A DNA stretch of 64,000 bases, from assembly GCA_020532085.1 (NCBI GenBank), contig JAJBAV010000011.1, forward strand, positions 1 through 64,000, read 5' to 3'. The notes below the pieces were generated by a model. The model was given only the letters and a program-made list of their open reading frames with translations, was not told the DNA's origin and made no database searches. Position numbers and translations under genes: made by a program. Below are positions 1 through 64,000 of the stretch, in pieces. Position 1 is the first letter of the stretch. Each line of letters opens with the position of its first letter. This DNA comes from Candidatus Cloacimonadota bacterium. Lineage in GTDB: Bacteria > Cloacimonadota > Cloacimonadia > Cloacimonadales > Cloacimonadaceae.

Positions 1-339
1 AACCATATCCACCAGAGTGAGTTAATTACCTCCAGGTTTCAGCATGAAGATCGGAGGGATATTGGCGTAGGGGCTGTTTGGCTAAACAACAAAATTGAGT
101 GTCCACTATTTCAGGACTTGACACGACGCGGGTTTTTGCCATGGATTTTTCCCGTGAATTCACGGTCTTAAATCCAAACCAAGGAGAAGGGAAATGAACG
201 CTGATACATTTACGTGATGTTGTTCTGGCCCAAGCCTGCGGTACGTCAAAAGCGGGGTGCAAGGCGAAAAAACCTTGACTCGGAGCGGGGTGGAAAGAAA
301 AATCGTTCTTTGGCCCAAATCTGAGATCAGGACAAGAAT
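1..339. other. Upstream non-coding stretch with a small palindrome
   Basis: I see no convincing gene here. There is a TTGACA at 118-123 whose 17-nt spaced partner at 141-146 (ATGGAT) is a poor -10, so a promoter for the antiporter is possible but weak. A perfect 14-bp palindrome, CCGTGAATTCACGG, lies at 152-165 and could be an operator. The short open frames on both strands show no recognisable protein features. Confidence 0.4.
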
Positions 340-2079
340 ATGAACGACATCCTCAGCCATCACATGGTGATCAGTGAACACAATCTGCTGTTGTTTTTGC
401 TGCAGTTCGCGCTGCTGCTGGGATTGTGCCGCCTGGTGGGCTTTTTCTTTGCTAAAATGAAGCAATCCAGCGTGACCGGTGAGCTGCTGGTGGGCATTTT
501 GCTGGGTCCGGCGATCTTTAGCAAACTGGCGCCCGGCCTGCAAAACACGATCTTTCCGAACGACCTGGCCCAGCGCTCGATGCTGGAGACCGTGGCCTGG
601 TTCGGCAATCTCTTTCTGCTGATGGAAACAGGGCTGGAGATAAATTTCTCCCGGGTCTGGAAACAGGGGATGGAGGCGGTGAAGATCACCGTGGCGGATC
701 TGCTCATCCCCGTTCTGTTATGTTTTTTGCCCATCTATCTGCTGCCGGACCGCTACCTGGTGGATCCCTCGCAGCGTTTTCTCTTTGCCCTCTTCATTTC
801 CGTGATCATGACCATCAGCGCCTTGCCCATCGCCATCCGCGGCCTGCGGGACCTCAATATCCTGAAAACCGACGTTGGCCTGCTCATCATCTCGGCACTC
901 ACCATGAACGACATCGTGGGCTGGGTGGTGTTCACCATCATCATGGGCATCTTCGCGCACGGCTCCATGGATTTGGGTTTCGTGGGGCAATTGGTGGGCC
1001 TCACCCTGCTGTTCACCGTGCTGAGCCTCACTTTGGGACGCCGCCTGCTGGACAGGGCGGTTACCCTGATCCATGACCGCGCGGAGGACAACCAAGGCCT
1101 GAAAGTAACGCTGATCGTGCTGGTGGGCGCGCTGTTCGGCTCGCTCACGCTGGGGATCGGCATCCACGCCCTGTTCGGTTTCTTTATCGCCGGCATAGTT
1201 TTGGGCGAGGCGCGGCACATCCACGAAAAAGACCGCTTTGTGGTGAACCGGCTGGTCTATTCGATCTTTGTGCCGGTGTTTTTTGCCAATATCGGGCTAC
1301 GCCTGGATTTCGTGGCCAATTTTGACTGGTTTCTGGTGCTGCTGCTTTCGGGGTTGGGCATCGCGGGCCGCTTTTTGGGCGCCTACGCCGGGGCGGCCTG
1401 GGCCAGGCAACCCAGAGAGAATTTCCAGACCATCGCCATCAGCCACACCCCCGGCGGCGAAATGCACATCGTGGTGGGCATGCTGGCCTACACCACAGGC
1501 CTGATCAACGAAGTGGTGCTGGTGGCCATCATCGTGGCCTCGCTGGTTTCCACCATTGTCTTCGGTTTTTGGCTGTCCTTCATCGTGAACCGCCTGCGCA
1601 AAACTTCCTACGACATCGTGCTGGAGGAAAACGACGTCTTCATCGACCGTGACAACTCCGATCCCCAGGCCATGCTGGCCTGGCTGAGCGGGATCGCCGC
1701 GCGCAAGACCGGGATCGACCAACAAACCATCCTGCAGGAACTTACGGATCGGGAGGAACAACTAAGCACGGCGGTGGGACGCTCGCTCGCCATGCCGCAC
1801 GCGCGTTTGGAAGGCATCGAAAAATCGCAGGTCTTCATCGTGCAAAACCAGCACGGGATCGAGTGGGACAGCCCGGACGGATTGCCCGTGCACCTCTTTA
1901 TCCTGATCCTCACGCCCAAGGCCAGGCAAAACGCCCAGATCCAGATCCTGCGCAGCCTGTCCCTGGCCCTGCAAGACCGCAAACTAACCGCGCAGCTGCT
2001 GGACAGCAATGACCCCAAATTCCTCTGGAACACGATCAGAAGCGAACTCACCACCTGCAGCCGCTGCCGGTTGGCGTAG
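340..2079 (+). CDS. CPA2-type cation:proton antiporter fused to a PTS EIIA-2-like domain
   Basis: An integral inner-membrane Na+/H+ or K+/H+ exchanger of the CPA2 (Kef/NapA-like) family. Roughly residues 15-410 form a run of about 12 hydrophobic helices typical of the Na_H_exchanger fold. From about residue 430 the protein becomes soluble and resembles a fructose/mannitol-type EIIA domain, with the motif AMPHARLEG. His487 sits where EIIA-2 domains carry their phospho-histidine. The fusion suggests that exchange is controlled by phosphorylation or is otherwise linked to phosphotransfer. No PTS EI or HPr gene is seen in this window, so the domain may be only a sensor. The ATG has an AGGACAAG ribosome site upstream. 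Transported ion unknown; family call firm. Confidence 0.88.
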   Translation: MNDILSHHMVISEHNLLLFLLQFALLLGLCRLVGFFFAKMKQSSVTGELLVGILLGPAIFSKLAPGLQNTIFPNDLAQRSMLETVAWFGNLFLLMETGLEINFSRVWKQGMEAVKITVADLLIPVLLCFLPIYLLPDRYLVDPSQRFLFALFISVIMTISALPIAIRGLRDLNILKTDVGLLIISALTMNDIVGWVVFTIIMGIFAHGSMDLGFVGQLVGLTLLFTVLSLTLGRRLLDRAVTLIHDRAEDNQGLKVTLIVLVGALFGSLTLGIGIHALFGFFIAGIVLGEARHIHEKDRFVVNRLVYSIFVPVFFANIGLRLDFVANFDWFLVLLLSGLGIAGRFLGAYAGAAWARQPRENFQTIAISHTPGGEMHIVVGMLAYTTGLINEVVLVAIIVASLVSTIVFGFWLSFIVNRLRKTSYDIVLEENDVFIDRDNSDPQAMLAWLSGIAARKTGIDQQTILQELTDREEQLSTAVGRSLAMPHARLEGIEKSQVFIVQNQHGIEWDSPDGLPVHLFILILTPKARQNAQIQILRSLSLALQDRKLTAQLLDSNDPKFLWNTIRSELTTCSRCRLA

Positions 2080-2165
2080 CGGCCGGGATGTGATTGGATC
2101 GCAGTTTGGCCATGGTGCTAAGGGGTGGATAAGATGCCATTACATAAGGGAATGATTGATTGGAT

Positions 2166-2183
2166 AAGCCCCCAAAGGGGTTT
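2166..2183. terminator. Weak hairpin between convergent genes
   Basis: A 7-bp stem (one G-U pair) around a CAAA loop lies between the convergent antiporter and DUF2809 genes, with a short TTT on the plus-strand side. It is placed like a bidirectional terminator, but the stem is short. Confidence 0.3.
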
Positions 2184-2258
2184 CACCAGCTGAAAACCAA
2201 CATTTTGGAGTGATCCTAACGAGTCTGGACGTGGGTAAGTTCCATCCGACCGAAGCGA

Positions 2259-2687
2259 TCATAACTTTTCCGGTCGGGATCCAGCCAGGGCGAAAACACC
2301 CCAACCGGCCAAAGCCCCCGCGAGGTAGCAAAGCAGGTCGCTCCCCCGAAAGCCAAAACCGAGGAGCAGGCCTCCGATCAGGGTTTGGCGAATGCGGTCC
2401 AGCCAAAGCGGATGCCAAAGCTGGCTGAGTTCGATCAGCAGGGAAAAGGCCAGGGTGAGCAGTAAGACCGAGCTCGATCTGAAGCTGGGCAGGATCAGGC
2501 GAAAAAAGGCATAGCAGGCCAGGGCCCACATGGCATCGCCGGCATAAAGGGCCACAAATTCCGGCAGCCAAGCTCCCCAGCGCCGGGAAGCAAGGCCGGC
2601 CGCGGCGGCAAGCGGGATCAGCCCCAGGGCGATCAAGCTGCCGCGGGACAGCAAATTTCGCACCCGGGGAACGGAGCCGGTCTTCAA
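2259..2687 (-). CDS. DUF2809-like small membrane protein
   Basis: A 142-residue protein with about four hydrophobic helices. The pattern LIELSQLWHPLWLDRIRQT followed by a GSDLLCYLAG-type segment is what I recall for the DUF2809 family, whose function is unknown. The reading frame opens with TTG at 2687, overlapping the TGA of the upstream TudS-like gene by four bases (TTGA), so translational coupling is likely. No strong Shine-Dalgarno is visible. The two genes appear to form one leftward transcription unit. The family name is a recollection, not a search result. Confidence 0.6.
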   Translation of the reverse strand: MKTGSVPRVRNLLSRGSLIALGLIPLAAAAGLASRRWGAWLPEFVALYAGDAMWALACYAFFRLILPSFRSSSVLLLTLAFSLLIELSQLWHPLWLDRIRQTLIGGLLLGFGFRGSDLLCYLAGALAGWGVFALAGSRPEKL

Positions 2688-3637
2688 ACGTGGTTGCGGA
2701 GCGCCAGTTCCAGGGGATGGGGCTGCAGGTAATACTGCTCGGCGAGGTAGGGCTTGTCGTATTTGCGCACGTAGTGGTTGATCAGGGTCACGGGCACGAT
2801 CAGGGGCAGGAGGCGGTTTCTGTAGTTCATTATCAATTCCAGCAGTTCGGCTTTTTCAGCGGGGGTGAGTTCCTGCTTGAAATAGCCCAGGATGTGCTGC
2901 AAAACGTTCTGGTGTTTGGCCCGGGTGGCGGGATGGGAGGTTGCCCGCATCAGCTGCTCCAGATAGAGCTTCGCGAACTCGCTCGGAGAGTGCTGTTTAA
3001 CGGAGGCCACCAGTTTACCCATGGCCCGGTAGAGCTGAGGGCTGTGGGCCATCAGCAGCAGTTTGTGGCGGGTGTGGAAATCCACCAAGGCGCCGGCGGA
3101 AAAGGGTTTGCGCCGCATTTCGTTCCAGCGCTGCATGATGAAGATGCGCTCGATGAAATTTTCGCGCAGAACGGGATCGTGCAGCCGGCCTTCCTCCTCC
3201 ACGGGCAGGAGGGGAAAGGCTTTCATGAATTCCCGGGCGAAGATGCCCACGCCTTTTTTCTCGCCTGCACCGCCTTTGGCCGGATAGACCTTCACGCGTT
3301 CCATGCCGCTGGAAGGTGATTTGCTCTTGAACACGAAGCCGCAGAGATCCGCGTCCGTGAGTTCGGCAAGCTTGCGAAAGCAGAATTCCAGCATGCGCGG
3401 GGTGTGGTCAAGCCGGTCCTTGATGGTCAGCAGCCGGGGGTTTTCCACTTCCCCCACCAGGCGCATGGCGTCACGGGGAACTGGCAGGCCGCATTCCACC
3501 TCCGGGCAAACATGCACGTAAGTGACGTATTTGCCGAGGGTTTCCACCAGCCAATGGTCATATTTGTGCTGTCCGTCGTAGCGGACCTTGTGGCCCAGGA
3601 GGCAGGAGCTGATGCCGAGTTTCAGATAATCGCTCAT
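2684..3637 (-). CDS. DUF523 (TudS-like desulfurase) plus DUF1722 protein
   Basis: A 317-residue two-domain protein. Residues 1-150 match DUF523, the family of 2-thiouracil desulfidase TudS, an Fe-S enzyme. Cysteines sit at 12 (SSCLLG), 44 and 49 (CPEVECGLPVPRDAMRL) and 99 (DADLCGFVFKSKSPS), the expected ligand positions. Residues about 190-310 match DUF1722 (YbgA-like), which is commonly fused to DUF523. The likely role is removal of sulfur from thiolated pyrimidines or related compounds, but DUF523 proteins are not all characterised. It is the first gene of a pair with the DUF2809 protein. The ATG lies just right of a plain intergenic stretch. Confidence 0.82.
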   Translation of the reverse strand: MSDYLKLGISSCLLGHKVRYDGQHKYDHWLVETLGKYVTYVHVCPEVECGLPVPRDAMRLVGEVENPRLLTIKDRLDHTPRMLEFCFRKLAELTDADLCGFVFKSKSPSSGMERVKVYPAKGGAGEKKGVGIFAREFMKAFPLLPVEEEGRLHDPVLRENFIERIFIMQRWNEMRRKPFSAGALVDFHTRHKLLLMAHSPQLYRAMGKLVASVKQHSPSEFAKLYLEQLMRATSHPATRAKHQNVLQHILGYFKQELTPAEKAELLELIMNYRNRLLPLIVPVTLINHYVRKYDKPYLAEQYYLQPHPLELALRNHV

Positions 3638-3678
3638 TCAAAAAATCCTCATTCGTTCAAAGCAGGGCCTTAAATTCA

Positions 3679-4266
3679 TCAATACAGAGATGTAAGGCTA
3701 ATTTCACGCTCTTTGGGGTCGTCAAAAATGACCTTTTTGGGATCGAAGTACTCTGGGTCATAGTCACGCCCCATCCACTCAAGTATATCTTCGTAACATT
3801 CGTTCTTGGGATCCTGCAGGATTTTCAGTTTCTCGTAAAACCCCCATACGCCACCTGAATCCTCAGGTGGACAGGCTCGTTTTCCGGCCAGGCAGCAAGG
3901 ATAAGTTTGATTGGGATCCGCTGGTAGTATCTTTTCCAAGTTGACCTGGTGGTACCAATCATCTCCGAAATCGTACCAGTAGCGTGCGATAGAATTCTCC
4001 CGAGAAAAGAACTTGGATATGCGCTGGAATATTTTGGCTTTGCTATAGTCTTCCTCGGCCAATCCAATATCCACGATGTCCAATTCGCTGGGAGAAAAAA
4101 TTGAAAATTCGTGCAGGTGGCAGTCTTTCCAACCCATGGCATCCTGGATCGCCACATGCAGATCCCAGAAGCGATAGTTTTCAGGCACCTGGATGCGTCT
4201 CCAGATGGGTGGTTTGGTATCCAGGAGAGTGATCTTGAACTGATATACTTGCTTGAATTTGCTCAT
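3679..4266 (-). CDS. pRiA4b ORF-3-like domain protein
   Basis: A 195-residue soluble protein matching the plasmid pRiA4b ORF-3 family (PF07929-type). Diagnostic stretches are YQFKITLLDTKPPIWRR near the N-terminus, then LHVAIQDAMGWKDCHLHEF, and a later WYDFGDDWYHQV. The family is widespread, often near mobile elements, and its biochemical role is not established. The ATG at 4266 follows a GGAAGG ribosome site that overlaps the end of the neighbouring CoA-transferase beta gene (stop at 4279), so it may be co-transcribed with that operon although unrelated in function. Base composition is slightly more AT-rich than its neighbours, which fits a mobile history. Confidence 0.8.
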   Translation of the reverse strand: MSKFKQVYQFKITLLDTKPPIWRRIQVPENYRFWDLHVAIQDAMGWKDCHLHEFSIFSPSELDIVDIGLAEEDYSKAKIFQRISKFFSRENSIARYWYDFGDDWYHQVNLEKILPADPNQTYPCCLAGKRACPPEDSGGVWGFYEKLKILQDPKNECYEDILEWMGRDYDPEYFDPKKVIFDDPKEREISLTSLY

Positions 4267-4278
4267 TGAGGCCTTCCC

Positions 4279-4920
4279 TTATTTCAGGTGATCAGGGATT
4301 ATCAATTCGGCATCGGTGGCCTTCACCACGTCGTCAACGCTGTAGCCTTCGCTCACTTCGCGCAGCAGCAGGCCCCCGGGGGTCACCTCGATCACGGCGA
4401 GATCTGAAATGATCAGGCTCACCTTGCCTTTGGCGGTGAGGGGCAGATTGCACTGTTTGAGGATCTTGGGGTTGCCGTGCTTATCGCAGTGTTCCATGGC
4501 CACGATCACCTTTTTGGCGCCGGTTACGAGGTCCATCGCGCCGCCCATGCCGGGGATGATCTTGCCGGGGATCATCCAGTTGGCCAGGTTGCCCTGCTGA
4601 TCAACCTGCAAGGCGCCCAGGACGGTGATGTCCAGATGGCCGCCGCGGATGATGCCGAAACTGGTGGCGGAATCGAAAAAGGAAGCTCCCGGCAAGGCTG
4701 TGATGAAGCCGCCGCCGGCGTTGATCATGTCCTGGTCCTCCATGCCTTCCACCGGCGCGGGTCCCACGCCCATGATTCCGTTTTCAGACTGGAAGATCAC
4801 ATGCACCCCTGGCGGGATGTGGTTTGCGGCCTCGGTGGGCAGGCCGATGCCCAGGTTCACGTAGTCGCCGTCTTTGAGTTCTTTGGCGATCCGGGCTCCG
4901 ATCAGCGCGCGCTTATCCAT
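4279..4920 (-). CDS. Class I CoA transferase, beta subunit
   Basis: The catalytic subunit of a two-subunit class I (3-oxoacid/butyrate-acetoacetate type) CoA transferase. Glu46 in FQSENGIMG is the expected residue that forms the glutamyl-CoA thioester. The [13 protein letters not shown] stretch and [19 protein letters not shown] are characteristic. At 213 residues it is the normal length. It overlaps the alpha-subunit gene by 8 bases, so the subunits should be translated together. In an anaerobe such an enzyme moves CoA between acetate, acetoacetate, butyrate or propionate-type acids; the acid pair here cannot be told from sequence. Confidence 0.92.
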
Positions 4921-5578
4921 TGCTGGCCTCCTTGCTCAGGCAGATGTAATTCACAAAAACTCCGGGAGTTACCACCTGTTCCGGGTCCAACTCGCCCGTT
5001 TCCACGATCTCGTCCACCTCGGCGATGGTGACTTTGCCCGCCATGGCCATGATGGGATTGCTGTTGCGGGCGGTTTTGCGGTAGATAAGGTTGCCGCTGC
5101 GGTCGGCCTTCCAGGCGCGGATGAGGGCATAGTCGCTGGGGATGGCGGTTTCAAGGATGTGATCCTGGCCGTTCAAATTGATGACCTGCTTCCCTTCCTC
5201 CACCACGGTGCCGATCCCGGTGGGGGTGAGCACGCCGCCCAAACCCATTCCGAAAGCGCGGCAGCGTTCCATAAGCGTGCCCTGGGGAATGAGCTCAACC
5301 GAGATCTCGCCGGAATTCATCTGGCTTTGGATCTCTTTGTTGGTGCCCGTGTGAGACACCTGGGCGCTTTTAACCTGGTGGCTCACCACCAGTTTGCCAA
5401 TGCCGCGGTTTTCCCAATCCGAGGCGATGACGATTACGTGGAGGTCTTTGGTGCCGGCGGCAACGAGGGCGTCGATGATGGTTTCCGGGGCGCCCACAGC
5501 CAAAAATCCGCCGATGGCGAGCCGGGCGTTCGGTTTGATCATGGCCGCAGCCTCGGCCGCGGTGATAAGCTTGAACAT
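4913..5578 (-). CDS. Class I CoA transferase, alpha subunit
   Basis: The 221-residue partner of the beta subunit encoded immediately downstream. Recognisable family segments are [17 protein letters not shown] near the N-terminus, [18 protein letters not shown] in the middle and [21 protein letters not shown] later. The ATG at 5578 has a TAGGAG ribosome site 6 bases upstream. The gene follows a TTGACA-type promoter whose -35 overlaps the end of hflX. Together the subunits allow acid:CoA exchange, useful for fermenting amino acids or short-chain acids. Confidence 0.92.
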
Positions 5579-5614
5579 TGCTTCTCCTATGGTTGTAAAT
5601 GATATATTGCGGGC

Positions 5615-5643
5615 ATGTTTTCCGCGGGGGGCATTTATGTCAA
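5615..5643 (-). promoter_or_regulatory. Sigma-70-like promoter for the CoA transferase operon
   Basis: Reading leftward, TTGACA (5643-5638), a 17-nt spacer and AAACAT (5620-5615) precede the ATG at 5578. The -35 lies next to the last codons of hflX, so the operon has its own start inside a packed gene order. Confidence 0.55.
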
Positions 5644-6963
5644 CAGATAGTCTTTCACGTGGTGGAGGTCATCCTCGCTGAGCTTCAGTTCCAAATAAAT
5701 GCCGTCGGCGCGGTACTCCTCTGTTTGGATATCCGCGATCCTGTGCAGCAGTGAGGCCAGAGAGCCCTGGCTGTAAGGCAGAAAGACTTTGCCCAGGCGG
5801 TTCTGGAAGAGCCGCTGCTCCAGCTTTTGCAGCAGTTCGTCCACATGCTCGTGTTTCAGGGCGCTGATCAGCACGGCGTCCGGATAGCGCCGGCGAACGA
5901 AGATCCCGATGGTGTCGTCCACGAGGTCGGTTTTGTTCAGGATCAGCAGTTGGGGGATGTCCTGGGCACCGATGCCGGCCAGCACGGAGTTCACCTGATC
6001 GATGTAATATCCGAAGCGTTCGTCGGAAAGGTCCACCACGTGGAGCAGCAGATCGGCGTCCTTCACCTCCATCAGGGTGGCGCTGAACGAGGCCACCAGA
6101 TGGTGGGGCAGGTTCGAGATGAAGCCCACCGTGTCGGAGATCACCACCGGGAAAGAGGTGGAGAGCTTCAGCTGGCGCGAAGTGGAATCGAGGGTGGCGA
6201 AAAGCTTGTCCTCCACCAGGACCCCAGCTTCGGTGAGGGAATTGAAGAGGGTGGACTTGCCGGCGTTGGTGTAGCCCACCAGGCAGATCTTTTTGGTGCG
6301 CTCGCGCTGTTTGCGCTGGGTTTCCTTCTGGTGGGTGATGTCTGATATGGCTTTGTTGATCTTGCGGATCTGCAGGCGGATGAGACGTTTGTCGATCTCG
6401 ATCTGCTTTTCCCCCATGCCGCGGGTGGCCGCGCCGCCGGAAGAGCGCTGGGAGCCGCGTTCCTTGTCGAAATGGCCCCAAAGCCGGCGCAGGCGGGGCA
6501 GTTGGTACTGGAGTTCCGCCAAACGCACCTGCAGCCTGGCTTCGCGGGTGCGGGCGTGTTCGTGGAAGATGGAAAGGATCACCTCGGTGCGGTCGATCAC
6601 CCGGATGCCGAAATCGTTCTCAATGTTGCGGCCCTGGATAGGGCTGAGCTCTTCGTTCACGATCAGCACTTCAGCCTGTGCCTGGCGCATTTTCCGGCTC
6701 ATTTCTTCCAGGAAGCCTTTGCCGAAATAGCTGGCCCGCTCGGGATGGTTGCGTTTCTGGGTGTAACTGCCCAAAACCTCGATCCCGGCGGTGTCGGCCA
6801 GACGCCGCAATTCTTCCAGGCTGGCCGTAACCTCGGCCTCGGGCTCGCCCTGGCGCACGATCGCGGCTAGAAAGGCGGTCTTTTCGGCGCGCTCGAAATC
6901 GTCCCAGGAATCCGGCTCGAGGTCGAATTCCTCCACCAACAGTTCTTGGTCTTCGTTTGGCAT
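5635..6963 (-). CDS. hflX: GTPase HflX
   Basis: A ribosome-associated GTPase of the HflX subfamily, known in other bacteria to split stalled or hibernating ribosomes under stress. Residues 45-220 form the HflX N-terminal domain and coiled linker (IEVLGSYTQKRNHPERASYFG, then GRGSQRSSGGAATRG-like text). The G domain carries Walker A GYTNAGKS at 230-237, a DTVGF switch II near 276 and NKTD near 341. The length of 442 residues is normal. The acidic first 30 residues extend beyond the usual start, but no better internal start is obvious. Confidence 0.95.
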   Translation of the reverse strand: MPNEDQELLVEEFDLEPDSWDDFERAEKTAFLAAIVRQGEPEAEVTASLEELRRLADTAGIEVLGSYTQKRNHPERASYFGKGFLEEMSRKMRQAQAEVLIVNEELSPIQGRNIENDFGIRVIDRTEVILSIFHEHARTREARLQVRLAELQYQLPRLRRLWGHFDKERGSQRSSGGAATRGMGEKQIEIDKRLIRLQIRKINKAISDITHQKETQRKQRERTKKICLVGYTNAGKSTLFNSLTEAGVLVEDKLFATLDSTSRQLKLSTSFPVVISDTVGFISNLPHHLVASFSATLMEVKDADLLLHVVDLSDERFGYYIDQVNSVLAGIGAQDIPQLLILNKTDLVDDTIGIFVRRRYPDAVLISALKHEHVDELLQKLEQRLFQNRLGKVFLPYSQGSLASLLHRIADIQTEEYRADGIYLELKLSEDDLHHVKDYLLT

Positions 6964-7045
6964 GTTTTTTACCGCTTTATCCTTTGGTTACCTGGCCCCT
7001 TTACGCTCGGGCTTGAGCCCCCGAAAGTTCGTCCCGCCCCTGTCT

Positions 7046-7088
7046 CCCGCCCAATGGCCGCATCTGAGGCGGGCATCAGGCGGGAGGC
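7046..7088. repeat. Dispersed 43-bp palindromic repeat, copy A
   Basis: This stretch aligns without gaps to 38158-38200, with about nine mismatches by eye; both end in CATCAGGCGGGAGGC. The other copy forms a perfect 10-bp stem between its ends, while here the left arm is partly degraded. It lies in the 168-bp gap between hflX and the gene at 7132-7980. Confidence 0.55.
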
Positions 7089-7131
7089 AGCTAACCGGAT
7101 CAGTATCAGGGACATGGGGTCAGGGTTGTTC

Positions 7132-7980
7132 TCAGGGACTGAGCTTGGTCCCGCGGGCGTCTTTCCGCCCCGGCGAGCTGTCGTAAACCTCGATGTTGTA
7201 GTAGATAACGGCGATGTAATCACGGGGAAACTCGCCGTGGAAAAAGCTGTGGATGAGGTTGATGTATTGCACCACCTCACGCTCGTAGGCGCTAAGTTTG
7301 GGGTCCAGCGGATGTAGCAGGCGGGCGATCTGCTTGATCTTGTAGGTGGGAATGTCCAGCCAGACGGTCACGCAGGCGGGATTCACCATCTGGTTGATGA
7401 AGGTCTGGGTGGCGAAACCCGGCTCGGAATAGAGCTCCAGCGAGCCCATGCGGTTGGCGCTGAAGTTATGCTCCGCGTGCGTGTAGAGGCTGTCCAAAAC
7501 GTTGAGCTTCACGTCCAGGGGTTGTTCCATGTTGTCGCGCAGCAGCTGGATCAGCTCGCCGATCCTGCCTTCCGGCGGCAGGAAACCCATGCCTTTCACG
7601 GCGTTGTTCAGCTTGAAGCGTGAATCCTGGCGGGCGGCGCCATAAGTGGCGATGATGCCGTTGTGGGGCCCGGACAGCTGGGGGCTGCGCGTGGCTTCCT
7701 TTCCTTTGGACAGCATTTCGCGGAAGATGTCCAGGTATTCCTTGCGCTGGGAGCGGTTCCAATCCCAGAAGGACTGGGGAAAATCCACCAGCGGAAAATC
7801 CTGCCAGACGCCGTCCACCTGTGCACGAATCACTTTCGCTGTGGCTGCCGGGGTCTCAGCTGTGGTCTGAACGCAGTAGCCGTCCTGCCAGAAAGATGCG
7901 GGGTCCGTCAGGTCTTCCGCTTTGAGCAGTCCGATGGCGATCAACAAGGTCAAGAGGATGAGGATGAAGGCTTTATCCAT
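7132..7980 (-). CDS. Secreted protein of unknown function
   Basis: A 282-residue protein that I do not recognise. It starts with a signal peptide (MDKAFILILLTLLIAIGLLKA) and is otherwise soluble, with several aromatic-rich stretches such as FPQSFWDWNRSQRKEYL and FINQMVNPACVTVWLDIP. A longer frame opens with GTG at 7989, but the ATG at 7980 has AGGAG eight bases upstream, while the GTG overlaps that ribosome site, so I chose 7980. It overlaps the end of the DUF3795 gene by eight bases and is probably co-transcribed with it and trmFO. Periplasmic or surface location is inferred from the signal peptide only. Confidence 0.7.
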   Translation of the reverse strand: MDKAFILILLTLLIAIGLLKAEDLTDPASFWQDGYCVQTTAETPAATAKVIRAQVDGVWQDFPLVDFPQSFWDWNRSQRKEYLDIFREMLSKGKEATRSPQLSGPHNGIIATYGAARQDSRFKLNNAVKGMGFLPPEGRIGELIQLLRDNMEQPLDVKLNVLDSLYTHAEHNFSANRMGSLELYSEPGFATQTFINQMVNPACVTVWLDIPTYKIKQIARLLHPLDPKLSAYEREVVQYINLIHSFFHGEFPRDYIAVIYYNIEVYDSSPGRKDARGTKLSP

Positions 7981-8320
7981 GATTGTCACTCCTATGGGCG
8001 AGAATGTTGGCTTTGGCAGCGGGGACGGCTTCGTAGAGGAAGCTGTTGATGTCGCAGGGAAAGGAGCCGCATTCAGCGCAGCTTATGTATCCCTTGCCAA
8101 AGGCGCAGGCGCGGATGGGGCACTGACCGCACCAGCTGAAGTGGGGCCCATCGCTGAGGCAGCCCTGGCAGTTGATGTCTGCAGCGGTGAAGGCGTGATC
8201 GTAATTCTTGCTCCAGCGCACGGCGATGTCGGCTTTTTGTTCCAGGTCGCCGGACTGGGTGGCAAGGTAGCATTCGCAGGCCTTGCAACCAAGGCCGCAG
8301 GCGGATGTGAGTTCAGTCAT
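7973..8320 (-). CDS. Cysteine-rich DUF3795-like protein
   Basis: A 115-residue protein with eleven cysteines in the arrangement of DUF3795 proteins: CGLGCKACECYLA near the N-terminus, NCQGCLSDG in the middle, CGQCPIRACAFGKGYISC and CGSFPCD toward the end. Such spacing suggests Fe-S cluster or zinc binding, but the family function is unknown. The ATG at 8320 has a GAGGAAGAG ribosome site and lies inside the end of trmFO (stop at 8313), so the genes are translationally linked. Confidence 0.75.
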   Translation of the reverse strand: MTELTSACGLGCKACECYLATQSGDLEQKADIAVRWSKNYDHAFTAADINCQGCLSDGPHFSWCGQCPIRACAFGKGYISCAECGSFPCDINSFLYEAVPAAKANILAHRSDNHG

Positions 8321-9620
8321 TCTCTTCCTCCAGGAATTTTTTGAGGGCCTCCAGGCCGCGCCGGGAGAGGCTCATTTTCTTTAGTTTCTTGTCCCTGATG
8401 GGTACTTCCAGGGCGGGAAGCAGGCCAAAATTGGCGTTCACCGGCTGGAAATTCTTTTGCTTGGGATCGATCAGGCGTCGCCAGAGCTGGCCCAATATGG
8501 TTTCCGGAGGCAGCATTGGAAAGCCCTCGGCCAGGATCCTGGCCACCAGCAATCCGGTGGCGACGCATTCCATGTAGCCTTCCACGCCGCTGAGCTGGCC
8601 GGCCACGAAGACCTGGCGGGCGTTGCGCAGCGTGAGGTTGGGAGCCAGAGCCCGGGGGGCGTTCAGATAGCTGTTGCGGTGGATGGAACCGTAGCGGAGG
8701 AATTCCGCCTGCTCCAGGCCCGGGATGAGGCGGAAGACGCGTTTCTGCTCAGGCTGGCGCAGCATGGTCTGGCAGCCCACCAGGTTGAAGGCCGTCTGAT
8801 CTTGGTTTTCGGTGCGCAGCTGGAGCACCGCGAAAGGTTTTTTGCCCTCGTGTTCCAGGCCCATGGGACGCATAACGCCATGCCGCAGAGTGTCTTTACC
8901 TCTGCGGGCAAGTTCCTCCACCGGGCTGCAGTTTTCGTAGTAGCTGAATTTCAGGTCCCGGAAAAACTCGTTCTCAAACTCGTGGGCTTCGTGCTGTTCG
9001 CCGCTCATCAAAGCGTCCACAAAGGCGTAATACTCCTCGCGGCTGAAAGGGCAGTTGAGGTAGTCGGGATCGCCTTTGTCATAGCGGTCTTTGCGGTATA
9101 TCCGGCTAAGGTCGAGGCTGTCGGCGGACACGATGGGGGCGATGGCGTCGAAAAAACAGAGCTGGCTGGAGCCCACAACACCCTGCAGCTCAGCCGCCAG
9201 GGCGTCTGAGGTGAGAGGCCCGCTGCTAAGGATGCACACACCCTGGGGAAACCTGGCCACCTCTTCCTGCACCAGTTCGATGTTTGGGTGGGTCCGGATG
9301 AGGGTATCCACCTTTTGGGCAAAGAGCTCACGGTCCACGGCCAGGGCGTGTCCGGCCGGCACGGCGCAACTTTCCGCTAGCGGCAGCAGTTTTGAGCCCA
9401 GCAGGCGCAATTCCGCTTTAAGCATGCCCGCAGGGGTGTCCGGCAGTGTGGATTTGAGGGAGTTGCTGCAAACCAGTTCCGCGGCCAGGCCGGTTTGGTG
9501 GGCCGGGGTCATTTTGCCGGGGCGCATCTCGAAGAGACGCACCTTGAGGCCCATGTCCGCCAGATACAGGGCGGCTTCGCTACCTGCCAGGCCCGCGCCG
9601 ATGATGTTTATCGCCGCCAT
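8313..9620 (-). CDS. trmFO: tRNA m5U54 methyltransferase TrmFO
   Basis: The folate- and FAD-dependent enzyme that makes 5-methyluridine at position 54 of the tRNA T-loop, using methylenetetrahydrofolate rather than SAM. The N-terminus has the FAD-binding GAGLAGSEAALYLADMG at 7-23, followed by LVCSNSLKST, a TrmFO hallmark. Further along, MRPMGLEHEGKKPFAVLQLR and GVEGYMECVATGLLVA are also typical. The 435-residue length is normal. It heads a leftward cluster with DUF3795 and the secreted protein at 7132-7980. Confidence 0.95.
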   Translation of the reverse strand: MAAINIIGAGLAGSEAALYLADMGLKVRLFEMRPGKMTPAHQTGLAAELVCSNSLKSTLPDTPAGMLKAELRLLGSKLLPLAESCAVPAGHALAVDRELFAQKVDTLIRTHPNIELVQEEVARFPQGVCILSSGPLTSDALAAELQGVVGSSQLCFFDAIAPIVSADSLDLSRIYRKDRYDKGDPDYLNCPFSREEYYAFVDALMSGEQHEAHEFENEFFRDLKFSYYENCSPVEELARRGKDTLRHGVMRPMGLEHEGKKPFAVLQLRTENQDQTAFNLVGCQTMLRQPEQKRVFRLIPGLEQAEFLRYGSIHRNSYLNAPRALAPNLTLRNARQVFVAGQLSGVEGYMECVATGLLVARILAEGFPMLPPETILGQLWRRLIDPKQKNFQPVNANFGLLPALEVPIRDKKLKKMSLSRRGLEALKKFLEEEND

Positions 9621-9627
9621 GGCTGCC

Positions 9628-10512
9628 TCAGCGGGGTTCCCGCACCTTCAGAAAGATGCCCGCGCCGATCAGGGCAGGCACCACATCGTTGATGATGAAG
9701 ATGGCCAGGGTGGTGCTGGCGATGCTTTCCGCCTGCAGGCCGATCTTGGAGAGCAGCGAAATGGCGAAGCTCTCCTTCAGCCCCAGCCCGGCCACCGTGA
9801 TGGGGATGCTGTAGGAGAGGTGGGAAAGCGACATCCTTTTCACCACGTCCCAAAAGGACACCGCCTGGGTGAGATGCAGCATCAGCCAGTATTGGAAAAG
9901 GTTCAGCAGGGTGGTGGCCACCATCAGCAGCGTTAGCCGCGGCGCGTAGCGGATGTAATTGGGCCGCAGATGGTTCCAGCGCCGGTTCAGATACAGCAAG
10001 AAATACAGCCAGACCGGCAGCGTGATCAGCCAGGCGAACAGCGACCAGCGGATCCAGCCCGGTATGCCCTGGGGAAGGTAAAGCAGGGCCAGGCTGGCAA
10101 AGACGAAGATGCTCCAGGTCACGTAGATGCGCTCCAGAAAACAGGAGATCACCGAAGCGCCCTTGCTGCTGTTCGAAACAAAGGCCACCTTGCCGAGGAT
10201 GCCCCAGCTGCCGGGAACGGCGAAACGCAGCGCCTGGCCTATCATGTAGGATTCGAACACCTCTTTCCGTTTCAGAGTGTAGAGGGGATTCACCTGCAGG
10301 GAGTATTGCCAGGCCAGATACTGCCCCCAGTGGCGCAGCACGGCCAGGCCCAGGATGGCCAGGATCAGCCAGGGGGGCTGGTTGATCAGGTTTTGCCACA
10401 CCTTCACGAACTCCATCTCTTTGAACAGCCCTAACAGGATAAGGGCCGTTACCAGCAGCTTGAGCGCGAAGCTCAGGATCCGCCAGATCTTTTTGCGGGT
10501 GGTGGCGTCCAT
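9628..10512 (-). CDS. UPF0104/AglD-like polytopic membrane protein (LPG synthase TM-domain family)
   Basis: A 294-residue protein with six to eight hydrophobic helices, resembling the membrane domain shared by lysylphosphatidylglycerol flippases and AglD-like proteins. Conserved-looking positions include the glycine-rich GQALRFAVPGSWGILGKVAF (about 92-111) and the later PITVAGLGLKESFAISLL. In characterised relatives this domain flips lipids or acts with glycosyltransferases. No catalytic C-terminal aminoacyl-transfer domain is present, so a lysyl-lipid synthase is unlikely. It lies one base downstream of the malic enzyme gene and was probably translated from the same transcript. Confidence 0.75.
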   Translation of the reverse strand: MDATTRKKIWRILSFALKLLVTALILLGLFKEMEFVKVWQNLINQPPWLILAILGLAVLRHWGQYLAWQYSLQVNPLYTLKRKEVFESYMIGQALRFAVPGSWGILGKVAFVSNSSKGASVISCFLERIYVTWSIFVFASLALLYLPQGIPGWIRWSLFAWLITLPVWLYFLLYLNRRWNHLRPNYIRYAPRLTLLMVATTLLNLFQYWLMLHLTQAVSFWDVVKRMSLSHLSYSIPITVAGLGLKESFAISLLSKIGLQAESIASTTLAIFIINDVVPALIGAGIFLKVREPR

Positions 10513-10513
10513 G

Positions 10514-11971
10514 CTAATTGGCCAGAAGCTCCCGGGTGTGTTGCAGCGCGGCTTCGATCAGTTTCCGGGGCGGCGGAGCGATGCTGCCGTCGCTCATCAT
10601 GCGGTGGCAGAGTTCCCGGGAGGCCCGGATGTCCGCTTCCGCCAGGGCAAAAACCTCGTCCCGGCTTCGCGGCAGCCTGGCCACGCCTTCTTTAACGGCC
10701 TGCTCGGCCACGTCGGCGGCTTCGCGGGCGAAAACGTTTTCCTCGTCCATGCGGGGAACGATGTTGGCGGGATCGATGCCTCTGGCCTCGGCGAAAGCGG
10801 CCAGTGAATGAGCCGCGCGGATCGCCATCCCGTCCGTGATCTGGCTGGCCCGCACCAGCAGCGCGCCTTTCAGGATGCCGGGAAAGCCGCAGGAATTGTT
10901 GATCTGGTTGGGAAAATCGCCCCGTCCGGTGGCCACGATGAAGGCCCCGGCGGCCTTGGCGTCGTGCGGATAGATCTCTGGCACGGGATTGGCGCAGCAG
11001 AAAACCACCGCCCTGGGGGCCATCAGCCTGATCCATTCGGGTTTCACGGTGTGGGGTCCCGGGGTGGAAAGCGAGATCAGCACATCCGCGCCGCGCATCG
11101 CCTCATCCATCGTGTTCAGGCGTAGCGGGTTGGAGATCTGGGCCAGGGCCCACTGCTTGAATTTGGCAGGGTTTCGGGCCAGGTCCTCACGCCCGGGATG
11201 CAGCGCTCCCTTGCTGTCGAACATGATCAGATTTTGCGGGTCCAGACCTGATTGGAGCAAGATGCTGGCGATGGTGGTGTTGGAAGCCCCGGCGCCGAAG
11301 AGCACGGTGCGGATGTTCTGTATCCTTTTATCCGCCAGCTTCAGGGCGTTCAGAAGCCCGGCCAAGGTCACACAGGCTGTTCCTTGGGCGTCATCGTGCC
11401 AGACGGGGATCCCGCAGCTGGCGCGAAGTTCGTCCAAAACCCGGTAGCAGTTGGGTTGGGAGATGTCTTCCAGATTCACCGCGCCCACGCTGGGTTCCAG
11501 CATCTTCACAAATTCGATCAGCCTGGCCGGGTCCGGTTTGCCCACCGCGTCCCGGTTATTCACGCAGAGCGCGATGGCGTCGAAGCCGCCCAGGTATTTC
11601 ATCAGCATGGCCTTGCCTTCCATTACGCCCAAACCCCCGGCGGGGCCGCAGTCGCCGTCGCCCAACACTCTGGTGCTGTCGCTAACCACGGCCACCAGGT
11701 TGCCCCGGTTGCTGAGTTCAAAGGATCTTTCATTTGCGTCGCGGATGGCGGTCGAAACTGCCGAAACCCCGGGGGTGTACCACACGTTGAACCAGTTGAA
11801 GTCCCAGATCCCCGCTTTGGGCAGGGTCTGCATCTTGCCCCGGTAGTGAGCGTGGGTGAGTTCCGAAAGCTTCTTCAGAAAGGCCGTCTGCGCCGCGGAG
11901 CGCAGATCGGGAGCGTAGTTGGCCGAAAAATATGCCTGGAGGTTGGCCAGGTCACTGCGTAATTCTTCCAT
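10514..11971 (-). CDS. Malic enzyme (malate dehydrogenase, decarboxylating)
   Basis: Converts malate to pyruvate and CO2 with reduction of NAD(P). The N-terminal catalytic domain shows WYTPGVSAVSTAI and DSTRVLGDGDCGPAGGLGVM. The metal-binding region reads NLEDISQPNC, and HDDAQGTA replaces the commoner HDDQHGTA. The nucleotide fold begins with VLFGAGASNTTIA, and ATGRGDFPNQINNS is close to the usual ATGRSDYPNQVNN. Length 485 residues, somewhat longer than the common short bacterial form because of a C-terminal extension. Cofactor choice cannot be decided by eye. Served by the TTGACA promoter at 12001-12029. Confidence 0.9.
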   Translation of the reverse strand: MEELRSDLANLQAYFSANYAPDLRSAAQTAFLKKLSELTHAHYRGKMQTLPKAGIWDFNWFNVWYTPGVSAVSTAIRDANERSFELSNRGNLVAVVSDSTRVLGDGDCGPAGGLGVMEGKAMLMKYLGGFDAIALCVNNRDAVGKPDPARLIEFVKMLEPSVGAVNLEDISQPNCYRVLDELRASCGIPVWHDDAQGTACVTLAGLLNALKLADKRIQNIRTVLFGAGASNTTIASILLQSGLDPQNLIMFDSKGALHPGREDLARNPAKFKQWALAQISNPLRLNTMDEAMRGADVLISLSTPGPHTVKPEWIRLMAPRAVVFCCANPVPEIYPHDAKAAGAFIVATGRGDFPNQINNSCGFPGILKGALLVRASQITDGMAIRAAHSLAAFAEARGIDPANIVPRMDEENVFAREAADVAEQAVKEGVARLPRSRDEVFALAEADIRASRELCHRMMSDGSIAPPPRKLIEAALQHTRELLAN

Positions 11972-12000
11972 TGATTCATCCTGAAAGCATTTGAGAATTC

Positions 12001-12029
12001 CAAATTTGCGATCGGGTTCATGTTGTCAA
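12001..12029 (-). promoter_or_regulatory. Sigma-70-like promoter for malic enzyme
   Basis: Reading leftward, TTGACA (12029-12024), 17 nt, then AATTTG (12006-12001), 30 bases before the ATG at 11971. It sits in the short gap left of the convergently oriented terminus of the secreted-protein gene. Confidence 0.55.
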
Positions 12030-12070
12030 CCTTTATCGGGCGAAGCCGCCCTTCCGCTTTCAGGCAGAGT

Positions 12071-13291
12071 TCATTTGATCAGGATGAGTTTCACCGCCCC
12101 CTGATATTCCCCGGCGCTCATGCGCAGCAGGTAGATCCCAGCGGAAACCGCTTGCCCGCTTTCGTTTTGGCCATCCCAAACCAAACCGGAGATCCCCGCC
12201 GGCGCGCTGGGATCGGTCCAGCTGCGGATCAGCCGGCCCCGGATGTCGAAGATGCCCACCTTCACCGGGCCGGCTTTGGCCAGGCTGTATTGGATAAGTG
12301 TTTCTGAGGCCATGGGATTGGGACGCGGATCCAGCAACAGGGTGTTAAGCCCGGGCAGGGCGGGATCGTTGGCAGCCACCGAAACCAGGCTGAAAGCGAT
12401 CGTGGTGGTCTGGCCGGCGCTGATGCTCACGCTGGGAATGGTCTGGGGGTCATATCCCGTGGCGGTGGCCGTCACGGAATATGTGCCCACGGGAAGCTGC
12501 AGGGAAAAGACTCCGGCGTAGTTCGTCTGGGCGGAAAACCCCTCCGCCTGCACGGTGGCGTTTTGCAGCGGCCAGTTGTCGGTTCCCGTCACGGTCCCCT
12601 GCAGGGTGCCCACCTCCACCGGAATCCAGGTGAATCTGGTTTGGGGAAAATCCCCGCCGAGTGTGGAATTGGACGGAGGATTGGCCGGATCGTAGGCTGT
12701 GGCATCGCTTTGGGCTTTGCGGGAGCGGTTTTGGCTGGAGTACTGCGCCCGAAAGCGGTCTGAGGACAGGTAAAAGCTGCTGTCCATGGGCCGTTGCACC
12801 AGCAGCACCAGGTTTTGCTGGTTCAGATACCAGAAGGGCGGGTCCAGCGGGATGATTATGTCATTTTCACCAGTGGGCAGGTCCAGCGTTCCGTCAAAAA
12901 CCAGGCTCAGCTCCGTGGAGGGTATCCAGCCCGCCTCAAGGTCCGGCAGAGTGGTGGTGCCCAGCCAGATCTTCACGGGTTTGTCTGTCAGATCACTGGC
13001 GAAGTCGTTGAAAAACCCCAGTTCAGTGATGCTTCCCCGCATGTTTTGCAGCTCACCGGGATAGTAAAGCGTCTCGTACAGCGAGTTCTGGAAATACATG
13101 TCCACCGGCATCCGCAGCAACTGGTTGCCGCTGCCCACAGTCACGGAAGACCTTTGCGGCGGTTCTGTGAACTGATGCGCAGGACTCTGGTCAAGTCCAA
13201 GTGTTTTGTCCCCGCCGCTTTCAGCCAATCCGCCGGCCAGACAGGCCGGGATCAGGGCCAGCAGCAAGATCGCCAGGCCAATGCTTTTCAT
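12071..13291 (-). CDS. Secreted protein with a carboxypeptidase-like regulatory domain and a C-terminal sorting domain
   Basis: A 406-residue exported protein. The signal peptide is MKSIGLAILLLALIPACLA. Residues about 50-240 form a beta-rich domain of unknown role (KIWLGTTTLPDLEAGWIP). Around 240-325 lies a carboxypeptidase-regulatory/CNA-B-like domain (LPVGTYSVTATATGYDPQTI). The last 90 residues are a FlgD-like/type IX sorting domain with DPRPNPM, KVGIFDIRGRLIRSW, SGLVWDGQNESGQAV and GIYLLRM. The frame is open further upstream, but ATG 13291 has GGGAGAAAAG in front and begins the signal peptide. Expected on the cell surface or released. Confidence 0.85.
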   Translation of the reverse strand: MKSIGLAILLLALIPACLAGGLAESGGDKTLGLDQSPAHQFTEPPQRSSVTVGSGNQLLRMPVDMYFQNSLYETLYYPGELQNMRGSITELGFFNDFASDLTDKPVKIWLGTTTLPDLEAGWIPSTELSLVFDGTLDLPTGENDIIIPLDPPFWYLNQQNLVLLVQRPMDSSFYLSSDRFRAQYSSQNRSRKAQSDATAYDPANPPSNSTLGGDFPQTRFTWIPVEVGTLQGTVTGTDNWPLQNATVQAEGFSAQTNYAGVFSLQLPVGTYSVTATATGYDPQTIPSVSISAGQTTTIAFSLVSVAANDPALPGLNTLLLDPRPNPMASETLIQYSLAKAGPVKVGIFDIRGRLIRSWTDPSAPAGISGLVWDGQNESGQAVSAGIYLLRMSAGEYQGAVKLILIK

Positions 13292-13476
13292 CTTTTCTCC
13301 CGCTTCAAAGCTGTTGCCGCCCGAATCAACCTGATCCGGCGCGAAATGGTTTTGAAGTACAGCAAACAATGCAAAATCCCAGCCAACCGGGCGCCGTTTT
13401 TGGCTGCCGGCGCAAAAAGTGCTTGACAACAGAGCATTTACGGCAAAAGAGTGTCCGCGGTCAGAGAGATAAGAAA

Positions 13477-14610
13477 ATGAAGATATGCATCGTGTCCAAT
13501 TCCCACCACACCACGGACGTGCGCCTCTATTACAAGATGGCGCGCAGCCTGGCGAAGCTGGGGGAGGTGCATCTGCTTTGCGCCAGCGGGGTGCGCAACG
13601 CCGCGGTGAACCCCTTTCAGGATGTGGTGGAAACCGAATCCACCTGGTACGCCCTGCCGCTGCTGTATAAAAAAGCCAAAAAGCTCAAACCGGACATAGT
13701 GATCTGCGTGGAGCCGCTCACCGTCTTCATCGGCCTGGCCCTGCGCCGCAAGCTGAATTGCAAGGTGGTCTTCGATGTGCACGAGTTTTTCCCTGACGCC
13801 TTCGCCGAGCGCTTCCGCCCGCCCCTGAGCTGGGTCGCGAAAGCCCTCTACCTGGGTTTTGAACGCCGCCTGCAGCGCAGCGTGGACGCCACCACCGCCG
13901 TCAGCGAGGAGATCCTGGACCAGTTGCTTCCCCGCGGCAAACGCGTGAACGCCATCGCCCTGCCCAACTACCCTGTGAAGAACGTATGGGACTACACCTG
14001 CGAGACCCCGATGGAGCTCAGCGCCATCTGCGAGATGGATTTTGACCTGATCTACATCGGCGGCCTTACTCCGGACCGCGGTGTCTTCAAGCTGCTTAAA
14101 AGCGTCAGCCTGCTCAGGAACGAGTTTCCCGCCCTCAACGTCCTCATCCTGGGCAAATTCTTCGATCCCGCGGTGGAGCGCGAATTCAACGAACAGCTAA
14201 ACACTCTCAACCTCAACGCCGTGATCTATTACCAAAGCTGGATCCCGGCGGAAAAGATCGGCCTGCTGCTCAAACGCAGCCGGGTGGGGCTCTGGCTCTT
14301 CAATCCCCAAAACCGCCGCATGAGCCGCGCCGTGCCCCTCAAGGTGCTGGAATATTTCGCCGCCGGGCTGCCCGTGGTTTCCATCAACACCCCTCTGATG
14401 CGCGGCCTGATCGAGGCCAATGAGCTAGGCGCCTGCTGCGAATACCACAGCGACAGCATCGCCAGGTCCGTGGCCGGCCTCCTCCGCCTTAACCCTAGCG
14501 AATACCGCCTGCTCAGCAAGCGCTGCAGCAACCTCATCGACCAGAAATTCAACTGGGAGGCCCTCGAGCCGCGCCTCCTTGAACTGATGCGCAAGCTGGC
14601 CTCAAACTGA
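13477..14610 (+). CDS. GT4-family glycosyltransferase (first of pair)
   Basis: A 377-residue retaining glycosyltransferase of the GT-B fold, GT4 family. The N-terminal Rossmann half starts KICIVSNSHHTTDVRLYYKMA. The sugar-nucleotide half has YIGGLTPDRGVFKLLKSV and the acidic motif region KVLEYFAAGLPVVSINTPL. It probably adds a sugar to a lipid-linked glycan or surface polysaccharide; donor and acceptor are unknown. The frame is open upstream from 13201, but only the ATG at 13477 begins the conserved fold. A TTGACA at 13423-13428 may be its -35. One base separates its stop from the next glycosyltransferase gene. Confidence 0.88.
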   Translation: MKICIVSNSHHTTDVRLYYKMARSLAKLGEVHLLCASGVRNAAVNPFQDVVETESTWYALPLLYKKAKKLKPDIVICVEPLTVFIGLALRRKLNCKVVFDVHEFFPDAFAERFRPPLSWVAKALYLGFERRLQRSVDATTAVSEEILDQLLPRGKRVNAIALPNYPVKNVWDYTCETPMELSAICEMDFDLIYIGGLTPDRGVFKLLKSVSLLRNEFPALNVLILGKFFDPAVEREFNEQLNTLNLNAVIYYQSWIPAEKIGLLLKRSRVGLWLFNPQNRRMSRAVPLKVLEYFAAGLPVVSINTPLMRGLIEANELGACCEYHSDSIARSVAGLLRLNPSEYRLLSKRCSNLIDQKFNWEALEPRLLELMRKLASN

Positions 14611-14611
14611 G

Positions 14612-15868
14612 ATGCGCGTTCTCTACCTCAGCTATTTCTATCCACCCCTGGGCGGCCCCGCCGCGCTGCGCAACCTCAAAACGGTGAAATACCTTGCCCA
14701 AAGCGGCATCGTTTGCGACGTGATCACCGTGCGCGACATCGAATACCTCTACCGGGATCCCGCCCTGATGGAGGAAAACGCCGCGGCCACCCTCATCCGC
14801 ACGGATTCCCTGGATCCCATGGCCCTGCTGAAAAAAGGCCGTGAAGCCGGCGGCGGGGATCTATCCCGGATCTACCTGAACACCCCGGAAAAGCTAAAAC
14901 TCCGCGTGCGCCAGCTTTACCCCGTGGACAACAAGATCGGCTGGCTGCCAGCCCTGATCAAAGCCGGGCGCCGGGCCATCCGGGAACGGAGACCCGAGCT
15001 GATCTTTGTTTCCCTGGGGCCTTTCTCCTCCGGGATCGGCGCCTACGCCCTCTCCCGCGAAAGCGGCATCCCCCTGGCCGTGGACCTGCGCGACTACTGG
15101 ACCCTCCTGGGCGACTACGACCTGCAGGGCGGCGCGCTCAACCGGAGCCTCTCCCGCGGTCTGGAACAGCGCATCTACAGTCACGCCAGCCTCATCATCA
15201 CAGCCACCGCGGGCATCGGCACCGACGCCGCGCAAGCCTTCGGAGCGGATCTGGCGGAAAAAATGCTCACCGTTTACAATGGCTGGGACGAAGCCGACTT
15301 CAGCGGCCTGCCCGCGCCGGAAACCCCTGCCGGATTCACCTTCGCCTATTTCGGCAACATCTACGCCCGCCGCAGCCTCCGCCATTTCTACGCCGCCCTC
15401 AAACGCCTCCGTGCGGAAAACACCCTGCCCCCCGGCACCCGGGTGAAACTTTACGGCAACTTCTTCCGTGAAACCCTGCGGGAAGTGGAGCATAGCGGCA
15501 TCCAGGACCTCATCGACATCGTCCCCCAGCTCAGCCACCGCCAGGCCCTGGCCGCCATGCAGGCTTCCAGCGCCCTTCTCCTGGTGATCAACAGCTCCAG
15601 CCCCCGCGGAACCCTCACCTCCAAGCTTTTCGAGTATCTCCGCGCCCAAAAACCCATCCTGGCCATGGTTCCCGGCCAATACGAAGCGGCCAAGCTCCTC
15701 GGCGCCTGCGGACACGACCTCATCTGCGCCATGGAATCTTCCGACAGCATTTACCACTGCCTCAAACAACTCTTCGCCCAGCCTGCCCGTGAATACAGCA
15801 TCCCCTGGGAACTGGAACGGAAAAACCAAGTGGCAAAACTGGCGGAAAAGCTCAAAAGCCTCTTCTGA
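14612..15868 (+). CDS. GT4-family glycosyltransferase (second of pair)
   Basis: A 418-residue GT-B enzyme. The N-terminus MRVLYLSYFYPPLGGPAALR has the loop typical of WcaI/WbuB-like GT4 enzymes. The middle holds VDLRDYWTLLGDY, and the C-terminal half has FAYFGNIYARRSL and LTSKLFEYLRAQKPILAMV, including the conserved Glu. It starts one base after the preceding glycosyltransferase stop, so the two almost certainly form an operon and may act in sequence on the same glycan. No polymerase or flippase gene lies next to them here, though a flippase-like membrane protein is encoded at 9628-10512. Confidence 0.88.
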   Translation: MRVLYLSYFYPPLGGPAALRNLKTVKYLAQSGIVCDVITVRDIEYLYRDPALMEENAAATLIRTDSLDPMALLKKGREAGGGDLSRIYLNTPEKLKLRVRQLYPVDNKIGWLPALIKAGRRAIRERRPELIFVSLGPFSSGIGAYALSRESGIPLAVDLRDYWTLLGDYDLQGGALNRSLSRGLEQRIYSHASLIITATAGIGTDAAQAFGADLAEKMLTVYNGWDEADFSGLPAPETPAGFTFAYFGNIYARRSLRHFYAALKRLRAENTLPPGTRVKLYGNFFRETLREVEHSGIQDLIDIVPQLSHRQALAAMQASSALLLVINSSSPRGTLTSKLFEYLRAQKPILAMVPGQYEAAKLLGACGHDLICAMESSDSIYHCLKQLFAQPAREYSIPWELERKNQVAKLAEKLKSLF

Positions 15869-16260
15869 CACCAACGCTCCCAGTGTATTTCCAAAGCCGA
15901 GCAACAGACCCGGCAGCAGTCATTCGCGCCAAAACCAACTTTCTTAGTGCGCCACATTCAGCGGAGCCAAGGGCTCACGCGTACGCGATCAAATTAAACC
16001 AGTCTCCCTTTCCCTTACCCTAAACCTTCCTCTTGAACTCAATTCCACCAGTCTGTTACCGATCCCTTCCCAATATCAATACGGTATCAATACGGAATCA
16101 ATACGGATTTCATCCGTAATGATTCCGTATTGATACCGTATTGATATTGGGAGCGGCTGGGGAGTGCAGTTGGTATACATTTGGTATAATTACGGTTACA
16201 TATATTTCGTGAATATGGCCGCGACATGGCTTTCCCGAGGGAGGGCCGAGGCGGGAAAGA
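15869..16260. other. Intergenic gap between convergent transcription units
   Basis: I see no gene. The gap separates the rightward glycosyltransferases from the leftward redox operon and holds the large hairpin at 16069-16151. After the hairpin the text is AT-rich to about 16215 and then returns to high GC. Confidence 0.6.
16069..16151. repeat. 83-bp near-perfect hairpin built from 11-bp tandem units
   Basis: The arms 16069-16100 and 16120-16151 are perfect 32-bp inverted repeats. After one A/A mismatch a further 7 bp pair (16102-16108 with 16112-16118), leaving a TTC loop. Each arm is made of tandem 11-mers: TATCAATACGG twice, then AATCAATACGG. It could act as a very strong bidirectional terminator for the two converging units, but no T-run flanks it and the internal tandem structure is not typical of terminators. 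Confidence 0.92.
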
Positions 16261-16950
16261 TCACTTTCCCTGGCGGCGCAGTTGGGCCGTGGATTCCCTT
16301 AGGTAGAGGGGTTCGAGGCTGGCAAGCTGCTGAAAATCGTAGCTTTCCTCCTGGGGAGAGAGGGCGGCCAGGGTGAACAGCCCGGAGACGTCGAGGGGCG
16401 CTTGGGGAACTGATACGAAGGGGACGCCGCGTTCTTCCAGGGCGGGTTTGAGCAGTTGGCTGCCGCTGCCGGTGAGGTAAGCTCCGCGCAAATCCCAGTC
16501 AAGCAGTTCCTCCGGGGTGAGCACCGCGGGCCCGGCAAGTTCGTTCAGATCCTCATCGTAAAGGGCGGCATATACTTCACGCATCTTGGCGTCCACCACC
16601 GCCAGGATCCCGCGGCCGCAGCGGTAGCGCCGCAGCGCGGCCAATTGCAGGGTGGAAAAGGCGCGCAGGGGAATTTTGAGTCCGTAGGCGATGCCCTTGG
16701 CGGTGGCGAGGCCGATGCGCAGTCCGGTGAAGGAGCCCGGACCGTTGGCCAGATAGACGGCGCGGATGTCCGCGGGCTGGAAGCCGCAGAATTTCAGGGC
16801 CGCGTCCACCTGGGGCATCAGGGTTTCGCTGTGGGTGATGCTGATGTCGAAACAGGCGGAGTAAACCACCCGCCCGGATTCACAGAGCGCGATGGAGCCG
16901 GAGTTCTGCGAGGTGTCGAGGGCGAGTTTCAATTGCCAGAGCTGATCCAA
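16261..16950 (-). CDS. tsaB: tRNA threonylcarbamoyladenosine protein TsaB
   Basis: The TsaB subunit needed with TsaC, TsaD and TsaE to make t6A37 on ANN-decoding tRNAs. The ASKHA-type fold is visible in LKLALDTSQNSGSIAL at the N-terminus, ITHSETLMPQVDAAL, and YLANGPGSFTGLRIGLATAKG near residues 66-86. The length of 229 residues is normal. The start is uncertain: TTG at 16950 opens the frame, and another TTG at 16932 would overlap the ferritin-like gene's TGA by four bases; neither has a clear ribosome site. It is the last gene of the leftward redox cluster, with no obvious functional tie to it. Confidence 0.9.
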   Translation of the reverse strand: MDQLWQLKLALDTSQNSGSIALCESGRVVYSACFDISITHSETLMPQVDAALKFCGFQPADIRAVYLANGPGSFTGLRIGLATAKGIAYGLKIPLRAFSTLQLAALRRYRCGRGILAVVDAKMREVYAALYDEDLNELAGPAVLTPEELLDWDLRGAYLTGSGSQLLKPALEERGVPFVSVPQAPLDVSGLFTLAALSPQEESYDFQQLASLEPLYLRESTAQLRRQGK

Positions 16951-17381
16951 TCGTCGTACAGGCGTTCGAACAGCAGCTTGTGTTTGGCCTCGTCGGAAGC
17001 GAGTTTGCGGAAGAGGGTGGAGATCTCGTTGTCGGGGAATTTGACGCTCATTTCGGAATAGAGTTTGAAGGAATTTTCCTCGCGCTTCATGGCCTTGATG
17101 AGGATGTTCTGATAGCTGAGATCGAGGTTTTCGGCTTCGACGCTGAGATATTCGGAGATGTTCAGATTCGGCACGAGGGGGATCTCGTCGGCGGAAACGC
17201 CTCTGCGGCGGATGTTTTCGATCACCACGATGTGTCCCATCTCCATGGCTTCCAGTTCCTTGAGCATCTCCAGCTGGTCCTGGAATTTGGCTTCCTGCTG
17301 CAGATCACGGTAAAACTGGACGGCTTCCCGCTCACGGGCGACGGCGAAGTCCAGAATGTCGTTGTATTCCTGTATGGTCAT
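16929..17381 (-). CDS. Ferritin-like (rubrerythrin-family) diiron protein
   Basis: A 150-residue four-helix-bundle protein with glutamates placed as in rubrerythrin-like diiron sites: REREAVQFYRDL early, LEAMEMGHI in helix two, MKREENSFKLYSEM in helix three and LASDEAKHKLLFERLYDDW at the end. It lacks the C-terminal rubredoxin domain. Such proteins in anaerobes act as peroxidases or iron handlers. It is similar in plan to the 161-residue protein at 41125-41610. Placed downstream of rubredoxin, separated by a hairpin at 17416-17443 that may lower its transcription relative to the upstream genes. Confidence 0.85.
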   Translation of the reverse strand: MTIQEYNDILDFAVAREREAVQFYRDLQQEAKFQDQLEMLKELEAMEMGHIVVIENIRRRGVSADEIPLVPNLNISEYLSVEAENLDLSYQNILIKAMKREENSFKLYSEMSVKFPDNEISTLFRKLASDEAKHKLLFERLYDDWISSGN

Positions 17382-17415
17382 ATTTTCCTCTGAATAGGTT
17401 CCGGGTGTGTAAAAG

Positions 17416-17443
17416 GGAAAGCCTGCCGGGAGGCAGGCTTTCC
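17416..17443 (-). terminator. Terminator or attenuator after rubredoxin
   Basis: A perfect 12-bp GC-rich stem (GGAAAGCCTGCC with its complement) and a 4-base loop, followed on the leftward strand by CTTTTAC. The short T-run suggests partial termination between rubredoxin and the ferritin-like gene. Confidence 0.7.
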
Positions 17444-17456
17444 GGATCGTTCAAGT

Positions 17457-17600
17457 TTATTCGTCGACGGGTTCAAAGAAATCTTTGCCGACGCCGCACA
17501 TGGGGCAAACCCAATCTTCGGGCAGGTCCTCGAAGGGGATGTTGTCGTTTTCCGCGGGGTCGTAGACCCACTGGCAGGCAGTGCAGATGAATTTTTGCAT
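17457..17600 (-). CDS. Rubredoxin
   Basis: A 47-residue electron carrier. It holds one iron bound by two cysteine pairs: [12 protein letters not shown] near the N-terminus and [13 protein letters not shown] at 30-42. Asp/Glu-rich text between the pairs ([14 protein letters not shown]) is standard for rubredoxins. The ATG at 17600 has AAGGAG upstream. It lies between rubrerythrin and a ferritin-like gene, so it is the likely electron donor to rubrerythrin and to desulfoferrodoxin in reducing peroxide and superoxide. Confidence 0.95.
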
Positions 17601-17610
17601 TTTATGCTCC

Positions 17611-18201
17611 TTAATAGGTTTCGCAGTGAACTTCGAAATAGGCCTTGGGATGCAGGCAGCAGGGACAGGTTTCCGGCGCTTCGGCGCCTTCGTGGATGTA
17701 GCCGCAGTTGAGGCATTTCCAAAACAAGCCGCCGTCCTTTTTGAAGACCTTCATGTCTTTGACGTTGTCGTAGAGCTTGCGAAAGCGTTTTTCGTGCTCT
17801 TTTTCCACTTTGGCCACCAGGCGCCAGGTGAGGGCGATATCCTTGTAGCCTTCTTCTTCCGCGATATCGGCGAAAATGGGATAGAGCTCGGTCCATTCCT
17901 CTTTTTCCCCGTCGGCGGCGTATTTCAGGTTTTTAAGGGTGCTTTCAGCCGACCAGCCCACGGGGTAGGAGGCCATGATGCTCATCATTTCGCCTTCCAA
18001 GCCTTGTTTCAGCAGGTGTTTGAAGAAGAGCTTGGCGTGTTCCTTTTCGTTTTCAGCGGTTTCCGTGAAGATGTTCGAAATCTGCTCGAAACCCTCTTTT
18101 TTGGCTGTTTTGGCCGCGTAGAGGTAGCGCATGCGGGCCTGGCTTTCCCCGGCAAAGGACTTCATCAGGTTGCCGGCGGTTTGGGTGTCTTTGAATGGCA
18201 T
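17611..18201 (-). CDS. rbr: Rubrerythrin
   Basis: A 196-residue NADH-linked peroxidase component of anaerobes. Residues 1-150 form the diiron ferritin-like domain ([22 protein letters not shown], split here, then [14 protein letters not shown] and [11 protein letters not shown]). The C-terminus is a rubredoxin-like domain with KCLNCGYIH and [11 protein letters not shown], giving the FeS4 site. Length and order are those of classical rubrerythrin. It sits directly upstream of the rubredoxin gene and downstream of desulfoferrodoxin, forming a superoxide-peroxide detoxification series. Confidence 0.95.
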
Positions 18202-18228
18202 TGCTTTATTTCCTCCCCTTGGGTGATT

Positions 18229-18606
18229 TCAGGCTTTCCAGAGACCGTGCAGGTTGCAGTATTCACGCACCGTGAGCACTTTGTCGGCCTTCACGCGGAA
18301 GATCGCCTCCGGGGCGTCACCGGGCTTGAGTTCGCGGCGGTAAACCTTGTTCTTGGTGCAGACCTCGATCATGCTGATGTAGTGCTTTTCCTCCATGGGA
18401 TGTGGCACAGAGCCCACGGCGACCTTGATCTTGTCGCCCATTTCAGTGACCACGGGAACGTGTTTTTCCAGCGCGGCATCCACAGTGTTGCCGGCCAGAA
18501 GCTTCATCGGCTCGCCGCAGCAAACCAGTTCGCCGGCCCCGGTGAAAAGCACTTCCACCAAGTTTCCGCAAATCGGGCAGTGGTATATCTGACGCAGTTC
18601 TGTCAT
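18229..18606 (-). CDS. dfx: Desulfoferrodoxin (superoxide reductase)
   Basis: A 125-residue superoxide reductase that converts superoxide to hydrogen peroxide without making oxygen. The N-terminal desulforedoxin-type iron site uses C10 and C13 (YHCPICGN) and the CC pair at 29-30 (ELVCCGEPM). The catalytic His4Cys iron site is supported by [16 protein letters not shown] and the C-terminal [10 protein letters not shown]. The open frame continues to 18666, but the ATG at 18606 begins the conserved domain after a GGAG-like site. First gene of the leftward redox operon. Confidence 0.95.
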
Positions 18607-18637
18607 GTTTAACTCCTTGTCTTGATGTTGAGGTTCA

Positions 18638-18666
18638 AGAGTCCGGAGGGCGGCATCTTTTGTCAA
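18638..18666 (-). promoter_or_regulatory. Promoter of the redox operon
   Basis: Leftward TTGACA (18666-18661), 17 nt, then GACTCT (18643-18638), about 30 bases before the desulfoferrodoxin ATG. The -10 is poor, which would fit a regulated promoter. Confidence 0.45.
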
Positions 18667-18770
18667 CAGAAATCTGCGCCCTGTACGCGGGAAATATTTT
18701 GCTTGCCAAAAAAGCGATTATTCTATTAGTGGAAACACAAGGTTTGTTGAACATGAGGAACAAGATATCC

Positions 18771-19631
18771 ATGAAAAGATTGTTGCCGCTACTGGCCGCG
18801 CTGCTCCTGCTGCTGTCCGGATGCGTGGAATACGATGAAGAGCTTTGGCTGAACTCCAACGGTTCGGGCCGGGCCAAGGTGCGCCTGGTCCACCGCTCCT
18901 ATTATGCCAACACCCAGGAGATCATGAACAAGCTCGACAAACCCGGGATCCACCTGGAAGACATCAAAAGAAAGCAGAGCGGGCCGCACATGATCTACGA
19001 AGTGGAGCTAAAGTTCGACAGCATCGAGGCTTTCAACAGCATCAGCGACCAGCTGTGGTCCGCGGATTTCTGGGGCAACATCACCCTCGCCAAGAATGCC
19101 AAGGGCAACATAGAATTTCAGCGCCTCATCTCGCTGGGCAGCCAGAATGCGGCTCCGGCTGGAACCGGGTTCCCCTCCGGGGCAGGCGAGAATTACCCCG
19201 CTGGTGATGACAGCTCCATGTTCGCCGCGGAAGACAGCCTTGTTTACGATGATGACTACATCAACAGCCTGCCCGACGACAACGACATCCTGCAGGGCAT
19301 CTACATGCAGGAGCAAACCGAACATCCGCTCTGGACCTACAAACTCCACCTGCCCTGGAAGATCATCCACGCGGGCGACAACTCCCAAAGCATAGATCAC
19401 GCCAACAAAGTGGTCACCTGGAAGTTCGACACCCTGAACATGTGGAACAAAAAGGAACTGATGACCGTGGAGATGAAAAAGGGCCTGAGCTGGATCGTTT
19501 ACGCGCTGATCGGCCTCGCGGGCGCTCTCGTGCTGTTTTTCATCATCTGGATGATCAGGATCAACCGCCGTTCCCATCTGCACGACGCCATTAAGCACCA
19601 CCGGGAAAGGGAGCATCTGCACCGGAAATAG
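18771..19631 (+). CDS. LppM-like lipoprotein with C-terminal membrane anchor
   Basis: A 286-residue envelope protein. The signal peptide MKRLLPLLAALLLLLSGC ends in a lipobox with Cys18. The following text (EELWLNSNGSGRAKVRLVHR) resembles the LppM/DUF3153 domain with its polar strand pattern. Residues around 240-265 form one hydrophobic helix (WIVYALIGLAGALVLFFIIW) followed by a basic tail, so the protein is held at both ends. An ATG at 18753 is an alternative start six codons upstream; 18771 is preferred because it starts the lipoprotein signal and AGGAA precedes it. It diverges from the redox operon. Function unknown. Confidence 0.72.
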   Translation: MKRLLPLLAALLLLLSGCVEYDEELWLNSNGSGRAKVRLVHRSYYANTQEIMNKLDKPGIHLEDIKRKQSGPHMIYEVELKFDSIEAFNSISDQLWSADFWGNITLAKNAKGNIEFQRLISLGSQNAAPAGTGFPSGAGENYPAGDDSSMFAAEDSLVYDDDYINSLPDDNDILQGIYMQEQTEHPLWTYKLHLPWKIIHAGDNSQSIDHANKVVTWKFDTLNMWNKKELMTVEMKKGLSWIVYALIGLAGALVLFFIIWMIRINRRSHLHDAIKHHREREHLHRK

Positions 19632-19665
19632 GGCAGGGGGTTGACCGGGTCTGGGAGCTAAAGGT

Positions 19666-20439
19666 TCAGGCGAAAAGCCTGGCCAGGCGCGGTATCCAGG
19701 TAAGCAGCACGAACAGCCAGCCCACTATTCCCCCCACGATCGCGGCATAGTGCCCAAAGGTAGGTCTGGAAAGCGGTTTGGCGGCTTTGGCATTGCCGGC
19801 GTTGATGTGTTTTTGCACGGGCACGAGGCAAAGGATGGAGAAGGCCAGCGCGCCGAGGGTGAGCGCGATATCCGCCCCCAGGCTAAGGAGTAGCGAGAAC
19901 ACCAGGATGGAGCGTGCCGCCAGCGCCAGCAGGGCCACGATCCAGAGCCAGCCGTGGAGCGTGAAATCCTGTTCCGGCAGATCCTTGCCCAAATCCCGGT
20001 CCAGTGAGATCTTGGTGAATACGCCCGCCAGCGCGAAGGGGTTCAGCGAATCCCTCCAAAAATACGCCGCGGTGCGGCCCCGGCGCTGAAAACGGAGAAA
20101 ACGCCAGTTCCTGTAAACCCAGTAGAGCTCGTAAAGTCCCAAGGTGATGAGGCTCAGCCAGACCAGCCGGGAAACGGGAAGGTGGAAAAACAGCGGCTCC
20201 TGTTGGTCATCGATCCCGGCCAGATCTTTTTCCTCCGCCCAATCCGTGATCCGCACGTCCGATTCATGCAGATAGCGCATCAGTTCCGGGATGTCGCGGA
20301 TCTTCAGCCACCGCGGCGAGCGGCTGTCCATCACAAAGGAATCCTGATCCAGCACATCGTCCAGGATCAGGTCCAGCACCTCTTTGGGGCTGGCCGGCCC
20401 GAGGGTTTTGCCCTCGAAAGTGTAGTAATACTTCGCCAT
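19666..20439 (-). CDS. GYF_2 domain plus DUF4234-like membrane protein
   Basis: A 257-residue protein. Residues 1-60 match the GYF_2/DUF4339 fold (MAKYYYTFEGKTLGPASPKE), a small domain thought to bind proline-rich peptides. The rest is a membrane part with four or five helices; LITLGLYELYWVYRNWRFLR is typical of DUF4234. The final stretch has a further helix pair. The function is unknown. It is downstream of gap but separated by a strong terminator at 20443-20470, so it may depend on read-through or its own promoter. Confidence 0.75.
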   Translation of the reverse strand: MAKYYYTFEGKTLGPASPKEVLDLILDDVLDQDSFVMDSRSPRWLKIRDIPELMRYLHESDVRITDWAEEKDLAGIDDQQEPLFFHLPVSRLVWLSLITLGLYELYWVYRNWRFLRFQRRGRTAAYFWRDSLNPFALAGVFTKISLDRDLGKDLPEQDFTLHGWLWIVALLALAARSILVFSLLLSLGADIALTLGALAFSILCLVPVQKHINAGNAKAAKPLSRPTFGHYAAIVGGIVGWLFVLLTWIPRLARLFA

Positions 20440-20442
20440 CTG

Positions 20443-20470
20443 AAAAACGCGGGGTGGCCGCGGCCACCCC
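20443..20470 (-). terminator. Rho-independent terminator after gap
   Basis: A perfect 20-bp palindrome (GGGGTGGCCGCGGCCACCCC at 20451-20470) followed leftward by GCG and five T residues. A textbook intrinsic terminator for the fba-gap unit. Confidence 0.85.
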
Positions 20471-20479
20471 GGGTTCAGA

Positions 20480-22464
<1,985 letters not shown>

Positions 22465-22495
22465 TTATAACCTCCCTGGTCAGATGTTTTTTTTC

Positions 22496-22525
22496 ATAAT
22501 CTTTAGGCTTTGGAGTGGATGTCAA
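22496..22525 (-). promoter_or_regulatory. Promoter of the fba-gap unit
   Basis: Leftward TTGACA (22525-22520), an 18-nt spacer and GATTAT (22501-22496). The -35 covers the TGA of rmuC (22522-22524), so glycolytic genes get an independent start within a compact gene order. Confidence 0.65.
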
Positions 22526-24273
22526 GCGAAATCCTCCTCGTCCTCCGCGGTGGCCGTCAAATCGGTTTCCGCCTCCAGTTCGAGGACTTGGGCCGCGTCG
22601 TCCACCGGCAGTTCCTGCACCTTGTTCAGTTTTTTCTGGATCTGGCGGCTGCGGTGGCTGGCCTGTTCGATGGTGTTGGAGGCTTCCTGCAGCTTTTTCT
22701 GAGTGTGCTCCAACACTTTGCCAAATTTGCCGAATTCGTTCTTCACCGCGCTGAGGATCTTCCAGACCTCGCCGGTGCGCTTTTCGATGGCCAGGGTGCG
22801 GAAACCCAGCTGCAGGCTGTTCAGGATGGCCGCCACCGTGGTTGGCCCCACCACCACCACCTGATATTGGCGGCGCAGCTGCTCAAAGAGGGCGGGATCG
22901 CGCAGGACCTCGGCGTAGAGGCCTTCCACGGGCAGAAAGAGCAGCGCGAAATCGGTGGTCAGGGGCGGATTGAGGTATTTGTCGCGGATATCCCTGGCGC
23001 AGCCCAGGATGCGGTTGTAAAGAGCTTTGCGGGCGGTTTCCGTGGCCACAGGGTCACCGGCGTCCCAGGCCTCCACCAGGCGCGTGTAATCCTCGATGGG
23101 AAACTTGGCGTCGATGGGCAGGTAAACGCTTTCCTGGTCTTCATCGCGGCCAGGCAGGCGAATGGCGAATTCCACCACCTCGTCGCGCCGCTTGTGGGGT
23201 TTGAAATTGCGCGTGTACTGCTCCGGCGTGAGCATCTGCTCCAGGATCGCGTCCAGCTGGAATTCGCCCATCATGCCGCGGTTTTTCACGTTGGTGAGCA
23301 CCTTTTTGAGGTCGCCCACCCCGCTGGCCAGGCTCTGCATTTCGCCCAAACCCTTGTGCACCAGCTCCAGCCGCTCGCTCACCTGCTTGAAGGATTCGCC
23401 CAGTCTCTTTTCCAGGGTGTCGTGCAGCTTCTCGTCCACCGTTTTGCGCATCTCTTCCAGCTTGGTCTCGTTGTTGGCGCGGATCTGTTCCAAACGTCCT
23501 TCCAGAGCAGTTTTCAAGGCATCGAACTGCTGCTGCTGGGTGTTCACCAGGTCCTGCAGTTTGCGGGCCAGCGATTCGGCCAGGTTGTTCAGCGAAGTGC
23601 CCAGTTCCGCGCGATTCTTGGCGGCGTCGGCGTTGATCAGCTGGGTCAGCTTGTTCAGCGAAGTGCTGCTTTCCTCGCGGTTTTTACGGTTTTCGCTGTT
23701 CAGGTTTTCCTTTTGCAAATTTAGGGCGGAAACCACTTCCCGGCGGGATTCAGATTCCAGGTTCAGCATGTCTTCCAGTTTCTTTTCATTGCTGGTCCGG
23801 ATTAGCTCCAACCGTCCTTCCAGAGCAGTTTTCAAGGCATCGAACTGCTGCTGCTGGGTGTTCACCAGATCCTGCAGTTTGCGGGCCAGCGATTCGGCCA
23901 GGTTGTTCAGTGAAGTGCCCAGTTCCGCGCGGTTTTTGGCGGCGTCGGCGTTGATCAGCTGGGTCAGCTTGTTCAGCGAAGTGCTGCTTTCCTCGCGGTT
24001 TTTGCGGTTTTCGCTGTTCAGGTTTTCGTTCTGCCGGTCCAGCGAGGCCACCAGTTCCTTGCGGGTGTCGGTTTCCAGGGCCAGCAGGTCCGTGCGCAGG
24101 CGCTGCAGATCATCGCGCAGATTGCGTTCAAAGGCCTCCAATGCGCCGGAGAACCTGGTTACGGCCTCCAGCCTGTCATCCGGAGCTGAGCGTTTGCGGT
24201 AGAGCAGGATGGCGGCAACCGTTCCCAAAACCAGGATCAGCGCGCACAGGGTCAGGATCGCCCAAAGCATCAT
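22522..24273 (-). CDS. rmuC: DNA recombination protein RmuC with an internal duplication
   Basis: A 583-residue RmuC-family protein, which in other bacteria limits rearrangements at inverted repeats. It has an N-terminal membrane helix (about 5-25), a very long coiled coil (30-330) and the conserved nuclease-like domain (370-540) with PIDAKFPIEDY, LLFLPVEGLYAEVL and VVVGPTTVAAILNSL. The coiled coil contains a tandem duplication of 106 residues, nearly identical at DNA level (23495-23708 versus 23813-24026), which explains why it exceeds the usual 450-500 residues. It starts 11 bases after the S24 regulator and is probably co-transcribed with it. Confidence 0.93.
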   Translation of the reverse strand: MMLWAILTLCALILVLGTVAAILLYRKRSAPDDRLEAVTRFSGALEAFERNLRDDLQRLRTDLLALETDTRKELVASLDRQNENLNSENRKNREESSTSLNKLTQLINADAAKNRAELGTSLNNLAESLARKLQDLVNTQQQQFDALKTALEGRLELIRTSNEKKLEDMLNLESESRREVVSALNLQKENLNSENRKNREESSTSLNKLTQLINADAAKNRAELGTSLNNLAESLARKLQDLVNTQQQQFDALKTALEGRLEQIRANNETKLEEMRKTVDEKLHDTLEKRLGESFKQVSERLELVHKGLGEMQSLASGVGDLKKVLTNVKNRGMMGEFQLDAILEQMLTPEQYTRNFKPHKRRDEVVEFAIRLPGRDEDQESVYLPIDAKFPIEDYTRLVEAWDAGDPVATETARKALYNRILGCARDIRDKYLNPPLTTDFALLFLPVEGLYAEVLRDPALFEQLRRQYQVVVVGPTTVAAILNSLQLGFRTLAIEKRTGEVWKILSAVKNEFGKFGKVLEHTQKKLQEASNTIEQASHRSRQIQKKLNKVQELPVDDAAQVLELEAETDLTATAEDEEDFA

Positions 24274-24283
24274 TGCACCAGGC

Positions 24284-25009
24284 TTAGGATACTTTGCGCA
24301 TCAGATAGTAGAGCGAGCCGATCAGGGTGATGTCCTGATGCTCGTCCGGGTTGATCAGCAGGGGCTGGTACTCGTCGTTGAGCGAAACCAGGATGATCAT
24401 TTTTTCCTTGTCGTCCATCATCAGGCGTTTCAGGGTGATCCCGCCGTCGATCCGCAAAGCGCAGATCTGTCCCGCCAACTGTCTCCAGTCCTGGCTTTGG
24501 CGGATCAGCACCAGATCGTTGTTGAGCACCGTGGGTTCCATGCTGCAGCCGTTCACGCGCAGGCAAACATAGTCGTCCACCACCCCGCGGATCATGGCCC
24601 GGCGAATGGTGAGAAATTCCATATAGGTGTCAAAATTGTCCACGGGCGGGCCGGCCGCGATCTCTCCGGAAACCGGGATGTCCAGCAGATCAGCCCAGCG
24701 GGCCTGCTCGCGGGAACGCGCCAGAACGTCCAGTTCGCTGTGGATGAAATCGCGCACCTGATTGAGCTTTTCCCTGGTTTTTTGCCGCGAATCCTGCGGA
24801 TCCACCCACATCGGGCCCTTGCCGGTGATCAGCCAGTGCAGATTGACGTCACAGAGTTTGGTGAGCAGCAGCATCGTGTCTGTGGACGGACGTATCTTTC
24901 CGGATTCGATCTGCGAGATGGCGGATGGCTTCACCTTCAGGGTTTTGGCTAGGGCGCTTTGCGTGACCTTCAAGGTTAAACGCAGGGCCCTCATTCTTCT
25001 TCCGATCAT
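24284..25009 (-). CDS. LexA/CI-like S24 family transcriptional regulator
   Basis: A 241-residue repressor-type protein. Residues 1-65 form an XRE helix-turn-helix (TQSALAKTLKVKPSAISQIE). Residues 105-235 form an S24 peptidase domain: Ala119-Gly120 is the likely self-cleavage site (EIAAGPPVD), with catalytic Ser156 (NGCSMEPT) and Lys194 (GGITLKRL). All parts for RecA-stimulated autocleavage are present, so it could control a DNA-damage or mobile-element response. The ATG at 25009 has GGAGG in front; the frame's longer start at 25048 does not. rmuC follows in the same unit, a DNA-repair context. No phage genes lie nearby. Confidence 0.88.
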   Translation of the reverse strand: MIGRRMRALRLTLKVTQSALAKTLKVKPSAISQIESGKIRPSTDTMLLLTKLCDVNLHWLITGKGPMWVDPQDSRQKTREKLNQVRDFIHSELDVLARSREQARWADLLDIPVSGEIAAGPPVDNFDTYMEFLTIRRAMIRGVVDDYVCLRVNGCSMEPTVLNNDLVLIRQSQDWRQLAGQICALRIDGGITLKRLMMDDKEKMIILVSLNDEYQPLLINPDEHQDITLIGSLYYLMRKVS

Positions 25010-25071
25010 GTTGTTCCTCCAGTCTGAGCTTGTTTTCGCCCCCGCCACGCGGGAACCTTGTCGCTCAGAGC

Positions 25072-25100
25072 AACTTTTTCCACCCGCCCTGCCCTGTCAA
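25072..25100 (-). promoter_or_regulatory. Promoter of the S24 regulator
   Basis: Leftward TTGACA (25100-25095), 17 nt, AAAGTT (25077-25072). The inverted heptamers TCTGAGC (25023-25029) and GCTCAGA straddle the transcription start region and could be an autoregulatory operator; that is a guess. Confidence 0.45.
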
Positions 25101-25459
25101 GCGCTTTTTTGTAATTCGCGCTAATAGCTGCCGCCAGGCGCGGTTATTCCTGATTCGGTTTAACGCCCTCCTGGTGTTGGACCCGTTTGTCCTGACAGCT
25201 TTTGTCCTCTCAGCCCGGACTGCTGACGGCTTGATAGGGCCTATGCCGCCAGGACGACTCATGCATGCAGTATCGGGATCACGGGGTTTGTCCAAGCTGT
25301 ACAATTATCATCCGGGCGATACTCATCGATCCAGTCTAAATTGCACAATGAACCCTGAAGACCGTTGCACCTAAAAGTGGACAAAAAGTATGCATAATAA
25401 GTTCTTGACAAATTATATACGCAATTCATTTTGGTACCAGCACAACACAGGAGCCAAAC
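25101..25459. other. Gap at the boundary between GC-rich core and AT-richer segment
   Basis: No gene is seen. GC content visibly falls from about 25370 onward. The text around 25371 contains AAAAGTGGACA, which resembles the ends of some insertion sequences, and TTGACA occurs at about 25408 ahead of the transposase fragment. I could not find a matching inverted end. Confidence 0.4.
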
Positions 25460-25687
25460 ATGGAAAAAGAGACCATAACCTTCGCCGATCAAGAGATTGC
25501 CAATCGCCTGGCAAACCGCAAACACTTTCTCAAAGACATAGAAATCCTGATAGACTGGAAAAGGATCAGGACCATTCTTGCCAAAGTAGAGATCCGGCGT
25601 CTGTCTGTGGCGGGTCGGGATGCCTTTTCGGCCGAGGTTATGTTTCGGATCATGGCAGCCAGCAGCGGCACCTCCCGGTCCACATAG
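25460..25687 (+). pseudogene. N-terminal fragment of an IS5-like transposase
   Basis: A 75-residue frame that starts like IS5-family (DUF772-type) transposases: a short helical lead, then EILIDWKRIRTILAKVEIRR and AGRDAFSAEVMFRIM. In intact elements this continues with a leucine-rich helix and a DDE catalytic core. Here the match stops after FRIM, the frame ends 10 codons later, and no DDE region is found on either strand before 25760. It is therefore a remnant. It lies 73 bases from the 3' end of the giant adhesin gene and shares its lower GC, marking an insertion or deletion scar. Confidence 0.65.
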
Positions 25688-25760
25688 TCAGATGTCTTGA
25701 CTTGTGTATTGTTGTGGTGAACCCTTGCGATCGTCCCATGTTAAAAATTAATTTGAAAAT

Positions 25761-28700
25761 CTATGGTATTTTTTGAGTACCTTTTATCAGTTTATGCTTA
25801 ACAATTGGGTGCCTGATTGCCCCACTCACGGCTATCACTTTGAAGAACAACCGGTCAGCATATTCCGTAAGGCCTTCCATAATGATCTGGGAGGATTCCA
25901 CATTTTGCAACAATGTGTCAAATGAGCAGTCGAAGTATGGTTGGTCGCTCACATGTACCTCGTAATGACTGACCGTTATGGTATTACCCATGATATCCTG
26001 AGTAACGTCATCCCAATCTATGCTCAACACTTCATTCTGCACACTGATACTCAGATGTTGTGGCACCTGAGGTTCGTATGCAGATGAGGTCATGGCTGTC
26101 ACAATCACAGGGTGTTGGGTAACCCATCCTGCTTCGTCAGTTGCTTGAAGCAGGAAGTAATAGCGTGTTGCAGGCTCAAGACCGGCAACTGTGGAGAACA
26201 CCAAACCTTCGCCTGCATAAGCCAGAACAGGATCATTTGAGTTATCCCAAAGCATATCTGCCTCGCTTACGTCCGCTTCGTTTGAATAGTAGATCATGTA
26301 ACCAGCGAAGTTTAGATCGCTGGAAGCAGACCAAGTAAGTAAGATTGTGGTATCGGACACATCCTGCACGAAGAAGCTGGAGATATCAACGGGCGGTGTG
26401 GTGTCCACTCTGAAAACCCAATCATCATCAATACCCTCAGTATTAGTTAGGCCACTAAAGCCAATAGTGCCGCAGAGGTCGGTAGCCTTGAGTTCAAATT
26501 TGTAAATGCCATCTGAAGTAACAAAAACAGGAATAATCACCCCAAACTGCGCGTTTCGCACAACATTGCTCTTAACAGGGTCTGACACTTGCCAGGCCTC
26601 TTCTGGATCGTAGACACCATTTTGGTTTTCGTCAATGCGATACATAACTGATCCATTACTAATGCCACTTGCATCAGACATCAAAGCCCCGATAACAAGA
26701 TCCGTCGTGTTGCTCCAAACAGGTAGAGGCTGACCTTCAGGCTCAGGGTTAAAGAATTGCGGCGCTGTAGTGTCGATTCGCACAAGCCAATCATCATTGA
26801 TTCCTTCAATGTTTTGGTTGCCACTGTAGCCGATATTTCCAAGGTTATCTATTGCCTTGAATTCAAAGCAATAATGGCCGTCACTAGTTAGGTCTAGCTG
26901 GATTGTAACTGTGCAGTCACTCTGGGTAGATAGCAGTTTCTGCCGTTGTATTTGTTGCCAGGACTCGTCATCGTCATAAACGCCATTTCTATTTGCATCA
27001 TATCGGAACAGCATCTCGGATATGGCATTCATGTCCTGGACTGTAGCGCCGATTATTACTGCCATCGAGTCTATCCATACTGGATCGGGCTGGTTAGCCG
27101 GAACTGGGTTAACGAATAATGGCGCTGTTGTGTCAATCCTAACCAACCAGTCGTCATTGATGCCTTCTGCATTTTGATCTCCGCTGTAACCAATATTTCC
27201 CAGAGCATTCAGAGCTCTGAATTCAAATCTGCATAGGCCATCCGCCTCAAATATTACCGACTGAAGAATATTAAGCATACAAGACGCATATTCAAAATTG
27301 TCAACATTTTGCCAAGATTCGTCAAAATCATATACTCCATTTCCGTTACGGTCATAACGGAATTCAACGCTGATTATAGCATGCGAGTTACTTACTGTGC
27401 ATCCCAAGACGACTTCTCTGGTCATCCAGTCGGGATCAGGTTGGTTTGTTGGAACTGGATCTGAGATAACTGGAGGCGTGCTATCTATGCGGACTACCCA
27501 ATCGTCAACAATGCCTTCGGATTCATTGATCCCGCTATAACCAACGTTACCATAGATATCCGCAGCCCTGAATTCAAAAGGCAACGAACCATCTGTATCA
27601 TATTCAACATCTACATTGATGTCCAAGGTATCTCTATTAGTGTCATATAGTTCAAGCCGGGAGATATTCAACCAAGTTTCGGATTCATCATAGATTCCAT
27701 TGCCGTTTTTATCATATCTGTATTGTATTGAGTTTGGATCTATCAAGTTAAAATCTGAAACTTTGCATCCTATAGAAGCTACTCTACCACCAAACCAATC
27801 AGGCTCTGGTTGTCCGGCAGGTAAGGGATCTGTAAACACTGGACCCGATCTATCAATGAATACAAAAACAGGGTCTGACATCTGCGATACGTTATTGCTC
27901 TGATCCACAGCCCTGATCGCTATCCAATACTCTCCATGTTCAAGAGGTGTGATGTTTGTTTGTGTCGTAGGCATGAATCGGAGTTCGGAATCTTGGAATA
28001 CCGACCATAATTGATCTGAATTATCGACAACACTATCGGTAGAAATATATAGTTCGTATTTCCCAAAATACGTATCATAACTCGGATCCCAACCAAGCAT
28101 CGCAGAATTGTTATCCTGTACTATAAGGTGCAAACCTCCAACGGGAGAAGGGACTTGTGTGTCTCTAACTAAACCACTAATAATGAAATTGTCTACAGTC
28201 CAAAAATTATCCTGCCCAATGTTAGCGTTAGGATTGCTGTAAAGCCAACGAAACCTCACCGAAGATTTGCCATCTAACACAGGAACTGAATAAGTTTTTA
28301 AACCAGTGTGACTTGTAGAATAAGCATCAACTACTGTGTAGCTTACGTTATTCAATGTGTACGCAAAAGAGCCAAGTCCATCACTATAAGGTAGGAATTC
28401 CGAATCAAATGAAACCTGAATTTCTTTGTAATCAGTTAAATCATGGAGAAAAGATAACATACGCTCATTAACTGTGCCCCCAACGGTAGCCATTGTCTTC
28501 ATCACGTAATTGTCATCTCCTAGCAAGATGGGTTGCCAGGGGAAAGTTGTGGTCCCAGAGTGCAGAGAACCCCATCCGTCGGGTAATACCCCTTCATTGT
28601 TAAACGTCTCATATGACATCCATGTTTCTCTTGAAGTTAAAACCACTGATTGCTCGGCAACCCACCCGCACATATCCACGGCTTCAACTGATAGAATTGT

Positions 28701-31700
28701 GGTCCCATACCAGTTCTGCTGTGGGATCAGCAACAATTGTCCATCTGCTAGTTGCTGTGTGTCTACGTATTCGTTGTCGATGATCTCATAATGCAAGCCT
28801 GGTAAAGATGAATAGAAATATGTCTCCACAGTGTCAAGAACGAATTGACTATTCATATTTATCAAAACATCAGGAATAATAGCAGTTACCAAAGGAGGCT
28901 CATGTCTTTCATACATAATGTCGTCGATGTAGATGGAGCGGCCTTCTCCTCCCAAACCGTGCTTGAATGCGATGCATGAACCTGGACCAGAATAGTCCTG
29001 CATAGATAGCATATATTCAGTTAGGTTGGTGGTTACGGTTAGGCTGTGTGTTTCTATATAAGTGTCAGGATCAGTTGGATTTGTCATAACCCCAATTGAA
29101 AGTGGAAAATTGACTCCTCCACCTCGAGACCAAAACTTAAGGATTATGTCGCTTACACTAATTGATTCAGCGAGTGGAGGACCGGCAAGGATTAGGATTG
29201 CTTCTGCGTCATTGGGATTGTAGAGTCTTGCACAATTTGGCTGGCTATAAGAGTAAATGGTGCTGGCTCGAGTTCCTGCAACGGCATCTGAAGAAACAGA
29301 TTGGATAACTGCTGTCCAGTCAAATGGTAATTCAGGTGCAGTCACTTGATCCCAATTTTGCGCGTAGGGGAGCATAGTTACTTCTGGGTTTGGTTGTGTT
29401 GTGAAGCTCCATACTGGGCAATTACTTGCATCTCCTGCTGCATTGAAAGGAATGATTTGCCAGTAGTAAGTTGTACTGTAAGTTAAGTTTGGATCATATG
29501 TTGAAGAACCTGTGTTCTGGGCAAGAGGCGGCGGATTTGATAGTCCGAAATGAACCTTGTAACCAGTTAGGAACATATCGTCGCTTGACCAGTTGAGAGG
29601 GGCGGAGAGGGGCACATTAATTGCATTGTCAGCCGGAGACACTATAGATACTGGATTGGGTGGGTCAATAGCTTGGTTGATTATTCGGATGTTGGCTCGA
29701 TTCACTGAAGCAGTTCCTGTGGTAGCGGTTGAGGCATCAACTGAATCACTTTGGAAGCGCAGGCAGGTGTTGGTGCCCGTCGTTTCAGTATGATAAACAG
29801 AAGCGTTTTGCGTAAAGTTTCCCGGGATCATAGATGTCACTATATCCACCAGCAGATTTGAGCTTCCATCCCAAATAAAAGGAGTTGTTAGTTGGTGTGT
29901 GTTCCAGCCGATGATAGGCATGTAACTGTTTTGGTTCCACACTTGGGTGTATTCTCCCACTTCAAAAATTGTGCTCAGGGAGCTTTGCTCTGTTTGCTTC
30001 ATCCTAATTGAATAGTATGACATAGGTGAGCAGTCGTTAACAGACAGAACGTTGAAGCTTATATACGTTACCAATCCCGGTAATCCCCCTGCAGCGGTTA
30101 TCTCATCAGCTGTATAAAGATACTGCTGACGAAAATTTTTATAATATGTGCCATAAGGGGTTGGTGATCCTGAAGCCGTATTGGCAGACGTTCCGTTGCC
30201 TATAGTAACAATGTTAGCTCCCGCAGGAACTACTAGAATATTCAGATCTTGACTCAGGTCGTTAGCAGTAAAGGAATCACCGATAAGTAAGACTTTAGCT
30301 TTGAGTACGATAGAACCCTCATCAATTGGTGTCCAAGTCAGAGGTATCTCGACAGAAGTGCCTGCAGCAAATGCAACACCAGTAGCGGATGCCAGTTCCA
30401 CCTCATCCCCATCCAATAGCTTTACTGTGTAGTCATTCTGAGGGGCAGTACCCCAGTTGAAGATTATCGCTTGGTAGATTACTGATTCACCGACCGAGGG
30501 GGTTGCGTTTCCGTTAAGCGTAATGCAGCCGAGATCATTGGCAACGTTATGTTCGAACACTATATCGTCCACATATATGTATCGACCTGTTCCTCCAAGA
30601 CCATGCTTAAATGCTATATTAGTACCGTTTCCTGTGTAGCCTGAAAACGGGACCACGTACTCACTAAGGGTAGTGGTGAGTTGCAAGCTAAGCACATCGG
30701 TATATGTTGAGGGGTCTGTGGGATCAGTTAGCACACCGATAGATAGTGGGTATCCCGTTCCGCTGGATCTGGCCCAGAACTTCACACGTACTGAGTTAAC
30801 CGGTAATGTTACAGCTAAAGACGGCCCCACCAAGATGAGATTTGCTTCAGCATCGCTTGAATTATAGAGGCGAACTGTATTTGGCTGGCTGTGGGCGTTT
30901 GTAGTAGAGGAGTAGGTGCTCACGGTGGCGCTTGTGGATGTTGATTCTATGATTTTGGTCCAATCGTAAGGCAGAGCAGGAACTGATACTGCGTCCCAGT
31001 TTTGTAAGTATGGCAACTCGACTATCTCAGGATCACTATGGGTGGTTAATCTCCAAATTGGACACTCTAACGCCTCACCATAGTTATTGTAAGGAATAAT
31101 TTGCCAATAATAAACAGTATTGAAACTCAACAATAGGTCTGTTATGTAAATTTGATCTGATTGAATGATACCATTAACTAAATTTGAGGGAGGCGTATTA
31201 GTTCCAATATAAACTTTGTATCCGATGATCGTACCAATTCCAGGATTCCAACTGAAGCTGGTTTCAGGTGAAATATCAGTTGCCAGGTTTACAGGTAATG
31301 GATCCTGAGCTGGCCGAGGTAAGTTGGAAAAGATAAAAACCAAACCAGTTGCAGGAAAGACTGATGAAGTTATCCGGCAGGAAGCGTTGCTGGCCGTGCC
31401 CGCCTCAGTGGCTGACCAGTTCGTGGTAGTAGTACGGTTGTTAAAGTCCGCGCTTGATTCTCCCCTCAAGCCAACTTGGACGGTCCATGCCACAGAGGCA
31501 TCGACCGCAGTGAAATCACCGTAGGCTAATACAACCCTATTGCCGTTTTCATGCAGTTGTATCTGGAAGTTAAAAATGTCTGGGGCACATGAAGACGGGA
31601 TGCGGCGATAGTTCTTCCACTGGACTGTGAAAACCCGGTTGGGGGCGGTTCCTGTTGGAAGATAGCTGAGTTCTCCGTCTTCCCGGCTTTTAATGTCTCT

Positions 31701-32027
31701 GCTCAGGGCAGCCACAACATTGTTGGATCCTGTTGATGAGCTTAAGGGCAGATAGGTGTTCAGTACTTCCACGCCCATAGCCAGAAATCCGTTGGTCTGC
31801 ACACTGACTTCGGAGAAAGTAATTCCGTTGTAATGAAACGAGAACCCCAAGGGTAAAGAATTGAAGCTCTCATTATCATTGGCACTTGTGCCCAGGACTG
31901 TACCTCCGGTAATCTCAGTGTAAGCGCCAATAGCACTTGTAAATCCATATTCGCTTACCAGGGCATGTGCAGCCACAGCACCAAGCATAAAAAAGAAAAG
32001 CCAGAATTTAATCCAACTAGTGTTCAT
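25761..32027 (-). CDS. Giant secreted multidomain adhesin-like protein
   Basis: A 2,088-residue exported protein. The signal peptide begins MNTSWIKFWLFFFMLGAVAA; ATG 32027 has GGAGG in front. By eye the order is: an N-terminal beta-sandwich (to about 245), an Fn3-like domain, a choice-of-anchor-J-like jelly roll (about 345-500), a CARDB-like domain (to about 605), another beta domain, then Fn3, a second anchor-J unit (about 875-1035), a further jelly roll (about 1125-1280) and Fn3. Four repeats of about 120 residues follow, then two more Fn3-like domains. Each repeat holds an EF-hand-like loop such as DKNGNGIYDESE, suggesting calcium stiffening. The C-terminal sorting domain seen in other exported proteins of this window is absent. 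It is more AT-rich than its neighbours. Confidence 0.82.
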   Translation of the reverse strand: MNTSWIKFWLFFFMLGAVAAHALVSEYGFTSAIGAYTEITGGTVLGTSANDNESFNSLPLGFSFHYNGITFSEVSVQTNGFLAMGVEVLNTYLPLSSSTGSNNVVAALSRDIKSREDGELSYLPTGTAPNRVFTVQWKNYRRIPSSCAPDIFNFQIQLHENGNRVVLAYGDFTAVDASVAWTVQVGLRGESSADFNNRTTTTNWSATEAGTASNASCRITSSVFPATGLVFIFSNLPRPAQDPLPVNLATDISPETSFSWNPGIGTIIGYKVYIGTNTPPSNLVNGIIQSDQIYITDLLLSFNTVYYWQIIPYNNYGEALECPIWRLTTHSDPEIVELPYLQNWDAVSVPALPYDWTKIIESTSTSATVSTYSSTTNAHSQPNTVRLYNSSDAEANLILVGPSLAVTLPVNSVRVKFWARSSGTGYPLSIGVLTDPTDPSTYTDVLSLQLTTTLSEYVVPFSGYTGNGTNIAFKHGLGGTGRYIYVDDIVFEHNVANDLGCITLNGNATPSVGESVIYQAIIFNWGTAPQNDYTVKLLDGDEVELASATGVAFAAGTSVEIPLTWTPIDEGSIVLKAKVLLIGDSFTANDLSQDLNILVVPAGANIVTIGNGTSANTASGSPTPYGTYYKNFRQQYLYTADEITAAGGLPGLVTYISFNVLSVNDCSPMSYYSIRMKQTEQSSLSTIFEVGEYTQVWNQNSYMPIIGWNTHQLTTPFIWDGSSNLLVDIVTSMIPGNFTQNASVYHTETTGTNTCLRFQSDSVDASTATTGTASVNRANIRIINQAIDPPNPVSIVSPADNAINVPLSAPLNWSSDDMFLTGYKVHFGLSNPPPLAQNTGSSTYDPNLTYSTTYYWQIIPFNAAGDASNCPVWSFTTQPNPEVTMLPYAQNWDQVTAPELPFDWTAVIQSVSSDAVAGTRASTIYSYSQPNCARLYNPNDAEAILILAGPPLAESISVSDIILKFWSRGGGVNFPLSIGVMTNPTDPDTYIETHSLTVTTNLTEYMLSMQDYSGPGSCIAFKHGLGGEGRSIYIDDIMYERHEPPLVTAIIPDVLINMNSQFVLDTVETYFYSSLPGLHYEIIDNEYVDTQQLADGQLLLIPQQNWYGTTILSVEAVDMCGWVAEQSVVLTSRETWMSYETFNNEGVLPDGWGSLHSGTTTFPWQPILLGDDNYVMKTMATVGGTVNERMLSFLHDLTDYKEIQVSFDSEFLPYSDGLGSFAYTLNNVSYTVVDAYSTSHTGLKTYSVPVLDGKSSVRFRWLYSNPNANIGQDNFWTVDNFIISGLVRDTQVPSPVGGLHLIVQDNNSAMLGWDPSYDTYFGKYELYISTDSVVDNSDQLWSVFQDSELRFMPTTQTNITPLEHGEYWIAIRAVDQSNNVSQMSDPVFVFIDRSGPVFTDPLPAGQPEPDWFGGRVASIGCKVSDFNLIDPNSIQYRYDKNGNGIYDESETWLNISRLELYDTNRDTLDINVDVEYDTDGSLPFEFRAADIYGNVGYSGINESEGIVDDWVVRIDSTPPVISDPVPTNQPDPDWMTREVVLGCTVSNSHAIISVEFRYDRNGNGVYDFDESWQNVDNFEYASCMLNILQSVIFEADGLCRFEFRALNALGNIGYSGDQNAEGINDDWLVRIDTTAPLFVNPVPANQPDPVWIDSMAVIIGATVQDMNAISEMLFRYDANRNGVYDDDESWQQIQRQKLLSTQSDCTVTIQLDLTSDGHYCFEFKAIDNLGNIGYSGNQNIEGINDDWLVRIDTTAPQFFNPEPEGQPLPVWSNTTDLVIGALMSDASGISNGSVMYRIDENQNGVYDPEEAWQVSDPVKSNVVRNAQFGVIIPVFVTSDGIYKFELKATDLCGTIGFSGLTNTEGIDDDWVFRVDTTPPVDISSFFVQDVSDTTILLTWSASSDLNFAGYMIYYSNEADVSEADMLWDNSNDPVLAYAGEGLVFSTVAGLEPATRYYFLLQATDEAGWVTQHPVIVTAMTSSAYEPQVPQHLSISVQNEVLSIDWDDVTQDIMGNTITVSHYEVHVSDQPYFDCSFDTLLQNVESSQIIMEGLTEYADRLFFKVIAVSGAIRHPIVKHKLIKGTQKIP
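26400..27850 (-). repeat. Four tandem coding repeats of about 360 bp
   Basis: Within the adhesin gene the phrase encoding DDWVVRID-TTPP recurs at about 26400, 26768, 27130 and 27482, giving units of 352-368 bp. The units are diverged in DNA but keep the loop pattern DxNxNGxYDxxE. Variation in copy number between strains would be plausible. Confidence 0.8.
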
Positions 32028-32062
32028 ACGATCCTCCACATTTGAATAAACTTCTTGTTTCA

Positions 32063-32091
32063 CAGTTACTCGCAGCGCATATTTGTGTCAA
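32063..32091 (-). promoter_or_regulatory. Promoter of the giant adhesin gene
   Basis: Leftward TTGACA (32091-32086), 17 nt, TAACTG (32068-32063), leaving a short leader with GGAGG before the ATG at 32027. Confidence 0.6.
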
Positions 32092-32372
32092 GATATTTGT
32101 TGGGGAGAGAGACAGATAGTTGGGTTCATAATCATGTTTTTCCATGCTTTAAACCTTTGTGGGCAAGCTGCAGACCGAAGACATCCTTCAGTCTAAAAAA
32201 CGAAGGTTTTCTGGACACCGACACGCAAAAAAACGAAAGCATGGCCTCAATAACAGCCATTTGCATCATTTTTATCTTCTTCCTCTCGTTTCCTCGGTAA
32301 TCACGTTCAGAATCCTTTTCCCGTTCCCGGCCGCTCCTGATCAGCGAACCTGGGGACCAAGGGCTGGGAAAA
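32092..32372. other. AT-richer intergenic gap
   Basis: No gene is seen. The low-GC character of the adhesin segment continues to about 32300 and then returns to GC-rich text, placing the right boundary of the accessory segment here. Confidence 0.45.
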
Positions 32373-33194
32373 CTACATCTTCAGGATGAGCATGTTTTCC
32401 GCCACCTCACGTTCCCAGAAGTGGAAGCCAAGGCTTTGCAGCAGGGGTAGGGAGTCCTTGAAGGCCGGCGGCACGATGACCCCATAGCTTTTACGGCTGC
32501 CGAAGAAGTGCTGGAAATAGGGAAGGTCCTCTTTGATGGCCGGGGTGGGGGCTTCCAGCAAAGTGAGGTGGGGTTCGTGGCCTCCGCCGAGGTAGTAGGT
32601 GGCGCGCGGGGTTTGGAAGAGCCGGCCGTGGCGGTTCAGGAAGGGCAGCGCGTCCGGGCAGTGATGCAGGCTTTGCCAGGCGCAGGGGATGTACTTTCCG
32701 TAGTGGCGAAAGGCTTTGAGGTCCACCCGCGGCAGCAGCTTGGGTTCCCGGGTGGCCTTGATGCCGCGTTTGTTGAGTTGCCAGAACGTGGCCACCACCT
32801 TGAAACCCAGTTTCTGCGTAAGGTGCAGGCTTTCCTTGTTCAGATAGTAGGTGCAGAATTCGAAGGAGCGCACCTTGCCGGCGCGGCGCAGATCGTGGGC
32901 CAGGGCAAAGGAATGCCGGTTCATGAGGGTGGCCACACCGCGGTTTTGATAGCGGGAACGCACCCGCAAGCCTTCGAACCACAGCACCTGGTCCGGAAAG
33001 AGCGAGAGCTTGAGGCAGGCGATCACGTGGCCCTGGTATTCACAAACCAGAAACCAGGGTTCAGAGATCCAGCGGTCCATCACTTTGGGCAGATAGTCCG
33101 TGCCGCCCCAGATACCTTTGGAAACGCTGATCAGATCGTCTCTGTCGGCCTTGGTGGCCGGCCGGATCAAGCAGCTGTCGAGCTCAAAATTCAT
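32373..33194 (-). CDS. GNAT-family N-acetyltransferase
   Basis: A 273-residue protein whose first 150 residues form a GNAT fold. The acetyl-CoA binding loop is RVRSRYQNRGVATLMNRHS (about 78-96), following the beta-4 strand LWFEGLRV. The second half (about 150-270) is not a simple acetyltransferase and may be a degenerate second GNAT-like unit. The substrate is unknown. It lies 4 bases after the DUF2752 gene and appears to be the last gene of the kinase unit. Confidence 0.8.
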   Translation of the reverse strand: MNFELDSCLIRPATKADRDDLISVSKGIWGGTDYLPKVMDRWISEPWFLVCEYQGHVIACLKLSLFPDQVLWFEGLRVRSRYQNRGVATLMNRHSFALAHDLRRAGKVRSFEFCTYYLNKESLHLTQKLGFKVVATFWQLNKRGIKATREPKLLPRVDLKAFRHYGKYIPCAWQSLHHCPDALPFLNRHGRLFQTPRATYYLGGGHEPHLTLLEAPTPAIKEDLPYFQHFFGSRKSYGVIVPPAFKDSLPLLQSLGFHFWEREVAENMLILKM

Positions 33195-33197
33195 GGT

Positions 33198-33617
33198 TCA
33201 CCACCCCAAAACGTTGCGCAGAATCCACCACAGGATGATCCCACCCGCGAGGACCCAGCCCAGCCAACGCGATCGGAGCTCCGCCAGCGCGTCCCGGTTC
33301 CACAGGGCGCTGTAGATCAAGGCCAGCAGCACGGCCGGCAGCAGGGCCACGGCCAGGGCGTTGAAGCGCAGGGCCTGAAGAAAATCACCTTCCAGGATGG
33401 CGCGCACAGCCCTCAGCGAGCCGCAGCCGGGACACCTGAGGCCCGTGAGGCTGAGAAAGGGACAGCGGGGCAGGGGGTTGGCCGCGGTGGGATCGACCAC
33501 CGTAAGCGTTGCCAGCAACAGCAGAAAAAGGCCCAGGATAACGAAACGGTTCGCGAAATCCACCCCGCGCAAGCGGGTAAGCACGGGAAAAGCTTTGAAC
33601 GCCTGTCTTTTGGGCAT
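33198..33617 (-). CDS. DUF2752 membrane protein
   Basis: A 139-residue protein with three hydrophobic helices and the family signature CPFLSLTGLRCPGCGSLRA at about 52-70, with its cysteines and PGCG turn. The function of DUF2752 is unknown; members often sit beside proteins with CD225 or other small membrane domains. Here the neighbour upstream is a kinase carrying a CD225 tail, which fits that association. It starts at ATG 33617, six bases after the kinase stop. Confidence 0.85.
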   Translation of the reverse strand: MPKRQAFKAFPVLTRLRGVDFANRFVILGLFLLLLATLTVVDPTAANPLPRCPFLSLTGLRCPGCGSLRAVRAILEGDFLQALRFNALAVALLPAVLLALIYSALWNRDALAELRSRWLGWVLAGGIILWWILRNVLGW

Positions 33618-33623
33618 TGCGGC

Positions 33624-34766
33624 TTACAGGTTGGAACCGATGTTGGCGATGAAGCTGATGATGCCCACCACCAGGCCGAGCCAGAATGAGGTGTTCACAA
33701 AGGATTTGGCCTTGATGGCGGCGGCCCGGGCTTTTTCCAGATCGCCCAGTTTGATGGCGGAACCGGCCTGGGCGGCGTTGACGATGGCCGCCACTCCGAA
33801 GGGCATGCAGCAAAACAGGGTTACCAGAATGGCCTCGGCCATGTAGGTTTTGGGAGGCGGCCCCGCCTGAATTTCCGGCCCGGCGGCGCTGTAAGGCTGA
33901 GGCGCGGCCAGATGGGCCTCAAAAACCTGTGGTTCCGGTAGGCGGAAATCCCCCTGCAGGGCTTGCAAAACCTCGTCGCAACTGCCAAATCTTTGCTCCC
34001 TGTCCTTGGCCACCATGGTGCGCAGCACCCGCACGGAGTTGTCGGAGATGAATTCGTAATATTTGCGGGGATCGGGAACGGGTTCTTTGACGATCTCGTC
34101 CATGATGGCGTAATCGCTGGCGGTTTCGACGTTGTAAGGCACCCTGCCGGCCAGCATTTCGAAGAAGGTGACGCCGAGGCTGAAAATGTCCGAGCGGCCG
34201 TCGAGGTCCTTTTCAGCGCGCACCTGCTCCGGGCTCATGTAATAGACGGTGCCAACGTTCTGGCCGGTTTTGGTGAGGCCTTTGTCGCCGATGAGGCGGG
34301 CGATGCCGAAATCGAGGATCTTCACTTGGTCGTTGGCGCCCACGACGATGTTGGTGGGTTTGATGTCGCGGTGGATGATGCCGTGGCTGTGAGCGAGGCT
34401 GAGGGCGCTGAGGACCTGGCTGAGGATGTTCAGGGCGCGTTTTTCGGGGATGGGGCCAATGCGGGCGATCAATTCGCGCAGAGTGTCGCCGGAAGCGTAT
34501 TCCAGGATCATGTAGAAAGTGCCGAATTCCTCGCTGAGGGTGTAGAGGCTGACGATGTTCGGATGGTTGAGGCTGGCCTGGATCTTGGCCTCGTTGCGGA
34601 ATCTCTGCACGAAATCGGTGTCGGTGGTGAGCTCGGGGTTGAGGGCCTTGATCGCCACGGGGCGGTTCAGGGCGGTGTCGAAACCCTTGTAAACCTCGCC
34701 CATGCCGCCTTTGCCGATGAGCGCTTCCACCCTGTAGTTGGAAATCATGGAGCCGGGTACCAGCAT
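33624..34766 (-). CDS. Ser/Thr protein kinase with C-terminal CD225/dispanin domain
   Basis: A 380-residue Hanks-type kinase. The ATP loop is IGKGGMGEVYKGF (about 17-29), the catalytic loop HRDIKPTNIVV, and DFGIARLIG carries the DFG motif. Activation-segment text YYMSPEQVRAEKDLDGRSDI is canonical, so the enzyme should be active. After a proline-rich linker, the last 75 residues (ILVTLFCCMPFGVAAIVNAA and two helices) match the CD225/dispanin membrane domain and anchor the kinase. Most bacterial relatives have PASTA or TPR domains instead. The start is ATG 34766 with AGGAGG, not the TTG one codon earlier. It heads a unit with DUF2752 and GNAT genes. Confidence 0.9.
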   Translation of the reverse strand: MLVPGSMISNYRVEALIGKGGMGEVYKGFDTALNRPVAIKALNPELTTDTDFVQRFRNEAKIQASLNHPNIVSLYTLSEEFGTFYMILEYASGDTLRELIARIGPIPEKRALNILSQVLSALSLAHSHGIIHRDIKPTNIVVGANDQVKILDFGIARLIGDKGLTKTGQNVGTVYYMSPEQVRAEKDLDGRSDIFSLGVTFFEMLAGRVPYNVETASDYAIMDEIVKEPVPDPRKYYEFISDNSVRVLRTMVAKDREQRFGSCDEVLQALQGDFRLPEPQVFEAHLAAPQPYSAAGPEIQAGPPPKTYMAEAILVTLFCCMPFGVAAIVNAAQAGSAIKLGDLEKARAAAIKAKSFVNTSFWLGLVVGIISFIANIGSNL

Positions 34767-34906
34767 CAAACCTCCTCAGAAAACGTTGGTGAGGAAAAGC
34801 TGGGCGGGGCGGAAGTTCTGTCAAGCAAAAGATGGGGCGGAACGGGAAGGGAAGAAAGTGATTGACAAAAAAGGGGTCTGCAAATTCAAGGATAAAACTT
34901 GCTTGT

Positions 34907-34992
34907 GGAGGATTAGTCCTAATTGGTAAGGCAGCGGTCTTGAAAACCGCCGGGTTCTGCCCATGGGGGTTCGAATCCCTCATCCTCCGCCA
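34907..34992 (+). tRNA. tRNA-Ser (anticodon UGA)
   Basis: Acceptor GGAGGAT pairs with ATCCTCC, the encoded end is GCCA, and the anticodon loop CTTGAAA gives TGA. A long variable arm marks a class II tRNA. A TTGACA at 34862-34867 may be the -35 for the four-tRNA cluster, although its -10 (TTCAAG) is weak. Confidence 0.95.
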
Positions 34993-35017
34993 AAAAATAT
35001 AGTGTGATCCCGAAAGG

Positions 35018-35109
<92 letters not shown>

Positions 35110-35119
35110 GATATTGCAA

Positions 35120-35194
35120 TGGGCAGTCGCCAAGCGGTAAGGCAGCAGGTTTTGGTCCTGCCATCCGGGGGTTCGAATCCTCCCTGCCCAGCCA
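35120..35194 (+). tRNA. tRNA-Gln (anticodon UUG)
   Basis: Acceptor TGGGCAG pairs with CTGCCCA, CCA is encoded, and the anticodon stem GCAGG/CCTGC encloses TTTTGGT with anticodon TTG. The first base U fits glutamine tRNAs. Confidence 0.95.
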
Positions 35195-35210
35195 ACTTCA
35201 AAGTTTCCCA

Positions 35211-35284
35211 TGGGATGTCGTCTAATGGTAGGACAGCGGACTCTGGATCCGTACGTGAGGGTTCAAATCCTTCCATCCCAGCCA
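35211..35284 (+). tRNA. tRNA-Gln (anticodon CUG)
   Basis: Acceptor TGGGATG faces the 3' strand ATCCCA with CCA encoded; the anticodon loop CTCTGGA gives CTG. With the preceding gene this covers both glutamine codons in one transcript. Confidence 0.93.
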
Positions 35285-35288
35285 CTTC

Positions 35289-35315
35289 AAACCCCGGTTC
35301 AACGCCGGGGTTTTT
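35289..35315 (+). terminator. Terminator of the tRNA cluster
   Basis: A 9-bp stem AAACCCCGG/CCGGGGTTT with a 7-base loop and a run of five T at its end, directly after tRNA-Gln(CUG). It also lies near the 3' end of mltG on the other strand. Confidence 0.85.
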
Positions 35316-35329
35316 GGTTTAAAGGGAGT

Positions 35330-36340
35330 TTATTCCCACTCGGCGCGCTTGTAAGCGGCCGCTTTGCGCATGTGTTCGTCGGCGGTGGCGGAAAAGTCGT
35401 TGCGGCCTTTGCGATCGGCCACGAAGTAAAAATAATCCGTCTGGGCCGGTTCCAGCACGGCTTTGAGAGCTGAAACGGAGGGATTGCAGATGGGGCCCGG
35501 GGGCAGGCCGAAATTGCGGTAGGTGTTGTAAGGCGACTGGATCTGGGTATCCTGAATGGAGAGCACGGGTTTCTTCACGCCCTGGCGCTCGAGCACATAA
35601 TCCACGGTGGGACAGGATTCCAGCCTCATCCCGGACTCCAGGCGGTTGCGGATCACGCTGGCCACCAGGGGCCGCTCGTCGTCATAATTGCTTTCCTTTT
35701 CCACAATGCTGGCCTGAATGAGCAGCTGGAAAAAGTTTTGGGTGTGGGCGGGATCGATCCCAGCGCTGCTCAGGCGGCTAAAAAACTGCTCCGCCATCTG
35801 GCGCAGGATCTCCTCCGGGCCCACATCCAGAGGGAAAAAATAGGTTTCGGGATAGAGCCATCCCTCCAGGCTGGGAGCGCTAAAGCCGGTGAGCTTTTCC
35901 ACAAACAGCGAATCCGTGGCCAGTTGGTGCAGTTCAGCATATCCGGCCAGGCCGCTGCGCTCGATCCTCTGCAGGGTTTTGTGCAGGGAGAGCCCCTCCG
36001 GGAAAGTGATCTTGACGGCGCTGACATTGCCCTTTTCCAGCAGCCTGAGAGTTTGGAAGAGGCTGTGGTTGCCGCCCAGGGAATAGGTCCCGGCGATCAG
36101 GCGCCGGTCGGTGCCGCGCAGGGATGCCATGATCCTGAACAGCCTGGCGCTGCGGATGATCCCGCCTTCCCTGAGCCTTTGGCCGATGGTGGCGGCGTTG
36201 TCGCCAGATCTGATGCGGATGGCGATCTGGTCGGACCTCAGGGGCAGAAAGAGGCTGCCGAGCAAGCTGAGCAGGAGGGCCAGGGCCAAGGCCAGCGGCA
36301 GCCAGCGCAGGATAGGCCTGAGGCGGGGAGGCAGGTTCAC
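35330..36340 (-). CDS. mltG: Endolytic murein transglycosylase MltG
   Basis: A 336-residue inner-membrane enzyme that cuts nascent glycan strands and so sets their length. There is one N-terminal helix (about 12-33), a LysM-like segment (DNAATIGQRLREGGII) and the YceG catalytic domain. The catalytic Glu lies in IVEKESNYDDERPLVASVI, followed by the conserved VIRNRLESGMRLESCPTV. C-terminal NTYRNFGLPPGPICNPS is a family hallmark. It starts with GTG at 36340, overlapping the ruvX TGA by four bases (GTGA), with GGAAAG upstream. Confidence 0.95.
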   Translation of the reverse strand: MNLPPRLRPILRWLPLALALALLLSLLGSLFLPLRSDQIAIRIRSGDNAATIGQRLREGGIIRSARLFRIMASLRGTDRRLIAGTYSLGGNHSLFQTLRLLEKGNVSAVKITFPEGLSLHKTLQRIERSGLAGYAELHQLATDSLFVEKLTGFSAPSLEGWLYPETYFFPLDVGPEEILRQMAEQFFSRLSSAGIDPAHTQNFFQLLIQASIVEKESNYDDERPLVASVIRNRLESGMRLESCPTVDYVLERQGVKKPVLSIQDTQIQSPYNTYRNFGLPPGPICNPSVSALKAVLEPAQTDYFYFVADRKGRNDFSATADEHMRKAAAYKRAEWE

Positions 36341-36756
36341 AGGCTTTCCAGATAACTTTTGAGGATCATGGCGGCGGCCATGGCGTCCTGGATCGGGCGG
36401 CGCTGCTTCCAGCCGTAGCCAAGCTTGATGAGTTCTCGCACCGCTTCGTCCGTGGAGTAGCGTTCATCCCAGGGTATCACGGGAACCTCCAGCGCGGCGG
36501 CCAGTTTGGCCAGGAAAGCTTTGGTCTCGGTGGTTTTGGGGGTGTCGCCGCCCTCGATGGCGTAGGGAATGCCGCAGATCAGCAGGGTCACGCCCTGCTC
36601 CGCGATGGTGGCCTTGAGATCGGTCAGGATGCCGGCCAAACCTTCATTGGGGATAACTTTGAAAGGTTTGGCCAAGATCCGCAGCGGGTCCGAGAGCGCC
36701 AGGCCCACCCGCTTGCTGCCGTAATCCACGGCCAGGACGCGTCCCGGCGGGGTCAC
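36337..36756 (-). CDS. ruvX: RuvX/YqgF-type nuclease
   Basis: A 139-residue RNase H-fold protein, annotated as Holliday-junction resolvase and shown in E. coli to take part in 16S rRNA 5' maturation. The first catalytic Asp is in VLAVDYGSKRVGLALSD; the second acidic position is in VIPWDERYSTDEAV, and the last in IQDAMAAAMILKSYL. It starts with GTG, overlapping the upstream lipoprotein stop (GTGA), and ends overlapping mltG. The order lipoprotein-ruvX-mltG is tightly coupled. Confidence 0.93.
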   Translation of the reverse strand: MTPPGRVLAVDYGSKRVGLALSDPLRILAKPFKVIPNEGLAGILTDLKATIAEQGVTLLICGIPYAIEGGDTPKTTETKAFLAKLAAALEVPVIPWDERYSTDEAVRELIKLGYGWKQRRPIQDAMAAAMILKSYLESL

Positions 36757-37340
36757 AGGTTCGATTCATCCCTCCAGATGGCGATGTACCAGCGGTTGTT
36801 GGCCGGTTTCAGATAGAAGCGGGCAATGCCGCTGGCCGTGAGCATGGAATTGGAGGAATAATAGCTCAGCTTGAGGTCAAAGGGCGCGGGCACCACCACC
36901 CAGTCTTCATGGCCAAGCTCAGGATCCTCTTCCCAATTGACTTCCGGGGGTATCTGCAGGCGCAGGTAGAGGTCGTCCGGAGCGGGGGTGCTGCCGTCGG
37001 TGGAACCGCTGGTGAAGAGGTTTTCGGTGGAGATGACCTCCTGGTCGTAGCCCCACCAGGAATCGCGGATGCCGTCTCCATTCACGTCGATGCCGATCAG
37101 GCCCACCTCGCTGGAGATCAGTTCAAAGCGAAAATCCGGGGCCAGCAACTCCTTGTAGATGTTGATGTTGCGTTCCTTGTAGGCCAGTTCCAGGCTTTGC
37201 AGAACCTCCAAGGGGGTGCCGAAGCGCAAGGTGCCGTCGGAATTGTCGATCAGCGGCGGATGGAAAGGATTCCAGCAGCTGGAGAGCAGCAGGATGAGCG
37301 CCAGCAACGGCAGGAAGAGGAGCCTATTGCGAGAAGCCAT
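36753..37340 (-). CDS. Lipoprotein of unknown function (second of a paralogous pair)
   Basis: A 195-residue lipoprotein: signal MASRNRLLFLPLLALILLLSSC with Cys22 as the lipid site. The mature part has VLQSLELAYKERNINIYKELLAPDFRFEL, reminiscent of NTF2-like folds, and an acidic loop DVNGDGIRDSWWG resembling a calcium-binding dockerin loop. C-terminal RFYLKPANNRWYIAIWRDE matches the plan of the neighbouring lipoprotein (LRKSGAYWYISKWFDYR). The two overlap by 17 bases and are probably an old duplication. Role unknown. Confidence 0.75.
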   Translation of the reverse strand: MASRNRLLFLPLLALILLLSSCWNPFHPPLIDNSDGTLRFGTPLEVLQSLELAYKERNINIYKELLAPDFRFELISSEVGLIGIDVNGDGIRDSWWGYDQEVISTENLFTSGSTDGSTPAPDDLYLRLQIPPEVNWEEDPELGHEDWVVVPAPFDLKLSYYSSNSMLTASGIARFYLKPANNRWYIAIWRDESNL

Positions 37341-37893
37341 GCTTCATCCTGCCCCAGGTGGGGTTGGCAAAGGTGCGGTAATCGAACCATTTGCTGATGT
37401 ACCAGTAAGCGCCGGATTTGCGCAGCTGGATCTCCAGGTTGCCCTTGTAAGGGCCGGTGGCGCCGGCCACGGCGGGAAAACCCCCAAGCTCGTACTGACG
37501 GAAGATCCGTGCCTCCGTGGAGCCGATCTCGTCGGGTTGGGCGGCCAGCGGGGTGAGGGTGACCGTTGCGTTGTCCAGGCCGGGGGTCTGGCTGAAAAGG
37601 TTGAGCAACATGTCCTGTTCCTGAGTGGCGTTCCAGGAGGCGGGAAGGTTGTAGTCGTTCACATCCTGCGCGGCAAAGCGGAAACTGAAATCCTGAGTGA
37701 ACAGCCCGGAGTATTTCACGGCGTTGCGGCTGTCTTCAAAGCAATACTCCAGATTTTGCAGGCAGAGGTCCCAATTGGTGGGATAGCTGCTCCAGGGGGC
37801 CTGTTCCACGGGGGGTTCCGATTCCCGCAGGCGGAAAAGGTCGCAGCCGGACAGCGCCAGCATCATGGTGAGGAGTATGGCGATATTTCTCAT
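37324..37893 (-). CDS. Lipoprotein of unknown function (first of a paralogous pair)
   Basis: A 189-residue lipoprotein: signal MRNIAILLTMMLALSGC, Cys17 as the lipid site. The mature protein has WDLCLQNLEYCFEDSRNAVKYSGLFTQDFSF, NTF2-like in pattern, and ends with the same arrangement as its downstream neighbour. The frame is open far upstream, but ATG 37893 gives the lipobox. It has no ideal ribosome site (GGGAGG lies 19 bases away). Promoter elements at 37900-37928 come so close to the ATG that the mRNA may be almost leaderless. Confidence 0.75.
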   Translation of the reverse strand: MRNIAILLTMMLALSGCDLFRLRESEPPVEQAPWSSYPTNWDLCLQNLEYCFEDSRNAVKYSGLFTQDFSFRFAAQDVNDYNLPASWNATQEQDMLLNLFSQTPGLDNATVTLTPLAAQPDEIGSTEARIFRQYELGGFPAVAGATGPYKGNLEIQLRKSGAYWYISKWFDYRTFANPTWGRMKHGFSQ

Positions 37894-37899
37894 GATTTC

Positions 37900-37928
37900 A
37901 TCTTTACCGAGCCTCCCATTCGTGTCAA
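37900..37928 (-). promoter_or_regulatory. Promoter of the lipoprotein-ruvX-mltG unit
   Basis: Leftward TTGACA (37928-37923), 17 nt, AAAGAT (37905-37900), or TAAAGA with a 16-nt spacer. The ATG at 37893 is only about 7 bases from the -10, implying a very short leader. Confidence 0.5.
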
Positions 37929-38460
37929 CATAAATTTGGGCTGGGGATCTGACAGAGGTTGTTCCACTCCAGAGACGCGAAGGAAGCAGAAAGAGCCAAC
38001 AGAGCAATTTCTGGGATCGGTTAGCCGGACGCCCGGGACATGATCGGCTTTCTTCAAAACCGGACGGGTAAAGCCTGGAAGTGACAGAAATGCTTCCCCA
38101 CCGCCATGTCCTGTCAGTCACGCCTTGAGCGCTCGCTACCATCCCCCTCCCACGCCCCCCGCCTGATCATCGCATCAAACGCGGCCATCAGGCGGGAGGC
38201 GGGTCCGGGACCCGGGAAATGGCCTTTAGGGCCAGAGGGGCAGCGTTTCGCTCCTACACAGGGTCTTCGGCCACTTCGCCCTCACGCCAACGTATTCCGC
38301 AGCTGGGCTTCACCCACCCGATGTGAAAGAAAGCCATATGTTTCCTGGCGTACAAGGAAGATGAGTGAAAACAGGAAACCCAGAGAGAATCGGACAGGCC
38401 ACGGAAAACAACAGCCCAAGAAAATCCGTAAATGCGTAGGGAATGGAAATGCCAGGAATC
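37929..38460. other. Intergenic gap with a dispersed palindrome
   Basis: No credible gene; the rightward open frame from 38106 shows no protein character. It contains the second copy of the 43-bp repeat. The gap divides the lipoprotein-ruvX-mltG unit from folC. Confidence 0.5.
38158..38200. repeat. Dispersed 43-bp palindromic repeat, copy B
   Basis: Same length as 7046-7088 and about 79% identical by eye. CCCGCCTGAT at the left pairs perfectly with ATCAGGCGGG at the right, so it can form a 10-bp stem with a loop of about 19 bases. Confidence 0.6.
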
Positions 38461-39735
38461 TTATGTGCTATGGCAGCCCAGCACTTCTCCCACGGTGTAG
38501 AGCGAGCCGCCGCAGACCAGGATATCCGCGGGTTTCAGCTCTGCTTGGGCGATCCGGAAGGCCTCCGCCACGGAATCCGCGGCCACATGTTCCACCCCGT
38601 GCCTGATCGCCTCGGCGGCCTGTTCGGCCACGGTGGCGGCGCGGTCGGAGCCGTTTTGGGCGAAGTAGATCTTCTCCGCGTTCCGGCAGATCAGGCGCAG
38701 CATTTCGGCGTAATTCTTGTCGGCCAGGATGGAGACCAGAAAACGAAAGCGGCGGTGGGGCCAGATCCGGCGCAGGGTTTTCAGCATGGCTTCCACGCCC
38801 TGAACGTTGTGCGCGCCATCGACAATGATCACCGGCGCCGTGCCCAGCACCTGCATGCGGCCACGCCAGTTGATGCTTAGCAGGGCGCGGCGCACTTTGG
38901 TGGCCGAGACCCTGATGCCCCGGGCATCGGCGTAAACGAAGAAAGCGGTGAGGGCGAGGGCGATGTTGCCAGCCTGGTGTTCGCCGATGAGGTTGGCCTT
39001 CAGGCCCCGGTAAACATGGTGGCCAAAGCTGTAATCGAAGCGCAGCCCGGTAGGACGGCGGGCGGTGATGCGGAAGCAATAATCCCGGCCGGGGAGATGG
39101 AAGGGCACATTCAGCTCGATCGCGCGGGCGAGGATTATCCGCCGCGGCGAAGCCGGGATGCGCCCCAGCACCAGCGGCACGCCGGCTTTGATGATGCCGG
39201 CTTTTTCAGCGGCGATCAGTTCCAGGCTGCCGCCCAGGGTTTTCACGTGGTCCAGGCCAATGGTAGTGATGGCCGCCACATTCGGAGTGAAGAGATTGGT
39301 GGCGTCCAGCCTGCCGCCCAGGCCCACCTCGATCACGTTGCTGTGGAGGTTTTCCTCGCGGAAGATCTGAAAGGCGATGGCGGTGGTTATCTCGAAGAAT
39401 GAGGCGTCCCACTCTTCAAACAGCGGCTCCAACCGGTGGAAAGTGTCTAGGATCCGCTCGAAGGGCAGATCATGGCCGTTCACCCGGAAGCGCTCGGTGT
39501 AATCGATCAGATGGGGCGAGGTGTTGAGACCGGTGCTCAGCCCGTGGGCCAGGCAGAGGGCTTCCAGAGTGGCGCAAACGCTGCCTTTGCCGTTGGTGCC
39601 GGCCACGTGGAAACCGCGCAAATCGCCCTGGGGATTGCCCATGGCGTCCAGCAGATGTTTCATCCGGTTCAGTTCCAGCTTGACGTTGCCGGAATATTTC
39701 CGGTAGATGTGGTCCAAAAATTCCTGATATTGCAA
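38461..39735 (-). CDS. folC: Folylpolyglutamate / dihydrofolate synthase
   Basis: The FolC/Mur-ligase-family enzyme that adds glutamate to folates and often makes dihydrofolate. The ATP loop is GFHVAGTNGKGSVCATLEAL. The Mg/carbamate region includes VIEVGLGGRLDATNLF, and IGLDHVKTLGGSLELIAAEKAGI is typical, as is VIIVDGAHNVQGVEAML later. The open frame runs to a GTG at 39795, but that region is an upstream gene's terminator (39764-39806). A TTG at 39735 (reading MQYQEFLDHI) has AAGGA in front and lies beyond the hairpin, so I place the start there; 424 residues. Confidence 0.9.
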   Translation of the reverse strand: MQYQEFLDHIYRKYSGNVKLELNRMKHLLDAMGNPQGDLRGFHVAGTNGKGSVCATLEALCLAHGLSTGLNTSPHLIDYTERFRVNGHDLPFERILDTFHRLEPLFEEWDASFFEITTAIAFQIFREENLHSNVIEVGLGGRLDATNLFTPNVAAITTIGLDHVKTLGGSLELIAAEKAGIIKAGVPLVLGRIPASPRRIILARAIELNVPFHLPGRDYCFRITARRPTGLRFDYSFGHHVYRGLKANLIGEHQAGNIALALTAFFVYADARGIRVSATKVRRALLSINWRGRMQVLGTAPVIIVDGAHNVQGVEAMLKTLRRIWPHRRFRFLVSILADKNYAEMLRLICRNAEKIYFAQNGSDRAATVAEQAAEAIRHGVEHVAADSVAEAFRIAQAELKPADILVCGGSLYTVGEVLGCHST

Positions 39736-39763
39736 AGCTATTCCTTGGTTTTGGCTGGGGGGC

Positions 39764-39806
39764 AAAAAATTCCCCGCGGCGGGCTTGTCTGCCACTGCCG
39801 CGGGGT
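39764..39806 (-). terminator. Intrinsic terminator before folC
   Basis: Leftward stem CCCCGCGGC (39805-39797) pairs with GCCGCGGGG (39780-39772) and is followed by AATTTTTTG. It ends the pseudopilin-like transcript and argues against the long reading of folC. Confidence 0.85.
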
Positions 39807-39831
39807 AACATCCATGTCCGTTCAGGCCCGG

Positions 39832-40539
39832 CTACTCCATCTCAGGCTCGGCTGGAGCGGTTTCCTGCGCGGAAGCGTCATCCGGAAAAGCTTCTTCCGG
39901 GTTGGGAATCTCCGGGGCAAGCGACTGCCGCCATTGCATGATGGCCGGATCGCCGTTGGCGGCGGTGAATTCCTGGTGAGGCGTGTTTTTCCAATAGTTC
40001 AGATACTTCTGAAGCTCTTCGGATTTGATCTTGGCGCTGTTCTTGGCAAAGTTGTCGATCAGCGCGAGATCGGCTATCATCACATTCTGGAGTTTGGTGG
40101 TGCTCATGTTGTCGTAGAAATTCTTGTCCAAAACGTGGGTGGGAAAGTCAAGCATGTTGGGGCAGAAGACCAGGATGCCGGAATAGTGTTTGGTATCCCC
40201 GTCGATCACTTCGTAAAGGTGTTTGCCGAAGACTTGGTACGGGGTTTTCTCGCCCTGCAGTTCGGGGCAGTATTTCTCCTCGCTGAGGTAGGGTTGTTTG
40301 CTGCCGGGTTTGATGGCGTTGCGCAGCTGGTCGAGGTCGCCACTGAAGTCCTGCTGGGTTTCCAGCACATAGTCGTTGGCTGCCACCCAGATATTTTTCA
40401 TGTTAGTGGTGCAATCGTTGGTATTCTTCTCCGGATCGAGGTTGAACATCCCGGACAAAGCCAGGATGGCGATCAGAGCGATGGCCAGAATGGCGCTCAG
40501 CACCCAGAAAAGCACGCTTCCCTGTTGGTTTTTCAACAT
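39832..40539 (-). CDS. Pseudopilin-like single-helix protein of unknown function
   Basis: A 235-residue protein. The N-terminus MLKNQQGSVLFWVLSAILAIALIAILALSG places a short polar lead before a strong hydrophobic helix, similar to type IV pilins and pseudopilins, but the usual GFTLIE sequence and prepilin cleavage site are not clear. The rest is soluble, with conserved-looking CTTNMKNIWVAANDYVLE, which resembles the post-helix region of pseudopilins, and an acidic Pro/Glu-rich tail. ATG 40539 has AGGAG upstream. It has its own promoter at 40570-40598. No pilus assembly genes lie in the window. Confidence 0.65.
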   Translation of the reverse strand: MLKNQQGSVLFWVLSAILAIALIAILALSGMFNLDPEKNTNDCTTNMKNIWVAANDYVLETQQDFSGDLDQLRNAIKPGSKQPYLSEEKYCPELQGEKTPYQVFGKHLYEVIDGDTKHYSGILVFCPNMLDFPTHVLDKNFYDNMSTTKLQNVMIADLALIDNFAKNSAKIKSEELQKYLNYWKNTPHQEFTAANGDPAIMQWRQSLAPEIPNPEEAFPDDASAQETAPAEPEME

Positions 40540-40569
40540 GAGTAACTCCTGAAAAGATATAGTTTTTCT

Positions 40570-40598
40570 AATAATTTTACGCCGCCCAATCACGTCAA
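40570..40598 (-). promoter_or_regulatory. Promoter of the pseudopilin-like gene
   Basis: Leftward TTGACG (40598-40593), 17 nt, ATTATT (40575-40570). Its -35 overlaps the last codons of the lytic transglycosylase gene. Confidence 0.55.
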
Positions 40599-41116
40599 GC
40601 CTTTTTTGCTGGCGGCATGATCTTGTTTATGTAGCCGTAGGTTTCCCGGATGTCGGAAAAACGCTCGCGGTAATCGGCCTCGGGGTCGATCCTGATGCCT
40701 CGCATCCGCCTGCCCACATTGCTTTCACCCCAGTTGTAGGCCGCCAGCACCAGGGTCCAGTTGTTGTCGAAGCGCTCGCGCAGGTAGTTCAGATAGCGGG
40801 CCGAGATGCTGAGGTTGTAAGGCGGAAAATAGAGCATGCCGCGCCTGTGGCTCATGTGCACGTAGCTGGCGGTGGATTCGCGCACCTGCCCCAACCCGAT
40901 GGCCTTGGCCGGGGAAACGGCGAAACTGCGGAAGCGGCTTTCCGTGTTTATCAGCCGGTAGAAAATGCCCGGGTCGAGGCCGTAAACCACAGCCGCGCTA
41001 AGGGTCATCAACCTCACCGAGATGGGGTTGTAAACCAGGATCAAAAGCACCAAAAGCAGGACCAGGGGGAAATAGATGATCCTCCTGATCCTGCTTTTCT
41101 TTTTGGCGGAAGGCAC
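40595..41116 (-). CDS. Membrane-anchored lytic transglycosylase (SLT family)
   Basis: A 173-residue murein hydrolase. A basic lead and one helix (IIYFPLVLLLVLLILVY) anchor it; residues 45-165 form the goose-lysozyme-like SLT domain. The catalytic Glu is in LINTESRFRSFAVSPAKA, followed by GLGQVRESTA and later LVLAAYNWGESNVG, the standard motifs. It starts with GTG at 41116, nine bases after the ferritin-like gene. It should cut peptidoglycan glycans, as MltG does from the nascent end. Confidence 0.92.
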   Translation of the reverse strand: MPSAKKKSRIRRIIYFPLVLLLVLLILVYNPISVRLMTLSAAVVYGLDPGIFYRLINTESRFRSFAVSPAKAIGLGQVRESTASYVHMSHRRGMLYFPPYNLSISARYLNYLRERFDNNWTLVLAAYNWGESNVGRRMRGIRIDPEADYRERFSDIRETYGYINKIMPPAKKA

Positions 41117-41124
41117 GGTTTCGG

Positions 41125-41610
41125 TCAGGCCAGGCCTTTCTTGAAATCGTTCAGCCGCAACACGTGAGACACTTCTTCGTTAATGATGCGCCTCAGGGCG
41201 ATGAGGGCCTTGGGGTTGGAAATGCTGTCGCTGAGGGCGTGGAAATAGAGCAGGGTGTCTTTTTCAAAGATGATGGCGTTGTCCACGAGGGTGGCCATGT
41301 CCGTGGCCTCGGTGGCCTTGCGGATGGCGGATTCCTCGCTGTTGAAGATCCGGCCGTCCACGATGGTCTTCAGATAGGCGGAAACCATTTCCCAGTCCTG
41401 GGTGAGTTCCAGATCCTGCATGTCCGCGTCGTCGCGCAGGGCCATGAAGGTCTTTTCGTGGTCCAGTTCCTGGTCACGCAAAAAAGCGATGAATTCGATG
41501 CTTTTGGCGTCCAGGTCCTTACGTTTGGTGGCTTCCTGGTAAAAGGCGTAGCCGTTGCGTTCGATCTGCACGGCCATTTCAATGATCTCATTGATCGAGA
41601 AAGCTGGCAT
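41125..41610 (-). CDS. Ferritin-like/rubrerythrin-family protein
   Basis: A 161-residue helical-bundle protein with paired acidic motifs of diiron proteins: QIERNGYAFYQEATKR in helix one, LRDQELDHEKTFMALRD in helix two, IIFEKDTLLYFHALSD in helix three and IINEEVSHVLRLNDF at the end. No rubredoxin domain. Likely a peroxide- or iron-handling protein, paralogous in plan to 16929-17381 but alone with peptidoglycan genes. It has a good promoter at 41649-41677 and a GGAGG site before the ATG. Confidence 0.82.
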   Translation of the reverse strand: MPAFSINEIIEMAVQIERNGYAFYQEATKRKDLDAKSIEFIAFLRDQELDHEKTFMALRDDADMQDLELTQDWEMVSAYLKTIVDGRIFNSEESAIRKATEATDMATLVDNAIIFEKDTLLYFHALSDSISNPKALIALRRIINEEVSHVLRLNDFKKGLA

Positions 41611-41648
41611 TTTTCCTCCAGTTGGATATGTTTTTTTTGATTTCAGAC

Positions 41649-41677
41649 AGTATGCTCACCGGGAGCGTATTTGTCAA
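41649..41677 (-). promoter_or_regulatory. Promoter of the ferritin-like / SLT unit
   Basis: Leftward TTGACA (41677-41672), 17 nt, CATACT (41654-41649), about 40 bases before the ATG. One of the better matches to a sigma-70 consensus in this window. Confidence 0.7.
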
Positions 41678-41723
41678 GCTGAAAGTGCAAAACCGCCCTG
41701 GTTTCCGGGCTACGCAGTCCCGT

Positions 41724-42359
41724 TCATTCCAGGCCCACGTTCACCTGCGAAGGGCCCATCAGTTCGCCGATATGGTCGGTGCTGTCCTGAACCGCCTGGC
41801 GTGCCGCCTGGCTCGGCTGGGCCGGGTCCGCCGCCTGGACCGCAGCTGCTTTGGTAACCTCTTTCTGCACTTCCCGCATGGGATCCACGGCTGGTTCCTT
41901 CGCCTCTTCCGCCGGCAATTGGGGCTCGCTCGCCACCGTGGTGTCAGCCGCGGCAGGGCGCAAAAATTCCGGGGTTTTCAGCCAACCCTGGTTATTGGCA
42001 TGCCAGAGGATGGCACCCAAGACCACCACGAAGAGGATGATGCCCAGCAGCCAGAGCAGATTGGGTGAGAGCATGATCTTGCCGGATTTATCCCCGCTGG
42101 AGCGGACGAGTTGTTTCTTGGTGTTTTCCGGCACCATCACCCTGAATTCCGCCATCACCTCGTCCAGGTCGGCCCCCAGGTAGCCGGCGTATTTGTGGAC
42201 CATGGCCTTGGCGAAGCCGAAATGCCCCAGCTCAAAATAGCGGTTTTCCTCGATCAGCCGCAGCTGGTCCTCCCGCAGGCGCAGGTCTTCGAAAACCTTC
42301 TGGTAGTCGATGCCCTTTTCCTCGCGCAATTTTTGTAGATGCGAGCCTAGATTTTCCAT
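41724..42359 (-). CDS. RodZ-like helix-turn-helix membrane protein
   Basis: A 211-residue protein. Residues 1-70 are an HTH_25/RodZ-type domain (GSHLQKLREEKGIDYQKVFEDL, then FGFAKAMVHKYAGYLGAD). A single helix follows at about 103-122 (LLWLLGIILFVVVLGAILW), then an Ala/Pro/Glu-rich periplasmic tail, shorter than in E. coli RodZ and lacking a clear beta domain. RodZ links MreB to the cell-wall machinery; no mreB is in the window. It overlaps dapF by 13 bases at the end of the dap operon, consistent with a cell-wall role. Confidence 0.82.
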   Translation of the reverse strand: MENLGSHLQKLREEKGIDYQKVFEDLRLREDQLRLIEENRYFELGHFGFAKAMVHKYAGYLGADLDEVMAEFRVMVPENTKKQLVRSSGDKSGKIMLSPNLLWLLGIILFVVVLGAILWHANNQGWLKTPEFLRPAAADTTVASEPQLPAEEAKEPAVDPMREVQKEVTKAAAVQAADPAQPSQAARQAVQDSTDHIGELMGPSQVNVGLE

Positions 42360-43123
42360 TGGTAAACTCCACTGAAAGTGTGTTCCACAGTCCCCGCGAG
42401 CATGAATTCCCCGTTCTCCAGGCGCGCGACATGCACCGCCCCGCCGGGCATCTTCACCCAGACCTCATTGTCCAGCAGGCCTTTGTTGATGCCGCTGAAG
42501 ACGCTGGCCACGGCGCCGGTCCCACAGGCTTGGGTGGCCCCCGCGCCGCGTTCCCAGACCTTCATTTCGATCTCCAGGCGTGAGACCACGCGCACGAATT
42601 CGGCGTTCACCCCCTCCCGGAAGCGCGGATGGCGCTCCAGGCGCGGGCCGGTTTCCAGTTCCTGGCCGTGCAGCCTGGCCTGGAAGGAGACGAAATGCAG
42701 ATTCCCCACCTCCACCACCGTTCCGGTCACCCCCTCCAGGTCAAGGTCCTTCTCTTGCAGCACCGGTTTGCCCAGATTGACGCTGATCTGGCGATCCCGC
42801 ACGGAGGCGTTTTTAAGGCCGCTGGCGGTGGCGATCCGCAGCTCCGCCTTGCCGGTGAGCCTGTGCAGCAGGGAAGCGCAGCAACGCAGGGCGGAGCCGC
42901 ACATCAGGGCGTGGCTGCCGTCGCTGTTGTGGATCACCATGCGAGCGTCGGCCCCAGCTTCGGCCAGCAACAGCACCAGGCCGTCCGCGCCCACGCCGGT
43001 GCGGCGGTCGCAGATGTCGCGGGCGAGGGCGTCCGGCGGCAGCGAGGTTTCCCGGGTGTGCAAAAGCTGCAGCACCACGAAATCGTTGCCCTGGGCCTGG
43101 ATCTTGCCAAAGGGGATCAGCAT
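42347..43123 (-). CDS. dapF: Diaminopimelate epimerase
   Basis: Converts LL- to meso-diaminopimelate for lysine and peptidoglycan. The two catalytic cysteines lie in NSDGSHALMCGSALRCC (first) and ATQACGTGAVASV (second). The N-terminus KIQAQGNDFVVLQ matches the family KMHGLGNDF motif loosely. The open frame begins earlier at 43261, but ATG 43123 starts the conserved fold and overlaps dapB's end by seven bases. Length 258, slightly short but complete. Confidence 0.93.
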   Translation of the reverse strand: MLIPFGKIQAQGNDFVVLQLLHTRETSLPPDALARDICDRRTGVGADGLVLLLAEAGADARMVIHNSDGSHALMCGSALRCCASLLHRLTGKAELRIATASGLKNASVRDRQISVNLGKPVLQEKDLDLEGVTGTVVEVGNLHFVSFQARLHGQELETGPRLERHPRFREGVNAEFVRVVSRLEIEMKVWERGAGATQACGTGAVASVFSGINKGLLDNEVWVKMPGGAVHVARLENGEFMLAGTVEHTFSGVYQWKI

Positions 43124-43857
43124 AGCAGGTCTTCCATCATCTGGTTGAAGCTGTACAAACCCTTGCGCAGCGAGATCCACTGCGCGGCCTGCAGCGCTCC
43201 GGTGGCGAAACAGGCCCGGGAACGCACCCGGTGGCTCAGTTCCAGGCTGTCGGTCTCGCAATCGAAGATCACACTGTGGGTGCCGGGCACTGCACCACCG
43301 CGCAGGCTGGCGAAGTGCAACTCGTTCTTGAGGATGCGGCGGTCCAGCTTGTCGTAAACGGCTTCATCTTTCACGCTGCTTTCCCGCAGGATGGCTTCGG
43401 CCAGCTGGATCGCCGTGCCGGAGGGACTGTCCGCCTTTTGGTTGTGGTGCATTTCCCAGCCGCAGACGTCGTACATGGTAAATTTGTCGCAGATGGAGGT
43501 GGCATATTGGATCACGCGGGTGAAGAGGTTCATGCCGATGGAGAAATTGGCGCCCCAGAGAATGCCGGTGCCGTGGCGTTCGGCCAGGTCCTTCACCTCG
43601 TCCAGATGCTTGTGCCAGCCGGTGGTTCCCACCACCATGTGCTTTCCCGCGGCGGCCACCTGGCGGATGTTGTTCAGGGCTGTGTCCGGCAGGCTGAAAT
43701 CGATGCAGACGTCGGCCAGGATCTCCGGCCTGATCTCGCGTTCGCAGCCTGCCTGGCTGGGATCGATGATGGAGCGCACCCGGCAGCCCTGCGCCTCGGC
43801 GAGGCTGGCGATCATGTGTCCCATCTTCCCGTATCCGATCAAGCTTATCTCCAGCAT
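43117..43857 (-). CDS. dapB: 4-Hydroxy-tetrahydrodipicolinate reductase
   Basis: NAD(P)H-dependent reductase of the lysine/diaminopimelate pathway. The nucleotide loop reads ISLIGYGKMGHMIASLA. VVGTTGWHKHLDEV and GANFSIGMNLFTRVIQ are substrate-binding regions, and EMHHNQKADSPSGTAIQLAE holds the catalytic His and Lys. C-terminal FATGALQAAQWI is also typical. Length 246 is normal. It starts three bases after the M20 peptidase gene, so peptidase-dapB-dapF-rodZ-like form one leftward operon from the promoter at 45020-45048. Confidence 0.95.
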   Translation of the reverse strand: MLEISLIGYGKMGHMIASLAEAQGCRVRSIIDPSQAGCEREIRPEILADVCIDFSLPDTALNNIRQVAAAGKHMVVGTTGWHKHLDEVKDLAERHGTGILWGANFSIGMNLFTRVIQYATSICDKFTMYDVCGWEMHHNQKADSPSGTAIQLAEAILRESSVKDEAVYDKLDRRILKNELHFASLRGGAVPGTHSVIFDCETDSLELSHRVRSRACFATGALQAAQWISLRKGLYSFNQMMEDLLC

Positions 43858-43860
43858 CGG

Positions 43861-44985
43861 TCACCTCTGTGCATGGCGGCGGATCAGCGCGGCGATGAAG
43901 GCCGCGCCCCGCTTCAGTTCTTCGGCTTCGATGTCTTCGGCCACGGTGTGCACCTTGTTCATGCCGGTGCCGCAGATGATCATGGGCAGGCCGGCGGCGT
44001 TGATGATGTTGGCGTCGCTGCCGCCTCCGCCCACGGTCACCTCAGCTTTGATCCCCAGATCGTTCAGGGCGTCCAGGGCCAGCTGCACCACGGCCTCGCC
44101 GTCGCCGACGCGGAACGCGGCGTATTCTTGTTTGGATTCCCATTCCAGGGCTGCCGCGCCAAAATCGTAGTTGTGCCTCTGCACGGCGCTTTCGGCGGCG
44201 TGGCGGATATCCGCGGTTACCTGTTCCAGCTTGCGCGGATTGTGGCTGCGGGCTTCGCCCTTGAGCTCCACGCGGTTGGGAACGATGTTCGTGGCGCTGC
44301 CGCCGGAGATAATGCCCACGTTGCAGGTGGTTTCATGGTCGATGCGGCCCAGGGGCATGGCGGCGATGGCTTCGGCGGCCACGCGGATGGCGTTGATCCC
44401 TTTTTCCGGCTCCACGCCCGCGTGGGCTTCCTTGCCCGTGATCACCATCCGGATCGAGTTCTGGGCCGGCGCTCCCACCACCAGGTCCCCCACCCGGTGG
44501 GCGTCCAGGGCATAGCCGAAGGCCGAGCGCAGCTTGCTCTTGTCAAAATGTTTCGCGCCCAAAAGGCCGATCTCTTCCGAAACCGTTACCAATACCTCGA
44601 TGGGGGCGTGCGGTTCCCCGCTTTCCACCACATCCCGGATGCCCATGATGATCTCGGCCAGGCCGGATTTGTCGTCGCCGCCCAAAACGGTGGTTCCATC
44701 CGTGTGGATGCGGCCCTCGGTGATGGAGGCCTTCACGCCCAGGCCCGGTTTGACGGTGTCCGCGTGGGCGCAGAAGAGGATGGGTTTTTGGTCTGCCCGG
44801 CCTGGGATCAGGGCGTGCAGATTGCCCGCGTTGCCGCCGGTGAAAGTGTTGGCGTCGTCTTCCAGGATATCCGCTCCCAGCTCGGCCAGGTCGGCTTTGA
44901 GGCGGTCGGTCACGGCTCGTTCATCGCGCGATTCGCTGTCGATGGCCACCAGTTCCAGAAAGTATCTGATCACATCGTCGTGCAT
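43861..44985 (-). CDS. M20-family metallopeptidase (peptidase T-like)
   Basis: A 374-residue zinc hydrolase. Metal ligands are expected in ILFCAHADTVKPG and VLGGDDKSGLAEI, with VTVSEEIGLLGAKHF supplying the catalytic Glu pair, and a dimerisation domain in the middle (ITGKEAHAGVEPEKG). The order fits peptidase T/T2 rather than classical DapE. Its place as first gene before dapB and dapF leaves open a role in diaminopimelate synthesis. An in-frame ATG at 44997 exists, but 44985 has GGAG at good spacing. Confidence 0.9.
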   Translation of the reverse strand: MHDDVIRYFLELVAIDSESRDERAVTDRLKADLAELGADILEDDANTFTGGNAGNLHALIPGRADQKPILFCAHADTVKPGLGVKASITEGRIHTDGTTVLGGDDKSGLAEIIMGIRDVVESGEPHAPIEVLVTVSEEIGLLGAKHFDKSKLRSAFGYALDAHRVGDLVVGAPAQNSIRMVITGKEAHAGVEPEKGINAIRVAAEAIAAMPLGRIDHETTCNVGIISGGSATNIVPNRVELKGEARSHNPRKLEQVTADIRHAAESAVQRHNYDFGAAALEWESKQEYAAFRVGDGEAVVQLALDALNDLGIKAEVTVGGGGSDANIINAAGLPMIICGTGMNKVHTVAEDIEAEELKRGAAFIAALIRRHAQR

Positions 44986-45019
44986 GCTTGTCTCCATAAA
45001 GATTATTGCTTGTCACGCC

Positions 45020-45048
45020 ATTTATTCTGCCTTTGGCTTTTTTGTCAA
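45020..45048 (-). promoter_or_regulatory. Promoter of the dap operon
   Basis: Leftward TTGACA (45048-45043), 17 nt, ATAAAT (45025-45020), about 35 bases before ATG 44985. Confidence 0.65.
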
Positions 45049-45163
45049 AAACTATTTGCGTGCCTGCCTCCTCACCGCCTTGCCACAAGTTTTCATTGAC
45101 GGATATCCCCTTTTGCCGGCTAATGGTTTTTCTTCCTGAAACAACCCCACAAGGAGCATAGAG

Positions 45164-47593
45164 ATGTTTTTGACCCACGCCCAGCTCATTAGCGAGATCC
45201 GCCGCTGCGAATACTGCGCGGAAAAACCCTGCCAGACAGCCTGCCCCTGCGACTGCTCCCCGGCCGATTTCATGATGGCCGCGGCCCAAGGCCTGCCCTC
45301 GGATTTCAAACGCGCCGCCGGGATCATCCTCTCCAGCAATCCCCTGGGGGGGATCTGCGGCAGCGTTTGCCCCGATTACCACTGCGTTCAAGCCTGTTCG
45401 CGCGAAACTTTCGACACTCCCATCCGCATCCCCGAGGTCCAGGCCGCCATCGTGCGCAAAGCCCATGAACTGGGCCAGCTGCCGGAGTTCACGCCAGCCC
45501 TCAGAAACGGCCTCAAAGTTGCCGTCGTGGGCGGCGGACCGGCTGGGATCGGCGCGGCCGTAACCCTCACCCAGCTTGGCTATGAGGTGGATATCTTTGA
45601 CCCGGAGCCCCTGGGCGGCCAGGCAGGCCTCATCCCCTCCCGGCGTCTCGACCCCGGCATCCTCGCCGCCGATCTGCTCTTCCTCACCGAGGTTTTCCAG
45701 CTAAACCACCTTAAACAGGGCGCTCCCACCGCGAAAGAGCTTTTGGCCTCCGGCTATGCCGCCGTGGTGCAGGCCGGCGGTCTGAACGACCCCATCCGGC
45801 TCAACATTCCCGGCGATGACAGCGCCATCTATGGCCTGGACATCCTCCGCAACCCCGGCTGCTGGCTCTTTGAGGGAAAAAGGATCGCCCTCGTGGGAGG
45901 GGCCATTGCCGCGGACCAGGCCCTCACCGCCAAACTGCGCGGCGCCGCCCACGTGGAACTTATCACCCTGGAAGCCTGGCACGAAATGCCCCTCACCGAA
46001 GACGAAAAGCAAGGCCTGGTGGAAGCCGGGGTGGAATTCAGCCCCCGCACCCGGATCAGCGAGATAGTCAACTCCGCGGGCAAAACCGTGGCCATCAAAA
46101 CCAGGCGCGTCCAGCTGCCCGCCGGCGAAACCTTCCACCCTGCCAAGATCAGGGACGAAGAGGGTTCCGGCGAACTGGAGCGTCCTTTCGACCTTGTGGT
46201 GATAGCGGTGGGCAACCGCCCCATCCTCCATGAACAGGGCGAGCGGATCTTCTCCTGCGGCGACCAGGCCCATGGCCCCACCACCGTCGTCGAGGCCGTC
46301 GCCTCCGGCAAGAACGCGGCCCTGGAGGTCGATTCCGCCCTGCGCTCCAGCCACTATGAACTTCCGCCGAAGCCCACCAAAAGCTGCCTTCCCGTCTTCG
46401 GCTGGAACAAACATCCCGTGCCCCTGGAAGCCGATTTCTTCGGCCGCCCCCTCGATTCGCCCTTCCTGCTTTCCGCCGCGCCGCCCACCGACGGCTACGA
46501 GCAGATGAAGCTCGCCTACGAGGCCGGCTGGGCCGGGGGCATCATGAAAACCGCCTTCGACGGCCTCGAGATCCACATCCCGGGCGAATACATGTGGGTT
46601 TGGGGTGATAAGACCTTCGCCAATTGCGACAACGTTTCGGACCATCCCCTGGATCGCGTGTGCGAGGAAATCTCCCGCCTCATCAAAGAGTATCCGGACA
46701 AACTGACCCTGGCCTCCACCGGCGGGCCCGTCACCGGCAACGACGCCGCGGACAAGGCCGTCTGGCAGGCCAACACCAGAAAGCTGGAGGCCGCCGGAGC
46801 CATGGGCATAGAATACAGCCTCTCCTGTCCCCAGGGCGGAGACGGCACCCACGGCGACATCGTGGCCCAAAACCCGGAACTGACGGCGAAGATAATCGGC
46901 TGGGTGATGGAGATCAGCGACCCCGAAGTGCCCAAGCTGTTCAAGCTAACCGGCGCTGTCACGGCCATCCAGCCCATCATAACAGCCGTCAAAGGCGTCC
47001 TGGACAGGTATCCCGGTAAAAAAGCCGGCGTCACCCTCGCCAACACCTTCCCCTGCCTCGGTTTCCGGCATAAGGAAGGCGTCGCCTGGGATGAGGGCGT
47101 GATCGTGGGCATGAGCGGCGAAGGTGTCGTACCCATCAGCTATCTGAGCCTCGCCCGGGCCTGCGGCAAAGGCGTCACCGTCTCCGGAAACGGCGGCGCG
47201 ATGAACTACCTCGACGCGGCCAACTTCCTGGCCCTCGGCGCTTCCACCGTGCAGTTCTGCACCATTGCCGAAAAATACGGCTACGGCATCATCGCCGAAC
47301 TCAAGCTGGGCCTCTCCCACCTGCTGGAAGCCAAAAACATCCCTTCCGTGAAGGAACTGATCGGCATCGCCCAACCTGCTCCCATCACCGATTTCATGGA
47401 CCTGCCCCCCAAGACCAAAAGCAGCACCCTCACTCCCGAACTCTGCGTCCACTGCGGCAATTGCACCCGCTGCCCCTATCTGGCCATCACCCTGGACGAA
47501 GATCTCCTCCCCGTGATCGACAAGGACAAATGCGTGGGCTGCTCGCTCTGCACCAAACTCTGCTTCGCCGGAGCGCTTTATATGAGTGAGTGA
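45164..47593 (+). CDS. Dihydropyrimidine dehydrogenase-like Fe-S flavoenzyme
   Basis: An 809-residue fused oxidoreductase. Residues 1-95 hold two Cys-rich cluster motifs (CEYCAEKPCQTACPCDC and CGSVCPDYHCVQAC), as in GltD and PreT. A flavin/NAD(P) module follows from about 115 (VAVVGGGPAGIGAAVTL). Residues 415-740 are a dihydroorotate-dehydrogenase-like FMN barrel, with YSLSCPQGGDGTHGD where the catalytic Cys loop of dihydropyrimidine dehydrogenase lies. The C-terminus has two 4Fe-4S motifs (CVHCGNCTRCPY and CVGCSLCTKLC). The domain order equals mammalian DPD or fused PreT-PreA, but it is shorter than mammalian DPD and the substrate is not proven. ATG after AAGGAG. Confidence 0.82.
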   Translation: MFLTHAQLISEIRRCEYCAEKPCQTACPCDCSPADFMMAAAQGLPSDFKRAAGIILSSNPLGGICGSVCPDYHCVQACSRETFDTPIRIPEVQAAIVRKAHELGQLPEFTPALRNGLKVAVVGGGPAGIGAAVTLTQLGYEVDIFDPEPLGGQAGLIPSRRLDPGILAADLLFLTEVFQLNHLKQGAPTAKELLASGYAAVVQAGGLNDPIRLNIPGDDSAIYGLDILRNPGCWLFEGKRIALVGGAIAADQALTAKLRGAAHVELITLEAWHEMPLTEDEKQGLVEAGVEFSPRTRISEIVNSAGKTVAIKTRRVQLPAGETFHPAKIRDEEGSGELERPFDLVVIAVGNRPILHEQGERIFSCGDQAHGPTTVVEAVASGKNAALEVDSALRSSHYELPPKPTKSCLPVFGWNKHPVPLEADFFGRPLDSPFLLSAAPPTDGYEQMKLAYEAGWAGGIMKTAFDGLEIHIPGEYMWVWGDKTFANCDNVSDHPLDRVCEEISRLIKEYPDKLTLASTGGPVTGNDAADKAVWQANTRKLEAAGAMGIEYSLSCPQGGDGTHGDIVAQNPELTAKIIGWVMEISDPEVPKLFKLTGAVTAIQPIITAVKGVLDRYPGKKAGVTLANTFPCLGFRHKEGVAWDEGVIVGMSGEGVVPISYLSLARACGKGVTVSGNGGAMNYLDAANFLALGASTVQFCTIAEKYGYGIIAELKLGLSHLLEAKNIPSVKELIGIAQPAPITDFMDLPPKTKSSTLTPELCVHCGNCTRCPYLAITLDEDLLPVIDKDKCVGCSLCTKLCFAGALYMSE

Positions 47594-47714
47594 GGCAGCC
47601 CGTTCACGCTGCCCTTGATATCGCCTCGCGGAGGCTCACGGCGTGGGTCGATCACACCAGCGAAGCTCACGGCGCGGCGAGGTCGGGAGCTTACAGCTGC
47701 TCTCAAATGATCAT
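47594..47714. other. Spacer at the left edge of the repeat island
   Basis: A GGCAGC/GCTGCC hairpin just after the flavoenzyme stop (47593-47613) may be a weak terminator. No gene is seen up to the fold-back repeat. Confidence 0.4.
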
Positions 47715-48170
47715 AATTATCTCAGATTCTCAGGGCCCTGTAACTTGCCAACCCGCATCAGTTCAGGGTTTGGAGGTCAGATTCTCAAAATAACAGCACC
47801 CCCGCCCCCCTGGCGGCACGGGCACACCTGCTTGATGCAACTTGCATCAACAATGATGCTATCATCTAATGATATATACATATATACTAATATATTATTA
47901 TATAATTTTATATTTATGTTATATTTATACCTATGGTATAAAGAGCATTCCCTTACCCTGCCTTGCCTCTCTTTCCACCCGCTCCCGGTACCTGGCCTCT
48001 CTCTTTCCACCCGCTCCCGATACCTGACCTCTCTCCTTCCTCCCGCTCCAGGTACCTGGCCTGTTTCCCTCCTCCGGGGGTGGGGGTGCTGTTATTTTGA
48101 GAATCTGACCTCCAAACCCTGAACTGATGCGGGTTGGCAAGTTACAGGGCCCTGAGAATCTGAGATAATT
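47715..48170. repeat. Fold-back element with 95-bp near-identical inverted arms
   Basis: The arms at 47715-47809 and 48076-48170 are inverted copies with a single mismatch (a G for an A in the C/G-run end). They flank about 265 bp. The centre begins with an AT-rich block of about 80 bp containing mostly A and T (47860-47940) and a small stem, then a pyrimidine-rich tandem repeat. Each arm carries CAGATTCTCA twice. It may be a non-autonomous mobile element or an invertible segment; no transposase or recombinase gene lies beside it. Confidence 0.92.
47966..48062. repeat. Pyrimidine-rich tandem repeat, about 32-bp units
   Basis: Three diverged units built around CTTTCCACCCGCTCCC and GTACCTGGC lie inside the fold-back. 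The plus strand is almost free of purines outside GTACC/GATACC. Confidence 0.75.
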
Positions 48171-48209
48171 TGCGGTAATTTGATGGCGGAGGGCTATACC
48201 AATTTTTAG

Positions 48210-49106
48210 CCGGCGGTTGAAACCGCCGGAGATCGTATCCCCCTGGCCGCTGATACCCAGGAACGGTGGCCGAAGCCACCGCCTTCCGTCTCCTGTCCTG
48301 GCGGCTTTGGGCATCTTGGAGTTATAGCCGGCAGGAGTTCCCGGCGTTGTCAATTCAAACACCCACTGGGTGTCATTCCGGGGTGGGGGTTTTAACCCCC
48401 GGGGACCCGGAATCCAGACCTTACGGGTAATGCCCTGTTGGCACATCCCCCACTCCACCCCGAGTTGTCATTCCGGGGTGGGGGTTTAACCCCCGAGGTC
48501 CCGGAATCCAGCCATATCATCCACATAGCCCCGCCCTGTCATTCCGGGGTGGGGGTTTTAACCCCCGGGGTCCCGGAATCCAGCCATATCATCCACATAG
48601 CCCAAACCTGTCATTCCGGGGTGGGGGTTTTAACCCCCGGGGTCCCGGAATCCAGCCATATCATCCACATAGCCCAAACCTGTCATTCCGGGGTGGGGGT
48701 TTTAACCCCCGGGGTCCCGGAATCCAGACCTTACGGGTAATGCCCTGTTGGCACATCCCCCACTCCGCCCCGAGTTGTCATTCCGGGGTGGGGGGTTTCA
48801 ACCCCCGGGGTCCCGGAATCCAGACCTTACGGGTAATGCCCTGTTGGCACATCCCCCACTCCACCCCGAGTTGTCGTTCCGGGGTGGGGGTTTTAACCCC
48901 CGAGGTCCCGGAATCCAGACCTTACGGGTAATGCCCTCAGAGGGTGTCGATGCAGACCGCGTCTGTATCGACCCCGCCCTGATTTGGGACCGGGACTGGC
49001 TATTCCCGCCAAACCTGGATTCCGGGTCCCCGCGTGCTGGCGCACGCCTCCCCGGAATGACAGGCGTTTGGAACGGGGTGGGTGAGGGACAAGCCTTGGC
49101 GGAGGG
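48210..49106. repeat. Composite repeat, expanded copy
   Basis: Left part (48210-48420) matches 49299-49508 and right part (48920-49106) matches 49508-49693, each with only scattered differences. Between them, where the intact copy has one palindrome, this copy has an array of seven. The left part starts with the hairpin CCGGCGGTTGAAACCGCCGG. Confidence 0.88.
48371..48918. repeat. Array of seven 46-bp palindromes with two alternating linker types
   Basis: Units begin TGTCATTCCGGGG and end CCCGGAATCCAG, with a GGGGGTTTTAACCCCC centre. Starts are at 48371, 48466, 48537, 48609, 48681, 48776 and 48872. Linkers are of two kinds: a short one with CATATCATCCACATAGCCC (three times in a row, period 71-72) and a long one with CTTACGGGTAATGCCC (three times, period 95-96), in the order long, short, short, short, long, long. 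Linkers are repeated, so this is not CRISPR. Confidence 0.92.
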
Positions 49107-49108
49107 GT

Positions 49109-49298
49109 AAACCGGTTTTAAATGGCGCGGGAATATCGGCGATGGCCTCAGCCACAATACAGCCAGAACCTCGCGCCAAGACGGAAGGCGGTGGCTTCAG
49201 CCACCGTACCCCAAAACACCGGAGCCAGAAAAAGACGATGTCCGGTCGGCTTCAGCCACCGGAGTTGGGACCGGCCTGACCTGGCAGCGGAAAACAGA
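49109..49298. other. Spacer between the two composite repeats
   Basis: Non-coding, with several short hairpins of the type GGTGGCTTCAGCCACC (about 49191 and 49243), which also occur inside both composite copies with the loop reversed. Confidence 0.55.
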
Positions 49299-49693
49299 CC
49301 GGCGGTTGAAACCGCCGGAGATCGTATCTCCCTGGCCGCTGATACCGAGGAACGGTGGCTGAAGCCACCGCCTTCCGTCTCCTGTCCTGGCGGCTTTGGG
49401 CGTCTTGGCGTTATAGCTGGCAGGCGTTCCCGGCGTTGTCAATTCAAACACCCACTGGGTGTCATTCCGGGGTGGGGGTTTCAACCCCCGGGGTCCCGGA
49501 ATCCAGACCTTACGGGTAATGCCTCAGAGGGTGTCGATGCAGACTGCGTCTGGATCGACCCCGCCTTGACCTGGGACCGGGACTGGCTATTCCCGCCAAA
49601 CCTGGATTCCGGGGCCCCGCGTGCAAGCGCACGCCTCCCCGGAATGACAGGCGTTTGGAACGGGGTGGGTGAGGGACAAGCCTTGGCGGAGGG
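49299..49693. repeat. Composite repeat, intact copy
   Basis: A 395-bp unit. It contains a subelement at 49460-49649 bounded by inverted TGTCATTCCGGGG ends, each end itself a palindrome. The same layout is found in the expanded copy. No coding frame with protein character is present. Confidence 0.85.
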
Positions 49694-49701
49694 CTGTCTT
49701 A

Positions 49702-49816
49702 CCGCCCCAAGCCTCATCCCATTCGCCTCCCATTGACATCCCCCTGAGTTCCCGCCCAACCAACGGGAAGTAAACGGGAAGTAAATGGGATGTGAATGGG
49801 ATGAGGCTTGGGGCGG
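49702..49816. repeat. Long hairpin with an 11-bp tandem arm
   Basis: Perfect 23-bp outer arms (49702-49724 and 49794-49816) continue inward with partial pairing. The right arm is four tandem 11-mers: ACGGGAAGTAA twice, ATGGGATGTGA, ATGGGATGAGG. The same building plan is seen at 16069-16151 with a different sequence. Confidence 0.85.
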
Positions 49817-49896
49817 GGTCGGGGAAAACTTAGCTTGACAGGATAGCCCCGTGTAACAAAACTTGCAGCCTCAAAACTGAAACCCCAGGAGATGAT

Positions 49897-51588
49897 GTGA
49901 ATCCTCCTTTCGAGCTAACATTAAAGAGCATGATAGACCGGTCCTGCGAGCTTTTCAGCCGCAAGCCGGCGTTATCGAACGTGGACGGCGAACCCGTAAC
50001 CTACGGCGAGATGCGCAAGCAGCTCGACGGCCTGATGCGCATGATGAGCGAGCAGGGCATCGTGAAGGGCGACAGGGTGGCGATCCTGGGGCAGAACATG
50101 CCGAACTGGGGCATCGCCTATCTGGCCATCGCCTCTCTGGGAGCGGTGGTGGTGCCCATCCTCACGGATTTTCACGTGAACGAGATCCTGAACATTGTGC
50201 GCCATTCCGAGGCAAAGATGATCTTTGTTTCCGGAGCCCAATACGACAAGATCGGCTACGCGGACCTGGACCCCAGGATCATCCTGGTGGCGCTGGACAA
50301 CTTCGAGCCGCTGGAGCTAAAGGCCCCCAAGGACCTGATCGGCGGACTCATCTACGAGCCGCTGAAACAGCTGCAGAAACTAAGCAACCGGGCCCTCAGG
50401 GCCGTGGGGCTGATCGACGCCAAGGTGCACGAGAATGACCTTGCCTCGATCATCTACACCTCCGGCACCACCGGGCTTTCCAAGGGTGTGATGCTCAGCC
50501 ACAAAAACCTGGTGCTGGACGCCTGGATCACCACCCAGTTCCAGCCGGTGGGGGAAAAAGACCGCCTGATCTCGGTTTTGCCGCTCTCGCACACCTATGA
50601 ATGCACGGTGGGCTTCATCATTCCGATGATGGGCGGCGCCTGCGTTTACTATCTGGACAAGCCGCCCACGGCGCGGGTGCTGGTTCCCGCCATGCAAAAG
50701 ATCCGGCCCACCATGATCCTCACCGTGCCGCTGATCATCGAAAAGATCTTCAAAATGCAGGTGCATCCGCAGCTCACGGCCAATCCAGCTTTCCGCGCCA
50801 TGTACAAGCTTCCGCCCAGCCGCAAATTCCTGCACAAGGTGGCCGGCAAAAAGCTGATGAAGACCTTCGGCGGCGAGATCCATTTCTTTGGCATCGGCGG
50901 AGCGCTGCTCTCCTGGGAGGTGGAGCGTTTTCTGAACGAGGCCGGCTTCCCCTACGCCATCGGCTACGGGCTCACGGAAACGGCGCCGCTGATCGCGGGG
51001 AGCAATCCCCAGGCCGTGCGCTTCCGCTCCACCGGACAGGTGCTGGAGCATCTGCAGGTGCGGATCGAGAACCCCGCGCCCCAGACCGGGATCGGCGAGA
51101 TCCTGGTGAAGGGCGAAACTGTGATGATGGGCTACTACAAGGATCCCCAGCGCACCGCGGAAGCCTTCACCGAAGATGGCTTCTTCCGCACCGGCGACCT
51201 CGGCATCCTGCGCAAAAACCGCTACCTCTACATCATCGGCCGCTCCAAAAACGTGATCGTGGCCGCCTCCGGGGAAAACATCTATCCCGAGGATGTGGAA
51301 AGCAAACTGAACGAACACGAGGCCGTGTTGGAATCGCTGGTCCTGGATGTGGGCGGACAGCTAACCGCGCGCGTCTTCCTCAATCCCGAATACCTGGAAA
51401 AGCACTATCATCCAGATAAACTGGGCAGCGCGGATTATCAGCGGCACTTAAACATCCTCCTGGAGGAGATCAAGACCGCGGCGAATCAGAATCTCTCCAC
51501 GTTCTCGCGGGTGAAAAAGGTGATCGAACAGCGGGAGCCCTTTGAAAAGACGGCCACGCAGAAGATCAAGCGCTTCCTCTATCAGTGA
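49897..51588 (+). CDS. AMP-dependent long-chain acyl-CoA synthetase-like protein
   Basis: A 563-residue adenylate-forming ligase that activates a carboxylic acid, probably a fatty acid, with ATP and CoA. The P-loop is SIIYTSGTTGLSKGVMLSHKN. Later motifs are GYGLTETAPLIAGS (about 352-365) and FRTGDLGILRKNRYLYIIGRS, with the C-terminal Lys in KKVIEQREPFEKTATQKIKR. It fits the FadD/FAA1-like group. The start is GTG 49897 with AGGAG ahead; nearby ATG codons run into a stop. It follows the repeat island. A TTGACA-like element near 49836 may be its promoter. Confidence 0.92.
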   Translation: MNPPFELTLKSMIDRSCELFSRKPALSNVDGEPVTYGEMRKQLDGLMRMMSEQGIVKGDRVAILGQNMPNWGIAYLAIASLGAVVVPILTDFHVNEILNIVRHSEAKMIFVSGAQYDKIGYADLDPRIILVALDNFEPLELKAPKDLIGGLIYEPLKQLQKLSNRALRAVGLIDAKVHENDLASIIYTSGTTGLSKGVMLSHKNLVLDAWITTQFQPVGEKDRLISVLPLSHTYECTVGFIIPMMGGACVYYLDKPPTARVLVPAMQKIRPTMILTVPLIIEKIFKMQVHPQLTANPAFRAMYKLPPSRKFLHKVAGKKLMKTFGGEIHFFGIGGALLSWEVERFLNEAGFPYAIGYGLTETAPLIAGSNPQAVRFRSTGQVLEHLQVRIENPAPQTGIGEILVKGETVMMGYYKDPQRTAEAFTEDGFFRTGDLGILRKNRYLYIIGRSKNVIVAASGENIYPEDVESKLNEHEAVLESLVLDVGGQLTARVFLNPEYLEKHYHPDKLGSADYQRHLNILLEEIKTAANQNLSTFSRVKKVIEQREPFEKTATQKIKRFLYQ

Positions 51589-51704
51589 GGCCGGGAAGGG
51601 TCTGGAACGCAATTTGCATCATCCGGGAAAGTGATGACGGCATAAGCGCCACGGCCTGCTGGCCCAAACGAAAACGAGGCAGGGGCGGATTCACGGGAGG
51701 ATAG

Positions 51705-53684
51705 ATGACACGGACCACTTTACTGATCATGGTTCTGGCCACCATGGCTGCTTCTCTGGGAGCGGGGCCAACCAGCCTGACCTTGGGCGACATCAGCTTT
51801 GACCTGAACGTCCGGGCCGATAAGAGGGCGGGCGAATACAGCTATCCGGACCTGGTTTTCACGCCCACCAGCCAAAGCTGGCAGGACAGCACGGTGATCG
51901 TGTTCTCCTCAGCCGAACTTGACCTGAGGGTGAAGGTCTCACCCCGGAACGCCTATCTGGCCCAGTCCTGGCTCTTCGACGTCCGGGCCGATTTCAAGCA
52001 GGAAACCTATCTCCACGAGTTGGTCCTGAGCATGGACAACCCCCAGGCGCCCGTGAGCGCTGAGCTGAAAGGGGTGGAAGCCATCCAGAGCGGCGATCCC
52101 AGCCTCAACCGCACGATCGGGCCCTGCATGGACAAGGCGGTGGAATTCTCCAGCGGGGACAAACGCTTCTGGATCGTGGCTTCCGGCTACGCGGAGTGTG
52201 GGGGGCTGGAAGGCCTCCAGACCAACAACATCGTGCTCTACGACTACCGGGCACACTTCTTTCGCATGCATAATCCCGCCACGCCGCAATACGGCTATCT
52301 GCGCGACACAATGTACAAGCCCGCCGGCGGCTCCCACCGCTGGGGCTTCCTGCTCTTTGGCGAAAAACCCCTGCTGCTGGACATAAACCGCTGGCCAGGC
52401 GACCGCAAGGCCGCCCTCTGCATCAGCAACGACGCCGACGGCGAAACCCTCCCCCGCCTCCAAGCCGTTTTTGAAGGCAGCAGCAATCCCGCCAACCCGC
52501 GCTATTACACCAAAGGCTTTTTCGCCCGGAACATCCCCATCTCCACCACCATCCACGGCGTGAACCAGCCCAACCTGGGAAGCATGTGGGAACTCATCCG
52601 CGATCACGGCAACCGCATTGGTTGGCACACCTACACCATGCTGGAAGATCCCCCCGGCAGCAACGAACAGGCCATCCTCCACGACCTCGCGCACCTGAAC
52701 ATCCGCAGTTGGATCGACCACGCCGTTCCCTTTAATCCCGAAGACATAGCCTACAACGGGCTCTTCCCGGACAGCCTGCAATATGTGGGCGACGTGATCA
52801 ACCAAAGCAACATCGACTACATCTGGCCCGGCGAAACCCCGCCCACCAACCCTTTCAACGCCTACGAAGAGGCCTGGCGCCTGCCCCACTTCCTCTACGA
52901 AGCCAAATCCCTCACCAAACCGGTCTGGTTCTTTGGCCGCACCAGATGCGAGGTTTGGGAATATTACGGCCACTACAACCCACTCAGCATGAAATACATG
53001 ATGACGCCGGACAACCTGGACGCCCTCATCGCCGCCCGGGGCCTGCACATTGCCTATACCCACCTCTGCCAGTCGCAATCGGGCTCCACCTACAGTTTCT
53101 GGCAAATCTCGCCCACCGGGGATTACGAGATCCGCGACGACGTGGACGACATGCTGCTGATGCTGGACCACTACCGCAGCCACCGGGGCCTCTGGATCGC
53201 GCCGCTGGAGGACATCTTCGACCGCATGCTGGATATCGAGGAAGTGAAGATCACGGCGGTGGAAACCACCCCGCAGGAACATATCCTGAAGGTGACCCTG
53301 GCCAGCGGGGCGAAGCGTGACCTGGCTGATCTGAGCCTCAGCCATAAAGATGATGTTTACAGCATCGACATTCTGCCCGCGAACGGCGAATCAATCCTTT
53401 ATATCCCGGACTTCAGCGGGCAGGGGCAGGTTCCGGAAACCCTCTACCATGTGAACTACCACGCCGGGCAGCTGGCCATCACCAAAGCTTACGACCTGCC
53501 GCTGGAACCGATGCTGGTGGAAATCTTCAATCTGCGCGGCCAGAAGATCCAGACGCAAGACTTCATCTTCATCCAAACCGAACACATCCTGCCCTTCGCG
53601 GACAAGGCCTCGGGAATCTATCTCGCCCGGCTGAAACCGCTGGAAGGGACTCCGGTGCTGCTGAAATTCAGCGTGGTGAAATAG
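51705..53684 (+). CDS. Secreted deacetylase-like (NodB-fold) protein with C-terminal sorting domain
   Basis: A 659-residue exported protein. Signal peptide MTRTTLLIMVLATMAASLGA. Residues 25-220 are a beta-rich N-terminal domain. Residues about 230-500 look like a polysaccharide-deacetylase barrel: KAALCISNDADGE stands where motif 1 (TFDDG) is expected and HGNRIGWHTYTML resembles motif 2. Because the usual Asp-Asp pair and HxxxH are incomplete, activity is uncertain. The last 80 residues (MLVEIFNLRGQKIQTQDF and GIYLARLKP) form a type IX-like sorting domain. ATG with GGAGG. It ends one base before a convergent receptor gene. Confidence 0.75.
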   Translation: MTRTTLLIMVLATMAASLGAGPTSLTLGDISFDLNVRADKRAGEYSYPDLVFTPTSQSWQDSTVIVFSSAELDLRVKVSPRNAYLAQSWLFDVRADFKQETYLHELVLSMDNPQAPVSAELKGVEAIQSGDPSLNRTIGPCMDKAVEFSSGDKRFWIVASGYAECGGLEGLQTNNIVLYDYRAHFFRMHNPATPQYGYLRDTMYKPAGGSHRWGFLLFGEKPLLLDINRWPGDRKAALCISNDADGETLPRLQAVFEGSSNPANPRYYTKGFFARNIPISTTIHGVNQPNLGSMWELIRDHGNRIGWHTYTMLEDPPGSNEQAILHDLAHLNIRSWIDHAVPFNPEDIAYNGLFPDSLQYVGDVINQSNIDYIWPGETPPTNPFNAYEEAWRLPHFLYEAKSLTKPVWFFGRTRCEVWEYYGHYNPLSMKYMMTPDNLDALIAARGLHIAYTHLCQSQSGSTYSFWQISPTGDYEIRDDVDDMLLMLDHYRSHRGLWIAPLEDIFDRMLDIEEVKITAVETTPQEHILKVTLASGAKRDLADLSLSHKDDVYSIDILPANGESILYIPDFSGQGQVPETLYHVNYHAGQLAITKAYDLPLEPMLVEIFNLRGQKIQTQDFIFIQTEHILPFADKASGIYLARLKPLEGTPVLLKFSVVK

Positions 53685-53685
53685 C

Positions 53686-55827
53686 TCAGTCGCTCACGCG
53701 GAGGGTGACGCCGCCGAGGAAGGAGATCCCCGGCTGGGGCACGTAGGCATAAACCGAGTAGCTGCGGTTGAGGGCGTTGCGAACGCTGAAATGGGGGGAG
53801 AGGGTCCAGCCCCTCAGTTGGAAATTTACCGCCGCGCCCAGATCCAGCAGAGCGTAACCCGGCAGCGGGGCGGAGAGGTTGTCCGGAGTTGTAAACTGTT
53901 CCCCCGTAAACCGGTAGGCACTCCAAAAACTGAATCTTGGCCAGCTCAGGTCCAGCTTCAGGGTGTAGCTCAGTTCCGGCGTGTACATCAGCCTGGGAGC
54001 GCTCTCCGCGGGTTGCGAGCTGAAGTCGAGGGCATCCGTGAGCAGCGCCGCGGCGGCCAGTTTCAGCCAGGCCAGCGGCTCCCAGCCAGCCTCGAGTTCC
54101 AGGTTGCGGATCCGTGCCCGGCCGATGTTCAGGGGTTTCCAGACGTTGCCGAACATCTGCACCTGGCGCCACTGGATGAGGCTGTCGATGGTGTTGTGAT
54201 GCCAGACGGCACGCAAATTGAAGGTGCCCAGGCGATTGTCCAGCCAGATCTGCCAGCCTTTGGACCTCTCGCTGGCCAGGTCCGGATTGCCGATGGCCTG
54301 GGAATCTCCGCGCCAGTAAAGGTCGTAAGGTGAAGGCAGGGCGAAGGAAGTGCCCAAAGTACCGCCCAGCGTGCTTTCCACGTAGCCGTAGCGGCGGATG
54401 CTGCCCTCCAGGCGCCAGCTGAGGTTGTCGTCCGCTCCGGCGTGATCGTAGCGCAAGGCTCCGGCCCCGCTGTAGATGAGGTCGCCCCGGTCCAGTTCCA
54501 GAGAGCTTTTCAGGCTGGCGTTGGCAAAACCCGCGCGGTGGTCAAGAGCATTGGCGGGCAGCAGCATATTCTGGTTCTGATAACGCTCGGAACCCAGTTC
54601 CGCGGCCAGTCCGGCGCTCAATTTCAGGCCTTGCGTGAGCTCCAATTCACCGCCCAGGCTGCCTCTGAGGCCGCTGTCCAGCAGCTTTTGCCGGTATTGG
54701 GAGAGGAAAACCGGCAGGGGGGCGCGGGTGTTGTCGTAAAGGGTGCCGTCGAGGTTCAGCCAGGCCAACAGGTCAGCGTTCAGGCCCCGCAGCGGGGAAC
54801 TGAGCGTAACCCGGTTGCGGTTGGCGTAACCCTCTAAAAAAGCATTGCGATAGACCTCCGAGAAATTCACCGTGCCGGGCAACTGGCGGTGAAAGGCCAC
54901 GTAATCGGTCTGGAGACTGAGGCGAGCCTGGCCCCAGGCGGTGGAAAGCGAGGCGGAAAGAGAGTTTTGGCGCTTGGCGTTGTTCTCGCGGATGGCCACG
55001 CTATCCGGCGCCCACCAGTCCGGCATCCGGTAGGGAAAATCGTTGTCCGTGTCCAGATGCGAGGCGTTCAGCCTAAGGTCCAGGTTTTTGAAGGCGGTGC
55101 CGAAGGCCAGCGCGGTCTGGGCATGGCCGAAGGAGCCAAGTTCCGTGCTCAGGGAAAAGTCCGAACGGCCTTGGTTCCGCCCCTGTCTGGTGCGGATGTT
55201 CAGGATCCCGCCGATGGCCGAGCCCCCGCCATAGACGGAGGCGTTGTTCTTGATCAGTTCGATGGAAGCGATGTTGGCGGCGTCGATCAGGGAAAGGTCG
55301 TAACTTTCACCACCGGGATTGAGGGCCACGCCGTCCAGGATGATCAGGCTGTGGCGGGCCAGATTGCCCAGAATGGACACGCCCTGGCTTTCCCCCGCCA
55401 GCCGAACGTCGCCGGAATGAGTTGAGGCGCTGGAACTTAACACCTCTCCCGCGGAGTAGTAGTGCCGGTCCGGATCCACAGGCAGGGCCACGCGGTCCGC
55501 CGGCGGCGCGAAGAAGTCCCAGGCGCTTTCGCTGACGGTTATCTTGGGCAACAGCACCGGTTCCGGAAGCAGCGTGACGCGCTTGCCCACCTCTGTAACG
55601 GGCAGGGTCCTGGCCTGAAAGCCCAAACGGCTGAAAGACAGGGAATCCGCCTGGGTGGAGATTTTGAAAGCGCCGTTTTCGGAGCCATAGATCTGGATCA
55701 GTCCATCTGATACGAGCACCGAGGAGATGGCCTGCCCGGAGGGATCGACCACCTTTCCCTCGATCACAAAAGCGTTCAGCCACCCCACCGCGACCAGCAG
55801 CAGGAAAGGCAGAAGGACCTTTTTCAC
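53686..55827 (-). CDS. TonB-dependent outer-membrane receptor
   Basis: A 713-residue receptor. Signal peptide MKKVLLPFLLLVAVGWLNA, then a carboxypeptidase-like N-domain (IEGKVVDPSGQAISSVLV, about 21-95), a plug (SSSASTHSGDVRLAGESQGVS and SIELIKNNASVYGGGSAIGG, about 135-215) and a beta-barrel with the closing RNALNRSYSVYAYVPQPG. It resembles BtuB/FecA-type receptors; the ligand (cobalamin, haem or siderophore) is not certain. It starts with GTG overlapping the ABC ATPase stop by four bases (GTGA), so the two are co-translated. No permease or binding-protein gene is adjacent. Confidence 0.9.
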   Translation of the reverse strand: MKKVLLPFLLLVAVGWLNAFVIEGKVVDPSGQAISSVLVSDGLIQIYGSENGAFKISTQADSLSFSRLGFQARTLPVTEVGKRVTLLPEPVLLPKITVSESAWDFFAPPADRVALPVDPDRHYYSAGEVLSSSASTHSGDVRLAGESQGVSILGNLARHSLIILDGVALNPGGESYDLSLIDAANIASIELIKNNASVYGGGSAIGGILNIRTRQGRNQGRSDFSLSTELGSFGHAQTALAFGTAFKNLDLRLNASHLDTDNDFPYRMPDWWAPDSVAIRENNAKRQNSLSASLSTAWGQARLSLQTDYVAFHRQLPGTVNFSEVYRNAFLEGYANRNRVTLSSPLRGLNADLLAWLNLDGTLYDNTRAPLPVFLSQYRQKLLDSGLRGSLGGELELTQGLKLSAGLAAELGSERYQNQNMLLPANALDHRAGFANASLKSSLELDRGDLIYSGAGALRYDHAGADDNLSWRLEGSIRRYGYVESTLGGTLGTSFALPSPYDLYWRGDSQAIGNPDLASERSKGWQIWLDNRLGTFNLRAVWHHNTIDSLIQWRQVQMFGNVWKPLNIGRARIRNLELEAGWEPLAWLKLAAAALLTDALDFSSQPAESAPRLMYTPELSYTLKLDLSWPRFSFWSAYRFTGEQFTTPDNLSAPLPGYALLDLGAAVNFQLRGWTLSPHFSVRNALNRSYSVYAYVPQPGISFLGGVTLRVSD

Positions 55828-56600
55828 GGAACGCCCGGATAGAGAAGATTGGGCTTGCCGCTGGCGGGATTGAGCATGGTCTGCAGCTCCAGGCCAAACA
55901 GCTCGCGCAGGGGCCCGGGACGCATCATTTCCTCCGGAGTTCCGCTGCCCAGCACCCGGCCCCCGGCCAGAAAGACCATCCGGTCGGCAAAATTGGCGCC
56001 CAAATTGAGGTTGTGGGAGATCAGCAGGATGCCCTTGCCGCTGGCGCGCACGATCCCGCGCAGCAGGGCCATGATCTCCACCTGATGGTTGATGTCCAGC
56101 TGGGAAAGGGTCTCATCCAGCAGGATGTAGGGTGTGTTCTGGGCCAGCGACCGGGCGATCAGCACCCGCTGTTTTTCACCGCCGCTGAGCTGGGAATAGA
56201 ACCTGCCGGCCAGACCTGCCAACTGCAGCTGCTCCAGCACCTCCCCCACGGCCTCCAGATCGGCCGGAAGCCAGCTTTGCATCAGGCCCAGATAGGGATA
56301 GCGGCCCATCAGCACGATGTCGCGCACAGGATAATCGAACTGGAAGACGCTTTCCTGGGGCACGAAGGCTATGAGGCGGGCCAGCCCGGAGCGTTTGTAA
56401 GCGTCCAAGGGCTTGCCCAGAAGGCGGATCTCGCCCTTCAGAGCCGGCAGAAACCCCAGCAGCGCGTAAACCAGAGTGGATTTCCCGGCGCCGTTGGGCC
56501 CCACCAAAACGGTGAATTCGTCCCCCGCCAGGCTCAGGTCCAGTTCCCTGAGCACCATCTGGGCGTCGTAGGCGCAGCTAAGTTTGGTTACTTCGATCAT
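55824..56600 (-). CDS. ABC transporter ATP-binding protein (FecE/BtuD-like)
   Basis: A 258-residue ATPase. Walker A is VGPNGAGKST, the signature LSGGEKQRVLIARSLAQ, and Walker B YILLDETLSQLD, with the switch His in ISHNLNLG. Family resemblance is to iron-siderophore/cobalamin importers. It is the first gene before a TonB receptor, which fits outer-membrane-dependent uptake of cobalamin or chelated iron. The frame opens at a TTG four codons earlier; ATG 56600 is preferred because GGATGAAG precedes it. Promoter at 56616-56644. Its permease must be encoded elsewhere. Confidence 0.9.
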   Translation of the reverse strand: MIEVTKLSCAYDAQMVLRELDLSLAGDEFTVLVGPNGAGKSTLVYALLGFLPALKGEIRLLGKPLDAYKRSGLARLIAFVPQESVFQFDYPVRDIVLMGRYPYLGLMQSWLPADLEAVGEVLEQLQLAGLAGRFYSQLSGGEKQRVLIARSLAQNTPYILLDETLSQLDINHQVEIMALLRGIVRASGKGILLISHNLNLGANFADRMVFLAGGRVLGSGTPEEMMRPGPLRELFGLELQTMLNPASGKPNLLYPGVP

Positions 56601-56615
56601 GTCTTCATCCAAGGC

Positions 56616-56644
56616 GAATTTCTGGCGGTGGCCAAATCTGTCAA
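56616..56644 (-). promoter_or_regulatory. Promoter of the ABC-receptor unit
   Basis: Leftward TTGACA (56644-56639), 17 nt, AAATTC (56621-56616), immediately before the ATPase start. It is divergent from the iscR promoter, 27 bases away. Confidence 0.55.
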
Positions 56645-56670
56645 TGGCGGCGTGAAGAAGCGAAATTTTG

Positions 56671-56699
56671 TTGCCTGGAATAGCCTAGCAAATTACTAT
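56671..56699 (+). promoter_or_regulatory. Promoter of the isc operon with a possible IscR site
   Basis: TTGCCT (56671-56676), 17 nt, TACTAT (56694-56699). The text between and over the -10 has dyad ends ATAG...CTAT, which could be an Rrf2-family operator for autoregulation. The operator is inference. Confidence 0.65.
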
Positions 56700-56730
56700 A
56701 TATTCAGAAGAACAATCCCAAGGAGAAACG

Positions 56731-57138
56731 ATGGCCATTGGCACAAAGACAGAATACGCGCTGCGGGCCCTGCTGGAGATACCCGCAAAGTCCAGCGTGT
56801 CCGCGAATCAGATCTGCGAGCGCCAGCAGCTGCCCAAAAAGTATGTGGAGCATCTGCTGAGCGCGCTCAAGAAGGCCGGGCTGATCGCCAGCAGTTCCGG
56901 TTCCCGCGGAGGCTACACTTTGGCCCGTCCGGCAGGCCAGATCAACCTTTACAACATCATGGAAGCCGTGAACGACCACAATCTGGAGCTGGACTGCGGC
57001 ATGGGCAAACAGTTTTGTCTGGGCGATGATTGCCCGTTGCGGCCCCTGTTTGGCGATCTGGCGGCCCGGCAGCGTGAGCTTTTGCAAAAATACAGCCTGG
57101 CCCGCATCGCCAAGTTATTCACACAGGAGAAAAAATGA
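56731..57138 (+). CDS. iscR: Rrf2-family regulator IscR
   Basis: A 135-residue winged-helix regulator. The DNA-binding part is TKTEYALRALLEIPAKSS followed by ICERQQLPKKYVEHLLSALKKAG. The C-terminal Cys motif LDCGMGKQFCLGDDCPLRPLF has the three cysteines that bind an Fe-S cluster in IscR-type members. Its gene overlaps iscS by four bases (ATGA), and the ATG has AAGGAG. It should sense cluster status and control this operon. The Cys spacing differs slightly from E. coli IscR. Confidence 0.92.
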   Translation: MAIGTKTEYALRALLEIPAKSSVSANQICERQQLPKKYVEHLLSALKKAGLIASSSGSRGGYTLARPAGQINLYNIMEAVNDHNLELDCGMGKQFCLGDDCPLRPLFGDLAARQRELLQKYSLARIAKLFTQEKK

Positions 57139-58328
57139 CCCCCGGCAAGATCTACATGGATAATTGCGTGACCACCCCGCTGGCCCCGGAAGCGCTGGAA
57201 GCCATGCGTCCCTACTTCAGCGAGGAGTTCTGGTTTCCCGGCGCTTTCATCAGCACCGGCGAAGCCACCAGCGCCACTTTGGCCGGCTGGCACGACGCGA
57301 TCGCCAAAACCCTCAACGCCACCGGCCCGGAGATCCATTTCACCTCCGGCGGCACCCTGGCGAACAACCTAGCCATCAAAGGCCTGGCCTGGGCCCACAG
57401 CTCCGCCGGCAAACACGCCATCGTATCCGTGGTGGATTATCCGGACCTGCTCACCAACGCCGCCTGGCTGGAAAAACAGGGCTTTGAAGTGAGCTATCTG
57501 GAGCCGGACGCCGCGGGCCTGGTGAGCGCGGACAAGCTGAAAGCAGCCATCCGTCCGGACACCATCCTCTTTCTGACCACCATCGTGAACCACGTGGTGG
57601 GAACCATCCAACCCATCGAGGCCTACGCCAGGGTGCTGGCGGAAGCCGGTCACCGCATCTTCTGGCACGCCGATGCCGGACAGGCCTACGGCAAGCTGCC
57701 TCTGGACGTTCAGGCCCTGGGCGTGGACACCCTCAGCGTTTCGGCCCACAAGATCCATGGGCCGCAGGGCATCGGCGCCCTCTACGTGAAACAAGGCGTC
57801 AAGCTGGCCCAGTTGATCCACGGCATCAACCGCCTCGACCCTCTGCAGACGGGGGGCCTGAGCCTGGCCCTGATCGCCGGATTCGTGAAAGCCGCCGAGC
57901 TCACTTTTGCCGATCTGGCCGCCACCACCTCCCAACTGCGGGAGCTTTCGGATCATCTGCTGCAGCGCCTCGAAGCCACCATCCCGGAGATCGAGCTCAA
58001 CGGCCCCCGCGGGGAAGGGCGCGCCTGCCACAACATCAACGTCTCCATCGCCTACATCGAAGGCGAGGCCATCACCATGATGCTCGATCTGCAGGGCATC
58101 ACCGTCGCCACCGGTTCCGCCTGCGCCTCCCAGGGCCTGAAAGCCAACTACGTGCTGATGGCCATGGGCAAAAACCACGTCCAATCCCATGGCTCAATGA
58201 AATTTACGCTGTCCCGCTACAACAGCAGGGAAGACATCGATCTCGCGGTGTCCCGCCTGGCCGAGATCACGGCTTCGCTGCGCGAGCGCAGCCCCCTTTA
58301 TCAGTCAACTCATCCCCAGGAGAAATAA
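57135..58328 (+). CDS. iscS: Cysteine desulfurase
   Basis: A 397-residue pyridoxal-phosphate enzyme that takes sulfur from cysteine for cluster assembly. The N-terminus KIYMDNCVTTPLAPEALEAM replaces the frequent YLDNAATT. PLP is bound through Lys in SVSAHKIHGPQGIGALYV, with HADAGQAYGKLPLDV upstream. The catalytic Cys is in ATGSACASQGLKANYVLMAM. Length and order fit NifS/IscS (class I). Located between iscR and iscU in one operon. Confidence 0.94.
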   Translation: MTPGKIYMDNCVTTPLAPEALEAMRPYFSEEFWFPGAFISTGEATSATLAGWHDAIAKTLNATGPEIHFTSGGTLANNLAIKGLAWAHSSAGKHAIVSVVDYPDLLTNAAWLEKQGFEVSYLEPDAAGLVSADKLKAAIRPDTILFLTTIVNHVVGTIQPIEAYARVLAEAGHRIFWHADAGQAYGKLPLDVQALGVDTLSVSAHKIHGPQGIGALYVKQGVKLAQLIHGINRLDPLQTGGLSLALIAGFVKAAELTFADLAATTSQLRELSDHLLQRLEATIPEIELNGPRGEGRACHNINVSIAYIEGEAITMMLDLQGITVATGSACASQGLKANYVLMAMGKNHVQSHGSMKFTLSRYNSREDIDLAVSRLAEITASLRERSPLYQSTHPQEK

Positions 58329-58952
58329 ATGCAATACTCACAAAAGGTTCTGGACCACTTCATGCACCCCAAGAACGTGGGCAAAATGGAAGCTCCGGAC
58401 GCCCAGGCCACCGAGGGCAGCCCCGCCTGCGGCGACCAGGTGACCGTTTACCTCAAGGTGGACGAAGCCAGCAAAAAGATCGAAGATATCAGCTTCCTTT
58501 CCTACGGCTGCGCCTCCAACATCGCCACCGCCTCCATCATCACGGAGCTCGCGAAGGGCAAGACCCTCGACGAAGCGAAACAACTCACCTGGCGCGACGC
58601 CATGGAAGCGCTGGACGGCCTGCCGCCGGTGAAAGTCCACTGCTCCGTATTGGCCGCCGACACTTTGCAGACCGCCATCTCCAATTACGAGATCGCCCAC
58701 GGTCTCAAGGAAGTGCCCAACTTCGGCAAGGAGACCATCATCGAAGAGCTCAAAAAGATCATCTATCCCCAGGTGGGCGAAGACATTGTATCCCTCAAGA
58801 TGGTGAAATACGTGGGCTTCGACAAGGGCGAGGTGCTGATCGACATGAATATGATGAACTTCGACCAGTGGCGCGACAACGTGGCCGAAGAGATCCGTGA
58901 GCATCTGGGCAAATATCCGGAAGTGAAAAACATCCAGATCAACTTTCCCTGA
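58329..58952 (+). CDS. iscU: IscU scaffold fused to a MIP18-like domain
   Basis: A 207-residue scaffold. Residues 1-128 are IscU/NifU-N: the three cluster cysteines are in GSPACGDQVTVYL, SYGCASNIATASI and VKVHCSVLAADTL. Residues about 135-207 (IIEELKKIIYPQVGEDIVSL through NIQINFP) resemble the MIP18/DUF59 domain rather than the NifU C-terminal CxxC domain, as no further cysteine is present. Most IscU proteins are about 130 residues and lack this. ATG immediately follows the iscS stop, with AGGAG upstream. Confidence 0.88.
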   Translation: MQYSQKVLDHFMHPKNVGKMEAPDAQATEGSPACGDQVTVYLKVDEASKKIEDISFLSYGCASNIATASIITELAKGKTLDEAKQLTWRDAMEALDGLPPVKVHCSVLAADTLQTAISNYEIAHGLKEVPNFGKETIIEELKKIIYPQVGEDIVSLKMVKYVGFDKGEVLIDMNMMNFDQWRDNVAEEIREHLGKYPEVKNIQINFP

Positions 58953-58974
58953 TTGTTTCTCCTTGAAACAACAC

Positions 58975-59012
58975 GGCGGGATCCCCATCCCTGACCAGGA
59001 GGGGATTCCGCC
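58975..59012. terminator. Bidirectional terminator hairpin
   Basis: A 12-bp stem GGCGGGATCCCC with GGGGATTCCGCC (one G-U pair) and a 14-base loop lies between convergent iscU and the secreted-protein gene. No long T-run; termination strength is uncertain. Confidence 0.65.
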
Positions 59013-59033
59013 ATTCACTATCTTGACTTGGGC

Positions 59034-61949
59034 TTACCAGCGCAAAACCTTGCCGGTTTGCACTTTCGGGCCGCTTTGCAGGCGGATGAAATAGAGACCC
59101 GGACTCACCTGGCGGCCCTGGCTGTCTTCTCCGGCCCAGACAAGTTCCCCACTTTCGAAACGCTGGGGCTCGAAGCGTTTCACCAACTGACCTTTCAGAT
59201 TGTAAACACTGATCAGCACCGGTGAGGCGTCTTTCTGGTCCCAGCAGATATTGGTGAATTCGCGGAAGGGGTTGGGATAACAGGGCTTCAGTCCAACTGC
59301 GGCCGGGATCTCCTGCTCCGATGGGATGGCGGTGTCGCTCCAACTGATCATTTGCGCCCGCACCCCGTTCAGCATCTGGCCGTGGTCGCCGTAGCCGCTG
59401 CGGCCGTCCCTCCAGCTTACAAACATGGTTTCCAGCCCGGGATTTGAGAGCACGGGCAAATCCTGGTCCCCGGGCGCGCTGCAAAGCAGGCGGGGTATGT
59501 AATCCAAGGTTTCGCCCCAGGAGCTGGCGCGGCTGAAATAGAGTTCCAGATCACTCGTTGTGCCTGGATGGATCGCGCTCCATACGGCCATGAAATGCCC
59601 GGAGGCAAAGCGGCCGAGGGCCATTTTCCCCACCTGCGCGGGCGGGGTCTGGTCCAGCCGGTTTCCGGGCGAGTCGTAGATCAGCTCTCCCGCGGGATTT
59701 ACAGCCTGCACATAAACCCCGTCATTGTGTTTGAAGCCGATCACCACCCCGTGTTGATCCGCCATCCCGGCCAGATAGGTGCCGCTGTCGCCCAAAAGCT
59801 CGACCCCGTCCATTCCCCAGGGCAGTTGGATGTCCGGAGTCACCTTCTGGGCATAGGCCGGTTTCACGGTTCCGCCGTCGATCAGCAGGATCAGATCGCT
59901 GCCGCTCAGAGTGGCCTGGCTGGGATATAGAGGGGTGAACCCTTCTCTGTAGAAGAGCATGTTTCCGTCCGCATACCAGCCCGTTTCAGCGTTGCCGAAA
60001 GCGTCCAAGCGTTTTCCGCGCACCTGGTAATTGGATGAGCCCGGCCAGCGCTCGCTCCAGGTGAAGTGACGCGCAACCGGAGGTCCCACAGCCGTTTGCT
60101 GACTGTAAACCTCGTTTTTCACGATCACCCCGTCCGCGCCCCACATCGCCTGTCCGTTTGAGATGCGTTGGCCCATCACCCGCTTGCGGTTGCTATCGAG
60201 GTCGATCTCCCAGCTGATGTAAACATCCCCCTCATAGGAGGCAAGCCTGGCCGAAACAGGTAACTGGGGGCTGATCAGTAATCCGGGGCCGGGCCACTGG
60301 GTGTTTCCGCTGAGGTCCAAGATCTGCAGATGTAGCCCATCGCTGTAATAGAGCGCGGCAAAGTGCTGATAAGTATGGTTCACGGCATCCAATAGAACGC
60401 TCGAGTCCCCGCTCCCAAGCCGGATCCCGTCTCCAGGCAGCAGCAGTTCCCCGTTTAGTGACAACTTCTGCAGATAGAGCCGGGTGGCGCATGCCTGGCG
60501 GCTGTCGGCATAAAAGAGAAAGTTGCTGTCGTCCACATCCAGGCTGCGAACAGGCCAGGCCTCCCCGCAGAGCGCGCTGGCCAGGATCTCCTGCTCCGGG
60601 GTCAGCTGAGGCGTTCCCGCGGACGAGAACACCCTGCGCCGCAGATATTTGGCATCCAGTCCCGGCTCTGCCGAGAGGCTTAGCAGGCTGGCGTTCCAGG
60701 CAAAGCAGCGCGGACGCGAAACTTCATCCAAAGCTTCGCTCAGCGTCAGCCCCTCCTGCGGCCAGACCAAATCCCCAGTATAGTTCTCTATCAGCTGCGC
60801 TTTCAGTTTCCGTGTTCCGTCCACAAGCGATTCTTCCACCCAAGTGAAAGAGTAATTGCCCTGGTTGTCCTGAAAATCGATGGCCTCGATCAGCACATCG
60901 CTGCTGCTGCGGATCAGTTGTTCGGCCACCATGTATTCGGCGGAGTAAAACTGATACCATGTTAGCGTGGAAACACCATCGACGACGGTACTGCAGAGGA
61001 TCTGGGGTAAGCTCAGCCCGGAGCTCTTGATTATCGTTTTCAGAGGCACCGGGGAAGGATTGACCACCAATTCCAGCGGTTCCTCGATGTTCCAATTTCC
61101 ACCCCAGGTGAGCAGTTTGAGCTTGATCCTGGTATCCATCAGCGCGGTCAGCGCCATATCCCAGATCCGTTCGTCACTGGTAAGGCAGAACTGGTGGTCT
61201 CCGTACTCCCCGGGATATTTGGGATAGGACTGCTCCCAGGAGCCTGTGCCGTAGCTGTAGAAGCGTTTGAACCGGTTCAAGACGCCGGTGGGGGTGGTTT
61301 CCTGCCAGGCCACCACGATTTCGCTGTCGTAACATTTCGCGATCAAGCCCTGCAGCTTGAGGGTCCCGTTCGCTTGCAAAGTGGGGCGGTTGGATATCCA
61401 CAAATCATTTCCGTTGGCATCGAAGCGATAGCCCAGGGCCATTGGCTGGTCTGTGTCGGGTTGAGCGAAGAGCAGGGCCCCGCCCTCGGCGTTCCCGGAC
61501 AGATAGTATTTGGCCCTGTCGCGCTGGCAATCGGAATTGACTGCCACGCCCTGCGCGCTCCAGAGCATGATCCCATAATCGTTGATTTTCTGTAGCTGCA
61601 GCTGGCTGTTTCCCGCGTCCAGGTCCTCCAGCCAAGCCAGGATGAACTCTCCGTCTCCGGTCTCGACTATTTGAAGCGCGCGCTTGACGGCCTCGCCGGC
61701 CTTCACCACCAACGGCTCGTCCCAAAGCGAAACTCCCTCCCCGCTCAGCTTGCTGGCCAGGAGCAGGTTTTCGCCCCCCCGGGTCTGCGTCCACACAGTG
61801 GTCACGCTGCCATCCGCGCTTTGCGCGGCGGAACCTCCGAACCTCAAATCCTGACCTTCCCGCACGATCGTTTCGCTGGACCAGATCGGATTCGCCAGCG
61901 CCAGAGAGCATCCCAGCGCCAGCGCCAGGATAATTGACACTTTTTTCAT
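59034..61949 (-). CDS. Large secreted protein with C-terminal type IX-like sorting domain
   Basis: A 971-residue exported protein. Signal peptide MKKVSIILALALGCSLALA. The body (25-870) is a series of beta-strand repeats with recurring W-Q-and-W-E phrases such as VVAWQETTPTG and FILAWLEDL, suggesting a beta-propeller-like surface protein. No enzyme motif was seen. The last 85 residues carry CYPNPFREFTNICW, VYNLKGQLVKRFEPQ, GELVWAGEDSQGRQV and GLYFIRLQSG, a classic T9SS type A/FlgD-like tail. ATG with AGGAG. It diverges from the sigma factor gene across a 223-bp gap. Confidence 0.85.
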   Translation of the reverse strand: MKKVSIILALALGCSLALANPIWSSETIVREGQDLRFGGSAAQSADGSVTTVWTQTRGGENLLLASKLSGEGVSLWDEPLVVKAGEAVKRALQIVETGDGEFILAWLEDLDAGNSQLQLQKINDYGIMLWSAQGVAVNSDCQRDRAKYYLSGNAEGGALLFAQPDTDQPMALGYRFDANGNDLWISNRPTLQANGTLKLQGLIAKCYDSEIVVAWQETTPTGVLNRFKRFYSYGTGSWEQSYPKYPGEYGDHQFCLTSDERIWDMALTALMDTRIKLKLLTWGGNWNIEEPLELVVNPSPVPLKTIIKSSGLSLPQILCSTVVDGVSTLTWYQFYSAEYMVAEQLIRSSSDVLIEAIDFQDNQGNYSFTWVEESLVDGTRKLKAQLIENYTGDLVWPQEGLTLSEALDEVSRPRCFAWNASLLSLSAEPGLDAKYLRRRVFSSAGTPQLTPEQEILASALCGEAWPVRSLDVDDSNFLFYADSRQACATRLYLQKLSLNGELLLPGDGIRLGSGDSSVLLDAVNHTYQHFAALYYSDGLHLQILDLSGNTQWPGPGLLISPQLPVSARLASYEGDVYISWEIDLDSNRKRVMGQRISNGQAMWGADGVIVKNEVYSQQTAVGPPVARHFTWSERWPGSSNYQVRGKRLDAFGNAETGWYADGNMLFYREGFTPLYPSQATLSGSDLILLIDGGTVKPAYAQKVTPDIQLPWGMDGVELLGDSGTYLAGMADQHGVVIGFKHNDGVYVQAVNPAGELIYDSPGNRLDQTPPAQVGKMALGRFASGHFMAVWSAIHPGTTSDLELYFSRASSWGETLDYIPRLLCSAPGDQDLPVLSNPGLETMFVSWRDGRSGYGDHGQMLNGVRAQMISWSDTAIPSEQEIPAAVGLKPCYPNPFREFTNICWDQKDASPVLISVYNLKGQLVKRFEPQRFESGELVWAGEDSQGRQVSPGLYFIRLQSGPKVQTGKVLRW

Positions 61950-62135
61950 GTTAAAACTCCTGTTTTGGATTGTGAAAAGAACAAAAAGCGGAGGCCAATA
62001 CAGCCCTGAAGATAATAAGCAAACATTGAGCCGGGGGTTCTCATATACTTAGTGTACGAATAAATCAAAGGTACATCCTGTTTTCTCCTATCGTGATGTG
62101 GGGCAGGATGATACAAGCCATCCAAAACATTTCCC

Positions 62136-62163
62136 TTGACTCCGCCCAGCACGTCCATAAGCT
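62136..62163 (+). promoter_or_regulatory. Possible promoter of the sigma-like gene
   Basis: TTGACT (62136-62141), 16 nt, TAAGCT (62158-62163), only ten bases before the ATG. The short leader would leave little room for a ribosome site, and none is obvious. Confidence 0.4.
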
Positions 62164-62172
62164 GCATCCAGC

Positions 62173-63327
62173 ATGAGTAACAAGCCAGACAGCAGCCATA
62201 CCAATTCCGAACCAGTGGACCTCCCCAAAGTCCAGAAAGCGGTGCGGAAAAGGGCCATCAGCGAATTCGGCCAGCCGGTCATCGCGGACGGGTTGGTGAA
62301 CCGCGTCAGCCTCAGATTGCTTGATCAATCACGGGAAGGGCAAGCTCCACTCTGCTGGGACAAGCTCTACCGCCGCGAGGTGGAGGCCTGGTTCTCCGAA
62401 CTGCAATCCTATTGCCGGCGCTACACGGTAAAACTTGTCCACGATCCCGAAACCGCTGCCGATATCTGCCAGGATTGCCTGAAGGAACTGCTGCTCTCTC
62501 AAAACAGCATCCGCAACGTCAAAGCCTGGATCTGCCGCGTGGCCCACAACAAGGCGGTAAGCCAGATCAATAAAGAGATGAACGAACGGAACCTTGCGCA
62601 GGAACTGAAAAACATCCCCGTTCCTGAGGACCCGGAAGACCAAGAGCTACCCGCCCGGCTGGACCGGAAGCAACTGCGCAAACTGCTTTCCAGAGCCGAT
62701 TATAGCCTCTGGCTGCGCGTCTGCGAGCACAAAACCCTGAAAGACTACGCCCGGGCGGAGGGGATCAGCTACCAGACCGCGAAAGCACGCAAACACCGGA
62801 TTCGAACGAACCTTCGCAGCGCCTGGCTGCGCGCGCGGGACTGGACTGATTCGCCCCAGGTCCTTTCCCATGATGAATTCAGGGCCATCCAACGCTTCAT
62901 CTCCAGGCTGCTGGCCAGCTATGGTTCTGGATCCCCGCCCGCCCAACAAGAGCAGCGGAACAAGCTCCGCAATCCCAAACTAGAAGAGGCATTTCAGGGC
63001 CTGAGTAAGATCCACGAATGGACCGTTTCCCTGCTGGACGAGGGCGGTTTTTCCCTGCTCGTGGTCGGCATCAGGGATGAACTGCCCCTGCCGGTGAAGC
63101 TGTTGGTCAGGTTGGACCGCGCCCACCGGGTGAGGGTGATCGACTGCAGAAGCTTCACAATGATGGCCTTCGCTCCCAGCGATGGAGCCAGGATTTTCAC
63201 CGCCGAGAAAGGCCGCAACATGTTAAAATACGAAGAGCTTCTGCGCCTGGCACCCAAGTTCACCGTCCTGGACCAGGAGCGCTTTGACCGCATGCTGGAA
63301 GACCTCAAACTCCAGGACCATGACTGA
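62173..63327 (+). CDS. Sigma-70 family (ECF-like) factor with long C-terminal extension
   Basis: A 384-residue protein. Residues about 75-140 match sigma region 2 (LVHDPETAADICQDCLKELL, then VKAWICRVAHNKAVSQINKE). Residues about 165-215 form a region 4 helix-turn-helix (LKDYARAEGISYQTAKARKH). An N-terminal 60 residues and a C-terminal 165 residues lie outside the sigma core; the extension contains LPVKLLVRLDRAHRVRVIDC and no membrane helix. The extension might sense a signal or bind an anti-sigma factor, but I do not recognise it. No anti-sigma gene is adjacent. It faces the T9SS protein gene divergently. Confidence 0.78.
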   Translation: MSNKPDSSHTNSEPVDLPKVQKAVRKRAISEFGQPVIADGLVNRVSLRLLDQSREGQAPLCWDKLYRREVEAWFSELQSYCRRYTVKLVHDPETAADICQDCLKELLLSQNSIRNVKAWICRVAHNKAVSQINKEMNERNLAQELKNIPVPEDPEDQELPARLDRKQLRKLLSRADYSLWLRVCEHKTLKDYARAEGISYQTAKARKHRIRTNLRSAWLRARDWTDSPQVLSHDEFRAIQRFISRLLASYGSGSPPAQQEQRNKLRNPKLEEAFQGLSKIHEWTVSLLDEGGFSLLVVGIRDELPLPVKLLVRLDRAHRVRVIDCRSFTMMAFAPSDGARIFTAEKGRNMLKYEELLRLAPKFTVLDQERFDRMLEDLKLQDHD

Positions 63328-63425
63328 AGCGCCTTGGCTGCGACACGTCCAAACACTTTTTCCCTTGACGAAATTCAGCAAGTTTTATCGTTGCCGTAAG
63401 ACTCAATCCAATAAGGAGCATTAAG
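63328..63425. other. Gap before the last gene
   Basis: TTGACG at 63365-63370 with ATCGTT 16 bases on could be the next promoter; TAAGGAG precedes the ATG at 63426. Confidence 0.35.
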
Positions 63426-64000
63426 ATGAAAAGGACTCTGATGATCATCGCCGTGCTGCTGCTGGGCCTGGCCCTGCTGGCAGCCGAAGCCAAGGACGAG
63501 GCGATCGAAGCTCTCGACGCCGCCAAAACCCAGATCAACAAGGGCGATTACGCCAAAGCCCGGCAGGAGATAGATTTCGCCCTGGCCAAGATCAACGAGA
63601 TCCTGGCCGAAGACCTGCTGAAGTTCATCCCGGACAGCTCAGGCGGCTTCACGCTGGAAAGCAAGGACGCCACTTCCCTGAACATGATGGGCGCGAACAA
63701 CACCGCCGTGGGCAATTACACCAAAGACGACGCCAGTTTCAGCCTCACCATCACCGTGGGCGGGGTTCTGGGCCAAAGTGGCGGCATGATGGGCCTGGCC
63801 AACATGTTCGGCGCTGTGGCCCAGGCCGGAAAAACCGTGCGCGTGAGCGGCTACACCGGCACCCAGGAATATGACGAAGACGAAGAGGAAGGCACCCTCA
63901 CCATCAAAGTGAACGACCAGATCACCGTGATCGTTACCGGAGAGAACATCAAGAATGCCGATCTCCTCAAAACCCTGGCTGAAATGGTGGAACTGGACAA
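63426..64000 (+). CDS. Exported protein of unknown function, cut by the window end
   Basis: The 5' part (191 residues visible) of an open frame. Signal peptide MKRTLMIIAVLLLGLALLAA, then a helical stretch DEAIEALDAAKTQINKGDYAKARQEIDFAL that looks like one helix-turn-helix hairpin of a TPR type, and a beta-rich part with SFSLTITVGGVLGQSGG. The start is ATG 63426 with AAGGAG. The 3' end lies outside this window, so the domain set is incomplete. Function unknown. Confidence 0.75.
   Translation, partial: MKRTLMIIAVLLLGLALLAAEAKDEAIEALDAAKTQINKGDYAKARQEIDFALAKINEILAEDLLKFIPDSSGGFTLESKDATSLNMMGANNTAVGNYTKDDASFSLTITVGGVLGQSGGMMGLANMFGAVAQAGKTVRVSGYTGTQEYDEDEEEGTLTIKVNDQITVIVTGENIKNADLLKTLAEMVELD

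Follow-up and report, generated by a model that had tools for sequence, protein, structure and literature searches.

Palindromic REP sequences with a CGTC tag, among them Neisseria dRS3 and Rickettsia RPE-4 and RPE-6, have been described by Di Nocera et al. (2013, PMC3733652). In the part of that paper available to us they are defined by an unpaired CGTC tag (often TGTC or CCTC), a stem of 8-9 bp with A and T at the first and second positions, a short unpaired tail that is mostly CCA, and loops mostly of 4-5 nt, with other lengths as exceptions. They are mostly arranged as head-to-head (HH) dimers and have no dedicated transposase, and the reiteration of REP clusters together with flanking DNA has already been described there; the same part of the paper makes no mention of Cloacimonadota. 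Tandem REP arrays with spacings of 112 and 72 bp and up to 12 REPs are present at several loci in Pseudomonas fluorescens SBW25 (Bertels & Rainey 2011, PMC3116915). In the literature we found nothing relevant to the motif considered here, nor to palindromic repeats in Cloacimonetes.

A tandem array of seven palindromes lies at 48371-48918 of the window, by which we mean the whole 64,000-nt stretch of DNA that was analysed, contig C11 of a 2.81-Mb Cloacimonadota draft genome in 98 contigs. It is located between two forward genes, one with Fer4_20, Pyr_redox_2 and DHO_dh domains (45164-47593) and the other an AMP-binding gene (49897-51588). The palindromes start at 48371, 48466, 48537, 48609, 48681, 48776 and 48872, with spacings of 95, 71, 72, 72, 95 and 96 bp, exactly as the earlier note had read them from the letters alone. 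The linkers, measured from after GGAATCC, are 50, 27, 27, 27, 50 and 50 nt long, which bears out its order of one long, three short and two long; the 46 bp that it gave for each palindrome is within the range found, which is 46-48 nt with the CCAG tail counted in. Tandem Repeats Finder independently reports an overlapping 72-bp array (48466-48727) and 96-bp array (48681-48937). The array is closed by one more palindrome, the eighth, which is inverted and differs in its inner hairpin, at 49015-49062; like the single-unit paralog at 49460-49649 and the genome-wide family described below, it goes beyond the earlier note. The features of the region are as follows.

48210-48370, + strand: upstream module containing a second palindrome family (GGTGGCYGAAGCCACC); further copies at 49299-49459 and on contig C19
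48371-48417, + strand: REP 1, A type, TGTC ... CCAG, with nested hairpin
48418-48465, + strand: long linker 1, beginning with the same sequence as the HH spacer
48466-48511, + strand: REP 2, with TTTAA loop, GAGG variant
48512-48536, + strand: short linker, CCCGCCC variant, the same as on contig C19
48537-48583, + strand: REP 3
48584-48608, + strand: short linker, AAACC variant
48609-48655, + strand: REP 4
48656-48680, + strand: short linker, identical to that at 48584-48608
48681-48727, + strand: REP 5
48728-48775, + strand: long linker 2
48776-48823, + strand: REP 6
48824-48871, + strand: long linker 3
48872-48918, + strand: REP 7, the left arm of the HH composite
48919-49014, + strand: inner spacer of the HH composite, with a central palindrome and complementary ends
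49015-49062, - strand: REP B, the right arm of the HH composite, inverted and with a different inner hairpin
49299-49459, + strand: second copy of the upstream module
49460-49649, + strand: paralog of the HH composite in unexpanded form, with one left REP, ~1 kb downstream of the array

Among the other repeats in the window, we note a 95-bp inverted repeat (99% complementary) around an AT-rich core that contains a tandem repeat (3x32 bp) at 47715-48170, which is possibly a separate MITE-like element and to which an element with the same ends at C19:2277-2698 is related. A 318-bp unit is present in 1.9 copies with 90% identity at 23489-24090. An Rfam search of the window returned four tRNAs and nothing else.

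The palindromes belong to a family dispersed through the genome. The sequence TGTCATTCCGGGG occurs 103 times and the strict pattern GTCATTCC-N8-38-GGAATCC 143 times, against 0 for the reversed control in each case, which excludes chance. Copies located by their stem, with the tag left out of the search, carry the 5' tags TGTC (80), CGTC (25) or AGTC (2), and a CCA tail is present in ~100 copies; these counts describe genome stretches picked for their repeats and not a random sample. The stem is 8 or 9 bp long in 204 of 211 strand-wise matches, of which the upper stem length is the sole independent test, since stems shorter than 7 or without AT at the start were excluded by the search; the AT start is directly visible in the array. 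The loop is mostly enlarged and holds a second hairpin, although short-loop copies (CGTCATTCCAGCGCAGGCTGGAATCC) are found in the same genome too. By tag, AT-first stem of 8-9 bp and CCA tail, the array palindromes match the CGTC REP superfamily, a known type of short, mobile-like bacterial repeat, from which they deviate in the loop. These features are shared with the CGTC-tagged REPs described in PMC3733652, as are the predominance of HH pairs (heterodimers included), the large clusters seen in some species and the lack of a linked transposase; the differences are the enlarged loop with its second hairpin in most copies, where theirs are mostly 4-5 nt, and the ~96-bp structured spacer of the HH composite. 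Assignment to the GTAG REP/RAYT system was considered and rejected, because the tag here is YGTC and this REP does not flank any of the Y1 genes.

The HH composite is a unit of ~190 bp in which the structured spacer separates a TGTC/CGTC-tagged REP from a second REP, inverted and with another inner hairpin. Most composites in the repeat-containing stretches read are head-to-head pairs with a spacer of ~96-100 bp (n=20 HH composites). The earlier note had suggested that the palindromes might be mobile; the family is indeed dispersed, but what is dispersed is the composite with its flanks and not the single palindrome. A general element with long terminal inverted repeats was considered and dropped, because long inverted similarity beyond the REPs, well above that in shuffled sequence, is present in just one of the 20 composites (L109), with weaker signals in two others. 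The exception, at L109:1112-1435 (G000 contig C27, ~26610-26935), is a composite enclosed by an element of ~320 bp, whose inverted ends are similar and start with GGCTCTC.

Within the window array the left arm of the composite alone has been multiplied, and the paralog ~1 kb downstream shows the same locus with a single unit. Alignment of 48210-48434 with 49299-49523 (96%) and of 48872-49106 with 49460-49693 (95%) shows that the flanks are alike on the left and on the right, so that the two window loci differ by 501 bp, which is exactly six units. Other loci have other numbers or again a single unit: C19:2226-3300, a 92% paralog of window 47663-49106, has 3 units, C19:4840 has 2, C19:3655 has ~5 and C13:41837 has 1. 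Identity among short linkers is 87% within arrays, 56% between arrays and 39% for shuffled sequence, and such homogeneity inside an array with differences across arrays is as expected from local duplication. We therefore read the array, with a probability of about 0.78, as one arm of a head-to-head REP composite that has been expanded locally in tandem, and the stepwise amplification of palindrome-plus-linker units proposed in the earlier note is well supported. Gain of units is what we infer from paralogs within one draft assembly.

REPs are already known to behave in this way, as judged from the two-spacing arrays of SBW25, the reiterated REP clusters and the arrays of two genomes of the same family, one (G017) with alternating 31- and 29-nt linkers and the other (G020) with a 42-bp period. 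The SBW25 arrays (PMC3116915) are likewise ordered tandem REPs with two spacings, but have another REP sequence, matching RAYT genes and spacings that alternate, whereas here the order is long, short three times and long twice. The BIMEs of E. coli, mosaics of REP and iREP, share with this locus the paired inverted REPs, the conserved linkers and the frequent tandem copies; they differ in tag and sequence, and here it is one arm alone that has been multiplied.

The first 21 bp of the long linker repeat the opening bases of the HH composite's inner spacer, and the remainder is C-rich and resembles leaders that precede other REPs, best of all one outside an HH composite on C13 (1 of 500 shuffles is as good), although this match covers a short, C-rich stretch and some leaders do no better than shuffled sequence. 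At the level of sequence, the long linker is shown to be a chimera of spacer prefix and C-rich leader and not an independent linker class; of the two linker classes originally proposed, the two lengths stand. A plausible scenario is that units were gained by replication slippage or by unequal recombination between direct REP-linker repeats, with stalling at the strong hairpins perhaps helping, and that the long linkers are deletion scars, in which the rest of the spacer and REP B between two tandem composites would have been lost, leaving 21 bp of spacer fused to the leader of the next REP. Slippage, unequal crossing-over and enzyme-driven duplication would look alike and cannot be told apart in a single assembly.

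A search of related genomes, a check of the kind that the earlier note proposed, found the strict pattern in 25 of 61, with a very uneven distribution and the highest count in this genome. The closest species by its AMP-binding protein (G010, of the same genus, 89% identity) has the same gene pair on one contig, ~440 bp apart, and similarity to the window resumes near 49702. No REP is present in this orthologous gap, though G010 has many composites elsewhere. The site lacks the whole 2-kb repeat island and so shows the absence of the island and not a single-step insertion of the array; gain here and loss in G010 are both possible. When the flanks of isolated composites were used to look for empty sites, G010 yielded two that were informative (C27 and C14); at the C27 site G010 has a single T-tract, which suggests that a larger element of ~320 bp with longer inverted ends was inserted, with a T-rich target duplication. 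G012 has a few composite copies, and ten other genomes of the genus have none at the threshold used. The earlier note held that the same array, unchanged in unrelated phyla, would speak against its reading; an exact-pattern scan of the nested palindrome in 84,980 species genomes, in which exact matches alone count and the genome's own records may be left out, returned a single record, a Cloacimonadota contig, which argues against wide spread in other phyla.

An alternative is that the palindromes are independently mobile and that the array grew by repeated insertion beside earlier copies, for example through a Y1 (HUH) transposase acting in trans. To our knowledge, neither a transposase nor the means of spread is known for CGTC repeats. 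There are seven Y1_Tnp genes in the genome, several of them embedded in clusters of other palindrome families, and REPs of the GTAG kind are tied to Y1 enzymes in the literature (PMC3733652; PMC8266576). We consider such insertion unlikely, because the linkers are uniform in each array and differ across arrays, because whole modules and their flanks are common to paralogous loci, and because none of the seven Y1 genes (the sole transposase class checked) is flanked by a CGTC-type REP; their flanks have other palindromes or none. This last observation is in line with PMC3733652. One Y1 gene, at G000:C23:20375-20608 (L006), has one CGTC REP ~630 bp past its stop codon and has numerous copies of a third palindromic repeat (GCAAAGCCCTGCGGGCTTTTGGTCGACGGGG) on either side. 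Another, at G000:C1:88686-89024 (L002), lies amid doublets of another palindrome family (GGTGGCTGAAGCCACC), which include a direct repeat of 135 bp, present about four times. One palindrome family known beside Y1_Tnp genes also adjoins the array, at 48210-48291 and 49299-49380.

The array could also be a structure selected at high copy number, such as an mRNA 3'-end stabiliser or attenuator, or a site for a nucleoid protein or gyrase. Its position, 0.8 kb past the stop codon of the upstream gene and between two genes in the same direction, is compatible with such a role, and roles of this kind are reported for REPs elsewhere in published abstracts. Folding is strong: the single-copy paralog as DNA forms one long hairpin with two side hairpins (z -9.05 against shuffled sequence), the whole array as RNA has z -9.2, and the array, if transcribed, would give a run of stable RNA hairpins. 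For the structured protein or RNA target that the earlier note held possible, the analysis thus shows a potential for folding. However, an alignment of 14 composites, with a consensus structure of 59 pairs that are mostly invariant, has compensatory change in 4 of the 59 and a covariation term of -0.26, so it agrees with the structure but adds little support of its own. The orthologous gap of the closest species has neither array nor island, the paralogs differ freely in unit number, and there is no terminator-like site in the array. Selection for the structure is thus improbable, and the most likely reading is an intergenic repeat, neutral or of weak function, that lies downstream of an oxidoreductase gene.

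It is very unlikely that the array is an assembly artefact covering a real locus with fewer units. The genome is a draft in many contigs and two other REP arrays lie at contig ends (C4 end, C19 start), but the units here differ by substitutions and indels whose order does not repeat, no exact repeat within the array is longer than the 121 bp of the REP 3 and REP 4 units with their linkers, and the contig runs on through both flanks. It would be highly improbable that the enlarged REPs are nested composites, in which the loop of a CGTC REP holds a palindrome related to the transposase-linked family (the GGCTGAAGCC / GGTTGAAACC core) and a Y1 enzyme mobilises the CGTC repeats; by eye, CTTCAG and TTTCAA, the cores of the inner hairpins, resemble each other on the opposite strand. 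A CRISPR array, which shares palindromic repeats at regular spacing, is ruled out because the linkers repeat within the array, where CRISPR spacers are unique, and because the repeats are dispersed genome-wide in both orientations.

The array type itself is known, though the record of REP array growth is unusually clear. One genome has the same composite at 1, 2, 3, ~5 and 7 units, while the composite is missing at the orthologous locus of a related species; together these provide a compact natural series for understanding REP array growth and linker formation. Cloacimonadota, with a nested-hairpin variant, are added to the lineages that bear CGTC-type repeats.
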